This document shows positions 1 through 52,584 of a stretch of 52,584 bases of DNA, in pieces (position 1 is the stretch's first letter; the number at the start of each line of letters is the position of its first letter). The DNA is from Nitrospinaceae bacterium (lineage in GTDB: Bacteria > Nitrospinota > Nitrospinia > Nitrospinales > JACRGP01). The position numbers were made by a program, and so were the translations under genes. The stretch lies in NCBI GenBank assembly GCA_029261555.1, contig JAJDBB010000043.1:1-52584 (forward strand), given 5' to 3'. The notes beneath the pieces were generated by a model that was given only the letters and a program-made list of their open reading frames with translations, made no database searches and was not told the origin of the DNA.

Positions 1-207
1 CGCCAGGTTGGCGACCAACTCAACCTCGACTCCGCCCTTGTTCAAGCGCTGGATCAGTTGCGAAGGCCAGGCGTCTTTTGCCTCCACGCTAGCGCCGACA
101 GTGTAGGAGTCGCCGAGAGCAACGTAACGCATCGGCTCCGCATCGGCTCCGGCAACAAACAGGAAACATTGGGCGAGCCATCCCGCAATCAATAATCGAA
201 AAATCAT
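1..207 (-). CDS. SGNH/GDSL-type hydrolase, C-terminus cut by window edge
   Basis: Only the first 69 codons lie in the window. The start is the ATG at 207-205. The first 20 or so residues form a signal peptide (MIFRLLIAGWLAQCFLFVAG). Residues 29-36 read YVALGDSYT, the block I GDS motif of SGNH/GDSL esterases and lipases, with the serine as expected nucleophile. The protein is therefore probably an exported lipase, esterase or acyl hydrolase; its substrate cannot be read. It follows the aminotransferase gene on the same strand after 28 bp, so the two may be co-transcribed. The other catalytic blocks (G, N, D-x-x-H) fall outside the window. Confidence 0.75.
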   Translation of the reverse strand, partial: MIFRLLIAGWLAQCFLFVAGADAEPMRYVALGDSYTVGASVEAKDAWPSQLIQRLNKGGVEVELVANLA

Positions 208-235
208 TCCCGCCTCGATCAAAGCCCCTTCCGAT

Positions 236-1369
236 TTAAGAATTCAAAAATTTGTCTAAAAATTCAAAGAAAGATTCGACCTCTTCTCTTGTATTGTAAA
301 AATGCGGAGAGACGCGGACCAGCCCGTCGCGGATCGTGAGCGATACCCCCTTCTCGTTCATGTATGTCGCCAGCGCGTTGAGGTCCGTCTCCAACGTAAA
401 CGAGATTATTCCGGAGCGTTCGCCGGGGCGAGTGGAGCTGAAAATTTTTATATTCCGCTGGCGCAGGTTCTCCAATATCAGATCCCCCAGCGCCATAATG
501 TGCGCCTCGACCGCGTCCATTCCCGCTTCGTGGAAGAGTGAGAGGGAGGCGGCGAACATGTGAGCGCTCATCACGTTCAAACTGCCTTCTTCGAACCGGC
601 GCGCGTCCGGACGCAAGGTAAAATCGTAGGTCATATAATTGTTCGCGTCGATCACGCTGCTCCAGCCCACTGCGGCGGGGTGAATTTTTTCCAACGCGTC
701 GGAGGCGACGTAGAACCCACCCAGCCCTTCGACGGAGAGCAACCATTTGTGCCCGTCCGCCGCGAGGAAATCGACTCCGCACTTTTTGACGTCCATATCC
801 AGCGCGCCCAGGCTTTGGATCGCGTCGACGCAAAATAAAATCCCCTTGTCCTTGCAGAAGGCGCCGGTGCGGGCGAGATCGGTGCGGAACCCGCTGTTGC
901 ACTCCACGGAACTGATGGAGATCACGCGCGTCCGGTCGTCGCATTGCCTGACGATATCGTCGAACTCGACGCGGCCCTGGACGGCCTTGACCATGCGAGT
1001 TTCCACGCCGAGGCGTTTCAGGTTCCACCAGGGATAGACGTTAGCGGGGAATTCAATGTCGGGAATCACAACGTTGTCGCCTCTGCGCCAGTCGACGCCG
1101 TTGGCGACGATCGAAATTCCTTCGGATGTGTTTTTAACGAAGGCGACCTCGGATGTGTCCGCGTGGATCAATTTCGCGAACAGCTTGCGCGCGGATTCAG
1201 ACTTTTGCATCCACTTTTCGTAATTCGCAGTGCCGTGCTCCGTCGAGTCGGCGAGAAAATCCTGCGCCGCTTTTGCCGCGCGCAGGGGGAGCGGCGCCAC
1301 TCGGGCGTTGTCAAAAAAAATCCGGTTACGCGTCACCGGAAACTCTTCCCGCAATTTTTCAAAGTTCAT
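236..1369 (-). CDS. Class V aminotransferase fold PLP enzyme (cysteine desulfurase/isopenicillin epimerase-like)
   Basis: 377 aa from an ATG preceded by GGAG at 7 nt. The fold-type I PLP pattern of class V aminotransferases is clear: an N-terminal segment with FFDNARVAPLP, a central SVECNSGFRTDL, then CVDAIQSLGALDMDV with the PLP-binding Asp, and DGHKWLLSVEGLGGFYV, whose Lys is the expected Schiff-base residue. Length fits the family (370-420 aa). Members include cysteine desulfurases, selenocysteine lyases and isopenicillin-N epimerase-like proteins. I see no Cys-bearing loop typical of IscS, and no iscU or sufE neighbour, so a housekeeping Fe-S role is unlikely. Substrate unknown. Confidence 0.85.
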   Translation of the reverse strand: MNFEKLREEFPVTRNRIFFDNARVAPLPLRAAKAAQDFLADSTEHGTANYEKWMQKSESARKLFAKLIHADTSEVAFVKNTSEGISIVANGVDWRRGDNVVIPDIEFPANVYPWWNLKRLGVETRMVKAVQGRVEFDDIVRQCDDRTRVISISSVECNSGFRTDLARTGAFCKDKGILFCVDAIQSLGALDMDVKKCGVDFLAADGHKWLLSVEGLGGFYVASDALEKIHPAAVGWSSVIDANNYMTYDFTLRPDARRFEEGSLNVMSAHMFAASLSLFHEAGMDAVEAHIMALGDLILENLRQRNIKIFSSTRPGERSGIISFTLETDLNALATYMNEKGVSLTIRDGLVRVSPHFYNTREEVESFFEFLDKFLNS

Positions 1370-1384
1370 GGAATCTCCGCAAAG

Positions 1385-1432
1385 GAAAAATATTATTCAC
1401 CCTCGCCTATGTCCGTCGCTCCGTGAGCGCTT
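1385..1432. repeat. Short repeat shared with the far end of the window
   Basis: The stretch starting AAAAATATTATTCACCCTCG and running on into CCTATGTCC recurs, with one base fewer in the A/T part, as the reverse complement at about 52506-52535. It lies between the aminotransferase start and the first long repeat unit. It looks like a fragment of a dispersed intergenic repeat. No gene is seen in 1370-1480. Confidence 0.5.
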
Positions 1433-1479
1433 CCATCGAGGAAGAGGAATTATTTTAAGTTTTTTCCGTGTTCATCGGC

Positions 1480-1762
1480 GACCGGCGAAGGCGCCGCCAG
1501 CGTGACGCTGGACTCAATAGTTGACGACTGAGAAGTTTCTCTCAATTCAAACGATCATTTTCTGATCGTACATTATTCTGTTTGGGATGCAAATTCACTC
1601 CGGCGAAGGCGCCGGAGCCAACGGTTCACGACTGAAAGATTTCTCTAAGCTCAAAGCCCCGCTTTCCGAACTTTCGTTATCGAGTTCAAGATGCAAGCGC
1701 ACCCAAAATTGTAATTGTTCTTTAAAAGTCACAGAGAACGCTTCCAGGCGCTTGCCTGGCGG
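1480..1762. repeat. Two tandem units of the hairpin-capped repeat family
   Basis: Unit 1 starts with GGCGAAGGCGCC and the palindrome CCAGCGTGACGCTGG (1497-1511), then a body containing ATAGTTGACGACTGAG and GTTTCTCTCAA. Unit 2 starts at the palindrome CCGGCGAAGGCGCCGG (about 1600-1615), repeats the body (CACGACTGAAAGATTTCTCT, GAACTTTCGTTATCGAG, AAGATGCAAGCGCACCC) and ends in the hairpin CCAGGCGCTTGCCTGG (1744-1759). That last hairpin lies inside the 3' end of dinB and encodes its final residues. The gap from the aminotransferase to dinB otherwise holds nothing recognisable. Confidence 0.8.
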
Positions 1763-2919
1763 AGGATGACGTGGAAACCGTATTTGTCGCGAAGGCCGTC
1801 GATTCCCCGGTACAGGCGGTCCCAGTTTTCCCTGGGCGCGGTTGCAAACAGGTCGGCTTGCCTCGGTCCCGGCGGGGCCAGGCGGGACAAGGAAACGCCG
1901 ACCAGTCGGACACGCGTCCGTCCAACAAACAGTTTGCGCAACAGCCGGACCGCCGTTTGGTAGATTGTATGATCGTCCGACGTCCCCTCGGGCAGGGTGT
2001 GCGCGCGGGTGACGGTTTTGAAATCCGAAGTGCGCAGTTTGAGCGTCACGCATCGCGCGGCCTTGCCGCTTCTACGCAGGCGTCCCGCTACCTTTTCGCA
2101 CAGGTAGCTGAGCGCCGACTCAACGGCGCGGGGGTCCGTGAGGTCTTCCTCGAACGTGGTTTCGTGGCCGATGGATTTGGCTTCCTCGGGAGGCAGGATT
2201 TCCGCGCCTGCCACGCCGCGCGACTTCCAGTACAACGCGGTTCCCCATTTGCCGAACGCTTCTTCCAGTAGTTCGCGCGGAAGTCGCGCCAAGTCGCCTG
2301 TGGTTCTCACGCCCATACGTTTGAGTTCTGCCCCGCCTTTGGGTCCGACGCCGGGAATGCGGTCGACCGAAAGCGGCGCCAGGAAGGCGCGCTCTCGCCC
2401 AGGAAGTATCCACAACATGCCATTAGGTTTCGAGTAGGCGGAAGCGACCTTGGCGATCAGTTTGTTGGAACCGATTCCGATGGAGGCGTTGAGTCCGACG
2501 ACGCGTTTGATTTCGTCGCGGATACGCTGGGCGGCTTCGGGAGCCGAACCAAAAAGCCGTTCGCATCCCGTGTGGTCGAGGTAAGCTTCGTCCACCGACA
2601 CGGGTTCGACCAGGGGAGAGTAGCGGTCCAGCACGGCAAAGACGCGTTCGGAGAATTCTGAGTAGCGATGGAGGGAGCCGCGCAGGAAAATCGCTTTCGG
2701 GCACAGCCGCCGCGCCCGAGCCAGGGGCATGGCGGAATGGATACCGTATTTGCGCGCTTCGTAAGAGGCTGCGGCCACCACGCCGCGCCCGTCCGGGTCG
2801 CCGCCGACGATCACCGGTTTGCCTTTCAGCGACGGGTCGAGCGTCTCCTCTACCGACACGAAAAACGCGTCCATGTCGATATGGAAAATTATTCTATTGG
2901 AAACACTTAAAGAAACCAC
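1729..2919 (-). CDS. dinB: DNA polymerase IV (Y-family translesion polymerase)
   Basis: 396 aa from the GTG at 2919-2917. The open frame runs up to 2997, but residues encoded there come from an intergenic repeat, so I reject that extension. Motifs: FHIDMDAFFVSVEE (first metal-binding Asp), KPVIVGGDPDGRGVVAAASYEA, SVDEAYLDHT (SxDEaylD, catalytic Asp-Glu), IGIGSNKLIAKVAS, a helix-hairpin-helix IPGVGPKGGAELKRMGV, then the little-finger domain. The role is error-prone lesion bypass in the cytoplasm; Pol IV belongs to the SOS regulon in many bacteria, and lexA lies 1.8 kb upstream. The last residues, RQASAWKRSL, are encoded by a dispersed hairpin repeat, so the native C-terminus has probably been replaced. 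No beta-clamp-binding tail is obvious there. Confidence 0.92.
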   Translation of the reverse strand: MVSLSVSNRIIFHIDMDAFFVSVEETLDPSLKGKPVIVGGDPDGRGVVAAASYEARKYGIHSAMPLARARRLCPKAIFLRGSLHRYSEFSERVFAVLDRYSPLVEPVSVDEAYLDHTGCERLFGSAPEAAQRIRDEIKRVVGLNASIGIGSNKLIAKVASAYSKPNGMLWILPGRERAFLAPLSVDRIPGVGPKGGAELKRMGVRTTGDLARLPRELLEEAFGKWGTALYWKSRGVAGAEILPPEEAKSIGHETTFEEDLTDPRAVESALSYLCEKVAGRLRRSGKAARCVTLKLRTSDFKTVTRAHTLPEGTSDDHTIYQTAVRLLRKLFVGRTRVRLVGVSLSRLAPPGPRQADLFATAPRENWDRLYRGIDGLRDKYGFHVILRQASAWKRSL

Positions 2920-2932
2920 AGATGAACACCCA

Positions 2933-3113
2933 CCGGCGAAGGCGTCGGCCAGCGTGACGCTGGACTCGATAGTTGACGATTGAATAGTTTCTCTCAACTC
3001 AAAAACGCCGACCTGCCGGACTTTCGTTATTGTATTCGAGATGCAAGCTCACCGATACTTGAACCGTTTCCCTTAAACGTTACATTAATTGGGTCCAGCG
3101 TCACGCTGGCCGC
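2933..3113. repeat. Full-length hairpin-capped repeat, about 180 bp
   Basis: Both ends carry the 15-bp palindrome: CCAGCGTGACGCTGG at 2949-2963 and CCAGCGTCACGCTGG at 3095-3109. Between them: ACTCGATAGTTGACGATTGA, GGACTTTCGTTATTG, CGAGATGCAAGCTCACC and CCTTAAACGTTACATTA. It fills the gap between the Rieske/GltB-like gene and dinB and supplies the stop codon and last residues of the former. It is the best reference copy for the family. Confidence 0.85.
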
Positions 3114-4707
3114 CGTAGGAAATTCCCGACAGGTGGGCCATTTCCCTGTTCCAAGTTGTGAGGTCGTCGATCCGGAATTCATTTATATGCCTGTGACCGC
3201 AGGCTCTCGCCATAACTTTCACTAACTCGACCGACGCCTGAAAAAAGTTTTTCAGGCGGGTTGCGGATTCTTCAATGACCAATCTTTTCCTCAGCGATTC
3301 TTTTTGCGTGGCGATACCTACGGGACAGTTATTGGTGTGGCAAGCGCGCATTCCAATACAACCGATCGCCTGCAGGGCGGAGTTGGAAAGGGCGATCGCG
3401 TCCGCTCCCAAAGCGAGCGCCTTGGCGAAATCGGCGGGGATCCTCAATCCCCCGGTGATGATTAAAGTCACGTCTTTGCGTTCCAAACGGTCGAGATGTC
3501 GCCTCGCTCTTGCAAGGGCGGGAATAGTGGGCACGGAAATATTGTCTCGAAACAGGAGGGGAGCGGCGCCTGTTCCGCCGCCGCGACCGTCCAGGATGAT
3601 GTAATCGACTCCGACTTCCAGGGCGGCGTCGATATCTTTTTCTATATGTTGCGCCGACAGTTTGTAGCCGATAGGGAGGCCTCCCGTTTCTTCCCGGACC
3701 TGGCGGGCAAATTCCTTGATCGGTTTGATATCCGTCCAGTCGGGAAAGCGCGGCGGTGAAACGGCGGGTTCGCCTTCGTTCAATCCGCGAACCTCGGCGA
3801 TTTTGCCTTTCACCTTTTCTCCCGGCAGATGGCCGCCGGTCCCAGTCTTGGCGCCCTGCCCGCCTTTAAAATGGAAGGCCTGACAGCGTTTCACCTTGTC
3901 CATCGAAAACCCGAATCGCCCGGAAGCCAGTTCGTAAAAATACCGGCTGTTCGCCTCCTGCTCTTCGGGCAACATTCCTCCTTCGCCGCTACAAATACCG
4001 GTTCCCGCCATTTCCGCGCCCATCGCCAATGCGATTTTGGCCTCTTCGGAAAGCGCGCCGAAACTCATATCGGAAACAAATAAAGGAATCTCCAGCTTGA
4101 GGGGTTTTTGCGCTCCGGGACCAATGACCACCTCCGTCCCGACCGGCTCGTCGTCCAACAAAGGCATTGCCGCCAGTTGCGCGGTGACGAACTGGACGTC
4201 CTCCCATTTGGGAAGCTCCTGCCGGGGCACGCCCATAGCGGCTACCCGACCATGATGGCCTAATTTAGACAAACCGTTTTTTGCCAGCTCCTGAATGAAA
4301 CCGACGTTATCTTCCGCATCGGTCCCTTCATTATCGGCGTATAACCCCAGATACTCGTCTCGCTTGTAAGGTTGCGGATGATCTATTTCCCATTCGGCGA
4401 TCTCGGTTTCGTCTACCCAAATCTTGCCGTCTTCAACCCAAGCCGAAAATTTATGCAGCCTTTCATCCTCGTCGTATTCGCTGACGCCGGTGTCGTATTT
4501 GAAATCCCAGTAATGGACGCCGCAAATAAGATTGTGGCCTTTAACAAATCCATCCGCCAACAATGCGCCGCGGTGGAGACATCGCCCATAAAGAACGGAA
4601 ACCTCGTTGTCGTAGCGGATAACGACCAGATCCACGTTGGCGACCAGGGCATAGGAAGGTTCGCGGTCTTTTAAACTGTCCCAATCGGCTATCGCTGTTT
4701 TTTTCAT
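3085..4707 (-). CDS. Rieske domain fused to FMN-binding glutamate synthase-like domain
   Basis: 540 aa from an ATG with GGAGAA about 9 nt upstream. Residues 1-110 are a Rieske-type 2Fe-2S domain: C43-L-H45 and C62-G-V-H65, the two Cys-His ligand pairs. Residues 150-520 are the GltB-type FMN-binding barrel (SFGALSEEAKIALAMGAEMA, GGQGAKTGTGGHLPGEKV, ILDGRGGGTGAAP, TGGLRIPADFAKALALGADA). The motif C450-x5-C456-x4-C461 (CIGMRACHTNNCPVGIATQ) matches the 3Fe-4S ligands of glutamate synthase. There is no glutaminase domain, so classic GOGAT activity is unlikely on its own. It probably passes electrons from the Rieske centre to FMN and the 3Fe-4S cluster; substrate unknown. The C-terminal GGQRDAGPN is encoded inside a dispersed repeat. 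Confidence 0.88.
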   Translation of the reverse strand: MKKTAIADWDSLKDREPSYALVANVDLVVIRYDNEVSVLYGRCLHRGALLADGFVKGHNLICGVHYWDFKYDTGVSEYDEDERLHKFSAWVEDGKIWVDETEIAEWEIDHPQPYKRDEYLGLYADNEGTDAEDNVGFIQELAKNGLSKLGHHGRVAAMGVPRQELPKWEDVQFVTAQLAAMPLLDDEPVGTEVVIGPGAQKPLKLEIPLFVSDMSFGALSEEAKIALAMGAEMAGTGICSGEGGMLPEEQEANSRYFYELASGRFGFSMDKVKRCQAFHFKGGQGAKTGTGGHLPGEKVKGKIAEVRGLNEGEPAVSPPRFPDWTDIKPIKEFARQVREETGGLPIGYKLSAQHIEKDIDAALEVGVDYIILDGRGGGTGAAPLLFRDNISVPTIPALARARRHLDRLERKDVTLIITGGLRIPADFAKALALGADAIALSNSALQAIGCIGMRACHTNNCPVGIATQKESLRKRLVIEESATRLKNFFQASVELVKVMARACGHRHINEFRIDDLTTWNREMAHLSGISYGGQRDAGPN

Positions 4708-4801
4708 TCAGGGTTCTCCAAGTTCAGGTTGCGATAATATTTTCTAGGCGCATGGTTTCTTAGTCGGTTAAAAAACCTTTTACTGACAACGGTCAACTGT
4801 T

Positions 4802-5425
4802 TCATTTAAATTTCCGCATGACGCCGACGACGACGCCCTGGATTTTGAAGTCGCCGGTTTTCACGTGGATGGGTTTCATATTCGGGTTGGCGGGTTGCAG
4901 GCGGACCACTCCCCCCTTCTCCCGGTACAGGCGCTTGAGCGTCGCATTTTCGTTATCCAGCAGAGCCACCACCATATCGCCGTTTTCCGCGTGGTCGCGC
5001 CGTTCCACAATCACGTAGTCGCCGTCCTGGATGTGATCGTTTATCATCGAGTCGCCGCGGACGCGCAGGGCGAAGACGTCTTTGTCCGCCGCGTCCGGCA
5101 GGAACGAAACGGTTTCGCGGTTTTCCAAGGCTTCGATGGGCCGTCCGGCGGCGATGTTTCCCAACAGAACAAACTCTTGGGAGAAAGAAGAGAGAGCGGA
5201 GAAATCGCGGCGCGGGTCTTCGCCTAATTCCAGCGCCCGGCTCTGGTGTTGGCGGCGGCGGATCAGGCCTTTGTTTTCGAGGTTGGTCAGGTGTTTGTGC
5301 ACGGTGGCCGGCGAGGACAGGCCGAAGCGTTCGCCGATCTCGTGGATGCTGGGGGCGTAGCCCCGACTGGCGATATGTTCTTTAATATAGAGATAAATCT
5401 CCTGCTGACGTTTGGTCAGGTGCAC
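4802..5425 (-). CDS. lexA: LexA SOS repressor, autocleaving serine peptidase
   Basis: 207 aa. The start is GTG at 5425 with a strong GGAGGGAG 4-6 nt upstream. N-terminal winged helix (residues 1-65: TKRQQEIYLYIKEHI, ATVHKHLTNLENKGLIRR). C-terminal S24 peptidase domain: cleavage site A93-G94 in NIAAGRP, nucleophile S126 in RGDSM, general base K164 in ENATLKRLY. Length matches the family. It represses DNA-damage genes and self-cleaves with RecA filaments; dinB is a plausible local target. I could not see a convincing SOS operator upstream of either gene. The next upstream gene on this strand is an unrelated small membrane protein. Confidence 0.96.
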   Translation of the reverse strand: MHLTKRQQEIYLYIKEHIASRGYAPSIHEIGERFGLSSPATVHKHLTNLENKGLIRRRQHQSRALELGEDPRRDFSALSSFSQEFVLLGNIAAGRPIEALENRETVSFLPDAADKDVFALRVRGDSMINDHIQDGDYVIVERRDHAENGDMVVALLDNENATLKRLYREKGGVVRLQPANPNMKPIHVKTGDFKIQGVVVGVMRKFK

Positions 5426-5515
5426 GAACTCCCTCCGGATTGAGTCTGGAAAATAACGTCGCCAGTTTAAACGAAAAAAAGGCGAAAATAAAGAGCGAAA
5501 AAATAGAAGGAAGGA

Positions 5516-5935
5516 TCACTCCTGGAAGACGCGGTGTGATTTTAAGTGTTTGCGTTTGTCAAAGCACAGTTCCAGGGTTCCTTGCCCCATCTGGTCCTCC
5601 ACCCATTTCCCCACGCCGTAGGCAAAGCAGAATTCCCCCTCGTCCTCGCCTTCGTATTCCTCCGCCGGATCGCCAAGGGTGTAGCGGAATTCATTCGCGG
5701 TAATCTCTTTCAGGAAGTAGTTGCGTTCCAAGTCCGGGATCATTTTTTTGCGAGGACTTTCAAATGTGTAGTCGTATTCGTTGGCCAGCCAGGTTTCCCG
5801 GTCAAACTTGTCGGTGGTGGAAACTTCCTTTTTGTTCTCGCCTTCCAGATAATAGGAAAACATGAATTTGGCGACGACCATAGGTATGACGAGCGCCAAA
5901 AGCACGGAGATAAAGCGGGACATGGACGGTTTCAT
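5516..5935 (-). CDS. Small membrane-anchored protein of unknown function
   Basis: 139 aa from the ATG at 5935. Residues 7-29 (RFISVLLALVIPMVVAKFMF) form one hydrophobic helix, either a signal anchor or an uncleaved signal peptide. The rest is polar and acidic (EEYEGEDEGEF) with two cysteines (EFCFAYG, LELCFDK) that could pair in the periplasm. I recognise no family. It ends 90 bp before lexA on the same strand. No clear Shine-Dalgarno sequence is present, so the start is provisional; an internal M5 is also possible. Confidence 0.6.
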   Translation of the reverse strand: MKPSMSRFISVLLALVIPMVVAKFMFSYYLEGENKKEVSTTDKFDRETWLANEYDYTFESPRKKMIPDLERNYFLKEITANEFRYTLGDPAEEYEGEDEGEFCFAYGVGKWVEDQMGQGTLELCFDKRKHLKSHRVFQE

Positions 5936-6057
5936 AATGTCATTCTAACGTCCCCGTCTTGCGTAAGCCATGTTTTTTTGCAGGCGTCAATCCAAAGACC
6001 ATTGTTTTTTAAGTTGATAGGCTGTTTTAGCCCTATTTTCCGCCCGCGCCAGGGGAT

Positions 6058-6087
6058 TTGCATTAGAAATTTTTCAATGATTATGAT
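6058..6087 (+). promoter_or_regulatory. Sigma70-like promoter for the cold-shock gene
   Basis: TTGCAT (6058-6063) and TATGAT (6082-6087) are separated by 18 bp. The start point would be near 6094, giving a leader of about 200 nt. The placement and leader length fit cspA-type mRNAs. Inference from motif match only. Confidence 0.45.
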
Positions 6088-6093
6088 AGGATG

Positions 6094-6294
6094 TTACGGA
6101 TTATATAGGGGTGAGGATGGGCTTTGCGAATCGGATTAATTTTCTCGCCAAGAGCGGAACAGTCTTTAGGGGACCTCTAATAATTGAGCATTTTCGCTTT
6201 CGGCAACTCGCCAGCCCTTAACAGAAAAATGGGAGCGCGCTTACCGGATTGATCGCAACCAGCGCGATCCCCAAAGCAGAGGAGAGCGTCCGGC
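6094..6294 (+). promoter_or_regulatory. Long 5' leader of the cold-shock mRNA
   Basis: This stretch of about 200 nt before the ATG has no ORF of its own. Close to the start it holds a hairpin, GATCGC (6251-6256) pairing with GCGATC (6264-6269) over a 7-nt loop, followed by AGAGGAGAG as ribosome-binding site. Cold-shock mRNAs in other bacteria carry long leaders that fold differently at low temperature; the same is inferred here. Confidence 0.4.
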
Positions 6295-6495
6295 ATGGCT
6301 GAAGGCAAAGTGAAGTGGTTCAATCAAAGCAAGGGCTATGGGTTTATCGAGTCCGAAGAAGGGGAAGATTGTTTTGTACATTTTTCCGAAATCCAGGCCG
6401 AAGGGTTTAAAACCCTGAGCGAAGGGCAAGCTGTCGAGTTTGAAAGAACCGATGGACAAAAGGGACCCCAGGCGTCCAAGGTCATCCCGAAATAA
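6295..6495 (+). CDS. Cold-shock domain protein (CspA family)
   Basis: 66 aa, the usual CspA length. The five-strand OB-fold pattern is clear: [17 protein letters not shown] contains RNP1 (KGYGFI), and DCFVHFSEI is RNP2. It binds single-stranded RNA or DNA and probably acts as an RNA chaperone in the cytoplasm. The gene stands alone between its own promoter-like element and a strong intrinsic terminator, so it is a monocistronic unit. Which csp paralogue this is (cold-induced or constitutive) cannot be told. Confidence 0.97.
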
Positions 6496-6507
6496 AAAAT
6501 TAATCAC

Positions 6508-6547
6508 AAAAATTCCGGCAGAGTTTCTGCTCTGCCGGTTTTTTTTT
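6508..6547 (+). terminator. Intrinsic terminator after the cold-shock gene
   Basis: Perfect 9-bp stem CCGGCAGAG (6515-6523) and CTCTGCCGG (6530-6538), loop TTTCTG, followed by nine T residues (6539-6547). Confidence 0.95.
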
Positions 6548-6592
6548 GCGAAAAATAAACGAGCTTCAAATTCTTTAAAATAAAGGAGAACA

Positions 6593-6778
6593 ATGTACGA
6601 AGTTAAAGTTTACGACAATACCGGAAAACTAAAAAAAGTCATCTCCGCAAAAACTCTCAGCAAGCGCATGGACAAGATGATCCACTCCCCGTCTCTTAAA
6701 ACGAATCCGCGGAAAAAAACCGCTCCGACCCCGATTCCCACCAAAACCGGAAAAAAATTGAACGCCGGCAGGGTCTGA
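6593..6778 (+). CDS. Small basic protein of unknown function
   Basis: 61 aa. The ATG is preceded by AAAGGAG at 4-5 nt, a good Shine-Dalgarno sequence. The sequence starts with a beta-strand-like MYEVKVYDNTGKLKKVIS and ends very basic (NPRKKTAPTPIPTKTGKK). No known domain. A nucleic-acid-binding role is possible from charge alone, but this is a guess. It follows the cold-shock terminator and so needs its own promoter, which I cannot place. The codon pattern and the ribosome site make it more likely than not a real gene. Confidence 0.6.
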   Translation: MYEVKVYDNTGKLKKVISAKTLSKRMDKMIHSPSLKTNPRKKTAPTPIPTKTGKKLNAGRV

Positions 6779-6985
6779 ACCCTACCGTTAATCGCCCGGC
6801 TACTCGCCGCAGGAGCGGTAGTTGGCGATTGAATGATCTCTTTAAATCGGCAACGGCGCCTGTCGATTTTCATCCACTGTCAAACCGCCATTAAATAAGT
6901 CCAGCGTGACGCTGGCAGCAAACCCCTCGCAGTCTCAGGATTAATTGTGCCATTTGCCGGCAGGCGCTTGCCTGCCGGGATAAAA
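6779..6985. repeat. Hairpin-capped repeat, diverged, upstream of gdhA
   Basis: Contains TAGTTGGCGATTGAATGATC, the palindrome CCAGCGTGACGCTGG (6901-6915) and a 9-bp stem hairpin CCGGCAGGC/GCCTGCCGG (6957-6978, loop GCTT). It fills most of the gap between the 61-aa gene and gdhA. The last hairpin lacks a T tract and so is not a terminator. Confidence 0.7.
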
Positions 6986-7055
6986 ATTTATCCCAGTTTA
7001 AACCTCTTTGCGCCTTATAATAAATCAGTTGCACAGTTCATGATCGGGAGAGGCG

Positions 7056-8408
7056 ATGCACGGAAAGAAGAAGCTGACGCTGGAAAATTTCATGCAGGGG
7101 TTAGCGCGCAGGAACCCTCGGCAATTTGAATTCCACCAGGCAGTGGAGGAGGTCGCCGCCTCTGTCATCCCTTACATCCAGCAACATCCGGAATACATTG
7201 AGGCGCGGATTCTGGAGCGCATGACGGAGCCGGACCGCACCATCATTTTCCGCGTGGTGTGGGAGGACGACCAGGGCGGCATCCACGTCAACCGCGGTTA
7301 CCGCGTTCAATTCAACAACGCCATCGGACCCTACAAGGGTGGCCTGCGGTTTCACCCGACGGTAAACCTGAGCATCTTGAAATTCCTGGGCTTCGAGCAA
7401 ACGTTTAAAAACAGCCTCACCACCCTCCCCATGGGCGCCGCAAAAGGCGGAGCCGACTTCAACCCCAAAGGCAAATCCGACCGCGAGGTCATGCGCTTCT
7501 GCCAGTCGTTCATGACGGAATTGAGCCGGCACATCGGTCCCAACGTCGATATTCCCGCAGGCGACCTCGGCGTCGGCTCGCGCGAAATCAGCTACATGTT
7601 TGGACAATACAAGCGCTTGCAAAACGAATTCACCGGGGTCATCACCGGCAAGGCCTTGGAGTACGGCGGGAGTTTTGTGCGCCGCGAGGCGACGGGGTAC
7701 GGATGCGCCTACTTCATGCAACAGATGCTACATCAAAAGGGCGATTCTATCGAAGGCAAAACCTGCGTCGTTTCCGGCTCCGGCAACGTCGCCCAGCACA
7801 CGGCGGAAAAGTTGATCGAACTGGGCGGCAAGGTGATCGCCATGTCCGACACCAGCGGTTTCGTTCACGACCCGGAGGGAATCGATCAGGAAAAGTTGGA
7901 TTTCATTATGGATTTGAAAAATAAAAAACGCGGGAGCCTCTCCGAATACGCCGACAAATTTAAAAACACCCACTATCCGAATAAAAAACCTTGGGACCTG
8001 GCCTGCGACCTGGCCTTTCCCTGCGCCACTCAAAACGAGATCGACGAATGCGCCGCGCTTGAGTTGGTCAAGAACGGTTGCATCGGCGTCGCCGAAGGCG
8101 CCAACATGCCCACCCTGAAGGAAGGCGTCAACGTGTTCCAGGACGCGAAGATTCTTTACGCGCCCGGCAAGGCGTCCAACGCCGGCGGCGTGGCGGTTTC
8201 CGGACTGGAGATGACGCAAAACATCATGCGTCTGAATTGGGACCGCGACGAGTTGGAAGCCCGGCTCAAGGATATCATGCGCCAAATCCACCAGAAATGC
8301 CTGTACTACGGCCAGGAAGACGACGGGCGCATCGACTACGTCCGAGGGGCCAACATAGGTGGATTCAAAAAAGTCGCCGACGCCATGCTCGCCTATGGCG
8401 CGATTTAA
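7056..8408 (+). CDS. gdhA: NADP-type glutamate dehydrogenase
   Basis: 450 aa, the length of the hexameric 50-kDa class. Substrate domain: YKGGLRFHPTVNLSILKFLG, PMGAAKGGADFNPKGKSD with the catalytic Lys, DIPAGDLGVGSREISYMFGQY. Coenzyme domain: Rossmann motif CVVSGSGNVAQHTAEKLIEL. Later LACDLAFPCATQNEID and ANMPTLKEGV fit the family. It catalyses reductive amination of 2-oxoglutarate, so it assimilates ammonium when that is plentiful. ATG at 7056 follows GAGAGGCG; an in-frame ATG at 7092 is an alternative. NADP preference is inferred from family resemblance. Confidence 0.96.
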   Translation: MHGKKKLTLENFMQGLARRNPRQFEFHQAVEEVAASVIPYIQQHPEYIEARILERMTEPDRTIIFRVVWEDDQGGIHVNRGYRVQFNNAIGPYKGGLRFHPTVNLSILKFLGFEQTFKNSLTTLPMGAAKGGADFNPKGKSDREVMRFCQSFMTELSRHIGPNVDIPAGDLGVGSREISYMFGQYKRLQNEFTGVITGKALEYGGSFVRREATGYGCAYFMQQMLHQKGDSIEGKTCVVSGSGNVAQHTAEKLIELGGKVIAMSDTSGFVHDPEGIDQEKLDFIMDLKNKKRGSLSEYADKFKNTHYPNKKPWDLACDLAFPCATQNEIDECAALELVKNGCIGVAEGANMPTLKEGVNVFQDAKILYAPGKASNAGGVAVSGLEMTQNIMRLNWDRDELEARLKDIMRQIHQKCLYYGQEDDGRIDYVRGANIGGFKKVADAMLAYGAI

Positions 8409-8440
8409 CGCGCCGCACCTTCAACCGTGCCGACTCTCCC

Positions 8441-9847
8441 ATGAAACCGGCTCTTCTCTCCCTCCAGATAGTTTTCCTGCTAACCACCTTTGCATTGGGC
8501 GAAGCGTCCGCCAAGCCGCCGGAACCCCCGCCCTACAATCAGCTCCGCTACGAAGAGAACTACGAGTATCTGAAAAATCCGGAATTAAAAACCGGCCCAC
8601 TCGATTCGATCAAATACATCCCTCTCGGCAAAAACGGAAAAACCTGGCTGACGCTCGGCGGGGAAACCCGGCAACATTTCGAGTTCATCGACAATAACAA
8701 CTGGGGCGCGGGAACGCAGGACGACGACGGCTACTGGCTCCAGCGCTACATGCTCCACGGAGACCTACATCTGGGCGAGAACCTGCGCGCTTTCGCCCAG
8801 TTCAAAAGTAATTTTGAAGCGGGGCGACGCGGCGGACCCCGCGCCGTGGACCAAGACGATTTCGATCTGCACCAGGCCTTCGTCGATTACCGAATGAGGA
8901 TCGGGCCGAACGCTTCATTGACGTTGCGTCCGGGACGGCAGGAGATCATTTTCGGTTCGCGCCGCTTCATCAATTACCGCGAGCGGCCCAACGTGCGCTT
9001 CAGCCAGGACGGACTGCGCCTGAATCTCAAAACTACGCGCTGGGACGTGAGCGCCGTAGCCGCGCGTCCCGTCGAGGTCGACCCCGGGGTTTTCGACGAC
9101 GACGGCGAGGACCGGCAAGCCTTCTGGAGCTTGTACTCCGTTCGCAAGGATCTGCCCATGCCCTTTCCCGCCAACGGGGATTTCTATTACATGGGAATCG
9201 AGAGAGAGCGGGCGGTCTTCGACCAAGGCGTCGCGGACGAGTTCCGGCACGCAATAGGGACGCGCCTGTGGGGCAAGGCGCGGGGATGGGATTACAACTT
9301 CGAGTTCATTTACCAGTTCGGAACCTTCGGCGCGGCGGATATCAAAGCCTGGACCGCCGCCTCCAATACCGGCTACACGATTCCGATCAAAACCTGTTCC
9401 ATTCGACTCAGTCTGCGCGCCGAAGCCATGAGCGGCGACGACGACCCAACGGATTCCGAACTCAACACCTTCAATCCGTTCTTCCCGCGCGGCAAACACA
9501 TCAGCCAACTCGCCGCCTCCGGCCTGATGAATCAGATTTATCTCAAACCTCAACTGGATTTTAAATTCGGCAAACCCTGGTCGCTCACGGTGGGCAATCT
9601 TTTTCTATGGCGGCAGAGCGCGGACGACGGATTGTACAGCATCGGCAACGGACTGCTTAGAACCGGCGCGTCGAGCGACAAGTTATACGTCGGCCATCAG
9701 CCGGAAGTGGAACTGAAATGGCAGGTCAACCGCCACCTCGCGTGGAAGGCGACGTTCAACTACTTTTTCGCCGGACCGTTTTTGAGGGAAACCCCGCCCT
9801 CCGGCGACATCACCTACCTCGGCTCCATGGCCACGTTTGTTTTTTAG
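8441..9847 (+). CDS. Alginate-export-type outer membrane porin
   Basis: 468 aa from the ATG at 8441, 32 bp after gdhA. A longer open frame exists back to 8078, but it lies inside gdhA and lacks a signal peptide. Residues 1-23 (MKPALLSLQIVFLLTTFALG) are a signal peptide. The rest is a chain of amphipathic strands typical of the alginate_exp barrel family: LTLGGETRQHFEFIDN, LTLRPGRQEIIFGSRRFINY, FSQDGLRLNL, WDVSAVAARPVE. It ends in YLGSMATFVF with a terminal aromatic, the usual outer-membrane targeting signal. Substrate is not known; the family is broadly used for carbohydrate or anion passage. The short gap hints at co-transcription with gdhA. Confidence 0.8.
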   Translation: MKPALLSLQIVFLLTTFALGEASAKPPEPPPYNQLRYEENYEYLKNPELKTGPLDSIKYIPLGKNGKTWLTLGGETRQHFEFIDNNNWGAGTQDDDGYWLQRYMLHGDLHLGENLRAFAQFKSNFEAGRRGGPRAVDQDDFDLHQAFVDYRMRIGPNASLTLRPGRQEIIFGSRRFINYRERPNVRFSQDGLRLNLKTTRWDVSAVAARPVEVDPGVFDDDGEDRQAFWSLYSVRKDLPMPFPANGDFYYMGIERERAVFDQGVADEFRHAIGTRLWGKARGWDYNFEFIYQFGTFGAADIKAWTAASNTGYTIPIKTCSIRLSLRAEAMSGDDDPTDSELNTFNPFFPRGKHISQLAASGLMNQIYLKPQLDFKFGKPWSLTVGNLFLWRQSADDGLYSIGNGLLRTGASSDKLYVGHQPEVELKWQVNRHLAWKATFNYFFAGPFLRETPPSGDITYLGSMATFVF

Positions 9848-9912
9848 CCTCCCTGGCAATCCGAAACCAAGCCGCAAAAAAAAAGAAAGCGAAAATTAAT
9901 GTAAAAATTAAT

Positions 9913-9940
9913 TTCGACTTTCCATTATTTTGGGTAGAAT
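9913..9940 (+). promoter_or_regulatory. Sigma70-like promoter upstream of the 1105-aa gene
   Basis: TTCGAC (9913-9918) and TAGAAT (9935-9940) lie 16 bp apart in an AT-rich stretch 40 bp before the ATG at 9981. Motif match only. Confidence 0.4.
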
Positions 9941-9980
9941 AGAGGGTATGCCGTAATCCAAAAAAACTTCGGAGGATTCC

Positions 9981-12900
9981 ATGAGTCGTAGGTTGATAGT
10001 CATTCTCCTCATTGGCGCGGCGGCAATTGGTTGGGTCTACCTGGCTCCGCCTTTATCCCAAGCTCAAAAGTTCAACATCCGCCAGGTGGCCGCCAAAATC
10101 CCCGGCCTCCAGCAAATCGCCTCGCCAAACATTACCACCGTTTCCTCTATAAGGATTGACAACCAATTTCCAAGTTTCGTAATTGTTCCGGCTGTGGATT
10201 TGCTCCGCTATAAGAATGCGGCGTATCGCCTCAAACCTGACCGCCGCTTCCTTTCAGCATTGGAACGTTTAGAGGTTTTTTTTAGCGGCTCCTCCAACGA
10301 GATTTCGGCAAAGTTTGAAAATAACCGCTGGAGCGTTCGCTCAAAAAATTCCCTCCTGGGGATTGTGCCAACCGACGATACGGTTCTGGGCGAGGTGCCC
10401 GAGCTTCCAGATTTCGATGATTTTATGAAGCTGTTAGTTCGTCGGGTTCAAACCCTGAACGCGGAATTCCCCCTTAATCTGCAAAAAAGTTCCGTAGGCT
10501 ATCCGGAAATCAAAAAGAAGCTGGACGAATTTTTTTCACCGTCCATGTTCTCCCTCGGCCGTGAGATAAACAAACTATGGGAGTCCGGAAACCGCGATCC
10601 CGCGCTTCTGTATTACTCGGCGAAGGCCCTTACAAATCTCCAGTTTCAGCTCATGGACCGGTTAGAAACCTCCGATGAGGTGGGCGCGCAAGCTCTGGCT
10701 ATGGTCGCTCTCGCCAAAGTCCTGAGCGGAAAAAATACCGACCGGGTGGAATGTCTGTTGGCGGAAGCCATGGATTACGACGGTCACGCCGGGAGATTGG
10801 CAGAATCTTTTTCTAAATCCGATCCACTTCGCGCTTATGTGCTCCGAGACGACCAAAGCTTGAAACAACTTGCTATACAAAACCAGGACATGTCTACGCG
10901 GTACTTGTTGGCCACCCGTCTCGCACATTTGGGGAAACTTGAACCTTGGATAGACTGGATGCAAAAGGCGTTTGGCGATCAAGAGATTTCTATTTCAATT
11001 TTGAAAACCGGATTAGAAATAGACTCTTTCAGTCTTGGTCGTAGTTTTCCCGCAGAAATGCGCGCGCATATTCTTTTGGCTCTGAGCCGGGAAAGGGAAA
11101 ATGCCCCTCTGGACCTTAAGAAAGAGGTGATAAAAGTTGTCCTTCAAAACTCAGCTTATTATCAAGTCCTGCAGAGAGCTATGAAAATGGACGGTGATTC
11201 CCTGGCGGCGACTTCTCAAAAATTTGAATCAAGCCTAAACTCTCTAGCAGGAAGCTACGACGGATCTTTCATGCCGGCAGAAATTCACCGAGCCTTTTAC
11301 GAAGCCTATTTTTATTCTACCCTCTATATCGAGGGACTCAATATTTTGGACAACCGAGGGAACCTTGAAGGCGCACAGCTTTACTACACCAACATCAAAG
11401 GATTGAACGCCGCGGGTGAGAACCGGTTGAAATCTGCAGTGACGCAGGCAGTCTCTTTTGTAAAAGATAAGGCAACGTCTATTATTGGCTCCGGCCTTTC
11501 AGTGGGAGGGACAAAAAAGTATATTTCTCAAACAATAAGTTCAGTCATAAACATTAACCCGGTTAACGAGGATCTCCTGCTATGGTTCGAACACCTTGTG
11601 ATTTCCCAAAACGGGACCAATAATCTCGACGATCTTGTAGCGGACTTGGGCGAGCGCGCTAGCTTGAGCGGAGAAGCATTGAAACGAACATTTAAGGAAG
11701 CCAACCGGTACTTCCGACCGATGGACCCTGCTCAAGCCCTGGGAGTCAAACGGATGGCGTTCCGCATGGACACGCGACCTCTGCATAAGAATATATTGGC
11801 GGGCGCCTTACATTTCAAATTGTACGACCTTCATCTTTCCGACAAGTTATACCAAAGCGTCTTTGAGACCAGCCCGCGGCATTTCGATTATACGGAGACC
11901 TGGTACCGCAAATTTACTGGGAACTCCTCGCGTCTTAAAGAAATAATCCATTCGCCAAACTGGGAGTTTGACACACGCGTCCAGGCCCTGGGCTATCTGG
12001 AAAAATTAATGTCTAAACCCCCAAAAATAATTAAAAACGAATATAAAAAACTGATTGCTGAAGATCCTGATAGTTGGTACGCCTCGAAAATGTTTGCAAA
12101 GTATTTGATTGAACAAAAATCACATTCGGAGGCGCGCAAGGTCGTACAAGCCTGGCTGAAGCGAGAGGTTCCAACTCTTGGGTTGGAAAATACCATTGCC
12201 TTGAATCTGGTCGCAGAGACCTATTATGAAGAAGGTAGATATAAGGAAGGTTGGAAGGTAGCCTCCCGGCTTATCAAAGGCGAGCAGGGGGGATCGTTTA
12301 GAATTGGAGCTCTTCTTTTAGATAAGTTGGGGGAAAAGAAAAAAGCTGAAAAGATCTGGCAACACTACCTTCAGCGTTATCCACATCAAAAGAAAGCCGT
12401 GGCGAATTATGCCGAGTTTTTGTGGCGGGAGGGTCGTTATGAGGACGCTGGAATTCTGGTGCGAAAGGAAAAACCTCATTTATCCGCCTGGACTTTTCAA
12501 TTTAAAATCGCGACAAAATTCGCTAAGGTTTTCGCCGACCAACCCGCCGAAAAAGGCATAGAGGCGTTTTCATTTATAAATCGCGGCTTGCTTCCCACTG
12601 AACAGGAATTTTTTATCTACCCTCTGTTCCGCAGGGGAAATCCTGAATTAGCATACCGGTTGGAATCCAAATTGCGTCGGGGCGGTATCGGTCAAATTGA
12701 CCTCAATCTGAATGCCTACCGCTTTCTTATCGCCTGGAAAGGGAAGGAAGCTGCCTCAACCTGGATTCGAAATGCGACGCCCCCAGGCTCGTATAACAAT
12801 GTAGGGACCGTGGCATTCGGCAAAACGGAATACGATTTGTTGTGGTCGCTGAGTAAATCACCCGATCAATTTACCTGGTTGATGCGCGCCGCCGCGTCGC

Positions 12901-13298
12901 TGAAATATGAAAAAATTTCCGAACGCGAACGCGGGTTCTTAATGCGCTACTACAAGAGCGGGGGAATGGGTGGATACTACGATAAGCTAGGCCAGTACTT
13001 GCTAGGATTGGCGACAAAGGAAGAAGCTCTAATGGTTCTCGACACGCCCAAGAAAGTTTGCGAGGGCGCGTTTTACTTCGGCTACAAGGCCCATGTTGAA
13101 AAACGCTATGGCGAGGCAATCGATTGGTACCGCATCGTAATTGAAACAGGGCTGACCCATAACGGCGAATACCATTGGGCTGGCAACTCTTTGTATCACC
13201 TTTGGGCGGAGGAGGTTTCCCTGTCGCGTTTGAAAGATATCGAAGACGTCTGGGATATCCAAAGCCCGAAAAAGCTGGCGCGCCGCGAGGAGGGGTAA
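9981..13298 (+). CDS. Large exported helical repeat (TPR-like) protein, unknown function
   Basis: 1105 aa from an ATG preceded by GGAGGATTCC. Residues 5-28 (LIVILLIGAAAIGWVYLAPP) form a signal anchor or signal peptide. The remainder is alpha-helical. TPR-like pairs are readable near 740-870 (LNLVAETYYEEGRYKEGWKV, LLLDKLGEKKKAEKIWQHYL, AVANYAEFLWREGRYEDAGI) and near the end (KRYGEAIDWYRIVIETG). I recognise no catalytic motif. By eye it is richer in A/T and in non-preferred codons than flanking genes, which may mean horizontal origin or weak selection. It is flanked by a porin and a membrane aminopropyltransferase-like gene, giving no clear pathway. A periplasmic scaffold role is plausible, not shown. 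Confidence 0.7.
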   Translation: MSRRLIVILLIGAAAIGWVYLAPPLSQAQKFNIRQVAAKIPGLQQIASPNITTVSSIRIDNQFPSFVIVPAVDLLRYKNAAYRLKPDRRFLSALERLEVFFSGSSNEISAKFENNRWSVRSKNSLLGIVPTDDTVLGEVPELPDFDDFMKLLVRRVQTLNAEFPLNLQKSSVGYPEIKKKLDEFFSPSMFSLGREINKLWESGNRDPALLYYSAKALTNLQFQLMDRLETSDEVGAQALAMVALAKVLSGKNTDRVECLLAEAMDYDGHAGRLAESFSKSDPLRAYVLRDDQSLKQLAIQNQDMSTRYLLATRLAHLGKLEPWIDWMQKAFGDQEISISILKTGLEIDSFSLGRSFPAEMRAHILLALSRERENAPLDLKKEVIKVVLQNSAYYQVLQRAMKMDGDSLAATSQKFESSLNSLAGSYDGSFMPAEIHRAFYEAYFYSTLYIEGLNILDNRGNLEGAQLYYTNIKGLNAAGENRLKSAVTQAVSFVKDKATSIIGSGLSVGGTKKYISQTISSVININPVNEDLLLWFEHLVISQNGTNNLDDLVADLGERASLSGEALKRTFKEANRYFRPMDPAQALGVKRMAFRMDTRPLHKNILAGALHFKLYDLHLSDKLYQSVFETSPRHFDYTETWYRKFTGNSSRLKEIIHSPNWEFDTRVQALGYLEKLMSKPPKIIKNEYKKLIAEDPDSWYASKMFAKYLIEQKSHSEARKVVQAWLKREVPTLGLENTIALNLVAETYYEEGRYKEGWKVASRLIKGEQGGSFRIGALLLDKLGEKKKAEKIWQHYLQRYPHQKKAVANYAEFLWREGRYEDAGILVRKEKPHLSAWTFQFKIATKFAKVFADQPAEKGIEAFSFINRGLLPTEQEFFIYPLFRRGNPELAYRLESKLRRGGIGQIDLNLNAYRFLIAWKGKEAASTWIRNATPPGSYNNVGTVAFGKTEYDLLWSLSKSPDQFTWLMRAAASLKYEKISERERGFLMRYYKSGGMGGYYDKLGQYLLGLATKEEALMVLDTPKKVCEGAFYFGYKAHVEKRYGEAIDWYRIVIETGLTHNGEYHWAGNSLYHLWAEEVSLSRLKDIEDVWDIQSPKKLARREEG

Positions 13299-13480
13299 CC
13301 CCTGCGGGTAAAGTTTGAGATGCAAGCCCGCCCAAGCTCCCAGCGCTTTCCCGAAATAATTTGCGGCTTCGCTTCCTGGCTTCCCGGTTGTCGGTTGACA
13401 GCGGTTTGTTGACCGTTGACAATATAAGGAAGACATTCCAATCGACAATCTACTGGCCCTGGCGCCTGCGCCAGCGGCGC
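13292..13480. repeat. Half repeat plus GC palindromes before the spermidine-synthase-like gene
   Basis: Starts with GGGGTAACCCC at the stop of the preceding gene, then GTTTGAGATGCAAGC, matching the right half of the repeat family. It ends with the palindrome CTGGCGCCTGCGCCAG (13459-13474). Between lie two copies of a GGTTGACAGCGG / GTTGACCGTTGAC-like motif. Confidence 0.55.
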
Positions 13481-13524
13481 CATTTTTAAAACCGCTCTGC
13501 AACTTCCGAAAGCGCCCTTCCTGA

Positions 13525-15690
13525 ATGGTTCTCGATAAAAACTCCCAATCCATTTTTTCCCGCGACTCCGTAAAACTCTTTCTCTGCGGCGCCGCGGTTT
13601 TGTATTTCGAACTCGTCCTCATCCGCTGGATGGGATCCTGCATCCGCATCGTTTCCTACTTCAGTAATTTCATTCTGGTCTCCGCGTTCCTCGGCTTGGG
13701 CGCGGGCGCGTTGTTGGCGAAAAAAAATTTCAACCTCGGCAAATACATCGTTCCCGCCGTATGTTTTTGTTTATTCTTCGCGCCCTTGCTCGGCCTGTTT
13801 GGCAATTATAACCCGGACAGCGATCTGGAGTATTTGTGGATCGGCGGCGTCCGCGGCCCGGTGGAGCAGTCCGTGGACACGTTTCTGGGCATGCAGTTCA
13901 ATACCATATTGCCGTTCTGGATTGTGCTGACACCCTGCTTCCTCGTCAACGCCGGAGTATTTTTAATTTTCGGGCAGATGCTGGGAATCATGTTTCAAAA
14001 ACTACCGCCGCTCAAGGCCTATTCCCTGGAAATCGCCGGAAGCGTGTTAGGCATACTGTTATTCGGAGCCATGTCGCTTTGGGAATTCTCGCCCACCGCC
14101 TGGTTCGTCGTCGGGTTCATCCTGCTCTTTTGTGTGGTCGATTTTGATCGCAAGGTTTTTGCCGCGTCCGCCCTGTGCTGTTTGGCCGTTCTTGCTTCAT
14201 GCTGGGATTTTGAAAAGAAATTTATTTGGTCGCCCTACTATAAAATCAAAATATTTCCCTTCAGGACGTTGGCCGACCCTGGCAACAAAAACCTGCAGAC
14301 GTTTAAGGAACCTTTCGGTTTCAAGCTGGTGGTGAACAACGATTATCATCAGATGATCGTAAATTTGTCCGCGGAGCGAAATCTGGACAAAGAGCACGAC
14401 TTTTTTAAATCCTGGCGCCTGCTCTACGATTATCCCTTGAGAAATTACGCCGGACCGGAGGAAGGACCGATCCTGATCCTGGCCGGGGGGACCGGCAACG
14501 ACGTGAGCGCCGCCCTGCGCAACACCAAGGCGCAGATCGACGTCGTCGAGATCGACCCCAATATCCTTGAGCTGGGAAAAATATTTCATCCGGAAGCCCC
14601 CTACGCGAACCCGCGCGTGCATGTGTTCAACGACGACGCCCGATCTTACATCGCCCGTGCCGAAAAGAAGTACGCGGCGATCGTGTACGGCTTTTTGGAC
14701 AGCCACACCCTGTTGTCGTCGTTCTCGTCCGTGCGGCTGGACAATTTCGTCTACACCCAGGAAGCCATGCGCCAGGCGAAGAATATTCTGGAGCCCGGCG
14801 GGAAAATTTATTTGACCTTCGCTACAAACCGCCCCTGGATTCACTTGCGCCTGATACACCTGCTGGATTCGGTTTTCGATTTCCCTACTCAGGTCCACGC
14901 CGAATCAAAATACAACTACAGCAACGGCATGATCTATGAAAACGGAAAAGCGCCCGCCTCTATGCAACCCGCCGAACGGAAGATCGACCCTTTGGCGGAA
15001 AAGGTCAAACTGTCCACCGACGACTGGCCCTTTCTGTACATGAAAGAACCGAGCCTCCCCGCGCATTACGTAATTTTTATTTGTATGGCCCTCGCGCTGA
15101 GTTTTTCCGCGCTCTGGTTGTTGCCAAAAAACGAACGGAGCATAAACTTTAAATATTTTTTCATGGGCGCCGGATTTTTCCTTGTCGAAACCGGCAACAT
15201 CGTGAAACTTTCCTTACTGTACGGGTCCACTTGGGTGGTCAACGTCACCGTGTTCACCGGCGTGCTGGTATTCATTCTACTGGGTAACCTGGTCAGCACA
15301 TGGATCAAGGGAGAACCGTATCACCGGCTGTTCCTGTTTCTATTCGGCTCCGCCGCCGCTTCTTATTTCGTCGCGCCGGCGGAACTGTTGACCGTCGCCT
15401 CGCCAGGATTGCAGGCCGTCGCGGCGGTCGCGCTGTTTCTCGGGCCCATATTTTTCGCGAGCCTGATATTTGCCAAGCTCATCGCCAGAGAACCAAAACT
15501 GTATGAGGCTTACGGTTCCAACCTGCTGGGGGCCATGGTTGGCGGAGCGGCGGAGTACCTGTCGATCCTCATGGGATTCAGGTTTCTGACCATCGCCGCC
15601 GTCGTCTTTTATTTTCTGGCGTACCTGTGCATCCAACGATTCGCCGGGCAGACGCCCGGCCAGCGAGACGCTGGACTCAGTAGGAGCTGA
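13525..15690 (+). CDS. Membrane-embedded spermidine synthase-like protein
   Basis: 721 aa. Residues 10-230 hold about six to seven hydrophobic helices (VKLFLCGAAVLYFELVLIRW starts the first). A Rossmann methyltransferase or aminopropyltransferase core follows at about 310-450: ILILAGGTGNDVSAALR (SAM-type glycine loop), IDVVEIDPNILELGK (acidic residue binding the ribose), FNDDARSYI and YGFLDSHTLLSSFSS. A second set of helices occupies 510-710. Such membrane SpeE-like proteins are common but their substrate is generally unknown; the Asp pair for polyamine binding is not clear here. The last ten residues, GQRDAGLSRS, are encoded by the dispersed repeat, so the true C-terminus may have been overwritten. 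The start lacks a good ribosome site. Confidence 0.8.
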   Translation: MVLDKNSQSIFSRDSVKLFLCGAAVLYFELVLIRWMGSCIRIVSYFSNFILVSAFLGLGAGALLAKKNFNLGKYIVPAVCFCLFFAPLLGLFGNYNPDSDLEYLWIGGVRGPVEQSVDTFLGMQFNTILPFWIVLTPCFLVNAGVFLIFGQMLGIMFQKLPPLKAYSLEIAGSVLGILLFGAMSLWEFSPTAWFVVGFILLFCVVDFDRKVFAASALCCLAVLASCWDFEKKFIWSPYYKIKIFPFRTLADPGNKNLQTFKEPFGFKLVVNNDYHQMIVNLSAERNLDKEHDFFKSWRLLYDYPLRNYAGPEEGPILILAGGTGNDVSAALRNTKAQIDVVEIDPNILELGKIFHPEAPYANPRVHVFNDDARSYIARAEKKYAAIVYGFLDSHTLLSSFSSVRLDNFVYTQEAMRQAKNILEPGGKIYLTFATNRPWIHLRLIHLLDSVFDFPTQVHAESKYNYSNGMIYENGKAPASMQPAERKIDPLAEKVKLSTDDWPFLYMKEPSLPAHYVIFICMALALSFSALWLLPKNERSINFKYFFMGAGFFLVETGNIVKLSLLYGSTWVVNVTVFTGVLVFILLGNLVSTWIKGEPYHRLFLFLFGSAAASYFVAPAELLTVASPGLQAVAAVALFLGPIFFASLIFAKLIAREPKLYEAYGSNLLGAMVGGAAEYLSILMGFRFLTIAAVVFYFLAYLCIQRFAGQTPGQRDAGLSRS
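15650..15690. repeat. Repeat fragment forming the 3' end of the gene
   Basis: GGGCAGACGCCC-like stem followed by the palindrome CCAGCGAGACGCTGG (15660-15674) and ACTCAGTAGGAGCTG, the left end of the family body. It is translated in frame as GQRDAGLSRS. Confidence 0.7.
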
Positions 15691-15737
15691 TTATTGGGGA
15701 GCGTTGCGCTACGGAACGCGACCGGGGAAATATTGAT

Positions 15738-15953
15738 ATGGTTTTAGGAAAAATAACTTTTGGAATATTAGTCGCGAGTATGGTTGCCGGTTGTACGAGC
15801 GACAGCGGTTGGTGGAAACGGACCGCTTACGAAACCAATCAAGGCTATCGTCAAAATCAGTGCGCGAAGAATCCCGTCACCCTCTGCCCGGAGCGGGAAA
15901 GCTACGACGACTACCAAAAAAAAAGCGCCGCGGTTTTAAAAGAAGAAAGGTGA
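15738..15953 (+). CDS. Small lipoprotein
   Basis: 71 aa. The N-terminus MVLGKITFGILVASMVAGC ends in a lipobox (VAGC), so Cys19 should be acylated after cleavage by signal peptidase II. The mature part is about 50 residues, polar, with one possible disulfide (QCAKNPVTLCPERE). No family recognised. It lies 47 bp after the spermidine-synthase-like gene on the same strand. Confidence 0.65.
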   Translation: MVLGKITFGILVASMVAGCTSDSGWWKRTAYETNQGYRQNQCAKNPVTLCPERESYDDYQKKSAAVLKEER

Positions 15954-16014
15954 GTCTGGAGCGGAAACAAAACCTTCAATCGCGACAGATCAGAAGGATC
16001 CCTGCCGTCCGAGG

Positions 16015-16443
16015 TCAAGGAATGTTTGGTTTCACTCCCGTCGGTCCCTGCTTGAACCGATAGTTGGTGTTCTCCTTGATGTAAGCCAGCAAGTCGTCGT
16101 AACTTTTAAAGTGTTCCGACCAGCCGTAATCCTCGCTTGTGTATTCGCAATTTGTCGTACTGTGTTCCTTGCAGATGTATGGCCGAGTCTCGTAAATCCC
16201 ACACTGGTTGTTGTCCTGTAAAAAATTGCAACGCGTGTGAATCATGATGTGCCACTTTTTCCGGTAGATATACATCGAGACCTGTTCGTGCGCAAGTTTC
16301 CACAGGTAGCTTTCATAATCCTTGCGAGAACCCGGCTCGTCGATTTCAAACGCGAAATAGGTGCAACATTTTGCGGGGAGGCATTTGGAGCATTGGTCCG
16401 AATCGTTGTCCGGATCAAAAACTATTTTTTGTTTCTTCGCCAT
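16015..16443 (-). CDS. YkgJ-type cysteine-cluster protein
   Basis: 142 aa. Cysteines are arranged as in the zinc- or iron-chelating CxxCxxCC family: SDQCSKCLPAKCCTYF near the N-terminus, RCNFLQDNNQCGIYETRPYIC in the middle and TTNCEY after it. It probably binds Zn or an Fe-S cluster in the cytoplasm; the biochemical role of the family is not settled. The ATG at 16443 has GATTCC upstream, a weak ribosome site. It stands alone, with a repeat element between it and the radical SAM gene upstream. Confidence 0.8.
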   Translation of the reverse strand: MAKKQKIVFDPDNDSDQCSKCLPAKCCTYFAFEIDEPGSRKDYESYLWKLAHEQVSMYIYRKKWHIMIHTRCNFLQDNNQCGIYETRPYICKEHSTTNCEYTSEDYGWSEHFKSYDDLLAYIKENTNYRFKQGPTGVKPNIP

Positions 16444-16547
16444 TTGGGAATCCTGTTAAAAACGGTTGGGAATTTCTTGACGCGCAACAACCAGGCCGCG
16501 TCGCGGAAACCAATTATGCCAGCAAATCTTCCCGCGCCAAAGAAAAA

Positions 16548-16700
16548 CCAGCGTGCCGCTGGACCCGATAGCTTGCGATTGAAAAAATTTTCCCAATCCG
16601 GATTCAAATTTTTCGAACTTTCATCATTGCATGTGATTAGCAATTGCTCCCAGGTTCGTAGCTTTCCCCTTATAAGTACGCCTATTGCCCCCGGAGGCTA
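16548..16700. repeat. Full-length hairpin-capped repeat overlapping the radical SAM stop codon
   Basis: Palindrome CCAGCGTGCCGCTGG (16548-16562), then CCCGATAGCTTGCGATTGAA, CGAACTTTCATCATTGCATG, a diverged right half and finally TTGCCCCCGGAGGC. The last part lies in the C-terminal codons of the radical SAM gene (stop at 16684-16682). Confidence 0.75.
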
Positions 16701-17641
16701 CCCCGGCGCAGGCCCTCCTCCCGCGCCATTCGACGGGCCTGTTCCATTTCCTCGGCGCTGGGCCGGCGGTTGATCTCCGGATATTTCGCGGCGCTCACTT
16801 TTCCCGCTGGACGGTACTGGCTCATGATGTTGATAAAAACGTCCGGAGAAATTTCGTTTGCAAGAAAACGAAAAATATTTCGGCTGCCCTCGACCTGACC
16901 GGGCATGACCAAATGCCGGACCAGTAAGCCGCGCCGCGCCAGGCCTCGCTCGTCGAATGCGAGGTCGCCCACCTGCGCCTGCATGCGCTTCACCACGCGC
17001 CGCGCCGCCTCAGGGTAATCTCCGGCCTTGAGATATTTTTGCGACAGTTCCGGATCCCAGTATTTGAAATCCGGCATGTAAATATCCACCACCCCGTCCA
17101 TCAGATCAATGCTGTCCAGGGAATCGTAAGCCCCGGTGTTATAAACCAGAGGCAGGCGAAGGCCCAGTTGCACAGCCAACGGCAAGGCTTCCAGGATTTG
17201 CGGGACCACGTGTTCCGGCGTCACGAAATTGATGTTGTGACACCCCCTGTCCTGAAGCTCCAGCATCATTTGCGCCAGTCTTTCGGGTCCGACCTCGAAG
17301 CCTTCGCCGTCCTGGCTGATATCGAAGTTCTGGCAAAAAACGCATTTTAAATTGCACATGGAGAAGAAAATCGTGCCGCTTCCGTTCCAGCCGCGCAGGC
17401 AATCCTCTTCGCCGAAATGCGGAAAATGGCTGGACGCGATGGCGTACCGTCCCGACTTGCAAACCGCCGTTTCGTTCGCCAGCCGGTCGACCTCGCAATC
17501 TCGCGGGCACACCTTGCAGTTCTTGAGGAGCTTCAAGCCTTCGCGCGAACGGCGGTACAACTCGCCCGACCGGAACAAAGACATGTAGGCCGGTTCAAAA
17601 TTTTTAGATTCAATGTCGAAAGATTTTTCTGTGGTCGTCAT
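16682..17641 (-). CDS. Radical SAM protein, PflA-like (AmmeMemoRadiSam/HcgA-like group uncertain)
   Basis: 319 aa from the ATG at 17641-17639. An open frame extends to 17698, but those residues (TTASRRLPGDS) derive from a repeat. Residues C42-x2-C45-x3-C49 with C61 form an N-terminal cysteine cluster (CKVCPRDC). The radical SAM motif is C96-x3-C100-x2-C103 (CNLKCVFCQN), ligating the 4Fe-4S cluster that cleaves S-adenosylmethionine. Later GAYDSLDSIDLMDGVVDIYM and HLVMPGQVEGSRNI fit the PflA-like putative activase family. Its partner protein is not in the window. No ribosome site is clear; an internal ATG at 17584 is possible. The last residues overlap a repeat. Confidence 0.82.
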   Translation of the reverse strand: MTTTEKSFDIESKNFEPAYMSLFRSGELYRRSREGLKLLKNCKVCPRDCEVDRLANETAVCKSGRYAIASSHFPHFGEEDCLRGWNGSGTIFFSMCNLKCVFCQNFDISQDGEGFEVGPERLAQMMLELQDRGCHNINFVTPEHVVPQILEALPLAVQLGLRLPLVYNTGAYDSLDSIDLMDGVVDIYMPDFKYWDPELSQKYLKAGDYPEAARRVVKRMQAQVGDLAFDERGLARRGLLVRHLVMPGQVEGSRNIFRFLANEISPDVFINIMSQYRPAGKVSAAKYPEINRRPSAEEMEQARRMAREEGLRRGSLRGQ

Positions 17642-17745
17642 GGCGCTGTCGCCAGGCAGGCGCCTGGAGGCAGTGGTTTGCGATTGGGGAATTTTCAAAA
17701 CCTTAATCTCAACTTAACGATTTCTCTTCTGCGTCAAACAAGGAG
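17642..17745. repeat. Hairpin repeat between the radical SAM and DUF2723 genes
   Basis: CCAGGC/GCCTGG hairpin at 17652-17667, then GGAGGCAGTGGTTTGCGATT, a left-half body joined to a right-cap hairpin. It abuts the chosen start of the radical SAM gene. Confidence 0.65.
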
Positions 17746-17805
17746 CGTTGCGTAAGCATAATTTGATAACAAGTCATCCTGTAATTATTATCTCAAAGGG
17801 TGGAA

Positions 17806-19911
17806 TCATTCTTCAAGTCCCAAGGCGTCTCGGGTTTTTTGAATCGCGCCCCATTGGCGCAAGTTTTTCATCCGGTCGAAGGCGGCGCGCCATTCCTCCC
17901 GGGTTCGCTTCCGGTTGCCCAACAGATTCCAGGCAAGCGCCGACTCCAGCCGGGGCTGGTAGTTTTCCGGTTCCAGCGCCGCCGCCTTTGTAAAAAGTTT
18001 TAACGCGGATTCTGAATCTCCCTTTTCACGGCGCAGAATTCCTTCCGCCAGATGGCGGTAATAGTCGTCTGGAAACCTGGTTTGCATTTCCAGGAAAATT
18101 TTTTCCGCGGCGGCGATTTTTCCGTCAAGAACCCGGTTCTCGATTTCAAAAAAAGTCTGTTCCGGTCCGTCGATTTCCAGAACTTTTCGCATCAAACTCA
18201 GAATGACGCGCTCTTCGGCGAGAAAACCTCGGTCGTGGAAATAAAAATGGAAGCCGTGAATGAAGTGGGAAGTTAGTTTGCTTCGATGCAGATCCCTCAG
18301 GTATCCCGGATGTTTTCTCTCCTCGGCCAAAAGCGCCATGAATTCATCCAGAACCCTTCTCGCTTCTAAATTGGATGGAAGCGCCGGCTCTTTAGAATAC
18401 CGAACCAGAGCGTTTTTGTAAGGCGACAGGTTCTGGGTTATTTTAGTGCGCTCGAATAAAACCGAATCCTGTTCCAACACGATGGGATGGCGGTCGAGGT
18501 TGCGGTCGAAGATTTCCTGGGTATGGTCGGAGACGCTTTCGTGGGAATCGAATTTATATTTTTCGGGGTCGGGGAGGTCCAGTGTGGGAAAGCGGCGGGG
18601 GGTGACGAGTTCCGCCGGCTGATTCGCCAAAAGCGTGTAGGTGTTGATTCCGACAACATCGTCGCGCAGGCGCATCACGTCCTGAGCGTAATAATATTGG
18701 AACCATGACAGGCCGGGGGCAAAAATGGCGTGGTCTGGCACGGATAAATAAATTTTATTGGTCAGGCTTTCTCCAAAATAATGGCCGGACTTTTCCACGA
18801 GGTAATAATTTTTAATGGCGGCGGCGGCAATCATCAGAAACAGGGCGACGACGGCCAATTGGTTCCAGCGCACCGGACGCGCGGAGGATCCAGGCTCGTT
18901 CCGAGGCGGGGAAACATTTTTTTGAGCTTCGTCCGGGGACCGGTTCGCCAGTTTTTCAAAAACCCAATACAGAGCCAGGCTGGCAAACCATAACGCCATA
19001 AGATAGGAAGGGTAGCTTTCTTTTTCCCAACGGGCAAAAAAGGCGGCGCTGACGACGACGATCAACAGGGCAAAGAAAAAGAACGGTCGGCTCTTTTTAA
19101 AGCACAAGTATCCGCCGAAAAGGAATCCCGGCAGAATGGCAAGAGAAAGTTGAGAGACCAAATCGTAGAAAAAAAATTTCGTCGTTTGCCAGGCGCCGGA
19201 ACTCACGCCCTGAAACCCGTCGAAATGGGAATTCGCCCGGTCCCGGTCGGTGATTTGCCTGACGAATCCATCCAAGGTTTCCGGATTTCCCCAATCGAAA
19301 GAAGGTTCGGCCAGGGAGCGCGCTGGAAGGTAAGCGTAAACGGAAAAGCCGACCAGGAAAAACAGCGCACAAAGCGCCAGACGCAGCGCGGGTTTCTCCC
19401 GGTTCCAACAAAAAAACAGGAGCAGAATCGACGGCAGGAAAAATGCCATGGTGGCGTGGTTGCCGGCGCTGATTCCATAGATAAAAGAGGCGGCGTACAA
19501 ATAACGCAGGTCGTCGCATTGCTTCCAGGTTAGCAGTAGATAAACCAGAGCACAGATGAAAAGGGTATGCAGGGAGTACACTTCCGCCATTAGGGCATGA
19601 TGCCAAAAGATGGCGCTATAGGCCAGGAACCCGGACGGGATCAGGGCCGCAAAAACTTTGTTTGAGGTTTCCTCTTCGGCGAAAAACAGATCCAGCAGTT
19701 TGCGGGCCGCCAGATAAAATCCGGCCAGGGTCAGACAGGCGCAAAATATCGAGAACAGGTTGACCTTGAATGCAACGGAGCCAACGGGCAAAAATGTAAA
19801 AAGGCCGGCAAGCAGACTATAAGTCGGGAACCCCGCAGGATGGGCTATCCCCAGGGTAAATGCGGTGTTAACAAACTCGGAGGAGTCGAGATAGGTGACG
19901 CCGGGGGGCAT
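17806..19911 (-). CDS. DUF2723 integral membrane protein with C-terminal TPR, N-terminus frameshifted
   Basis: 701 aa as readable from the ATG at 19911. Opening residues GVTYLDSSEFVNTAFTLGIA and HPAGFPTYSLLAG are the hallmark of DUF2723, a GT-C-like membrane family. About ten hydrophobic helices follow to residue 340, a periplasmic domain to about 600 and TPR-like helices at the end (AEGILRREKGDSESALKLFT). The first helix normally precedes this block. Upstream, an ATG at 19982 opens a frame encoding MSLPNKTPAIFF, broken from the main frame by one base at a run of ten A residues (19945-19954). With one more base the two join through FILTAWGVYLLSMPPGV. Substrate unknown; the neighbouring pilins make a glycan role thinkable but unproven. 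Confidence 0.8.
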   Translation of the reverse strand: MPPGVTYLDSSEFVNTAFTLGIAHPAGFPTYSLLAGLFTFLPVGSVAFKVNLFSIFCACLTLAGFYLAARKLLDLFFAEEETSNKVFAALIPSGFLAYSAIFWHHALMAEVYSLHTLFICALVYLLLTWKQCDDLRYLYAASFIYGISAGNHATMAFFLPSILLLFFCWNREKPALRLALCALFFLVGFSVYAYLPARSLAEPSFDWGNPETLDGFVRQITDRDRANSHFDGFQGVSSGAWQTTKFFFYDLVSQLSLAILPGFLFGGYLCFKKSRPFFFFALLIVVVSAAFFARWEKESYPSYLMALWFASLALYWVFEKLANRSPDEAQKNVSPPRNEPGSSARPVRWNQLAVVALFLMIAAAAIKNYYLVEKSGHYFGESLTNKIYLSVPDHAIFAPGLSWFQYYYAQDVMRLRDDVVGINTYTLLANQPAELVTPRRFPTLDLPDPEKYKFDSHESVSDHTQEIFDRNLDRHPIVLEQDSVLFERTKITQNLSPYKNALVRYSKEPALPSNLEARRVLDEFMALLAEERKHPGYLRDLHRSKLTSHFIHGFHFYFHDRGFLAEERVILSLMRKVLEIDGPEQTFFEIENRVLDGKIAAAEKIFLEMQTRFPDDYYRHLAEGILRREKGDSESALKLFTKAAALEPENYQPRLESALAWNLLGNRKRTREEWRAAFDRMKNLRQWGAIQKTRDALGLEE

Positions 19912-19995
19912 GGAGAGGAGATAGACGCCCCAGGCCGTCAGGATAAAAAAAAAATAGCGGGAGTTTTATTTGGGAGGCTCATGAATCCGGGCGGC

Positions 19996-20039
19996 AAAAA
20001 AAATCCCTTTTCCACCGCGTTTAAACGGTGGAAAAGGGA
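19996..20039 (-). terminator. Intrinsic terminator after the first pilin gene
   Basis: 14-bp perfect stem, TCCCTTTTCCACCG (20004-20017) with CGGTGGAAAAGGGA (20026-20039), loop of 8. On the minus strand it is followed by eight T residues (20003-19996). Confidence 0.95.
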
Positions 20040-20054
20040 AGTCGATCAAACCAA

Positions 20055-20429
20055 TCAGGTAATGTTGCCGTTAGAGTCTATGGACAACACCTTGGTACTG
20101 GAATTATGTTGCGCCGTCGCAGTGAATCCTGTTTCAACTGCCGCCGCGGCGACTACGGTCATCTTGGTGGACTGAATGAAACCGTAAGTGGCTTCCGCCG
20201 CTTTTGCCAGATCGCAACTATTCGCGGAAGAGGTGTCCGCCCAGTAAGCTTTGCAGGCCAGGTAAATATTGTGCAGGTTGGCTTTGGAATCTGAATCATA
20301 AGCCCGGGTTTTGTACTGGTTGAACTGCGGGATCGCGATAGCCGCCAGAATACCGATGATGGCGATAACGATCAGCAGTTCGATCAAGGTAAAACCTTTT
20401 TCATTTTTGACCGAAAGTGCTTTCAACAT
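20055..20429 (-). CDS. pilA: Type IV major pilin (copy 1)
   Basis: 124 aa. The prepilin leader [12 protein letters not shown] ends at the cleavage site before [20 protein letters not shown], with Glu5 of the mature protein present. The globular part carries a likely disulfide ([14 protein letters not shown]) and a GGN-less, short C-terminus (SIDSNGNIT). The short mature length resembles Geobacter-type pilins, though with an added C-terminal region. AAGGAG lies 8 nt before the ATG. A sigma54-like element and an intrinsic terminator frame the gene. It is very similar to the next pilin, so the two arose by tandem duplication. Confidence 0.95.
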
Positions 20430-20479
20430 TTCTTTTCTCCTTTATTTAGATAAATTCTATAGAACTCTGGTTTTACTAA

Positions 20480-20495
20480 AGCAAACTAGGCGCCA
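20480..20495 (-). promoter_or_regulatory. Sigma54-like promoter of pilin copy 1
   Basis: On the minus strand TGGCGCCTAGTTTGCT: GG and GC are separated by exactly 10 nt and the flanking bases match TGGCAC-N5-TTGCT except one. The start point would be near 20469, 40 nt before the ATG. RpoN control of pilA is established in other bacteria. Confidence 0.65.
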
Positions 20496-20693
20496 TTAGT
20501 TAAACTCACACAGACCAAGATCGCCAAGCTATTAATATATAATGCGTTATATTTTTTTAACATTCTTATCTATCCATCTTTAGCCTGCAAATAAAGGGAA
20601 AACGACAAAAATGGTCGGAGCCGACTGACAAAACTTGTCTGAACTTCTAGTGTCAATGTAACTACATTGAGGAAATACAGTAAAATAACCCCT

Positions 20694-20734
20694 AAAAAAA
20701 ACCATCCCGTTTCAAAAAAAATGAAACGGGATGG
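20694..20734 (-). terminator. Intrinsic terminator after the second pilin gene
   Basis: 13-bp perfect stem, CCATCCCGTTTCA (20702-20714) with TGAAACGGGATGG (20722-20734), loop of seven A. A tract of eight A residues (20694-20701) gives the U tail on the minus strand. Confidence 0.93.
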
Positions 20735-20750
20735 GATGCGGTGAGTTAAA

Positions 20751-21131
20751 TTATGGTGAAGTAATATTGCCGTTAGAGTCGATTGACAACACCTTCGTGC
20801 TGGAATGGTGTTGAGCCGTAGCAGTGAACGTCGTTACAACTGCCGCCGCGGCGACCACGGTCATTTTGCTGGATTGAATATAACCATAGGTAGCTTCCGA
20901 AGCCTTTGCCAGGTCGCAACTGTTGGTCGACGAAGTATCTGTCCAATAAGCGTTACATGACAGATACAGGTTGTGCAGGTTGGCCTTGGAGTCTGAATCA
21001 TAAGCGCGGCCCTTGTATTGATTAAACTGCGGGATTGCGATGGCCGCCAGAATACCGATGATGGCGATCACGATCAACAGTTCGATTAAGGTAAAACCTT
21101 TTTCGTTCTGGATCAATTGCGTTTGCGTCAT
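20751..21131 (-). CDS. pilA: Type IV major pilin (copy 2)
   Basis: 126 aa from the ATG at 21131, chosen because AGGGAG lies 7-9 nt upstream; a longer frame to 21170 would add a non-leader extension. Leader [12 protein letters not shown], then [20 protein letters not shown], identical to copy 1 in the N-terminal helix. The globular domain differs at scattered positions and keeps the cysteine pair ([14 protein letters not shown]). It ends [11 protein letters not shown]. The leaders of the two copies differ strongly while the mature parts are near identical, suggesting duplication with later leader exchange, or gene conversion of the mature part. Both genes have their own promoter and terminator. 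Confidence 0.95.
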
Positions 21132-21243
21132 AACTTTTCTCCCTGTATTTTGAATAAGGTTCCAACGCAACCACGTTGGCCTGACAAGAATCTATGCCTG
21201 ATAATTTAGATTTACACCTCCAGCAGAAGCTAATACGATACTT

Positions 21244-21259
21244 CGCAAATTCCATGCCG
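21244..21259 (-). promoter_or_regulatory. Possible sigma54-like promoter of pilin copy 2
   Basis: On the minus strand CGGCATGGAATTTGCG keeps GG-N10-GC and the TTTGC block, with weaker flanks than copy 1. Start point near 21233, about 100 nt before the ATG. Confidence 0.4.
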
Positions 21260-21403
21260 GAATCCAACAGCCCGATTTTTTTTGATGTTTTCACGACTTT
21301 TCGGATCGATATTATACATTGAAAGATCGACAATCGCGTTCGGCGGGGGTATTTTTACTAATTTTTTACGTTGAAAACCGGGCGATTAAATGCCAGATAA
21401 AGA

Positions 21404-22108
21404 ATGACAACGCTGTGCGCTAAAAAATACGCCGTTCTGGGAGGCAGTTTCGATCCGGTGCATTTCGGACATCTTGATCTTGCGGACCAGGTGCGACAAA
21501 AATTGTCGCTCGACAGCGTTTTTTGGGTTCCCGCCTATCTTTCGCCCCACAAAACCTCGGATCGTCCCGCGCCCGCCAAGCATCGGCTGGAGATGTTGCG
21601 ACTGGCGCTTGCCGACAACCCGGCGTACGACCTTTCGGAAATCGAATTGCAACGCGGCGGCGTTTCCTACACGGTCGAGACTCTGGAACAGATCGTACAG
21701 ACTCCCGAGCCGTCGGAATGGAGCCTGATACTGGGAATGGACGCCTTTAAAGACATGAAAACCTGGAAAGATCCCGATCGTATTTTGCAAATCGCCAACA
21801 TTATTGTTGGAACGCGGCCCGGCGTAGACAGAAACGTTTTTTCCGAAGCGCTGAAAAGTCTGCCCGGAAACTGGAAGCGTTTGGAACCCGCCGACCCGGC
21901 GCAACCTGGCCTCGGCGTTTATAAAAACAGCGGCGCAAACCAGACCGTTTCATTCCTAAGCCTAGACACTCGCGAAATTTCCTCCAGTGAAATCCGCGCC
22001 AGAATACGGGCTAAAAAGGGCGTTAAAAATAAGTTGCCACCCGAAGTTGAAAAATATATTATGAGGCATCTTTTATACCAAGCCGAGGCCCATCCCATCG
22101 CTGAATGA
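21404..22108 (+). CDS. nadD: Nicotinate-nucleotide adenylyltransferase
   Basis: 234 aa. The nucleotidyltransferase signature is GGSFDPVHFGHLDLA near the N-terminus (GxFdPxHxGH), and the C-terminal phosphate-binding ISSSEIRARI matches the family ISSTxIR. WVPAYLSPHKTS and LILGMDAFKDMKTW also fit. It makes deamido-NAD from nicotinate mononucleotide and ATP in the cytoplasm. The stop overlaps the start of the next gene by 4 bp (ATGA), so translation is coupled to rsfS, a common pairing in bacteria. Confidence 0.95.
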   Translation: MTTLCAKKYAVLGGSFDPVHFGHLDLADQVRQKLSLDSVFWVPAYLSPHKTSDRPAPAKHRLEMLRLALADNPAYDLSEIELQRGGVSYTVETLEQIVQTPEPSEWSLILGMDAFKDMKTWKDPDRILQIANIIVGTRPGVDRNVFSEALKSLPGNWKRLEPADPAQPGLGVYKNSGANQTVSFLSLDTREISSSEIRARIRAKKGVKNKLPPEVEKYIMRHLLYQAEAHPIAE

Positions 22109-22455
22109 ATGAGTCGTTAAATGAACTTCAGCGCCTTGTCGTCGAAGCAGCCGCTGAAAAACAAGCTATAAATATACTGGTTCTGGATTTGCGGATGCGG
22201 TCCGAGTTGACCGACTGCTTTATAATTTGCAGCGGCGCCAGCAAGGTTCAGGTGCGGGCCATCGTCGACTTTATTCTTGAAAAAGCCGGCCCGCTCAAAC
22301 CGGCGGCGATGGAGGGCTACTCCGAGGGCAACTGGGTGATCGTCGACTTGCAGGACTTAATGGTTCATGTGTTTCAAAAAGACGTGCGCGCCCATTACGA
22401 TCTGGAAAGGCTTTGGGGAGACGTTCCGGCGCTCGACGTTCCGGCGCAAATTTAA
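22105..22455 (+). CDS. rsfS: Ribosomal silencing factor RsfS (Iojap)
   Basis: 116 aa, the usual length. Family blocks: NILVLDLRMRSELTDCFIIC, GASKVQVRAIVDFI, EGNWVIVDLQDLMVHVFQ, HYDLERLWGD. RsfS binds uL14 of the large subunit and blocks subunit joining under nutrient limitation. It is coupled to nadD by a 4-bp overlap and is followed 29 bp later by the DksA-like gene. Confidence 0.95.
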   Translation: MNESLNELQRLVVEAAAEKQAINILVLDLRMRSELTDCFIICSGASKVQVRAIVDFILEKAGPLKPAAMEGYSEGNWVIVDLQDLMVHVFQKDVRAHYDLERLWGDVPALDVPAQI

Positions 22456-22484
22456 TACGCTTGCTTGAGGAGTTTTTCGTCGAT

Positions 22485-22868
22485 ATGGATTTAAACAAAG
22501 TTCCCAAATTTAAAGATCAACTCGAAGACATCCGCGCCTCCCTGCTGGGCGAGGTGGCCAAAAACCTGAAAAGCAACAAGGAGGATTTCGTCGAAGCGGA
22601 ACCCGATTTGACGGACGACGCCACGCGTTCCACCAACCGCCAGTTGTTGCTCAACCTCGGCGAGCAGGACTGGGACCAACTTAAAAAGGTGGAAGAGGCC
22701 CTGGATAATATTAAAAATGGCGTTTATGGAATCTGCAAAAAATGCGAAAAGGCGATTCCCGAAGCTCGCCTGGAGCTAGTGCCCTTCGCGAACCATTGCG
22801 TGCAATGCCTGGAAGTCATAGAAGAGGAAAAACGTATCGACAAACTCAACAACAAGGACTTGAACTGA
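22485..22868 (+). CDS. DksA/TraR-family C4 zinc finger protein
   Basis: 127 aa from the ATG at 22485, supported by TTGAGGAG 13-20 nt upstream; a longer frame back to 22413 would run inside rsfS. An N-terminal coiled coil (KFKDQLEDIRASLLGEVAKN, DWDQLKKVEEALDNIKNG) is followed by a zinc finger CKKCEKAIPEARLELVPFAN then HCVQC, spaced C-x2-C-x17-C-x2-C. DksA-type proteins act in the RNA polymerase secondary channel with ppGpp. The coiled-coil tip lacks a clear DxxDxA motif, so it may be a DksA-like protein rather than a full substitute. Confidence 0.88.
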   Translation: MDLNKVPKFKDQLEDIRASLLGEVAKNLKSNKEDFVEAEPDLTDDATRSTNRQLLLNLGEQDWDQLKKVEEALDNIKNGVYGICKKCEKAIPEARLELVPFANHCVQCLEVIEEEKRIDKLNNKDLN

Positions 22869-23005
22869 CCTGATTGAGCCGCGTCTTTGGACGAAGGTTA
22901 TTTTTGCTTTGCAAGGCGGGGAAGTTCGTTGAGTTAAAAAATATCCAAGCTGTTGGGTCCAGCCTCAGGGCGAGGAATTTAAAATTTTGTGGAGCGAAGA
23001 AAGTC

Positions 23006-24244
23006 GTGTCATTAAAATTATATTTAATCCTGATCGTTATCGCCGGACTGTCCATCTACGTCGCTTTTCTGAACCCCGGCGAAATGGAAGTTTATTTCAC
23101 CCAAAGTTTTTCATGGGAACTTCCCAAGGTGGTCGTGCTTTTGGGAGCCGCGTTATTAGGCGTCGGCCTCACCGGCCTGTTCTCCTGGGTGGAAGGCGTC
23201 AAGGGCTCCATTAGAAGTTCAAGAGCCGCGGCACGACGCCGCGACAAAGAAAATCGCGCCCGGCAGGTAGAAAAAACCCTGACCGAAGCCGATAACGCCC
23301 TGGCGGCGGGGCATTTCCCTCAGGCCGAATCCCTTTACCAAAAAATCGCCAGAACGCAAAATAACGTGAGGGCCTTGTACGGACTGGGCGTCAGCCTGCG
23401 CGCGCAGGACAACGCCAAGGACGCCTTGAAGGCTCACCTGAAAGCCCGCGTCGCCGAACCCGACAACGTCCGGGTTTTATACGCGCTGGCGGCGGATTAT
23501 GAAAGCGCCGGGGAACCTAAAAAACAAATTGAGGTTCTACAACAAATCGTCGGCCTCGACCGCAACGCCGTAACCGCCCTGGAAAAAATTCGGGACGCTC
23601 ACGAAAACGCCAAAGACTGGGAAAACGCCTACGAGGCGCAAAGAAAAATTCTTCCGCTGGTGAGCGGTCAGGGGGCGCTAGCGCGGGAGCAAAAGCGCTT
23701 TGGCGATATCATTCACGCCCACGCTCAAAAATGCCTGGAAGAAAACGACCGGGAAAAAGCCCTGGCCGAATTGAAACGCGCCGTGCGCGAAGACAATCAA
23801 CACACCGAGTCCTATCTGGCGCTGGCGGATTTATATACGAATGCCGGGGAAGACAAGAGCGCTCTAAAAACCTGGAAGGCAGGATACGACAACACCAAGG
23901 CGCCCGTCTTCCTGCTTAAAATCCAAAACGCCCTGCAACAAAAAGATCAGGGAAAAGATATCGAAAAACTCTACCAAGCCGCCATTCGCCTTGCCAGCGG
24001 GGAGGGACAAGCCGTCGCCTCGTTGTTGTACAGCGTTTACCTTCTGGAATCCGGCTCCCGCGACCAGGCGATAAAAACCCTGGAAACGCTGCCCGAAGGC
24101 GAATGCCTCGTGCACCAGGTTTTGCTTTACACGGCGCGCAATGCCGAGAGCGTCAACGGAAGTATGCCCGACTCGATGAAAGCCGTCTACGAACAAGCTA
24201 AACAAAACCTGATCGATCTCGCAAGTAAAACAGTCGACGGTTGA
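23006..24244 (+). CDS. LapA-like membrane domain fused to LapB-like TPR protein
   Basis: 412 aa from the GTG at 23006. A longer frame to 22874 is open but contains no signal and includes repeat-like sequence. Residues 1-70 have two hydrophobic helices (LYLILIVIAGLSIYVAFLNP and VVVLLGAALLGVGLTGLFSW) as in LapA (DUF1049). From about 95 on, TPR units follow (ADNALAAGHFPQAESLYQKI, LYGLGVSLRAQDNAKDALKA, LYALAADYESAGEPKKQIEV). In E. coli lapA and lapB are adjacent genes acting on LPS synthesis through LpxC turnover; here both parts appear in one polypeptide. The C-terminal rubredoxin-like CxxC domain of LapB is missing. Confidence 0.75.
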   Translation: MSLKLYLILIVIAGLSIYVAFLNPGEMEVYFTQSFSWELPKVVVLLGAALLGVGLTGLFSWVEGVKGSIRSSRAAARRRDKENRARQVEKTLTEADNALAAGHFPQAESLYQKIARTQNNVRALYGLGVSLRAQDNAKDALKAHLKARVAEPDNVRVLYALAADYESAGEPKKQIEVLQQIVGLDRNAVTALEKIRDAHENAKDWENAYEAQRKILPLVSGQGALAREQKRFGDIIHAHAQKCLEENDREKALAELKRAVREDNQHTESYLALADLYTNAGEDKSALKTWKAGYDNTKAPVFLLKIQNALQQKDQGKDIEKLYQAAIRLASGEGQAVASLLYSVYLLESGSRDQAIKTLETLPEGECLVHQVLLYTARNAESVNGSMPDSMKAVYEQAKQNLIDLASKTVDG

Positions 24245-24289
24245 CAGTTTAAACGGCTCCCTCTTCAAGGGGAGCTGGGGCCGGGGTAG

Positions 24290-24588
24290 CGCCCTCGGAG
24301 GCAGATAGACGCAACTACACGGTAGGCGTTACGTCCTTGGGAACAACTGCAGGCGGGTTTGACCGTGAGTAAAAATCGAAGGCGTCGTTAGAGACTCAGA
24401 AGATATTATCCAATCGCTAACTATTGGGTACTGCGTCACGCTGACCAGTCGCTTGCCCGGCCAGCCGGGCAACACCCGCTGGAAAGGGTAGAGTTCAAGC
24501 CTACCATGACGTACGTGTAGCTTCCACGTACAAAAGTCACACCTAAGCCACACCTATTGCCTCAAAGCGCTCGCCTGGCGGCAAGCAG
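24290..24588. repeat. Two diverged repeat units back to back
   Basis: The first unit runs in reverse: CTCGGAGGCAGATAGACGCA, GGTAGGCGTTACGTCC, CCAATCGCTAACTATTGGG and a broken palindrome CTGCGTCACGCTGACCAG (24431-24448). The second reads forward: CGGCCAGCCGGGCAACACCC, GGAAAGGGTAGAGTTCAAGC, ending in GCTCGCCTGGCGGCAAGC. They fill the gap between two convergent genes; nothing else was seen in 24245-24588. Confidence 0.6.
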
Positions 24589-26586
24589 TTATTTCTTTTG
24601 ATCCGGAGACAGTTTGAGACGAGCTTCCAGTTCCTGGATGCTGTTACGGATTTGGCTCATGACCAAGCGGGTCTCGCTTTTCAAACCCTCCTCCGTCACA
24701 CCCTCCTTGTATTTGCCAAGGCCGGATATCTTTTTGCGAATGACGTCCAACTGACCTTCCAGACTCAGTCCGCGCTTTTCGCTGAAACTTTTGGTGATGG
24801 CTCCCTTGAGTCCCATCCCGTCGAAATGCTTGGTGATGGCCATCAACATGCGCTTGCGCGACAGATACTTCTTGCCCGCTTTCCAGTCCGCGATAGCCTG
24901 AAACACTTCCTTTTCGATAACGTCCGCGATGGCGCGGTAGTCGACGTCGTCCACCAGGTCGTGCACTTCGCCGGCCTTGGAGGATGAGGCGATTGCAAAA
25001 TCATAATCCAGGTCCGCGCCGTTTAGTTTTTGGGATTTCATTTGGCGGCCGACTTCCTCGGGGTAGAGGCGCGGATGCCAGACCTGAAATAGATATTCCT
25101 GGTTGACCAGGTCGCGAAACTCATATTCCCCGGCTTCGTTGGTTTGCGTGTAGTAGCCGTTGGGGACGACAAACACCGTTCCAATCATGTCTTTATGCAG
25201 GTTGCACCGCAAAATAACGGGACCGGGCTGCGTGAACCTGAGCGATTTCGAGCTTCCCCTCGCCATGGCTCCCAGGTTGAACTGGTTGTTCAGCGATTTC
25301 GAAAAAATATTGTGAACCTCTTTATCCTCGTTGGCGAAGACCACGGTTGATCCTACCTGTACCACAGAATGCGCAGGCGAGAACTGCAGGTTTTCCTGGG
25401 CGATTTTCAATTCCTGGACGGCTTGCCCCGGAACCTTTAATTTTGTTTTGGTTTCCAGGAAAACGATCGCGCCAGGTCCAATGGATTCCTTGTTCACTAA
25501 TACCTTTCCCTTGACGTCCGTCGAGGGACCCATTTCCTTGGAATTGGAGCCTTCCATTTTATGGCCCGAACCCTCGCTCTTTTTCTTCTCGTCCGAGGGC
25601 GTAAGTTTGGCCGTGGCGACAGGGGCTTTATCCCTCGCTTCCTTGGAAACTTTCGGACCCTTGTAGCGGCCAATGGCTTTTAGCATATCGACCACGAACG
25701 GCTTTTCAAATTCCTTGTCCAACTCGATGGCGCGTTCAAAATGCGGAGCCGCCTCGTCAACCTTGTTTTGCAGGCTCAACACGACGGCTATATTAAAATG
25801 AGCCTGGGCAAAATCCGGCTTGAGCTCAAGGGACTTTTCATACATTTTGGTTTCCCGAACGTATTGTTTTCTCTGGCCCAGCGCTTTACCAAGGTAGTTG
25901 TAGACCATGAAGTTGTCGGGGTCCAGATCGATGGTTTTCTCGAACAATTCGATCGCTGCGCCGGCGTCCTTGTCTTCGAGCTTTAGCATGCCCCAGTTGA
26001 ACAGGATTTCCGCGTCGTTTGGAGCCAACTCGTCGGCTTTGGCAAAACGCCGGTCCGCGCCCTTAAACTTTTTCTGCAACTTTAAAGCCGAGGCCCAGAT
26101 CGCCTGAATTTCCGGAGCCTCGGGACTCAACATTTCCGCCTTCTCGAACTCCAGTTCGGCGGTATTGAATTTTCCTTCCTCGACGAGCTTGATCGCCTGG
26201 TCCAGATGGACCAAGGCCTGGCGCGACACTTTGGGAAACGACGGGTCGGGAGTTTCGGCGGCTTTGACCACTTTGGGATCCGGCATTACCCGCCGGGTTT
26301 TTTCGGCGCTCTCGTTGGAAGACGCAGAGCCGTCCTCCTTGTTGGCCGAATTGGAGTCCGCAGAAGGCGTCGAGGCCGGCTCGGTTTGGCCCTGGTTGGA
26401 TACGGCGCTCGCCGGTTCGGTGGAATCTCCGCGCTTGTAAGCTTCCAGTTCGCCCGAGGGCTGGGAATAAATCATTGCGCCAAAGATGAGTCCAAACATG
26501 ACCGCGATAGCGATCACCGGCCCCAGCAACCCTTTGCCGCCTGCGGCTTCCTTGGCTTTTTGCGTCTGTTTTTTATTTTGTCCCAT
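24589..26586 (-). CDS. Membrane-anchored TPR protein with cupredoxin and carboxypeptidase-regulatory-like domains
   Basis: 665 aa. Residues 19-41 (GLLGPVIAIAVMFGLIFGAM) are one transmembrane anchor. A Ser/Glu-rich linker runs to about 115, four or five TPR units occupy 120-300 (HLDQAIKLVEEGKFNTAELE, MLKLEDKDAGAAIELFEKTI), and a cupredoxin domain spans about 358-475. The expected type 1 copper ligands are visible: H425 (NEDKEVHNIF), C461, H464 and M467 (LRCNLHKDMIGTVFV). A beta-sandwich follows (TNEAGEYEFRDLVNQEYLFQ) and a C-terminal helical part. It should sit on the periplasmic face and carry a single copper, possibly as electron carrier or copper sensor. No cytochrome or oxidase gene is adjacent. 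Confidence 0.82.
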   Translation of the reverse strand: MGQNKKQTQKAKEAAGGKGLLGPVIAIAVMFGLIFGAMIYSQPSGELEAYKRGDSTEPASAVSNQGQTEPASTPSADSNSANKEDGSASSNESAEKTRRVMPDPKVVKAAETPDPSFPKVSRQALVHLDQAIKLVEEGKFNTAELEFEKAEMLSPEAPEIQAIWASALKLQKKFKGADRRFAKADELAPNDAEILFNWGMLKLEDKDAGAAIELFEKTIDLDPDNFMVYNYLGKALGQRKQYVRETKMYEKSLELKPDFAQAHFNIAVVLSLQNKVDEAAPHFERAIELDKEFEKPFVVDMLKAIGRYKGPKVSKEARDKAPVATAKLTPSDEKKKSEGSGHKMEGSNSKEMGPSTDVKGKVLVNKESIGPGAIVFLETKTKLKVPGQAVQELKIAQENLQFSPAHSVVQVGSTVVFANEDKEVHNIFSKSLNNQFNLGAMARGSSKSLRFTQPGPVILRCNLHKDMIGTVFVVPNGYYTQTNEAGEYEFRDLVNQEYLFQVWHPRLYPEEVGRQMKSQKLNGADLDYDFAIASSSKAGEVHDLVDDVDYRAIADVIEKEVFQAIADWKAGKKYLSRKRMLMAITKHFDGMGLKGAITKSFSEKRGLSLEGQLDVIRKKISGLGKYKEGVTEEGLKSETRLVMSQIRNSIQELEARLKLSPDQKK

Positions 26587-26612
26587 GATGATAACTTTGC
26601 GTGAATGTTAAA

Positions 26613-26735
26613 GGATTGACGCCAGCGTGGCGCTGGGCGGGCAACGCCCGCTGGAAAAGTTTGAGATGCAAGCGCACCCTAGCTTGCAACGTCACTCTAA
26701 CAGCTTCGCCTATACCGCCTGGTTAGAGTTCGGAT
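26613..26735. repeat. Short-form repeat before the TPR-cupredoxin gene
   Basis: Palindrome CCAGCGTGGCGCTGG (26622-26636), adjoining stem GCGGGC/GCCCGC (26637-26651), then CTGGAAAAGTTTGAGATGCA and AGCGCACCCTAGCTTGC. It abuts the stop of fmdB-like gene, whose last residues lie in its right end. Confidence 0.75.
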
Positions 26736-26971
26736 CTCAATCGCGGAATGGGAAGATTAGGAATTTTTTTCCCCGGATAATCGTCTATGGTAGCCGGTTT
26801 ACCGCGCATCGTCGGTTCGCCCTGAATTTTGGACGCGAAGGTTGAGAGATTGCGGCGGACGTCTTCTGATCCGCACTCCTCGCAACGCGTCTCGTTCTGG
26901 TCGACCTTCGTCGATTGAAGCAAGGTAAAATCCTTCTGGCAGGAATCGCAATGATACTCGTACAACGGCAT
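26723..26971 (-). CDS. FmdB-type zinc ribbon protein
   Basis: 82 aa, typical length. MPLYEYHCDSCQKDFTLLQS and RCEECGSEDVRRNLS give the two CxxC knuckles of the FmdB family, a putative regulatory zinc ribbon. Function in bacteria is not settled. The protein ends NLPIPRLRSEL at a repeat boundary. Transcription is divergent from dcd; a promoter-like element lies at 27025-27054. Confidence 0.88.
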   Translation of the reverse strand: MPLYEYHCDSCQKDFTLLQSTKVDQNETRCEECGSEDVRRNLSTFASKIQGEPTMRGKPATIDDYPGKKIPNLPIPRLRSEL

Positions 26972-27024
26972 GAGGCGGAACCGAGTTATGAAAAATTATA
27001 GGTTGCATTCATTTGAGTAATGGG

Positions 27025-27054
27025 ATTAAATCATAGCACCAACTGGCCTGTCAA
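27025..27054 (-). promoter_or_regulatory. Sigma70-like promoter of the fmdB-like gene
   Basis: On the minus strand TTGACA (27054-27049), 18-bp spacer, TTTAAT (27030-27025). Start near 27018, about 47 nt before the ATG. Confidence 0.5.
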
Positions 27055-27140
27055 TTTTAAAAAATCCGCGGCAAATTCCTTTCCCGGACCTCAATTCAGA
27101 TATTCTTGTCTAGAAAACCGACCGTAAAGTTTTGGCGCCC

Positions 27141-28310
27141 ATGAGACCTCTGACCGCCAAGTCCCACCTTTCCCAAAACCTGGAAGACGTTCTGGAGGGA
27201 AAGTCGGGGTACTTGCCAAATCAATTAATCGAGCTTGCCTGTCACCAGGGAATCCTGCACGCGACGACTTCCTTTCTGGCCTCCCAGTTTCAACCCGTGA
27301 GCGTCGACCTGCGCCTGGGAGAAAAGGGCTACCGGATTCAAAGCAGTTTCCTGCCGGAGAACGATCCGGTGGAAACCAAGTTGAAGGATCTTCAGCTTTA
27401 CGAAGTGGACCTGCGCGACGGCGGGATTCTGGAAAAAGGCGCCATCTACCTCGTTCCTTTAAAGGAAGAGATGGATTTGCCCGCGTCGATTTGCGGCCGC
27501 ACCAATCCGAAAAGCTCCACCGGACGGCTGGACATGTTCACCCGCGTGATCGTGGACCGGGGCCACCGCTTCGATGAAATTCCCGGCGGGTATTGCGGTA
27601 AAATGTATCTGGAAATTATTCCCCGATCTTTTCCGGTGCGGGTCCGGGAAGGATTGTCGTTGAATCAGCTTCGTCTGTTTCACGGCGACGCGGAAATAGC
27701 GGACGCCGACCTGGCAACCCAATACCGCGAAACGCCGATCCTGTTTGCGCCTCAAGGCGGAGCCTTGCCGGTGGAGAAGGTGAAAGTCGACGGCGGACTG
27801 TTCATCGGCGTCGACCTGTGCGGGAAATCCAAAGACGACATTATCGCTTACAAGGCGAAAACCAACAGCTCCGTGATCGACCTGAGCAAAGTCCGGCATT
27901 ACGAACCGCTGGATTTTTGGGAGCCGATCTACCGCCAGAAAAAGAATCGCTTGATTTTGGAGCCGGAAAGTTTTTACATCATGGCGTCGCGGGAAAAGAT
28001 TTGCGTCTGGCCGGAACTGCTGGCGGAAATGATCGCCTACGAACCCAACAGCGGCGAGTTGCGGACGCATTACGCAGGGTTTTTTGATCCCGGATTCGGC
28101 TGGTCGGGCGGGCGGGCGCTCCATGGACAGGGAACCCGCGCCGTCATGGAAGTCCGACCGCACGACGTTCCCTTCATGGTGGAGGACGGGCAGACGTTTT
28201 GCCGCCTGAAATTTGAACGCGTGGTCGAAACGCCCAAACGCATTTATGGGAAGGAAATTAAATCCAATTACCATTCCCAGGAACTTGCGCTCAGCAAATA
28301 TTTTAAATAA
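27141..28310 (+). CDS. dcd: dCTP deaminase, long two-domain form
   Basis: 389 aa from the ATG at 27141; a TTG at 27132 is also in frame. Two dUTPase-like halves are seen. The first holds FQPVSVDLRLGEKGYRIQSS and CGRTNPKSSTGRLDMFTRVI; the second ends with FVPHDVPFM-like text, MVEDGQTFCRLKFERV and a Gly-rich loop (DPGFGWSGG). This matches the 360-400 aa 2'-deoxycytidine 5'-triphosphate deaminase type found in some proteobacteria, about twice the length of E. coli Dcd. It supplies dUTP for thymidylate synthesis. It is divergent from fmdB and followed by a gap of 79 bp before scpB. Confidence 0.85.
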   Translation: MRPLTAKSHLSQNLEDVLEGKSGYLPNQLIELACHQGILHATTSFLASQFQPVSVDLRLGEKGYRIQSSFLPENDPVETKLKDLQLYEVDLRDGGILEKGAIYLVPLKEEMDLPASICGRTNPKSSTGRLDMFTRVIVDRGHRFDEIPGGYCGKMYLEIIPRSFPVRVREGLSLNQLRLFHGDAEIADADLATQYRETPILFAPQGGALPVEKVKVDGGLFIGVDLCGKSKDDIIAYKAKTNSSVIDLSKVRHYEPLDFWEPIYRQKKNRLILEPESFYIMASREKICVWPELLAEMIAYEPNSGELRTHYAGFFDPGFGWSGGRALHGQGTRAVMEVRPHDVPFMVEDGQTFCRLKFERVVETPKRIYGKEIKSNYHSQELALSKYFK

Positions 28311-28389
28311 CTATTAATAAAGCGCCCTTCCGCAGGCTCAGGGTGACAGAAAATAAATCTGTAAAAAACTTTTTTAAGAAAGCTCCATC

Positions 28390-29052
28390 GTGGAACCAAA
28401 CGAATTAAAAGCCGTCGTGGAAAACCTCCTGCTCGCCTCAGACCAACCGGTCTCCGTCGAGCGCTTGCAGGAGACCTTTAAAGGCGAAGCCAAACGGCAG
28501 GAACTGGAAGACGCCCTCGAACAATTGAAGGCGGACTACGAAGGCAAGAACCTGCAAATCACCCAGGTGGCGGGCGGCATTCAATTGTGTACGCGGGGCG
28601 AATATTCCGAATGGATCCGGAAATTTCTCAAGCTGGACAAAACGTCGAAACTGTCTCAACCTGCGCTGGACGCCCTTTCCATCATCGCGTACAAGCAACC
28701 GCTGACCCGCGTGGAGGTGGAGGAGATTCGCGGCGTCGATTCGGCGGGCGTTATCAAGACCCTTTTGGAGAAGAAAGTGATCGCCCCCGGCGGGCGGAAA
28801 AAGGTTCCTGGTCGTCCCGTCATGTACCAGACCACGCAAAAGTTTCTCGAATATTTTGGTTTGCAAGACGTCAGCGACCTGCCGACGCTGGAAGACTTTA
28901 AAGAAGGCGAGTTGTTTGGCGACGCGGACCAGCCGGTGCAAACCGATCTGCCCTTTGGCGGGGTTGAAGCCGACCCTGCGGCTCCGGAAAATCCCGGTTC
29001 AATAGAAGGCGACGGCCCGGATGAAACAGAAGAAGCGTCCACGACCGGCTAA
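28390..29052 (+). CDS. scpB: Segregation and condensation protein B
   Basis: 220 aa with a GTG start. Two winged-helix domains: LKAVVENLLLASDQPVSVER, LQITQVAGGIQLCTRGEYSE, then LSQPALDALSIIAYKQPLTR, VEVEEIRGVDSAGVIKTLLE and VPGRPVMYQTTQKFLEYFGL. These are diagnostic for ScpB, the kleisin-associated subunit of the SMC condensin. The C-terminal 40 residues are acidic and disordered. scpA, usually just upstream, is absent here. It leads an operon with rluB (22-bp gap). Confidence 0.95.
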   Translation: MEPNELKAVVENLLLASDQPVSVERLQETFKGEAKRQELEDALEQLKADYEGKNLQITQVAGGIQLCTRGEYSEWIRKFLKLDKTSKLSQPALDALSIIAYKQPLTRVEVEEIRGVDSAGVIKTLLEKKVIAPGGRKKVPGRPVMYQTTQKFLEYFGLQDVSDLPTLEDFKEGELFGDADQPVQTDLPFGGVEADPAAPENPGSIEGDGPDETEEASTTG

Positions 29053-29074
29053 TCCCAAATAGTTTCCCCTAATC

Positions 29075-29794
29075 ATGAAAATACGTTTACAAAAAATCAT
29101 CGCCAACGCAGGTCTCGGCTCCCGCCGGGAGGCGGAACGCTGGATCGCCGACGGCAAGGTGTTCGTTAACGACAAGCGCGTCGACGAATTGGGCTTCCTG
29201 GCCGATCCTGAAAAGGACTCGGTCAAAGTTCGAGGCAGAATAATGCCGCCGCCGCAGAAACCCGTCCACTTGATCTTTAACAAACCCGCCCGCTGCATCA
29301 CCACCACGCGCGACGACTCGGAGCGGCCCACCGTCATGGATTTTTTGAAAAAAGTTCCCGGTAGGGTTTTTCCCGTGGGGCGGCTGGACTACAACACACA
29401 AGGGCTTTTGCTGTTCACCAACGACGGAGAACTGGCCGAAAAACTTCTGTCGCCTAAATGCGGAGTCAAGAGGTTGTACGAAGTCAAAGTCCGCGGCGTG
29501 ATCGAGAAAAAGGCCATGGCCTGGCTCGCCAGAGGCGTATCCCTGGACAAACGGCGCACCGCGCCGATTGAAACGACGGTGATACGGAAGAGCGGAAAAA
29601 ATACTTTTCTTTCCATGACCCTGGTCGAAGGCAAAAACCGCCACATCCGCCGGGTGTGCGAAAAAATCGGCCATCCCGTGGTGAAGCTCAGGCGCATCGG
29701 TTTCGGGTCCTTGAGCCTGGACGATCTTCCTCTGGGAGCGTACCGCTACTTGTCGCCGCGAGAGGTTCGCAAACTCCGGGCGCTGGCGCCCTGA
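29075..29794 (+). CDS. rluB: 23S rRNA pseudouridine synthase (RluB/RsuA family)
   Basis: 239 aa. The N-terminal S4 RNA-binding domain (LQKIIANAGLGSRREAERWI, DGKVFVNDKRVDELG) precedes the synthase core with catalytic D105 in FPVGRLDYNTQGLLLFTNDG. LVEGKNRHIRRVCEKIGHPV and LRRIGFGSLSLDDLPLGAYR are family blocks. RluB modifies U2605 in E. coli 23S rRNA; pairing with scpB is common across bacteria and supports the call over RsuA. Confidence 0.93.
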   Translation: MKIRLQKIIANAGLGSRREAERWIADGKVFVNDKRVDELGFLADPEKDSVKVRGRIMPPPQKPVHLIFNKPARCITTTRDDSERPTVMDFLKKVPGRVFPVGRLDYNTQGLLLFTNDGELAEKLLSPKCGVKRLYEVKVRGVIEKKAMAWLARGVSLDKRRTAPIETTVIRKSGKNTFLSMTLVEGKNRHIRRVCEKIGHPVVKLRRIGFGSLSLDDLPLGAYRYLSPREVRKLRALAP

Positions 29795-29797
29795 TTC

Positions 29798-30796
29798 ATG
29801 CCCCGCTCTCAACACAGATGGGTTTTCATTTTCCTCTTCACGCTTGCGGGCCTGACCGCATTGGCCCTGGCTTCGCCCCACGAACTCCTCGCGCAAAATA
29901 AATTTCAATCCATTTATGAAGTCCGCACCGACGCCAAGGCCGTCGGCGGAAATTACGTCAAGGCCCGGAAAAAGGCGTTGAACGCCGCCATGCGCCTGGC
30001 CCTGGAGGAAAGCATTAAAAACATTATCGGTCCGGAGGAATACGAGGTCGGTCCGGCGCGTTTCCGCAGTCTTCTCGTCAACGCCGCGTACTACGTGCAC
30101 AGTTACCGCTATCTCGACGCCTACGACAACCTGGAAGCCGGAACCAGCGAGGTGAATGTGGAGGTCACTCTGTACAGCCAGGCGCTTCGCCAGAAACTTT
30201 CCGCTATGGGAATTTTTTCCGGAATAGCCAAGCCTCGGTCAGTGGCGATTTTGATCAATGAAAAGGGGTTGGCTGATTCTGACTACATTCCTTTTTGGGA
30301 CCTGGCGCCGGTCTCCGAAGGTTTTATGATAAAGTTTTTCCAGGAGGCGGAGATTTTAATTGTTCGCCGACAAGATATCGGCGACGCCATTCAATCGAAA
30401 AACCTGTTGAAAGCGGCGCAGGGAGACATAGGTGCGGCAGTGAGCATCGGTTCCCAAACCGGGGCCAATATTGTTATTGTGGGTAGCGCGGTCACCCGCC
30501 CATTGGGAGACCTCGCGCAACCCGGACCCAAAACCATACAGGTGAGTTTGAGCCTCAAGGCGATCTCCGCCATGGAATCCAAAGTGGTGGCGGCGAAAAG
30601 CGAGTTCGCCACGGCGCGCGCGCTTAATGGCCGGCAAGCGGAATCGGAAGCCTACGAAAAGGCGAGCCGCAAATTGTCCGGATTTTTCCTGAGTTCGATC
30701 CGCCGGTTCTGGGAACCCAAGGTCGCCCAACCGGGAGCTCCTGTGTCGAAACCCACGCCGCAACCGGGAACGCCGGGGTTTATGGAGGACATGTAA
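29798..30796 (+). CDS. Exported protein of unknown function, FlgT-N-like features
   Basis: 332 aa, starting 3 bp after rluB. Residues 5-32 make a signal peptide (WVFIFLFTLAGLTALALASP, then ELLAQ). The mature start VRTDAKAVGGNYVKARKKAL with ALNAAMRLALEESIKNIIGP resembles the N-terminal fold of FlgT and related periplasmic proteins in which an amphipathic helix follows a short strand. A middle alpha/beta part (SVAILINEKGLADSDYIPFW, AEILIVRRQDIGDAIQ, TGANIVIVGSAVT) looks like a TolB-N or LpoB-type fold. No flagellar genes are nearby. Role unknown; probably periplasmic. The C-terminus is Pro-rich. Confidence 0.65.
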   Translation: MPRSQHRWVFIFLFTLAGLTALALASPHELLAQNKFQSIYEVRTDAKAVGGNYVKARKKALNAAMRLALEESIKNIIGPEEYEVGPARFRSLLVNAAYYVHSYRYLDAYDNLEAGTSEVNVEVTLYSQALRQKLSAMGIFSGIAKPRSVAILINEKGLADSDYIPFWDLAPVSEGFMIKFFQEAEILIVRRQDIGDAIQSKNLLKAAQGDIGAAVSIGSQTGANIVIVGSAVTRPLGDLAQPGPKTIQVSLSLKAISAMESKVVAAKSEFATARALNGRQAESEAYEKASRKLSGFFLSSIRRFWEPKVAQPGAPVSKPTPQPGTPGFMEDM

Positions 30797-30800
30797 AACG

Positions 30801-31868
30801 ATGGAGTCTGCGGAAAAAAACAGATGGTTTTACTGGACCCTGGCGGGCGGCGCGGCTCTCCTGGTTTTTCTCTATTACGCCCGGAACGCGATCGCGCCTT
30901 TTGCCGTCGCTTACGCCCTCGCCTATCTGCTCGACCCGCTGGTCGATAAAATCGAAAGCAAAAAATTTCCCCGCACGCCGGCAATCCTGCTTTTACTGGC
31001 CGGGTTGTTCGGCTTTTTGTTTGTGTTGGGAATCGTCCTGATTCCGCTCCTGCAATTGCAAGTGCATCAACTGGTCGACAACCTGCCCAATTACATCGGC
31101 GTCGTCAAGGAATGGATCAAGCCCCTGCTGGATCAGATTGCCGGGCTGAACGCGGCGCGCATTCAACAATTCATGGAAGAGGGTCTGCAGAAATTTGGGC
31201 AACTACCAATGAAGGTCGTCCAGTCGGCGTCGACCTTTGTGTGGAAATCCATTTCCGGACTGTTGAACGTCTTGCTGGCGCTGTTCAATCTGATCGTCAT
31301 CCCCGTGGTCATGTTTTATTTACTGCGCGACTTTGACGAGATCAACCGCCGCGCCGCCGAGTTGATCCCTCCCCGGTATCGCGAAAAAGCCCTGGACGTC
31401 CTGCGCGAGATCGACCAGGTGATGTCCAAATTCGTGCGCGGTCAAATGATGGTCGCGACGTTAATGGCGCTTCTGTACAGTTCCGGATTGTACCTGTCCG
31501 GAACGCCGCTCAGCCTGTTCATCGGCGCGGCGGCGGGATACGCAAACCTCGTTCCTTATCTGGGGCTGGTCGTGGGATTTATACCCGCCGTTCTCCTCAC
31601 ATTTTTACAACATCAGGAACTCATGCCGCTGGTCGGCGTCGTCGTCACTTTCGCCGCGGTGCAAAGCCTGGAGGGAATGGTCATCACCCCAAAAATTGTA
31701 GGCGACGAGATCGGCCTGCATCCCGTGATCATCATGCTCGCGGTCCTGGTCGGCGCAGAGTTCTTTGGGATACTGGGGATCGTGCTCGCGGTGCCCGCCA
31801 CAGCCGCCCTCAACGTGTTGTTCGCCCGCGGCCTCGCCGCCTACAAAAAATCCAAAATGTATGCCTGA
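30801..31868 (+). CDS. AI-2E family transporter (PerM-like permease)
   Basis: 355 aa, 4 bp after the preceding gene. About eight hydrophobic helices: FYWTLAGGAALLVFLYYARN, AVAYALAYLLDPLVDKIE, PAILLLLAGLFGFLFVLGIV, then the long periplasmic helix pair and GAAAGYANLVPYLGLVVGFI with VVVTFAAVQSLEGMVITPKI, which is the family signature. Family members export autoinducer-2 or act as Na/H antiporters; the substrate here is not known. Last gene of the scpB operon. Confidence 0.9.
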   Translation: MESAEKNRWFYWTLAGGAALLVFLYYARNAIAPFAVAYALAYLLDPLVDKIESKKFPRTPAILLLLAGLFGFLFVLGIVLIPLLQLQVHQLVDNLPNYIGVVKEWIKPLLDQIAGLNAARIQQFMEEGLQKFGQLPMKVVQSASTFVWKSISGLLNVLLALFNLIVIPVVMFYLLRDFDEINRRAAELIPPRYREKALDVLREIDQVMSKFVRGQMMVATLMALLYSSGLYLSGTPLSLFIGAAAGYANLVPYLGLVVGFIPAVLLTFLQHQELMPLVGVVVTFAAVQSLEGMVITPKIVGDEIGLHPVIIMLAVLVGAEFFGILGIVLAVPATAALNVLFARGLAAYKKSKMYA

Positions 31869-31933
31869 CCAGAGCGCCTTCTGGCAAACGCCCGCCAGCT
31901 TCAACCGTTTATCCTCCGGTTTCTAAATCAAAT

Positions 31934-31976
31934 TTAACTTTGTCCTAACAGAAGTCAAACACATCCCCGGTACTAT
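31934..31976 (+). promoter_or_regulatory. Pho-box-like triple direct repeat and -10 before the phosphate porin
   Basis: Three hexamers with exactly 11-bp period: TTAACT (31934-31939), CTAACA (31945-31950), CAAACA (31956-31961). Nine bases later comes TACTAT (31971-31976) as -10, with no good -35. This is the layout of PhoB/PhoP-activated promoters, and phoB is 6 kb away. The motif call is mine by eye. Confidence 0.5.
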
Positions 31977-32048
31977 CTCCTCAACTTTAATCATTACAAC
32001 GGACCGCTCATGTCACCATTATTTATCTGTTGGGAGGAGAAAACTGAA

Positions 32049-33407
32049 ATGAAAAAAATCTGTTTGGCGCTTGGGGTCGTATTGGTTTCCATAATCGCCG
32101 TAGGGTCGGTTCAGGCGCAGACGACTGATACGGAATTTCGCATACGCGCCTTGGAAGAAAAGCTGGATTCCCTGACGGGAGAGGACAAGAAAGTCAATTA
32201 CGACACGCACGGAGTTAAATCCACCAGCGCTATTAAAACGTCGTACGGAAAAAAAGGATTTCATTTCGAGACCGGCAACGGATTGTTTTCCACCAACTTG
32301 CAATGGCGCGCCCAGATGCGGTTTTCCAATCCCGGCGACGCCGACCCTCGTTCCCTGACGGCATTTGACGGCACCGGCGCCAACGGAACGGACACGAACA
32401 ATTTCGAGCTTCGCCGGGTTCGTATGAAAATAGGGGGGCACGGATATCAACCCTGGTTGAAATATTATTTTGAAGTCGATTTGCAACCGTCCAAAACCGT
32501 CACGGGCGCCGCGCTGGGCGACCGGACGCGAGTCATCGACTGGAGAATCGACGTGCAACCCTGGAGCTTTCTCGGCCTGCGGGTGGGCCAATGGAAAATC
32601 AACTACAACCGCGAGCGGGTGGACTCCTCCGGCCGCCAGCAGTTTGTGGAGCGCTCCATCGTCAACCGCATTTTCACTATCGACCGGCAAATCGGCGCCC
32701 TGTTGAAGGGCCGCCTGTTCAAAGGAACGCATGCAGACTTGCGCTACTACGGGGGCGTATTCAACGGCGAGGGCCGGGCGACGGACAACTTCGATACCAA
32801 CATGATGTGGATGGGCCGCTTGCAATGGAACTTTCTGGGCCGCGATTTAAAGTGGCGACAATCCGACGTCAAGCGCCACAAAAAAGCAGCGGGCAGTCTG
32901 GCCTTTGCCGCCGCGACCAACGACAGCCCCTGCACCCGCTGGAGTTCCTCCGGGTGCGGCAACTTGTCCGGCTTTTCGGGAATAGACGGGGCTACGGGGA
33001 CGGACAAATTTCAGACCAATCAATACGTACAGGAATTTGCCTTCAAATACAAAGGACTGTCCATCCAGGAAGAGTACCACTGGAAAGATATCGACGATCA
33101 CGACGGATTGGATTACGACTTTGAAGGATCGTACGCCCAGGTGGGATACTTCTTTAACGAAATCATCAAAGCCGTGCCCGAACAATTGGAACTGGCTTTC
33201 CGCTACGCCTTCGTCGACGAACCGGACAGTTCTTCCCTCGCGCAGACCAACAACCGGGAAGAATTCACCGTCGCCGCGAATTACTTCATCGCGGGGCATA
33301 ACAACAAAGTCACCGCGGACGTTTCCTATCTGACCATCGACGACGCCTCGTCGGGCCGGTTTGAAGATGACGCCCGCTTCCGTCTGCAATGGGATATTTC
33401 CTTCTAG
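32049..33407 (+). CDS. Phosphate-selective porin (OprO/OprP family)
   Basis: 452 aa from the ATG at 32049, which has GGGAGGAG 11-18 nt upstream; a frame from 32010 is open but would spoil the signal peptide. Residues 1-23 (MKKICLALGVVLVSIIAVGS) are a signal peptide. A short coiled coil follows (TDTEFRIRALEEKLDSLTGE), then a 16-strand-type barrel (NLQWRAQMRFSNP, YYFEVDLQPSK, RVGQWKINYNRERVDSSGRQ, DARFRLQWDISF with terminal Phe). The outer-membrane trimer of this family passes phosphate or pyrophosphate under starvation. Position beside DUF47-Pit and phoBR supports a phosphate role. A repeat begins right after the stop. Confidence 0.88.
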   Translation: MKKICLALGVVLVSIIAVGSVQAQTTDTEFRIRALEEKLDSLTGEDKKVNYDTHGVKSTSAIKTSYGKKGFHFETGNGLFSTNLQWRAQMRFSNPGDADPRSLTAFDGTGANGTDTNNFELRRVRMKIGGHGYQPWLKYYFEVDLQPSKTVTGAALGDRTRVIDWRIDVQPWSFLGLRVGQWKINYNRERVDSSGRQQFVERSIVNRIFTIDRQIGALLKGRLFKGTHADLRYYGGVFNGEGRATDNFDTNMMWMGRLQWNFLGRDLKWRQSDVKRHKKAAGSLAFAAATNDSPCTRWSSSGCGNLSGFSGIDGATGTDKFQTNQYVQEFAFKYKGLSIQEEYHWKDIDDHDGLDYDFEGSYAQVGYFFNEIIKAVPEQLELAFRYAFVDEPDSSSLAQTNNREEFTVAANYFIAGHNNKVTADVSYLTIDDASSGRFEDDARFRLQWDISF

Positions 33408-33531
33408 CCAGGCAAGCGCCTGGAGGCAGATAATGTAACGTTTCTGGAAAACGCTACGGGCAAAGGTGAGTTTGTATCTCAAACTCTTCTACCGGGCATT
33501 GCCCGGCCAGGCAAGCGCCTGGAGGCAGATA
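33407..33531. repeat. Short-form repeat flanked by perfect 26-bp direct repeats
   Basis: The 26-bp sequence beginning GCCAGGCAAGCGCCTGGAGG occurs at 33407-33432 and again at 33506-33531. Between them is the reverse-oriented body (TAATGTAACGTTTCTGG, GGTGAGTTTGTATCTCAAAC) and the palindrome CCGGGCATTGCCCGG. It begins at the last base of the porin stop codon. Confidence 0.85.
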
Positions 33532-33584
33532 GATATCTAATAACAGCACGTAACCGGCGGCTAATTGAGCCGCGTTTTACGGGT

Positions 33585-33634
33585 CAGAGTCGAGGGGGTT
33601 CCTCCAACCCTCTTCTCTGGCCTTTCTTTTTTTT
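33585..33634 (+). terminator. Probable intrinsic terminator of the porin gene
   Basis: CAGAG...GAGGGGGTT pairs with AACCCTC...CTCTG around the loop CCTCC, with a small bulge, followed by CCTTTCTTTTTTTT (33621-33634). Confidence 0.6.
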
Positions 33635-33713
33635 AGCTCCCCTTTCTTAATTTCTTCTTCTTTCGTAGAACCTCGCTCGCTCCACCTATAAGCTTGCATC
33701 TATAAATTAAATA

Positions 33714-33731
33714 GCTTAAATTCGGCTTAAA
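33714..33731 (+). promoter_or_regulatory. 11-bp-period direct repeat, possible Pho box
   Basis: GCTTAAA (33714-33720), TTCG, GCTTAAA (33725-33731): two 7-mers with a 4-nt spacer, the geometry of an E. coli Pho box though with a different sequence. It lies 75 bp before the DUF47-Pit gene pair. No strong -10 is seen downstream. Confidence 0.35.
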
Positions 33732-33805
33732 AGAGTTTTTCCACTTTAAGAAAGTTTTGCGAGTTAAAAAATAGACGGCCCGAACCGGCCACCGGAGAAT
33801 CCATT

Positions 33806-34477
33806 ATGCGTTCCATATTATCAATGTTTGCCAAGTCGCCGTTCAAACCCCTGGTGAGTCACATTGAAAAAGTCAAACAATGCGTCGATCAGGTTCATCC
33901 TCTGTTTGAATCCTTGAAAAACCAGGACCGCGATAAAACCCTGGAAATTGCCAAACGGATCACAAAACTGGAGTTCGAAGCGGACGTCATTAAGGACAGC
34001 ATTCGCAACCAGCTGCCGCAAACCATGTTCCTGCCCGTGGACAAACGGGACTTCATGCATCTTCTTTCCGCGCAGGACGACATTGCGGACAAGGTCGAGG
34101 ACCTGGGCGTTCTGGTGCAGATAAAAAACCTGGAAATGCCCGAAGCCATCCGGGAACCCTTGTCCGAGTTGGTCGACCATGTTGTGGGTTCGGCCCACCG
34201 GGGATGCGATATGATTCTCGAACTGGACGACCTTTTGGAAGCCTCTTTTGAAGGCGCCATGGCAGACAAGCTGGTGAAAACCGCTCAAACGCTGGCGACG
34301 GACGAATGGGAGGCCGACAAAAAGCAACTGAAACTGGCTCAGGCCCTGTTTTCTCTGGAAGATCCATTATCCGCCGCGGACCTTCTCCTGTGGAATGAAA
34401 TGAGCAAAAAGCTTGGCGGCGTCGCGGACAAAACCGAATTGATCGGTAAGATCCTGCGCATTTTCATTTCAAAATAA
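33806..34477 (+). CDS. DUF47 PhoU-like Pit accessory protein
   Basis: 223 aa with GGAGAA upstream of the ATG. All-helical, PhoU fold of the TIGR00153/DUF47 family: PFKPLVSHIEKVKQCVDQVH, ITKLEFEADVIKDSIRNQLP, PVDKRDFMHLLSAQDDIADK with the acidic metal-binding ExxxD pattern, VEDLGVLVQ. Genes of this family usually precede pit, as here (49-bp gap), and probably tune low-affinity phosphate uptake. True PhoU of the Pst system is longer in repeat structure and is not seen. Confidence 0.9.
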   Translation: MRSILSMFAKSPFKPLVSHIEKVKQCVDQVHPLFESLKNQDRDKTLEIAKRITKLEFEADVIKDSIRNQLPQTMFLPVDKRDFMHLLSAQDDIADKVEDLGVLVQIKNLEMPEAIREPLSELVDHVVGSAHRGCDMILELDDLLEASFEGAMADKLVKTAQTLATDEWEADKKQLKLAQALFSLEDPLSAADLLLWNEMSKKLGGVADKTELIGKILRIFISK

Positions 34478-34526
34478 ATCCCCTCCATCAACGCATGAAA
34501 TCATCCTTATCCGCCGGGAGTCTGTC

Positions 34527-35780
34527 TTGGAATATCAGGTTGTATTATTAGGGTTGGCCGTACTGGCCTGCGTCTACATGGCGTGCAACATTGGAGCCAA
34601 CGACGTGGCCAACGCCATGGGCACCAGCGTCGGCGCCAAATCCCTCACCTTCAAACAGGCTATTTTCGTCGCCGCCATTGCCGAGTTTATCGGCGCGGTG
34701 TTTGTCGGCGGGCACGTCTCGCAAACCATCCGCAAGGGAATGATCGATCCGTCGATGTTCGGGGACGTTCCCATGCATCTGGTGTTTGGAATGATCGGCG
34801 CTCTCCTCTCCGCCGCCGTGTGGCTGCATCTCGCCAGCTACCTGGGCTGGCCGGTTTCCACAACGCATTCCATCGTCGGCGGCGTCGTCGGGTTTGGAAT
34901 CGCCGCCCGGGGCATGGAAGCGGTGCATTGGGGCAAGGTGGGTTCCGTTGTGATGAGTTGGGTCGTGTCCCCGGTCATGGGCGGCCTGATCGCCTTTTTC
35001 CTATTCCGGATGATCACGCGGCTGATCTTTAACAAAAACAATCCAGCGCTCCACGCTAAGCGATTTTTCCCGCACATGGTGTTTGTGGTTTGCGTTTTCC
35101 TGACGCATTCGATCGTTTACAAGGGATTAAAAAACCTGCATCTGCATCTTTCCTTTTTCACGGCGCTGATGATCTCGCTGGCCGTCGGCGCGGTGGGAAT
35201 CGTGATCGCCAAAGCGTATGCGCGAAAGCTCGCCGTGCACGAGGGGGACAGTATTCACGAAAATATGTCGCGGACGGAAAACACTTTCAAATCGCTTCAG
35301 ATCATCACGGCGTTTTCCGTGGCCTTTGCGCACGGGTCCAACGACGTGGCCAACGCCGTTGGCCCTCTGGCCGCGGTGGTCTCGATTTTAAATTCGGGAA
35401 CCGTGGAGATGAAAGTCGCCATGCCCTTGTGGATTCTCGTCCTGGGCGGCGGGTGCATCGTGATCGGATTGCTGATCTGGGGCGCGCGGGTCATGGCCAC
35501 CATCGGAGGAAAAATCACCGAACTCACCCCGTCGCGCGGGTTTGCCGCCGAGTTCGCCGCCGCCATCGTGGTGTTAATCTGCTCCAAAATGGGCATGCCC
35601 ATTTCCACCACTCACACCCTGGTGGGCTCCGTTATCGGCGTCGGTTTTGCCAGAGGACTGCCCACCTTGAACCTGTCCATTGTGAAGCAGATCGTCATTT
35701 CCTGGGTTTCCACCGTCCCCTTCACCGCCGTCATCTCTATGATTTTCTACCATCTGCTGGTCATGATTTTTACGGGGTAG
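34527..35780 (+). CDS. pit: Inorganic phosphate transporter, Pit family
   Basis: 417 aa from a TTG at 34527 with GGGAG 8-12 nt upstream; no better ATG fits the first helix. The duplicated signature GANDVANAMG (near residue 25) and GSNDVANAVGPL (near 270) is diagnostic of PiT permeases. Ten or so hydrophobic helices, plus GWPVSTTHSIVGGVVGFGIA and MPISTTHTLVGSVIGVG, the paired STTH motifs. Uptake of metal-phosphate coupled to protons or Na. It pairs with the DUF47 protein. A repeat starts right after the stop and separates it from convergent phoR. Confidence 0.95.
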   Translation: MEYQVVLLGLAVLACVYMACNIGANDVANAMGTSVGAKSLTFKQAIFVAAIAEFIGAVFVGGHVSQTIRKGMIDPSMFGDVPMHLVFGMIGALLSAAVWLHLASYLGWPVSTTHSIVGGVVGFGIAARGMEAVHWGKVGSVVMSWVVSPVMGGLIAFFLFRMITRLIFNKNNPALHAKRFFPHMVFVVCVFLTHSIVYKGLKNLHLHLSFFTALMISLAVGAVGIVIAKAYARKLAVHEGDSIHENMSRTENTFKSLQIITAFSVAFAHGSNDVANAVGPLAAVVSILNSGTVEMKVAMPLWILVLGGGCIVIGLLIWGARVMATIGGKITELTPSRGFAAEFAAAIVVLICSKMGMPISTTHTLVGSVIGVGFARGLPTLNLSIVKQIVISWVSTVPFTAVISMIFYHLLVMIFTG

Positions 35781-35935
35781 CCCCCGGAGGCAGATAGTGT
35801 AACGTTTAAGGGCAACGTTCAAGGTTCCGTGAGCTTGCGTCCTGAATGCAATAACGAAAGTTCGAAAGGTTGGATATCAGATTGAAAAGCAACTTTTCAA
35901 TCGCCAACCAATGCCCCCGGGGGGGGGCGACCCCG
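35781..35935. repeat. Full-length repeat, reverse orientation, between pit and phoR
   Basis: CCCCCGGAGGCAGATAGTGT, AACGTTTAAGGGCAACGTTC, GTGAGCTTGCGTCC, ATAACGAAAGTTCG and TTTTCAATCGCCAAC match the reverse complement of the family body almost end to end. It finishes in a C5G9 run (35914-35927). It directly abuts the pit stop codon and nearly touches the phoR stop, so it may serve as a bidirectional 3' structure. Confidence 0.8.
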
Positions 35936-35937
35936 GT

Positions 35938-37716
35938 TTAACCATTGGGCAAATGAATGTTGAACCGGCTTCCGGAACCCGGTTCGCTGTCGACGGAAAC
36001 TTTTCCCCGATGCGCCTGGGCGATGTGCTTGACGATGGCTAACCCTAAGCCGGTGCCGCCCAACTGACGGCTTCTAGCTTTGTCCACGCGGTAAAACCGT
36101 TCAAACAAACGCGGCAAATGTTCTTTGGGAATGCCGCAACCTTCGTCGCGCACTCCGACGACAATTTCCGATTCTGATTTTTTAATTTCGACGAATACCG
36201 ACTTATTCTCGTCGCTGTATTTGATCGCGTTGTCGATCAGGTTCACCAGCGCCTGTTCGAGGAGCGGCGGATTGATCCGGGCAAAAATTTCATCGTCGCG
36301 TTCAATTTTTATCGACACGTTTTTTTTCGCCGCCTTGTCCTGGCACATCATCGTTGCCGCGCGGACCGCTTCCAACACGTCTCCCCGTTCCAAAACCACC
36401 TCCGACCGTTCGGACTCCTGCTCGATGCGCGACAGGCTGAGCAAATCCTCGATGATGGCGTTCAGCCGGTCGGACTGGCGCGAAACGATTTCCAAAAATC
36501 GCCTGGCCTCGTTCGGATCCTTCATCGCGCCGTCCAGTAGGGTTTCCACCCAGCCCTTGATCGAAGTGATCGGCGTCTTCAACTCGTGTGACACGTTGGC
36601 GACAAAATCCCGCCGCAAGGTTTCCAGCCGACGCAGACGCGTGACGTCGTTCAACACGATCAAGGCTCCCATACCCTCGCCGCGAAAGTTTTCGAGCGCC
36701 GTGCCGTGGACCTGGATAGAGCGATCCTCGTCGCCGGCCCACAAATCGATCATGTCCTCAATCTGCCCATGCCCCGCCAGAACCCGTCCGATAAATTCTA
36801 TCAGTCTGGCGTTTCTAACGATTTGCTGAATGGAAGCGCCCTGTGCCTGGGCCGGGTCCACGTTAAATATTCTGGCGGCGGCGCCGTTCATGCCGATCAC
36901 GTTTTCCTGGGAATCGACGGCAAAAACTCCCTCCATCATACTGGCCAGCATGGCTTCGCGTTCTCCGCGCTCGGCGGTGATCTCGTCCAGCATTCGGCTC
37001 CACTGTTCCGCCATTTTATTCAACTCCTCAGGGAGGGCGCGCCACTCGCCCACCGTTCCCAAAGGAATGGGCGCGCTGAAATCTCCTCGGGAAAACCTGC
37101 CGACGCCCGCCTTTATCTGGTTCAAAGTCAAATCGGCCTTCTTGAAAAAATACCAGGCGAACCCCGTCCACAACGCCGCAAAAAATAGCCCGCCCGCAAG
37201 CAATTCCAGTTTCCAGTTTTTTAACGATTGATTGATGAATTCGAGAGGAGCGGCGGCGCGCACGACGCCGGCAACCCGGCCTTCGTGATTCACCGGGACG
37301 GCGGAATAAATCATCAAGACGTCGAGCGTTGCGCTTTTTCGTTTATCCAGCCCGGCGGCGCCGCCCAACGCGGCTAACACCTCGGGACGGTTGCCGTGGT
37401 TCTCCATCAGATCTGGAGCCTGGTCCGTATCGCACAACACGTCGCCGGAAGCTTTCAGGATAGTGATTCGCGTGGCAGACGCCGCGCCCAGGCGTTTACA
37501 TAAGGACGCCAATTCGGGAGTGGGCCGATCGAGAGGCAGGTGGGAAACTTGAGGGACGATCAAACGCGCGTAGGATTCCAGGGAACGGGCGATCTGAAAA
37601 TAATACCGGTCGGCAAACTTTTCCGCCAAATGCCATTCCCATCCCAAAAGAACCGCGGACATGGTTAGAAAAAAAAATATAGCTCCCAACCAAAATGCCG
37701 GATTCCTTTTTTGCAT
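35938..37716 (-). CDS. phoR: Phosphate-regulon sensor histidine kinase
   Basis: 592 aa. Transmembrane helices at 9-27 (WLGAIFFFLTMSAVLLGW) and 171-191 (ELLAGGLFFAALWTGFAWYF) enclose a periplasmic sensor of about 140 residues. Then HAMP-like region, PAS domain (255-360, MMEGVFAVDSQENVIGMNGA), HisKA with H377 in FVANVSHELKTPITSIKGW, and the HATPase with N box LIDNAIKYSD, G1 VRDEGCGIP and G2 GGTGLGLAIVKHIAQ. This arrangement is of the long PhoR type found with a periplasmic domain. It follows phoB after 2 bp. PhoR identity rests on the neighbours (phoB-like regulator, pit, phosphate porin). Confidence 0.88.
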   Translation of the reverse strand: MQKRNPAFWLGAIFFFLTMSAVLLGWEWHLAEKFADRYYFQIARSLESYARLIVPQVSHLPLDRPTPELASLCKRLGAASATRITILKASGDVLCDTDQAPDLMENHGNRPEVLAALGGAAGLDKRKSATLDVLMIYSAVPVNHEGRVAGVVRAAAPLEFINQSLKNWKLELLAGGLFFAALWTGFAWYFFKKADLTLNQIKAGVGRFSRGDFSAPIPLGTVGEWRALPEELNKMAEQWSRMLDEITAERGEREAMLASMMEGVFAVDSQENVIGMNGAAARIFNVDPAQAQGASIQQIVRNARLIEFIGRVLAGHGQIEDMIDLWAGDEDRSIQVHGTALENFRGEGMGALIVLNDVTRLRRLETLRRDFVANVSHELKTPITSIKGWVETLLDGAMKDPNEARRFLEIVSRQSDRLNAIIEDLLSLSRIEQESERSEVVLERGDVLEAVRAATMMCQDKAAKKNVSIKIERDDEIFARINPPLLEQALVNLIDNAIKYSDENKSVFVEIKKSESEIVVGVRDEGCGIPKEHLPRLFERFYRVDKARSRQLGGTGLGLAIVKHIAQAHRGKVSVDSEPGSGSRFNIHLPNG

Positions 37717-37718
37717 GG

Positions 37719-38402
37719 CTATTCTTTAAACCGGTAACCAACCCCGCGCACGGTTTCAATGTATTTGGCCGACGCACCCAGCTTCTTGCGCAAGCCGACG
37801 ATTTGAAAATCGACCGCGCGGTCCGTGACCGAATACTCGTCGTCGCGAATGGATTCCACAATTTGATTGCGGGTGAACACCCAGCCCGGGCGCGCCGCCA
37901 GAATTTGCAAAATGCGAAACTCCGTCAGGGTCAGGTCCAGAGACTTGCCGTTCAAGATCGCCTGGTGGCGGCCCGGATGGATCGTCAACTCCTGGACTTT
38001 GATTATTTCCGAATCCGGAGCGGAAACGCGTTTCCGGCGCAGGAGAGATTTCACCCGGCTCGTCAGTATCCGCGGACTGAACGGTTTGGCGACGTAATCG
38101 TCCGCCCCCAGTTCCAGCCCGGTCACCACGTCCGCTTCTTCGCCTTTGGCGCTCACTATCATGATCGGAATATGGGCGGTGAGCGGATCGGCTTTTATTT
38201 TCCGGCACACCTCCAGCCCGTCCACGCCGGGGAGCATCAAATCCAGCAACATCAAGTCGGGCGGAGACTTGCGCGCCCTCTTGAGCGCTTCTTCCCCGGA
38301 GGTCATGCAATCGACCCGGTAAGATTCGCGGACCAGGTTGTACTGAATCAACTCCAGAATGTCTTCTTCGTCTTCAACTACAAAAATAGTTTCTTTGCTC
38401 AT
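37719..38402 (-). CDS. phoB: PhoB-like response regulator
   Basis: 227 aa, standard OmpR/PhoB length. Receiver: acidic pair E10-D11, phosphoacceptor D54 in LMLLDLMLPG, K106 in YVAKPF. The output winged helix carries LTLTEFRILQILAARPGWVF, RNQIVESIR, RAVDFQIVGLRKKLG and VRGVGYRF, close to PhoB. It should activate phosphate-starvation genes when phosphorylated by the adjacent kinase. An AT-rich palindrome and a direct repeat lie just upstream (38432-38466). Confidence 0.9.
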   Translation of the reverse strand: MSKETIFVVEDEEDILELIQYNLVRESYRVDCMTSGEEALKRARKSPPDLMLLDLMLPGVDGLEVCRKIKADPLTAHIPIMIVSAKGEEADVVTGLELGADDYVAKPFSPRILTSRVKSLLRRKRVSAPDSEIIKVQELTIHPGRHQAILNGKSLDLTLTEFRILQILAARPGWVFTRNQIVESIRDDEYSVTDRAVDFQIVGLRKKLGASAKYIETVRGVGYRFKE

Positions 38403-38431
38403 GGGACGCGCCCTCGAAAATTCTCACCCAT

Positions 38432-38466
38432 TATATGCATAAAACATTTATATGCATTTAATGTTT
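38432..38466 (-). promoter_or_regulatory. AT-rich direct and inverted repeats at the phoB promoter
   Basis: TATATGCAT occurs at 38432-38440 and 38449-38457, a 17-bp period. AAACATT (38442-38448) and AATGTTT (38460-38466) form an inverted repeat around the second copy. On the minus strand the first copy reads into TATAAT, a good -10, about 30 bp before the ATG. Confidence 0.45.
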
Positions 38467-38536
38467 GAAAATGATTAGGGGTTGTAAGAAGTCTTTTTTG
38501 GATGGGGGGTGGGAGCTAATTGCCATCGCCCGGAGC

Positions 38537-38581
38537 TTGTCAAGAGCGGCTGGCGAACACGTCCGCCAACCGCTCCGACAA
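38537..38581. repeat. Long imperfect hairpin between the NTF2-like gene and phoB
   Basis: Stem blocks TTGTC/GACAA, GAGCGG/CCGCTC and TGGCG/CGCCA with single-base bulges, loop of 8. No T tract follows on either strand, so it is a REP-type structure more than an intrinsic terminator. Confidence 0.6.
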
Positions 38582-38602
38582 TTCTTAATCGAAAGGCGCA
38601 AA

Positions 38603-38983
38603 TCAAGCTTCTTGTTGCTCCTTCATTTGTTCCATAAATTCAGTCGGAAATTTTGCCGAATCATAGAACAATTCTGCGGAACGAATTTTACCGTCCTCAA
38701 CAGTCATGACTTCGCACATACGGGTAGTGAGTTCAAACGGCTTGGTCACGACCCAGTCAAAAATTTGGACAACCTTGGCGCCTTCGCTGATGAAAGTTGT
38801 ATTTTCATGCTTGCACTCAAAAGGGCATTGCGACATAAAGCCCAGCATTTCCTCTTTGCTGTTAAAAGACATGCACGGTCCCGCGAAGGTGAAGGAGTCG
38901 TGCAACAACGAACCCATCGTGTCGACGTCTTTGCTTCCACAAGCTTCCACATATTGTTTTACTAAGTCGATTGGTGCGGTCAT
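38603..38983 (-). CDS. SnoaL/NTF2-like protein
   Basis: 126 aa from the ATG at 38983, supported by GGAGAT 5-10 nt upstream; a GTG at 38995 is in frame but sits on that ribosome site. NTF2-like fold: IDLVKQYVEACGSKDVDTMG, HDSFTFAGPCMSFNSKEEML, VVQIFDWVVTKPFELTTRMC, DGKIRSAELFYDSAKFP. Such proteins are often small hydrolases, isomerases or binding proteins; no catalytic set can be claimed. Four cysteines are notable for a small cytoplasmic protein. It is transcribed away from the HxlR gene, with shared operator-like palindromes, so it is the probable target of that regulator. Confidence 0.75.
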   Translation of the reverse strand: MTAPIDLVKQYVEACGSKDVDTMGSLLHDSFTFAGPCMSFNSKEEMLGFMSQCPFECKHENTTFISEGAKVVQIFDWVVTKPFELTTRMCEVMTVEDGKIRSAELFYDSAKFPTEFMEQMKEQQEA

Positions 38984-39019
38984 TTTTATCTCCACTTGGT
39001 TTGGTTAAGGGTTATCATG

Positions 39020-39036
39020 TTACTTGTATTTTGCAA
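39020..39036. promoter_or_regulatory. Operator-like palindrome 1 (HxlR target)
   Basis: ACTTG-TATTTTG-CAAGT, a 5-bp inverted repeat with 7-bp spacer, lying 37 bp upstream of the NTF2-like ATG. Confidence 0.65.
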
Positions 39037-39056
39037 GTGATACGATCCTAAGCTAG

Positions 39057-39073
39057 AGACTTTTATTTTGCAA
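39057..39073. promoter_or_regulatory. Operator-like palindrome 2 (HxlR target)
   Basis: ACTTT-TATTTTG-CAAGT differs from palindrome 1 by one base, with identical spacer, and lies 40 bp before the HxlR ATG. Centre-to-centre distance is 37 bp, near 3.5 helical turns. Confidence 0.65.
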
Positions 39074-39112
39074 GTCATTTTTTTTAAAAAAATTATGTGC
39101 TATAAATAAGAG

Positions 39113-39514
39113 ATGAGTAAGGATAAAAAAATTTCTACTTCTGAATGCGGCAATCGCTCTACATGTCCGCTGACCAATACTTTGGACTTGATTGGCGACA
39201 AATGGACGCTTCTCGTCATCCGCGATATGCTGTTCATCGGCAAAAAGCAATTCGGCGATTTTCTTGATTCCCCCGAGGGAATTTCAACGAATATTCTCAC
39301 CGAACGGCTGAAACGGCTGGAGAAAAACGGCGTCATTGAAAAGCGTCCCTACCAAAAGAATCCCGTACGTTATGAATATTTCTTAACAAATACGGGCAAC
39401 GCGCTCAAACCCGTATTGATGGAAATTGCCGGATGGGGATCCGTTCATATTGAAGGCACAAAAGGACCGACCAAAAAAGAACTTGAGGCAATGCGAAAGC
39501 AATACACGCAGTAA
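39113..39514 (+). CDS. HxlR-family transcriptional regulator
   Basis: 133 aa. C18-P-L-T-N-T-L-D-L-I-G-D-K-W-T-L-L is the classic HxlR entry, with the conserved Cys that senses electrophiles or disulfide stress in YodB and HypR. The winged helix follows (KQFGDFLDSPEGISTNILTE, RLKRLEKNGVIEKRPYQKNP, RYEYFLTNTGNALKPVLMEI). It probably acts as a dimer on the two palindromes upstream, repressing itself and the divergent NTF2-like gene. What signal it answers is inferred only from family behaviour. Confidence 0.92.
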   Translation: MSKDKKISTSECGNRSTCPLTNTLDLIGDKWTLLVIRDMLFIGKKQFGDFLDSPEGISTNILTERLKRLEKNGVIEKRPYQKNPVRYEYFLTNTGNALKPVLMEIAGWGSVHIEGTKGPTKKELEAMRKQYTQ

Positions 39515-39618
39515 AACCAAGAGCCTCGTCCAACTCCCGATGGAGTTCTCCCTTCCAATCATCCACAATTTACGTGAAAAGCTGGTTTCCTTTTTCGTCC
39601 ATGGACTCTTCGCGGACG

Positions 39619-41904
39619 TTAATTGATTCCAGAGAAGTTGGTGGAGCTGAACGACCGACTGTCCTGCAAGTCGCCCATGAATTCCATGGCGAATCCGGTG
39701 GACGAGTGCTGGACGACCACCGCGCCCCAGTAGGACAGCGCGTTAACGTCCGGGAACCCACGGCCCAGCGAGCCTGCGACTCCCAAAAACTTTTCCGGAG
39801 ACGTCGCCACGGGCTGGACGGAAAGGAATCCGGACTTTGCCCCCGCCGTCCCGATCATGAACAGTACGGTTGGTATCGAATCCGGATTCAGAAATGAGTG
39901 ATTGGTTCCGGCGATGAAAATGTGTTTGGTCGCGCCCGAGTTGATGGTGAACCGGAGCGGAAGCGAGAACAGCCCCGCGCCTGCGTCGGCGACCGCCAAT
40001 ATCTCCAAGCCAATTTGAGAGTTCATCCCCGAAAGAGACGGGTGCGACGCCGCCAAAAAAGTATAAGTCGCCGGACCCGATTGCCAGTAGGGAGACACGA
40101 CCCGTTTTCCCTTGTCCTTTTCCAAAACGTAGGTTCCCCTCACGCCCACATCGACCGATTTAGAAACCTGCTGGCCCTGTCCGTCGTTGGCGGTGACCTC
40201 CAGCTTGCAGTCGACTTTAAAAACGGTCGCGTTGGCAGGCGCGGTCCATTTAGGATTTTGCGCGGTCGCGGAATCGAAACTGCCGCCGGATGCAAGGTCG
40301 GGACAAGACGCCGTCCAGGAATAACCGAGCGCGTGACTCAACTCGTCAGCCGCCGTCGCGCTCAACTGAACCGCTTTAGAGGGAGAGGTCAATTCGGGAA
40401 AGGCGGAAGGACCGACGGTGAAACTGATGTGAATGTCCAGATTGTCAAACGCCTTGTCCACTTGGATGCGGGGATGGGTCAACCCGTTGCGCGAATCCAC
40501 AACCGACTTGCCGGTATCCTTCAAGGCGGCGAGAATGTTATTCACGGTCGCGGCAGATTTAATATTGACGCCCGCTTGCGAGGCGAGGAACCCGCGCAGG
40601 ACCGCGAACGCCCCGGCAACGTGCGGCGCGGCCATGGACGTGCCGCTTTTGATCCCGAAGGAGTTGCTGGTGGCCGTCCTTTGCACAAAGGAGCTGACGG
40701 TCGCTCCGGGAACCGAGGAATTGATCAGACTCCCCGGCGCCAACAGGTCGAGAAAATTTGCCGAGTTGCTGAACGAGGTCACGGCGTCGGATTTATTAGT
40801 CGCCCCCACGCTGACGACGGAGGATATGCAGGCGGGGGAACCCATGGCGCTGGCGGTAAATTCATTGCCCGACGAGGCGACGGTGGCGACGCCTGCGTTT
40901 TTTAGCAGGTCGACGACTGATTTAAACGCCGCTTCCGAGCTGTCGCAAGCCGAGGTAAAACTGCCGCCCCCCAGGCTCAAATTAACGGCGGCAACGGGGA
41001 GCGTGGCTGTCAAGGTCAACACCCGTTCCATGGCTTGCATGAGATCCGCGTCGGCCCCTATAATACAGGGGGTGTCCGAGGCGCCGCCGCAAGCGGCGGG
41101 GTCGTCGACTTTGGTGAATACCTGGATGGCGATGATATTAGCGCTGCGCCCCACGCCGTTAAACGCCACGCCGCTACCCGATCCTAAACCCGTCGCAATT
41201 CCGGTCACATGAGTCCCGTGGTCGCATCCGGCGTCGTCCAGCGCCGGAATGTCGGCGTTGCAATGCTGGCCGGAACCCGCGGCCGTCGAGGAAGTTGCGC
41301 CGCCGGGACAGACCGACGTCGCCTGCAATGCGGAGTCGGTGGTTGAATAACAAGCTTCGCTCACCACCCGTCCTTTCAGGAACAAATGGTCTTTGTCCAC
41401 CCCCGAATCCAGAACGGCCACCGTCTGGCCGGAACCTGAAAACCCCTTATTGAACGCGAGGTTGCCGCCCACCAGTGGAACGCTGTCAACCAAACTCGGA
41501 CGGTAGAAGCGTTCTTCGCGAATATCCAGAACGCGTGGGTCGGCGCGAAGTTTTGCCAGGGTATCGGCGTCAGCCCGCAATGCAAGGTAAGGGATGTAAT
41601 CGAACCGTGCCGTCGGTTCCACGAGAGAGGAAGAACCGTCGCGCAACGCGGTCAGGACGTCGTTCTGCAAGGAATGAACGGCTCGGGCACGGTCGGCCTG
41701 GGCTTGCGGCGTGGACAGCGCCCCGTCGAAGGCGCTTGTTTCTTTTAAGCGGACCAAAGTCCGGACGGAGCCTTTATCGCGCGCCTTGGTTTTCAGCCGG
41801 TCCCACTGCGCGTCGGCGTCGAAGGCAAAGGTTGCATTCGGAAAACAAAATAAAAAAATCAGGCAAGAGAGCCATCGGCGGGAATGGTTTGGAGAAAGCT
41901 TCAT
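39619..41904 (-). CDS. Secreted subtilisin-like serine peptidase (S8)
   Basis: 761 aa with AGGAG before the ATG. Signal peptide residues 1-27 (WLSCLIFLFCFPNATFA). Propeptide I9-like 30-135. Catalytic triad D166 (VAVLDSGVD), H229 (CDHGTHVTG) and S423 (SGTSMAAPHVAG), oxyanion N347 (ASSGNEF). A C-terminal beta-rich region of about 300 residues follows, with a PKD or cadherin-like part (VQLSATAADELSHALGYSWT) and a terminal sandwich. Several cysteine pairs suit an extracytoplasmic enzyme. Target proteins unknown. It lies downstream of the tRNA genes but is separated by their terminator. Confidence 0.93.
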   Translation of the reverse strand: MKLSPNHSRRWLSCLIFLFCFPNATFAFDADAQWDRLKTKARDKGSVRTLVRLKETSAFDGALSTPQAQADRARAVHSLQNDVLTALRDGSSSLVEPTARFDYIPYLALRADADTLAKLRADPRVLDIREERFYRPSLVDSVPLVGGNLAFNKGFSGSGQTVAVLDSGVDKDHLFLKGRVVSEACYSTTDSALQATSVCPGGATSSTAAGSGQHCNADIPALDDAGCDHGTHVTGIATGLGSGSGVAFNGVGRSANIIAIQVFTKVDDPAACGGASDTPCIIGADADLMQAMERVLTLTATLPVAAVNLSLGGGSFTSACDSSEAAFKSVVDLLKNAGVATVASSGNEFTASAMGSPACISSVVSVGATNKSDAVTSFSNSANFLDLLAPGSLINSSVPGATVSSFVQRTATSNSFGIKSGTSMAAPHVAGAFAVLRGFLASQAGVNIKSAATVNNILAALKDTGKSVVDSRNGLTHPRIQVDKAFDNLDIHISFTVGPSAFPELTSPSKAVQLSATAADELSHALGYSWTASCPDLASGGSFDSATAQNPKWTAPANATVFKVDCKLEVTANDGQGQQVSKSVDVGVRGTYVLEKDKGKRVVSPYWQSGPATYTFLAASHPSLSGMNSQIGLEILAVADAGAGLFSLPLRFTINSGATKHIFIAGTNHSFLNPDSIPTVLFMIGTAGAKSGFLSVQPVATSPEKFLGVAGSLGRGFPDVNALSYWGAVVVQHSSTGFAMEFMGDLQDSRSFSSTNFSGIN

Positions 41905-41922
41905 GCAAACTCCTACGGAGGC

Positions 41923-41951
41923 AAAAAAAAACCGCCTGTGGTCGCAGGCGG
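41923..41951 (-). terminator. Intrinsic terminator after the tRNA pair
   Basis: Stem CCGCCTG (41932-41938) with CAGGCGG (41945-41951), loop TGGTCG; nine A residues (41923-41931) form the U tail on the minus strand. It sits between tRNA-Asp and the subtilase gene. Confidence 0.9.
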
Positions 41952-41960
41952 CAAAAAAAA

Positions 41961-42037
41961 TGGCGGGGCCGACGAGACTCGAACTCGCGACCTCCGGCGT
42001 GACAGGCCGGCATTCTAACCAGCTGAACTACGACCCC
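41961..42037 (-). tRNA. tRNA-Asp (GUC)
   Basis: 77 nt with encoded CCA. Acceptor GGGGTCG pairs with CGGCCCC, one T-G pair. Anticodon loop CCTGTCACG reads GUC; T loop GTTCGAGTC is standard; discriminator G. Confidence 0.97.
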
Positions 42038-42176
42038 GACATATTCTATTTTTTAAAAATACTTTATTAGCCGCTCATTAAACTTTAACCGAGGGGCGAA
42101 ACAATCTCCAGAAGAAAATGGCCAACCCCTCCGGGGGAGGCATACCTGAACGCGTTCCGCTCAGTTTTGAGGCGAA
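42038..42176. other. Spacer between the two tRNA genes
   Basis: 139 bp. A palindromic CCCCTCCGGGGGAGG-like stretch lies near 42126-42140. No gene seen. Confidence 0.4.
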
Positions 42177-42252
42177 TGGTGGGCGGAACAGGGCTCGAAC
42201 CTGTGACCCTCGGCTTGTAAGGCCGATGCTCTCCCAGCTGAGCTATCCGCCC
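42177..42252 (-). tRNA. tRNA-Val (UAC)
   Basis: 76 nt with encoded CCA. Acceptor GGGCGGA pairs with TCCGCCC; anticodon loop CCTTACAAG reads UAC; T loop GTTCGAGCC; discriminator A. Confidence 0.97.
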
Positions 42253-42285
42253 ATCCTCAACCGCTCATCTCCCGGAAGGCTATGG

Positions 42286-42314
42286 AGTATAGTAACGCCT
42301 CCATGCTCTGTCAA
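42286..42314 (-). promoter_or_regulatory. Promoter of the tRNA-Val/tRNA-Asp unit
   Basis: Minus strand TTGACA (42314-42309), 17-bp spacer, TATACT (42291-42286). Start near 42279, 27 nt before tRNA-Val. Confidence 0.85.
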
Positions 42315-42374
42315 GATTTTTAATTCTCTTAGAGTAGTAATAAAAATTTAAACGCTGTGTCGTTTTTAAAAAGA

Positions 42375-42403
42375 TTGACACCCAAAAGCGCTGGCTATAA
42401 GAT
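42375..42403 (+). promoter_or_regulatory. Promoter candidate for the PilZ/GAF/mreB operon
   Basis: TTGACA (42375-42380), 17-bp spacer, TAAGAT (42398-42403), or TATAAG with 15 bp. It precedes the PilZ-like gene by 70 bp. Confidence 0.55.
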
Positions 42404-42472
42404 GTTCATGCCTGCATTGAAATTGGACTTGAATTTCAAGTAGATGCAAACACTCTAGCCTCTGAAGCCGCA

Positions 42473-42979
42473 TTGCCAGATTCGGGCAAAAATAAAATCC
42501 AAACTATAAAAAAAGAGATGTCCCGGCTTACGGGACCAGAGCTTTTGTCCCTGAAGGGGGAACTCGATAAATTAATTCAGGAGAAGTTCAAGGCGGAACT
42601 GGGAAACAGAACCAGCCGTCGCGCCAAAGTCAAACTGCGCGCAACTTGCGTTATTGAACGCGAGAAAGAATTTTTTGCCAAGGAACACTCCGCCGCGATC
42701 AAGGAAATGTCGGTGAACGGCCTTTACTTTGAAACCGAGGCTCTGGTCTACAAAAACGATCTGTTGCGTATCGCCTTTCGGTCCCCCGCGGATGGAACCA
42801 TGAAAATGCTGGATTGCGTGGCGGTGCGGATCGACGAATCTTCCGGCAAAAAAGACGCCTTTCAAATCGCGGCGGTGGCCGTGGATCAAACCAAGGTCAA
42901 AGAGTATAAGGAAATGTTGAAAACGAGAGCGTCCCAATTGGCGGGCGCCGTTGACAAACCGGCGCCAAAAGGAAAATAA
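42473..42979 (+). CDS. PilZ-like domain protein
   Basis: 168 aa from a TTG at 42473; the first ATG in frame is at 42518 and is a real alternative. An N-terminal helix (LTGPELLSLKGELDKLIQEK) precedes the PilZ-like barrel: RTSRRAKVKLRATCVIE resembles the RxxxR c-di-GMP entry and IKEMSVNGLYFET resembles D/NxSxxG. The R-x3-R spacing is not exact, so c-di-GMP binding is uncertain. The gene leads a group with a GAF/degenerate-GGDEF protein and mreB, linking second-messenger-type domains to cell shape. Confidence 0.65.
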   Translation: MPDSGKNKIQTIKKEMSRLTGPELLSLKGELDKLIQEKFKAELGNRTSRRAKVKLRATCVIEREKEFFAKEHSAAIKEMSVNGLYFETEALVYKNDLLRIAFRSPADGTMKMLDCVAVRIDESSGKKDAFQIAAVAVDQTKVKEYKEMLKTRASQLAGAVDKPAPKGK

Positions 42980-43036
42980 GCGCCTTCTGAAAAACCCGCG
43001 GTTCCCGTCCCCTCAATCATTCCGGCAAATAATAAA

Positions 43037-44458
43037 ATGAGCGCTCCCGACAATCTGAATTCACTGATAGAACTGGCAAGCAACGTCGCCGACAGTTTCA
43101 GCGCCGTCTTATACGTTGCGGACCCGGCAAAAAAAACGCTGAAACTCCGCGCGTCCATTTCGCTCTCTTCCGATCTGGACACGGAAAGCTCCTTCCCATT
43201 TGGCAAGGGCGCCATAGGGCGCGTCGCTCAAACCATGGAACCGATTCTTTTAGAAAAGATCGGCGACGCCCCGGAGCTTTTGATTCCCTATAAAGAACCG
43301 GTAGAGATTCGCGGGTTTCTGGCCATGCCCGTTGGCAGGACGGAACTGTTCGGCGTTCTGGCGCTGGACACGAAGGAGCCTTTCGGGTTCAACGCCAAAC
43401 TGGAAAAAATCATGTCCGGGTTTGCGGACCAGATGGCCCTGCGCCTGAACTACGAAAAAGAAGTTCTCGCAGGCGGCGAGGAGGAAGTATTTCCTTACAA
43501 CGACGCCGTTCATTTCATCAACGCGCTTTCCGGGTCGCAAAGCCCGGCGACCATTGCGGACCGCTTGACGCATTTGCCGAAAACGCTTTTGGAATACGAC
43601 GCGGCGGCGGCGGTGTTGTTCGACAAACCGGGAGCTCCGGGAAGAGCCGTCAGCCATCGCGGCTGGGAAGGACCGGTCTCCGAATACGAAATCCACATGG
43701 GACGCGGCGCGGCGGGATCCTGCGCGAAAAACCAGACTCCGCTGTTGATCGAAAACCCGCCGGGCAGAAAAAGCGTTTTGTTTGCGGAACATGAAAAACT
43801 GGGAGCGTTCCCTTCGCGGCTCGTCGTTCCAGCGGTACGCGATGGTCGGCTGTTCGCGGTTCTGGCCTACGCTTCCAAATCTCGGCAAGGCATGACGCAA
43901 CGCTCCCTCAGCCGCGCGTCCCTGATAGCCGCGCTCGCCGCTTCCGTTTTGGAGAGCGCCGAAGCCAACCGCCGGAGCGAGTACGAAAAAAATATCGATT
44001 CCATCACCCGGCTCCCCAATCACCGGTTCCTGTCAGAGTACCGCTACTCTATTGAGAAAGAACTGCTGGAACGGCGCCGTCCCCTGCACCTGACCATGGT
44101 GCGCTTAAAAAACCTCCCCTTCATTTACGAAAGTTATGGCGTCGAAATGGGAGACAAACTGCTTTGCCAGGTGGCTTCCATTTTGTCGCGTACCGCGCCG
44201 TCGCCTAAAAATATTTTTAAATACACCGACTCCTCTTTTTTGATCCTGCTGGCCAAGGGAAACTCGGGAGACGTCGATCACCTGGAAACGAGACTGAAAA
44301 TGGTGTTTGAAGAAAATGCAGTGATCGTCGAGGGCAAACCCGTTTCCCTGTCCGTGGGACTCGGCTCGTCTTCGTATCCCGAAGACGGCAAAACCCTTGG
44401 GGAACTCATCGGAACCTGCTGGGCGCGGACCAAGCAACAAGTCAAGGTTCTGCCATGA
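43037..44458 (+). CDS. Two GAF domains plus degenerate GGDEF domain
   Basis: 473 aa. GAF-like domains at about 8-145 (NVADSFSAVLYVADPAKKTL, GAIGRVAQTMEPILLE, GFLAMPVGRTELFGVLALDT) and 165-320. A GGDEF fold starts at 330 with DSITRLPNHRFLSEYRYSIE, but the active loop reads YTDSSFLILL (TDSSF at 397-401) in place of GGDEF. It cannot be a normal diguanylate cyclase; it may bind nucleotide or act as a scaffold. No RxxD inhibitory site is obvious. Its stop overlaps the mreB start by 4 bp, so the two are translationally coupled. Confidence 0.85.
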   Translation: MSAPDNLNSLIELASNVADSFSAVLYVADPAKKTLKLRASISLSSDLDTESSFPFGKGAIGRVAQTMEPILLEKIGDAPELLIPYKEPVEIRGFLAMPVGRTELFGVLALDTKEPFGFNAKLEKIMSGFADQMALRLNYEKEVLAGGEEEVFPYNDAVHFINALSGSQSPATIADRLTHLPKTLLEYDAAAAVLFDKPGAPGRAVSHRGWEGPVSEYEIHMGRGAAGSCAKNQTPLLIENPPGRKSVLFAEHEKLGAFPSRLVVPAVRDGRLFAVLAYASKSRQGMTQRSLSRASLIAALAASVLESAEANRRSEYEKNIDSITRLPNHRFLSEYRYSIEKELLERRRPLHLTMVRLKNLPFIYESYGVEMGDKLLCQVASILSRTAPSPKNIFKYTDSSFLILLAKGNSGDVDHLETRLKMVFEENAVIVEGKPVSLSVGLGSSSYPEDGKTLGELIGTCWARTKQQVKVLP

Positions 44459-45489
44459 TTGGAAACCTCTGGGAATATTTGAGGATGCAGTTTGCCGCGG
44501 ATATCGCCATGGACCTGGGCACGGCCAATACGCTCCTGTATATAAAAAACCGGGGCGTCCTCGTCAACGAGCCTTCCGTGGTGGCGTTGGACGCCAACGG
44601 CGGCGGCGTGCAGGCCGTGGGACTGGAAGCCAAAAAAATGTTTGGCAGAACGCACGCCAAACTGCGGACCATCCGCCCCATGAAAGACGGCGTGATCGCG
44701 GATTTTGAAGTTACCAACCAGATGATCTCTTATTTCATCAAAAAAGTTTTGACCGGCTATCGTTTGATGCGTCCCCGCATGGTGGTCGGCGTTCCCACCT
44801 GCATCACGCAGGTGGAAAAACGCGCGGTGATCGATTCAGCCCTGATGGCCGGCGCCCGGGAAGTGCATCTGGTCGACGAGCCAATGGCCGCCGCTATCGG
44901 CGTCGGCATCCCCGTGCACAAGGCGGAAGGCAATATGGTCATCGACATTGGCGGCGGCACGACGGACGTTGCGGTGGTATCGCTTTCCGCCATCGCCTAC
45001 GGGGAGTCCATCCGCGTGGCCGGGGACGAAATGGACGAGGCCATCGTTCGTTACATGCGCCTGAACCATCATCTCAACATCGGTATCTTCGAGGCGGAGC
45101 GCGTGAAGATGGAGATCGGCAGCGCCTTCCCGCAAGTCGAGCCGCTGACCACGAACGTCAAGGGACTCAACGTAAAAAACGGCGTGCCGACTTCCGTCAG
45201 CGTCAACGATTCCGAAATCCGCGAAGCCATGAAGGAGCCGGTTGGCAACATCATCACCGCCACGCTTCGGGCGTTGGAGAAAACCCCGCCGGAACTTTCG
45301 GCGGACATTCATTCCAACGGCGTCTACCTGACCGGCGGCGGCGCGCTGATTCGCGGGCTGGATAAAGTCATCGAAGAAAAAACCACACTGAAAGTCTACA
45401 TTCCCAATGAACCGCTGACCAGCATCGTGCGCGGCGTGGGCGCTATCCTGGATAATTTCCAGGAGATGAAAAAAGTTTGCATCAATTAA
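44455..45489 (+). CDS. mreB: Rod-shape-determining actin homologue MreB
   Basis: 344 aa, normal length. Actin-fold motifs: phosphate 1 AMDLGTANTLLY, connect EPSVVALD, phosphate 2 MVIDIGGGTTDVAVVSLSAI, adenosine GVYLTGGGALIRGLDKVIEE, and EPMAAAIGVGIPV. It forms membrane-bound filaments that guide lateral wall synthesis. N-terminal WEYLRMQFAADIAMDLG gives the amphipathic anchor. mreC and mreD, its usual partners, do not follow; instead a Cys-rich protein and ferredoxins do. The start overlaps the upstream stop (ATGA). Confidence 0.96.
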   Translation: MIGNLWEYLRMQFAADIAMDLGTANTLLYIKNRGVLVNEPSVVALDANGGGVQAVGLEAKKMFGRTHAKLRTIRPMKDGVIADFEVTNQMISYFIKKVLTGYRLMRPRMVVGVPTCITQVEKRAVIDSALMAGAREVHLVDEPMAAAIGVGIPVHKAEGNMVIDIGGGTTDVAVVSLSAIAYGESIRVAGDEMDEAIVRYMRLNHHLNIGIFEAERVKMEIGSAFPQVEPLTTNVKGLNVKNGVPTSVSVNDSEIREAMKEPVGNIITATLRALEKTPPELSADIHSNGVYLTGGGALIRGLDKVIEEKTTLKVYIPNEPLTSIVRGVGAILDNFQEMKKVCIN

Positions 45490-45553
45490 ATACTTTTCGT
45501 TAGAATGAGCGCGTTTTCCAAACAACCACTGGCGCCACAGGCTTTCGGACAAA

Positions 45554-45886
45554 ATGGATTCCGTTAAAAATCCAAAGTGCGTGGAGTGCGGCAAGGAAAC
45601 GGGACAGCGACCCACGTCTCTTGAATATCACGGTCAGGAGATTCATTTATTCGATCCGGTCGTTTGCCAACCCTGCCTGCTGGAATTGTGCGAAAAGTTT
45701 TCGGCCCCGTGCGCCAATTGCGACGAACCGATCCCTCCCTTTTCCATGGTCGGGGTTTTGAAAGCCGACGGCGGGGAAAAACAAATTGTGCACATGACGG
45801 AGAGTTGCCAGACCGTGGGAAGCGCGTTTCATGGCTATTGGGGCAAAGGCGAACTGCGTAAGTTTTTGGAGATTGAAGCGTGCTAA
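45554..45886 (+). CDS. Small Cys-rich, probably zinc-binding protein
   Basis: 110 aa. Three CxxC knuckles: CVECGK near residue 9, CQPCLLELC near 38 and CANCDEP near 53, then a lone Cys in TESCQTV and a terminal Cys. It looks like a zinc ribbon or treble-clef-type small protein; no named family recognised. Its last twelve codons, GELRKFLEIEAC plus stop, are duplicated as a 39-bp direct repeat at 45985-46023 across the inserted repeat element. Ancestrally its stop codon overlapped the start of the ferredoxin gene. Confidence 0.75.
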   Translation: MDSVKNPKCVECGKETGQRPTSLEYHGQEIHLFDPVVCQPCLLELCEKFSAPCANCDEPIPPFSMVGVLKADGGEKQIVHMTESCQTVGSAFHGYWGKGELRKFLEIEAC

Positions 45887-46023
45887 CCGGCGAGGCGCCG
45901 GAGCCAGTTAGCGTAACATTTCAGAGAAAATGTTCCGGGCAGGGGTGAGTTTTCAACACAAACTTTTCCACCGGGCGTTGCCCGGCGAACTGCGTAAGTT
46001 TTTGGAGATTGAAGCGTGCTAAA
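45848..46023. repeat. Repeat element flanked by 39-bp direct duplications
   Basis: Copy 1 (45848-45886) and copy 2 (45985-46023) are identical, starting GGCGAACTGCGTAAGTTTTT and ending GCGTGCTAA. Between them, 98 bp (45887-45984) of short-form repeat: CCGGCGAGGCGCCGG, AGCGTAACATTTCAG, GGTGAGTTTTCAACAC, and the palindrome CCGGGCGTTGCCCGG. Copy 1 keeps the 3' end of the Cys-rich gene; copy 2 provides GGAG and the GTG of the ferredoxin gene. Confidence 0.95.
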
Positions 46024-46327
46024 CGTTAAATTTATAGATTCCGAAGGCGCGGAATTGAAAACGGTTCAGGCGGAGCCGGGGAGCGACCTGCGGAAAATTG
46101 CCCAGGGCGAGGACCTGAACCTCTACCGCCACGTTTTCAAACTACTTAATTGTCGAGGCAAAGGTTTGTGCGGTTCCTGTCTCGTAGAAATAGAATCCGG
46201 CGACGCCGGGCCGCTCAGCGAAATCGAAAGCAAAAAATTGAAATCGAAATTATCGGACCGTCCCAACATTCGCCTGGCTTGCCAGGTAACCGTTGATAAC
46301 GACCTTGTGGTGAAAACCCAAGACTGA
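46016..46327 (+). CDS. 2Fe-2S ferredoxin, plant-type fold (copy 1)
   Basis: 103 aa from the GTG at 46016, which has TTGGAG 8-13 nt upstream. Beta-grasp ferredoxin with ligands C46, C52, C55 and C89, spaced C-x5-C-x2-C-x33-C (LLNCRGKGLCGSCLVEI, LACQV). Small soluble electron carrier. Its ribosome site and start codon lie in the second copy of the 39-bp duplication. Its closest relative in the window is the next ferredoxin, with ligands at identical positions. Confidence 0.9.
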   Translation: MLNVKFIDSEGAELKTVQAEPGSDLRKIAQGEDLNLYRHVFKLLNCRGKGLCGSCLVEIESGDAGPLSEIESKKLKSKLSDRPNIRLACQVTVDNDLVVKTQD

Positions 46328-46339
46328 CTTTCAAGAATG

Positions 46340-46415
46340 ATCGATAGGTTCGGATTCAAGTTGATAGAAATTTGTTCAATCGTCAACCGCCGGGTCCAGC
46401 GTCACGCTGGCCAGG
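46340..46415. repeat. Half repeat between the two ferredoxin genes
   Basis: CGATAGGTTCGGATTCAAGT, TTGTTCAATCGTCAACCG, then the palindrome CCAGCGTCACGCTGG (46396-46410). This is the left half in reverse orientation. Confidence 0.65.
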
Positions 46416-46435
46416 GTTGATTCGGAGTCGGAGCC

Positions 46436-46753
46436 ATGCACGAAATTACTTTTACAAATCCCAAAGGCGACGTCCGGAGAGTCATTAAAGCCGAGCCGGG
46501 AGAAAATTTGCGCGAAGCGGCCATCCGCAACAAGTTTGGGATCTATCCCCACCTGTTCAAAATTCTCAATTGCCGGGGTCGCGGTTTGTGCACTTCCTGC
46601 GCTGTGGAAATCGAATCCGGCAATGCGGCCCCGCGCAACGAAGTGGAAGACGCCGCGCTAAAATCCAAGCTGGCCGGGAAACCTAACCTGCGGTTGGCCT
46701 GCCAAGTTGCGGTGGAAGACGATCTCATCGTCAAAACCCAAGGATCCTTTTAA
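46436..46753 (+). CDS. 2Fe-2S ferredoxin, plant-type fold (copy 2)
   Basis: 105 aa. Ligands C46, C52, C55 and C89 as in copy 1 (ILNCRGRGLCTSCAVEI, RLACQV), with about half the residues identical; both share IESG and the end VKTQ. Tandem duplication is likely, with a repeat inserted between. Retaining both suggests two electron routes or two partners. The ATG has GGAG 9 nt upstream. Confidence 0.92.
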   Translation: MHEITFTNPKGDVRRVIKAEPGENLREAAIRNKFGIYPHLFKILNCRGRGLCTSCAVEIESGNAAPRNEVEDAALKSKLAGKPNLRLACQVAVEDDLIVKTQGSF

Positions 46754-46835
46754 CCCGCTTTTTCAGGAAATATCGGCCCGCCCGCGCCCGCCAGAAATCG
46801 ATTGACAATCCCACGGTAAATCCACAAAATAAATA

Positions 46836-47303
46836 ATGACTCCGCTGGCACAGGAAGACGTTGAAAAAATTCACCAACACGCTTTGGAAGAATATCCTTT
46901 CGAATGTTGCGGTGTGGTCTTGGGCCGGGCAGATACTGCGGACAACGACACTCTCATAAGGTGCGCCAATATCCAGAATCAGCTCCATGAAAAGGATCCG
47001 GAGACGTATCCGCGGGATGCGCGGACGGCCTATTACATGGACCCCAAGGATTTGATGTCGATTCATCGCCGGGCGCGCGAAGAAGGGTTGGAGATCAAAT
47101 TGTTTTACCACTCCCACCCGGAACACGACGCTTATTTTTCCGACGAAGACAAACGCATGGCGCTGTTTGAGAACGAACCGGTTTACCCAAACGCCCGCTA
47201 CCTGGTCGTTTCGGTTTACAATAAAAAGGTTGAACGGGACGCGCTGTTTTTCTGGAATCCACAAACCCGGATTTTTGAAGAGCAGGAAAAGCTCTCTCCT
47301 TAA
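46836..47303 (+). CDS. JAMM/MPN+ metallopeptidase (M67-like)
   Basis: 155 aa. JAMM zinc motif complete: E23 (YPFECCGVVLG), H92-x-H94 (FYHSHPEHDA), S102 and D105 (YFSDED). Bacterial stand-alone JAMM proteins trim tails from ubiquitin-like sulfur carriers (Mec+, QbsD type), for example in cysteine or thioquinolobactin synthesis. No ThiS/MoaD-like carrier is in the window, but the neighbour downstream, a ferredoxin, ends in Gly-Gly. Two adjacent Cys next to the catalytic Glu are common in the group. Confidence 0.9.
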   Translation: MTPLAQEDVEKIHQHALEEYPFECCGVVLGRADTADNDTLIRCANIQNQLHEKDPETYPRDARTAYYMDPKDLMSIHRRAREEGLEIKLFYHSHPEHDAYFSDEDKRMALFENEPVYPNARYLVVSVYNKKVERDALFFWNPQTRIFEEQEKLSP

Positions 47304-47313
47304 AACTATTTAA

Positions 47314-47598
<285 letters not shown>

Positions 47599-47634
47599 CG
47601 TCGCTACGCGCGACCATTGGATGGGAGTTTTTTT

Positions 47635-47856
47635 ATGAAAACAGAAGTCGAGGAAGTTTTGGAATCCATTCGCCCGCAACTCATGGCGGACGGCGGCAAT
47701 GTGGAACTGGTCGACGTGGAAGACGGCGTGGTTAAACTGCGGTTGGTGGGTTCCTGCGCCTCGTGTTCCAGCTCCTTGATGACCCTTAAGATGGGCATTG
47801 AACGAGCATTGAAAAAAGCCATTCCCATGGTCCGATGCATCGAGCAGGTCGATTGA
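47635..47856 (+). CDS. NifU C-terminal domain (Nfu-type) Fe-S scaffold
   Basis: 73 aa from the ATG at 47635, supported by GGGAG 9-13 nt upstream. VLESIRPQLMADGGNVELVD and LRLVGSCASCSSSLMTLKMG are the Nfu signature; C41 and C44 form the CxxC that binds a bridging 4Fe-4S cluster between two protomers. It delivers clusters to target proteins, and the ferredoxins beside it are obvious clients. Its end overlaps the tlpA-like gene by 22 bp if the latter starts at 47835. Confidence 0.93.
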   Translation: MKTEVEEVLESIRPQLMADGGNVELVDVEDGVVKLRLVGSCASCSSSLMTLKMGIERALKKAIPMVRCIEQVD

Positions 47857-48371
47857 GCTTCGCTTTAAAGAGAGTCCAGACGGGATTTTTTTTGGCGACG
47901 CTCTTGTGGACGGCTCTTCTTCCTATCCCGACCGCCGCGTCGGAACCCAACCCGGCGCCGGGTTTCACGCTGGAAAGTCTGGACGGGGCCGACGTCAGCC
48001 TCGAACAATTTCGCGGCCAGTATCTGGTGATCAACTTTTGGGCCACCTGGTGCGGACCCTGCAAAATGGAAATGCCTTCCCTGGAGGCCCTCCACCAAAC
48101 CTTTAAGTCGAAGAACCTGAAACTGCTCGCCGTATCGGGAGACATGTTTGGCGCCCAGGTGGTTCGGCCTTTCGTGGAAGCGCACAATCTAACTTTCACC
48201 GTATTGCTGGACCCTGCTCTGAAAGTCAGTCACAAATTCGGCGTCGTCAGCCTGCCCACCACCTATCTGGTTGGTCCCGACGGAAACATTATCGGCGTCA
48301 GCCAAGGCGCGGAGAACTGGGCCAGCCCGGAAACCCTGCAATATTTTCAAGAACTGCTGAAAATAAATTAG
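47835..48371 (+). CDS. TlpA-like periplasmic thioredoxin-fold protein
   Basis: 178 aa from the ATG at 47835; a TTG at 47853 would avoid the 22-bp overlap with nfu. Signal peptide to about residue 35 (GFFLATLLWTALLPIPTAAS). Thioredoxin/AhpC-TSA fold with active site W72-C73-G-P-C76 and cis-Pro in VVSLPTTYLVGPDG. TlpA/ResA-type proteins reduce disulfides in apocytochrome c or copper-site proteins outside the cytoplasm. The next gene encodes a CcdA-type membrane domain, the usual source of its electrons. Confidence 0.93.
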   Translation: MHRAGRLSFALKRVQTGFFLATLLWTALLPIPTAASEPNPAPGFTLESLDGADVSLEQFRGQYLVINFWATWCGPCKMEMPSLEALHQTFKSKNLKLLAVSGDMFGAQVVRPFVEAHNLTFTVLLDPALKVSHKFGVVSLPTTYLVGPDGNIIGVSQGAENWASPETLQYFQELLKIN

Positions 48372-48402
48372 CGCGTTGCTGAAAAAATCTACTCAGAAAA
48401 TA

Positions 48403-50193
48403 ATGAATCGTTTTTGCCTTGTCTTTTTCGCCTTCTTGATCCTCCTTACTTCCGCAAGTGAAAATTTTGCCGTAGAAAGTCGCGTTGCGGAAAATCTCCT
48501 CGAAGGCGACCTGGTGGAAATTCCCGCCGGATCGTTTTTGTTTGGAACCGACGAGCGGGACGCCGAAGGCGAAGCGCTGTCGCTGGGAATCCCAAAACCC
48601 TGGCATGTCGACGAAAACCCGCAAAGCAAAGTTTTTCTCAAACGGTTTTATATCGACCGCTTTGAAGTTTCCAACCGGCGCTACAAAAATTTCGTCGACG
48701 CCATGGGAGCCGTTCCACCCCCGGACTGGGTCGGCGGCGCCTATCGCGAAGGCAAGGCCGACCATCCAGCCGTCTGGACGAACTGGTACGACGCCGCGAA
48801 CTTTTGCGATTGGGCAGGAAAAAGCCTGCCGACGGAAAAACAGTGGGCGAAAGCCGCGCGCGGAGAAACCGGACGCCTGTATCCCTGGGGAAACGAATTT
48901 CATCCCGAATACGCCAACCTGCCGCAAAGCCTGAAGAGCAAAACCGCGCTGAAAAAAGTGGGATCGTATCCCAAAGGCGCGACGCCGCGGGGCGTACAGG
49001 ACATGGCGGGCAACGCTTGGGAATGGACGGCGGACGATTACAAGCCTTACAAAGATTCAAAGTACAAGTCGCCGGATTTCGACGCAGGATACAAGGTCAT
49101 GCGCGGGGCGTCCGCCATGGGCATAGGGCATTTCCCCGGAGCGACTTTCATGAAAGCCCTGTCCAAATTCGCGCGCGCGGGCTACCGGCAATTCGCCGAC
49201 CCGGACCAGGGCGGCCTAGACACCGGCTTTCGTTGCGCGAGCGCGACCATCACCCCGGCGATGAAAAGTTTTTCCGCCGCCGCCGCGGGATCGCGTGAAT
49301 CCGCAAAATCCCAATCTGGAAAATCGCCCTCGGGCTTTTTTAAAAAACCGTCCGCCAATAGCAAGCCGTCGTCTCTAAGCAAGGTTTCGGATTCGGAGCC
49401 TTTCAATCCCTTTCAACCCAAATCCAACTTGCCCCAGTCGGGCATTCTGGGGTTGACCCTGCTCGCATTCGTCGCCGGATTCCTGAGTTTCCTTTCGCCC
49501 TGCACTCTTCCCATATTGCCCGCCTACTTTGCCGTTACCGCCCAGGCGGAACAAAAAAATATGAGCCTGATGTCGGTGGCGTTTTTCATGGGACTGGCGA
49601 CGTTATTCGTAATAATGGGAGCCTCCGCCAGCGCGCTGGGCGGGCTATTGAGAGATCATTTGTTCAACATCACCATCGCCGGCGGCGTACTCATCGCCTT
49701 GTTTGGGGTGATGACCTTATTCGGCTGGGGATTCTCCGGCGCCAGCTTCCGCCAAAAACCGGCGTCCACCTTTTTTGGCTACTACCTGTTCGGCGCCGCG
49801 TTCGCACTGGGCTGGACGCCTTGCGTCGGGCCGGTGCTCTCCGGCATCCTCATCATGGCGGCCTCCGACAAAACCATTTTGCAAGGTATGAACCTGCTGT
49901 TCTTTTACGCCGTCGGCCTGGGATTTCCGCTGATCATCATTTCAACATTTTGCGGCAAGCTGGACCGCAACAGCCTGTTCTGGAGAATCCTTCGCGGCAA
50001 GGGCTGGGAAGTCAATATAGGCGGGCGCGTCTTGCTCCTACACACCACGAACCTGTTCAGCGGCCTGCTCCTCATCACTCTCGGAATCGTCCTGGCCATG
50101 GGATACATGACCTACATCAACAGCATCGTGCCGCTGGAAGTCCAGATTTGGTTCAGCGAATACGAGGAAAAGTTTTTAAACTTATTTAAATAG
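48403..50193 (+). CDS. SUMF1/FGE-like domain fused to CcdA/DsbD membrane domain
   Basis: 596 aa from the ATG at 48403; a TTG at 48376 would add 9 residues. Signal peptide (FCLVFFAFLILLTSAS). Residues 35-280 are a formylglycine-generating-enzyme-type C-lectin fold: VEIPAGSFLFGTD, FYIDRFEVSNRRYKNFVDAM, SLPTEKQWAKAARGE, GNAWEWTADDY, DTGFRCA. The Cys after the RGxS block that FGE uses for catalysis is missing, so it is a binding module at most. A Ser/Lys-rich linker (300-345) leads to six CcdA helices with conserved C367 (FLSPCTLPIL) and C474 (LGWTPCVGPVLSG). The membrane part should carry electrons to the TlpA partner. Confidence 0.88.
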   Translation: MNRFCLVFFAFLILLTSASENFAVESRVAENLLEGDLVEIPAGSFLFGTDERDAEGEALSLGIPKPWHVDENPQSKVFLKRFYIDRFEVSNRRYKNFVDAMGAVPPPDWVGGAYREGKADHPAVWTNWYDAANFCDWAGKSLPTEKQWAKAARGETGRLYPWGNEFHPEYANLPQSLKSKTALKKVGSYPKGATPRGVQDMAGNAWEWTADDYKPYKDSKYKSPDFDAGYKVMRGASAMGIGHFPGATFMKALSKFARAGYRQFADPDQGGLDTGFRCASATITPAMKSFSAAAAGSRESAKSQSGKSPSGFFKKPSANSKPSSLSKVSDSEPFNPFQPKSNLPQSGILGLTLLAFVAGFLSFLSPCTLPILPAYFAVTAQAEQKNMSLMSVAFFMGLATLFVIMGASASALGGLLRDHLFNITIAGGVLIALFGVMTLFGWGFSGASFRQKPASTFFGYYLFGAAFALGWTPCVGPVLSGILIMAASDKTILQGMNLLFFYAVGLGFPLIIISTFCGKLDRNSLFWRILRGKGWEVNIGGRVLLLHTTNLFSGLLLITLGIVLAMGYMTYINSIVPLEVQIWFSEYEEKFLNLFK

Positions 50194-50217
50194 CAAGACG
50201 CTGAAAAACTCGACAAA

Positions 50218-50292
50218 TCGTCATTGCGAGCGTAGCGACGCAATCCAGAACTCTGGATCGCCGCGCCGCCGTAGGCGGCTCGCTGGTCGCGA
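50218..50292. repeat. TCATTGCGAGCG-type dispersed repeat
   Basis: TCATTGCGAGCGTAGCGACG, CAATCCAGAACTCTGGATCG and CCGTAGGCGGCTCGCTGG follow the layout of a short inverted-repeat family widespread in draft bacterial genomes. It differs from the main family of this window. Confidence 0.6.
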
Positions 50293-50370
50293 AAAGTGGA
50301 TTGAAATTACTCCGGGTTTTTTGATAGAATAGCCTTTGAATTTTAATCGTTGTGCAAGGAACCTAACGGC

Positions 50371-50847
50371 ATGAAAAAGATTCTGGCATTGTTAATGTTT
50401 GCGTTTGTTTTTGCGATGGGTTGCGCCGGCGCCGACACCACCGTTAAAAAAGACTGGGAAATGGATTCCCGTTCGTTGGCGGTGGTCGACATGACCAACT
50501 CAAACGATGATTATCTGGACGCCAGCTCCCACCTCCTGGCCCAACTGGAGGAATCCGTCAACGACACGATTTTTGTTTTGAATCAGGAGAACCCGACGTT
50601 CAAACTAAAATTTAAAGTGACGGATTACCGCGAAGGCAGCCGGTTGACGCGCATGGCCACCTTTGGCGCTTCCGATTCCGCGCGGGCCGAGTTACAGGTC
50701 AAGGCCGCCTTGTACCAGGGGAAAAGCATGCTGGGCGCCTGGGAGGTCAACACCTGGGTCAACGGGGGAATGACCGGCGGTTCCGAAGACATGTTGTTCA
50801 AACGCGCAGCGGACGAGATCATCACGCACATGAAGGGTTCCTACTAG
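50371..50847 (+). CDS. Small lipoprotein, DUF4410-like
   Basis: 158 aa from the ATG at 50371, with AAGGA 10-14 nt upstream. The signal MKKILALLMFAFVFAMGC ends in a lipobox (AMGC), so Cys18 is acylated. The mature domain is an alpha/beta sandwich-like sequence (SRSLAVVDMTNSNDDYLDAS, LNQENPTFKLKFKVTDYREG, AALYQGKSMLGAWEVNTWVN, LFKRAADEIITHMKGSY) resembling DUF4410 or LPS-assembly-type lipoproteins. Function unknown. Confidence 0.72.
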   Translation: MKKILALLMFAFVFAMGCAGADTTVKKDWEMDSRSLAVVDMTNSNDDYLDASSHLLAQLEESVNDTIFVLNQENPTFKLKFKVTDYREGSRLTRMATFGASDSARAELQVKAALYQGKSMLGAWEVNTWVNGGMTGGSEDMLFKRAADEIITHMKGSY

Positions 50848-50875
50848 GGTCAGGACTCATTAATATGTCCATTCT

Positions 50876-50968
50876 GCCCCCGGTGGAAAAGTTTGAGACG
50901 CCAAACTCACCCAAGCTCGTAGCCTAACCGAATATGTGCCGCTAATTGGATCCAGCGTCACGCTGGCT
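50876..50968. repeat. Short-form repeat before the SEC-C gene stop
   Basis: GCCCCCGGTGGAAAAGTTTG, AGACGCCAAACTCACCC, AAGCTCGTAGCC and the palindrome CCAGCGTCACGCTGG (50952-50966). It ends immediately next to the stop codon at 50969. Confidence 0.75.
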
Positions 50969-51490
50969 CTATTTCCCGCAACACTTCTTGTATTTCTTTC
51001 CGCTGGCGCAAGGGCACGGCTCGTTGCGCCCCACTTTCGGCTTGTCCCGAACCACCGTTTTAACCTCGGCGTCTGGAAAATCGTCCCGGTGCACCCGCGA
51101 CCCTTCCAGGCTGTAATACCAGCGCCCGTCCCGTTTGACAAACTTCGACGTTTCGCGCAGGCATTGCTCCTCGCCGTCGTCGTCGTGCCAGGCGCTAAAC
51201 TGCACCCAACCCACGTCGTCCTCTCGTTCCCCGTCCCGGCTTTCGTGAATTTCCAGCCGCGACCAGTCGAGCCATTCCTCTTCTTTTCCGGGATATTTAT
51301 CAGCGCACTGTTTGCGCTCCTCCTCAAGCGTCGTCCGCAATAAATACTCGCGGTTTTTCACCACATGCGCCGCATAACGGGAGCGCATCAAATCTTCCGC
51401 CGTGTCCGCCGAAACCGCGCCGCGAACCAACGGACCGCAACAGTCGGTGTAGGGGAAATTGGAGCCGCAGGGGCAATCCTGTTTTGTCAA
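50969..51490 (-). CDS. YchJ-like protein with SEC-C motifs
   Basis: 173 aa. SEC-C zinc motifs at both ends: [13 protein letters not shown] near residue 6 and [19 protein letters not shown] at the end. Between is the YchJ (NTF2-like) domain: [78 protein letters not shown]. The family is widespread with no settled function; SEC-C in SecA binds zinc and contacts SecB or ribosome. Confidence 0.93.
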
Positions 51491-51634
51491 AGCGTCAACC
51501 CCCGAAAAGGAATTTTATTAATTATTTAAAAAATTTATTATAATCGACCGGTCCGGACGATCTTGTTCAGCCAATCAGCCGTTAAGTCGTCCACAACCCG
51601 CTCGAACTTCATTCGCAAACAAAGGGGACCGACC

Positions 51635-52414
51635 ATGCCGCACAATCTAAACTATAAAAGGTTTCGGGAAAACCCGAAAGTTTATTTGCTCGCGTTACTT
51701 GCCGTCGCGTTGATTCAACTCACCGCCTGTTCCGGGCTGGACCAGGAAATCATGAAGACCCTAGGCGGCGGGGGTAAAAATGCCGCGGCGTCTGGGCCGC
51801 TCTCCCTCGCAACAATCATCGACGGGTTGAAGGAAGCCCTGTCCGTGGGAACCGAGTCTGCAGTCGACGTGGTCTCCAAAGCCGGCGGCTATTTTAAAAA
51901 CCCCGACATTAAAATTCCTATGCCGCAAAAGTTGGTGGAGATGACGGACCTGTTGTCAAAGTTCGGGTTCGGCGAGCAGGTGGACAAGTTTGTGGGAAGT
52001 ATGAATCAGGCGGCGGAGGCCGCCGCGCCCCAGGCAACCGCTCTGTTCCTGGACTCGATTAAAACCATGACCTTCGCCGACGCCAAAAAAATTCTCTACG
52101 GCGCCGATACCGCCGGAACGGATTATTTGAAATCCAAAACCTACGACCGGCTGGCGGCGGATTTCGAATCCAGAGTGTCGGCAAAAATGGATTCCGTCGG
52201 CGTCACCCAGGCGTACAAGGAAATTTCCAACGTGTACAACCGCATCCCCCTGTCCAAACCCGTCGCGCTTGATCTGGACGGATACGTTACGGACAAAGCG
52301 CTGGACGGCCTGTTCTTCATGGTCGCCGAAGAGGAGAAAAAAATCCGCAAGGACCCGGCGGCGCGCGTCACCAGCCTGTTGCAAAAAGTTTTTGGGGCGT
52401 CGGCCAAAAGCTAG
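51635..52414 (+). CDS. DUF4197 lipoprotein
   Basis: 259 aa from the ATG at 51635, supported by AAAGGGGACC upstream; an earlier frame to 51563 is open. Signal YLLALLAVALIQLTACS contains the lipobox LTAC, so the protein is an outer- or inner-membrane lipoprotein. All-helical DUF4197 pattern: ATIIDGLKEALSVGTESAVD, IPMPQKLVEMTDLLSKFGFG, VDKFVGSMNQAAEAAAPQA, TFADAKKILYGADTAGTDYL, GYVTDKALDGLFFMVAEEEK. No biochemical role is known. A hairpin repeat starts 1 bp after its stop. Confidence 0.88.
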   Translation: MPHNLNYKRFRENPKVYLLALLAVALIQLTACSGLDQEIMKTLGGGGKNAAASGPLSLATIIDGLKEALSVGTESAVDVVSKAGGYFKNPDIKIPMPQKLVEMTDLLSKFGFGEQVDKFVGSMNQAAEAAAPQATALFLDSIKTMTFADAKKILYGADTAGTDYLKSKTYDRLAADFESRVSAKMDSVGVTQAYKEISNVYNRIPLSKPVALDLDGYVTDKALDGLFFMVAEEEKKIRKDPAARVTSLLQKVFGASAKS

Positions 52415-52536
52415 CCCAGGCAAGCGCCTGGAGGCAGTTAAAAAATTTTAGACCGGATTAACTAGATAGACTCGAAAGTATTTTAATAATTCCTCTCCCT
52501 CGACGGGAGAGGACATAGGCGAGGGTGAAATATTTT
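52415..52536. repeat. Hairpin repeat plus shared end repeat
   Basis: CCAGGCAAGCGCCTGG (52416-52431) with GAGGCAGTTA directly after the stop; then CTCTCCCTCGACGGGAGAGG (52493-52512), a hairpin, and the CACCCTCGCCTATGTCC motif in reverse, shared with 1385-1415. Confidence 0.65.
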
Positions 52537-52574
52537 TATCTGGCGACGTCACCTTATCAGAGGATTTTGGGAAA

Positions 52575-52584
52575 ATGGACCGTA
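52575..52584 (+). CDS. Possible start of a further gene, cut by window edge
   Basis: ATGGACCGT at 52575 could open the next ORF; only three codons are visible and TTTTGGGAAA is a poor ribosome site. Nothing more can be said. Confidence 0.2.

Follow-up and report, generated by a model that had tools for sequence, protein, structure and literature searches.

Interruption of an overlapping gene junction by a short hairpin repeat flanked by 39-bp direct repeats in a Nitrospinaceae genome

The junction between a cysteine-rich gene and a 2Fe-2S ferredoxin gene of a Nitrospinaceae bacterium is split by a short hairpin element, which is flanked by two identical 39-bp sequences. We consider it probable that a short dispersed GC-hairpin repeat was inserted after the stop codon of the first gene of an overlapping pair, and that 37–39 bp of the target were duplicated. 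The insertion history is well supported, and we infer the enzyme or repair route. The junction is located in a window of 52,584 nucleotides, the whole stretch of DNA that was analysed, from a 129-contig draft genome (G000) that is about 86% complete and probably metagenome-assembled. The sole other sampled genome of the genus, the congener G001 (Nitrospinaceae isolate OFTM44, record JAJDBD010000096.1; junction at locus L032), is also about 86% complete. The junction was read in 29 relatives including the congener, and the order-level sample comprises 41 genomes.

The sequence GGCGAACTGCGTAAGTTTTTGGAGATTGAAGCGTGCTAA is present twice on the forward strand, at 45848–45886 and 45984–46022, with 39/39 bp identical and a spacing of 136. 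The two copies flank the hairpin element as the original prediction had stated. The DNA between them starts directly after TAA and measures 97 bp (45887–45983) rather than the predicted 98 bp. When the GG at 45984–45985 is counted to the element, the 3′ hairpin CCGGGCGTTGCCCGG is whole, the element is 99 bp long, and the duplication is 37 bp. Random pairings of the flanks of other copies nearly always scored 6–12, and the few higher values are attributed to element modules held in common. Since the random scores were this low almost throughout, the exact 39-bp repeat at a spacing of 136 is not due to chance.

The cysteine-rich gene (45554–45886, forward strand) encodes 110 amino acids without a Pfam match, and has relatives in 36 of the 41 genomes. 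Its last 36 nucleotides and stop codon form repeat copy 1, inside which a vestigial GTGCTAA overlap is preserved at 45880–45886; the sequence GCGTGCTAA carries both the stop and the GTG, an overlap of 7 nt. Repeat copy 2 holds the GGAG (46004–46007) of the ferredoxin gene, 8 nt upstream of its GTG (46016). The first ferredoxin-like gene (46016–46327, forward strand; 2Fe-2S, Fer2) encodes 103 amino acids and is mostly missing in the congener. The second (46436–46753, forward strand; Fer2) was judged by eye to be the nearest to the single ferredoxin of the relatives. A hairpin cassette, CCAGCGTCACGCTGG, lies between the two ferredoxin genes at 46396–46410. The ends of both proteins are unaltered by the insertion, as had been predicted.

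The element is non-coding apart from a 30-codon mini-ORF (45930–46022, forward strand), which starts at an ATG within the element and ends at the duplicated TAA. At the GTGCTAA of copy 2, the end of the mini-ORF overlaps the ferredoxin GTG as the cysteine-rich gene formerly did. The insertion may have uncoupled the translation of the two genes, as the original prediction proposed. Judging from this arrangement, however, the mini-ORF may re-create translational coupling to the ferredoxin, or may be a product of chance. An Rfam search of the junction returned a chance match only. When folded as RNA, neither the junction nor the element scored better than shuffled sequences (z of −0.30 and −1.42, respectively), and therefore we do not claim a special RNA. 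No promoter-like or terminator-like site was found at the junction.

The congener provides the empty site. Its junction (...GGCGAACTCCGCAAGTTTTTAGAGATTGAGGCGTGTTAAACGTTAAATTC...) contains a single copy of the 39 bp with 5/39 substitutions and lacks the element. When the two arms of the G000 sequence are aligned to this junction, they share about 42 bp of it, and the alignment runs through the single copy. The stop codon and the GTG overlap by 7 nt (GTGTTAA), within the 4–8 bp anticipated for such a site. The 7-nt overlap is retained in 20 of the 29 relatives, the congener and 19 more (ATGCTAG type), in agreement with the claim that the junction was originally overlapping. A second copy of the 39 bp is absent from all 29 relatives (best match 22/39), and accordingly none has both copies without the element, the arrangement named beforehand as contradicting the insertion. 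Because the overlap is kept in these 20 genomes and none has a second copy, sequence comparison gives good support to the reading that the single overlapping junction is ancestral and the G000 insertion derived. The congener junction itself is not untouched, since most of ferredoxin 1 has been lost from it; at 1827–1890 of L032, a 20-codon stub overlaps the ATG of ferredoxin 2, which comes directly after the lost gene.

The two copies in G000 are identical, as opposed to 5/39 differences from the congener, which shows that the insertion postdates the split from the sampled congener and falls roughly within the later part of that time. The event was predicted to be recent from the perfect identity of the copies, and to the extent of being younger than the split this holds. 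Beyond that, the case for a recent event is weak, because a newly inserted element would be expected to have an almost identical donor copy. No such copy was found in either assembly, about 14% of G000 being missing, and the nearest sibling copy in the two assemblies is only 82–83% identical.

The element (45887–45985, forward strand) belongs to a dispersed family with full-length relatives in G000 and the congener. A query with the 97 bp gave 45 matches in G000, and a query with the 99 bp gave at least 23 in the congener and only weak short matches in other genera. Copies open with a 5′ hairpin cassette, to which a particular linker belongs, continue with a core of about 60 nt, and close with CCACCGGGCGTTGCCCGG, which hardly varies. 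In the junction element, the 5′ hairpin CCGGCGAGGCGCCGG (45887–45901) directly follows the stop codon and is one of several interchangeable cassettes. The linker and family core (GTTAGYGTAACGTTT...GGTGAGYTTGCAACTCAAAC...CCA; 45902–45970) were delimited by an alignment of 50 full-length copies. The 3′ hairpin (45971–45985), whose final GG is common to repeat copy 2, is near-invariant in full-length copies. The 5′ cassettes of the family include CCGGCGAGGCGCCGG, CCAGCGTGACGCTGG, CCAGGCAAGCGCCTGG and others, and are followed by ACCCA, AGGCA, GGCCA or GGGCA. The exact 20-nt cassette CCAGCGTGACGCTGGACCCA occurs 25 times in G000 and is present in 27 of the 41 genomes of the order, with no occurrence of the reversed control.

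Alternative 3′ ends, tandem arrangements, and inverted arrangements also occur in the family. Locus L022 contains near-identical tandem cores carrying different 5′ hairpins, and in L134 four or more element-like units are arrayed in tandem with common GCCTCCACGGCGAGTGGCG junctions. At the orthologous sites L016 and L084 of two species, the element copy is in opposite orientation. Further copies or parts are present in the window at 33408–33506 (forward strand), 26638–26679 (reverse strand), and 50879–50966 (reverse strand); the one at 33408 begins directly after a TAG stop codon.

Long duplications are not typical of the family. We compared the flanks of 106 copies from G000 and the congener with random flank pairings, a survey that old duplications decayed beyond about 75% identity could escape. 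Abutting duplications of non-element sequence are present at two of the 106 copies, the G000 junction (39 bp, exact) and L153 in the congener (17 bp, TTTTATATATCCCTGTC and TTTTATAAATCTCTGTC, 15/17 identical). Because these are the only two, the family has no fixed duplication length and the 39 bp are an exception; the search for duplications of similar length at other copies, proposed with the original prediction, thus marks the junction as atypical of its element. The orthologue of the L153 site was sought in G000 and not found, and hence there is no empty site for L153. Among about 20 orthologous site pairs of the two genomes, most spacers are too divergent for an empty site to be read. The L006/L088 pair can be read; a 26-bp repeat there was considered as a second target duplication and rejected, because the repeat is a hairpin cassette that the congener already has, and insertion beside it explains the 26 bp. 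Direct repeats in L134, L159, L022, L025, and L008 were left out of the count, since they consist of element modules or arrays.

The position directly behind a stop codon recurs in the family. The 5′ hairpin could be recognised in 87 copies, and in ten of these the element begins exactly where an ORF of 70 codons or more has its stop, as compared with about 0.5 per other offset; two of the ten (L004 and L080) are orthologous, and the stop at L071 may be spurious. The placement may reflect either a preference of the element for such insertion sites or selection that favours hairpins at stop codons. REPs located 15 nt or less from stop codons lower translation in E. coli (PMC12306157), and by this analogy a stop-abutting hairpin may plausibly modulate translation or the stability of the mRNA in a REP-like manner.

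The junction of the cysteine-rich and ferredoxin genes is also split in eight relatives of another family, seven of them from the g4 genus (L036, L041, L042, L043, L044, L047, and L048) together with L057, with spacers of 94–264 nt where measured. In five of the eight, a hairpin of different sequence begins 0–1 nt after the stop according to a strict rule, for which shuffling gives an expectation of 8%; the other three look alike but fail the rule. Several of the spacers hold a conserved GAGTCCGGTATGAT-like stretch, a putative promoter.

We propose that a REP/BIME-like mosaic repeat of about 97–99 bp entered directly after the stop of the gene pair in a single Nitrospinaceae lineage that had already diverged from the sampled congener, and that 37–39 bp of the target were duplicated in the same event. 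The cysteine-rich gene would thereby keep its C-terminus and stop, and the ferredoxin gene would retain the same sequence upstream, GGAG and GTG included. The event would have taken a single step, either a staggered break in the target with subsequent filling of the gap or a template switch of equivalent outcome. The length of the duplication would be variable, as in Yersinia YPAL, and a duplication would usually be absent. Both genes would survive an insertion at their overlap only if the duplication were long enough to rebuild both ends. The rare long duplication may be seen at an overlap precisely because only a long one spares both genes.

Searches for a mobilising enzyme were negative. 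No Y1 transposase (RAYT) was found in G000 or the congener, both about 86% complete. The 86%-complete G000 also gave no match to reverse transcriptase (PF00078), IS1634-family transposase (NF033559), or Cas1, the control for which was positive in 9 of 14 genomes. RAYT-like Y1 proteins of about 320–330 amino acids are encoded in four relatives (L168, L169, L170, and L173), and no GC hairpins of this family lie within about 1.5 kb of these four genes with long open frames. The RNA-templated insertion suggested originally finds no support in the reverse transcriptase search of this 86%-complete assembly. It is true, as had been noted, that 39 bp exceeds the usual duplications of ISs and MITEs; however, the length alone does not demand an exotic mechanism, considering the 3–26 bp of YPAL and the 8–514 bp of IS1549/IS1634, and the exotic mechanisms put forward are neither needed nor shown.

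Since members of the family often show exchanged cassettes and inversions, the main rival is MMBIR-like replication template switching at GC hairpins, which we regard as possible and somewhat unlikely. The replication fork would stall after the stop, copy a hairpin element located elsewhere, and return 37–39 nt upstream at a GG match, so that no integrase would be involved and the repeat length would be accidental. Such a process would fit the mosaic copies with swapped 5′ cassettes, including the L022 tandem cores, the inverted element at the L016/L084 site, the variable 3′ ends, the turnover of spacers, and the 2-nt GG microhomology at the right junction. However, neither assembly contains a donor of more than 83% identity, and the repeated occurrence of full-length elements with well-defined ends speaks for a discrete mobile unit. 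We prefer insertion in one step, with a staggered break that is then filled, to template switching.

It is conceivable, although rather doubtful, that an undescribed Nitrospinaceae system moves interchangeable hairpin cassettes behind stop codons with highly variable duplications, and that another genus acquired its split at this junction in a separate event. If so, overlapping gene pairs could be invaded by hairpin cassettes without the loss of either gene.

Still less probable is a two-step history, in which the junction was first duplicated in tandem, or the element arrived before the 39 bp were copied by gene conversion. Conversion could maintain the identity of the copies, which is complete despite the congener differing at 5/39 positions. 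Nevertheless, no relative examined has two copies without the element, an insertion lacking a duplication would have taken away the ferredoxin start, and the borders of the repeats fall at the same positions as those of the element. An assembly artefact is very improbable. The junction was read here from the assembly alone, and the source is a 129-contig draft, but the element is a genuine member of its family and complete at both ends, the two genes are undamaged at their ends, and the DNA on either side agrees with that of the congener. A false join would need reads across both novel junctions. CRISPR repeat lengths include 37–39 bp, and off-target Cas1-Cas2 or casposon-like integration, in which duplications reach the length of a CRISPR repeat, is nonetheless barely credible given the negative Cas1 search of the 86%-complete G000 and the insert itself, which at 97–99 bp exceeds the length of a spacer and is one of a dispersed family.

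The junction represents a clean natural experiment, in which an operon junction with a 7-nt overlap, kept across the sampled order, was split by a non-coding repeat and both gene ends were copied. It allows testing whether the coupling by stop/start overlap matters for the ferredoxin, and by what means short hairpin repeats spread when no transposase is visible.

Bacterial MITEs such as Correia and RUP mostly have terminal inverted repeats, TA termini, and target duplications (PMC2229807). The Nitrospinaceae family resembles them in being small, non-autonomous, intergenic, and able to form hairpins. In contrast, the ends of the element are two different self-complementary hairpins, no pair of inverted repeats of at least 12 nt was found in 45600–46300, and the family lacks a fixed short target duplication. 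IS1549 and IS1634 produce long direct repeats of variable length upon insertion (8–514 bp; PMC2266710), to which the 39 bp are similar; however, these are full ISs with a transposase gene, and no IS1634-family transposase was found in the 86%-complete G000.

The resemblance to REP/BIME is closer, as the family consists of numerous short intergenic GC palindromes in mosaic or tandem arrays, located near the 3′ ends of ORFs and often close behind stop codons. REPs carry a GTAG or CGTC tag at one end (PMC3733652), which the Nitrospinaceae cassettes lack, and no Y1/RAYT gene was found in G000 or the congener at about 86% completeness each. The stop-abutting placement and the order-wide exact cassettes make the family a useful REP/BIME parallel outside the well-studied hosts. 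YPAL (RU-2) of Yersinia is a 168-bp repeat with target duplications of 3–26 bp, whose targets lie beside or span dyad symmetry (PMC2229807). Compared by description, both are short dispersed repeats with internal inverted repeats. Target duplications of variable size may be a further likeness, with 39 bp and an empty site here, 17 bp (15/17) without one, and none at other copies. The differences are the host phylum, the length of 97–99 bp as opposed to 168 bp, the predominance of copies without a duplication, and the longest duplication of 39 bp. The family is best read as a short repeat of REP/BIME-like and YPAL-like character, whose insertion brings about a target duplication of variable length.
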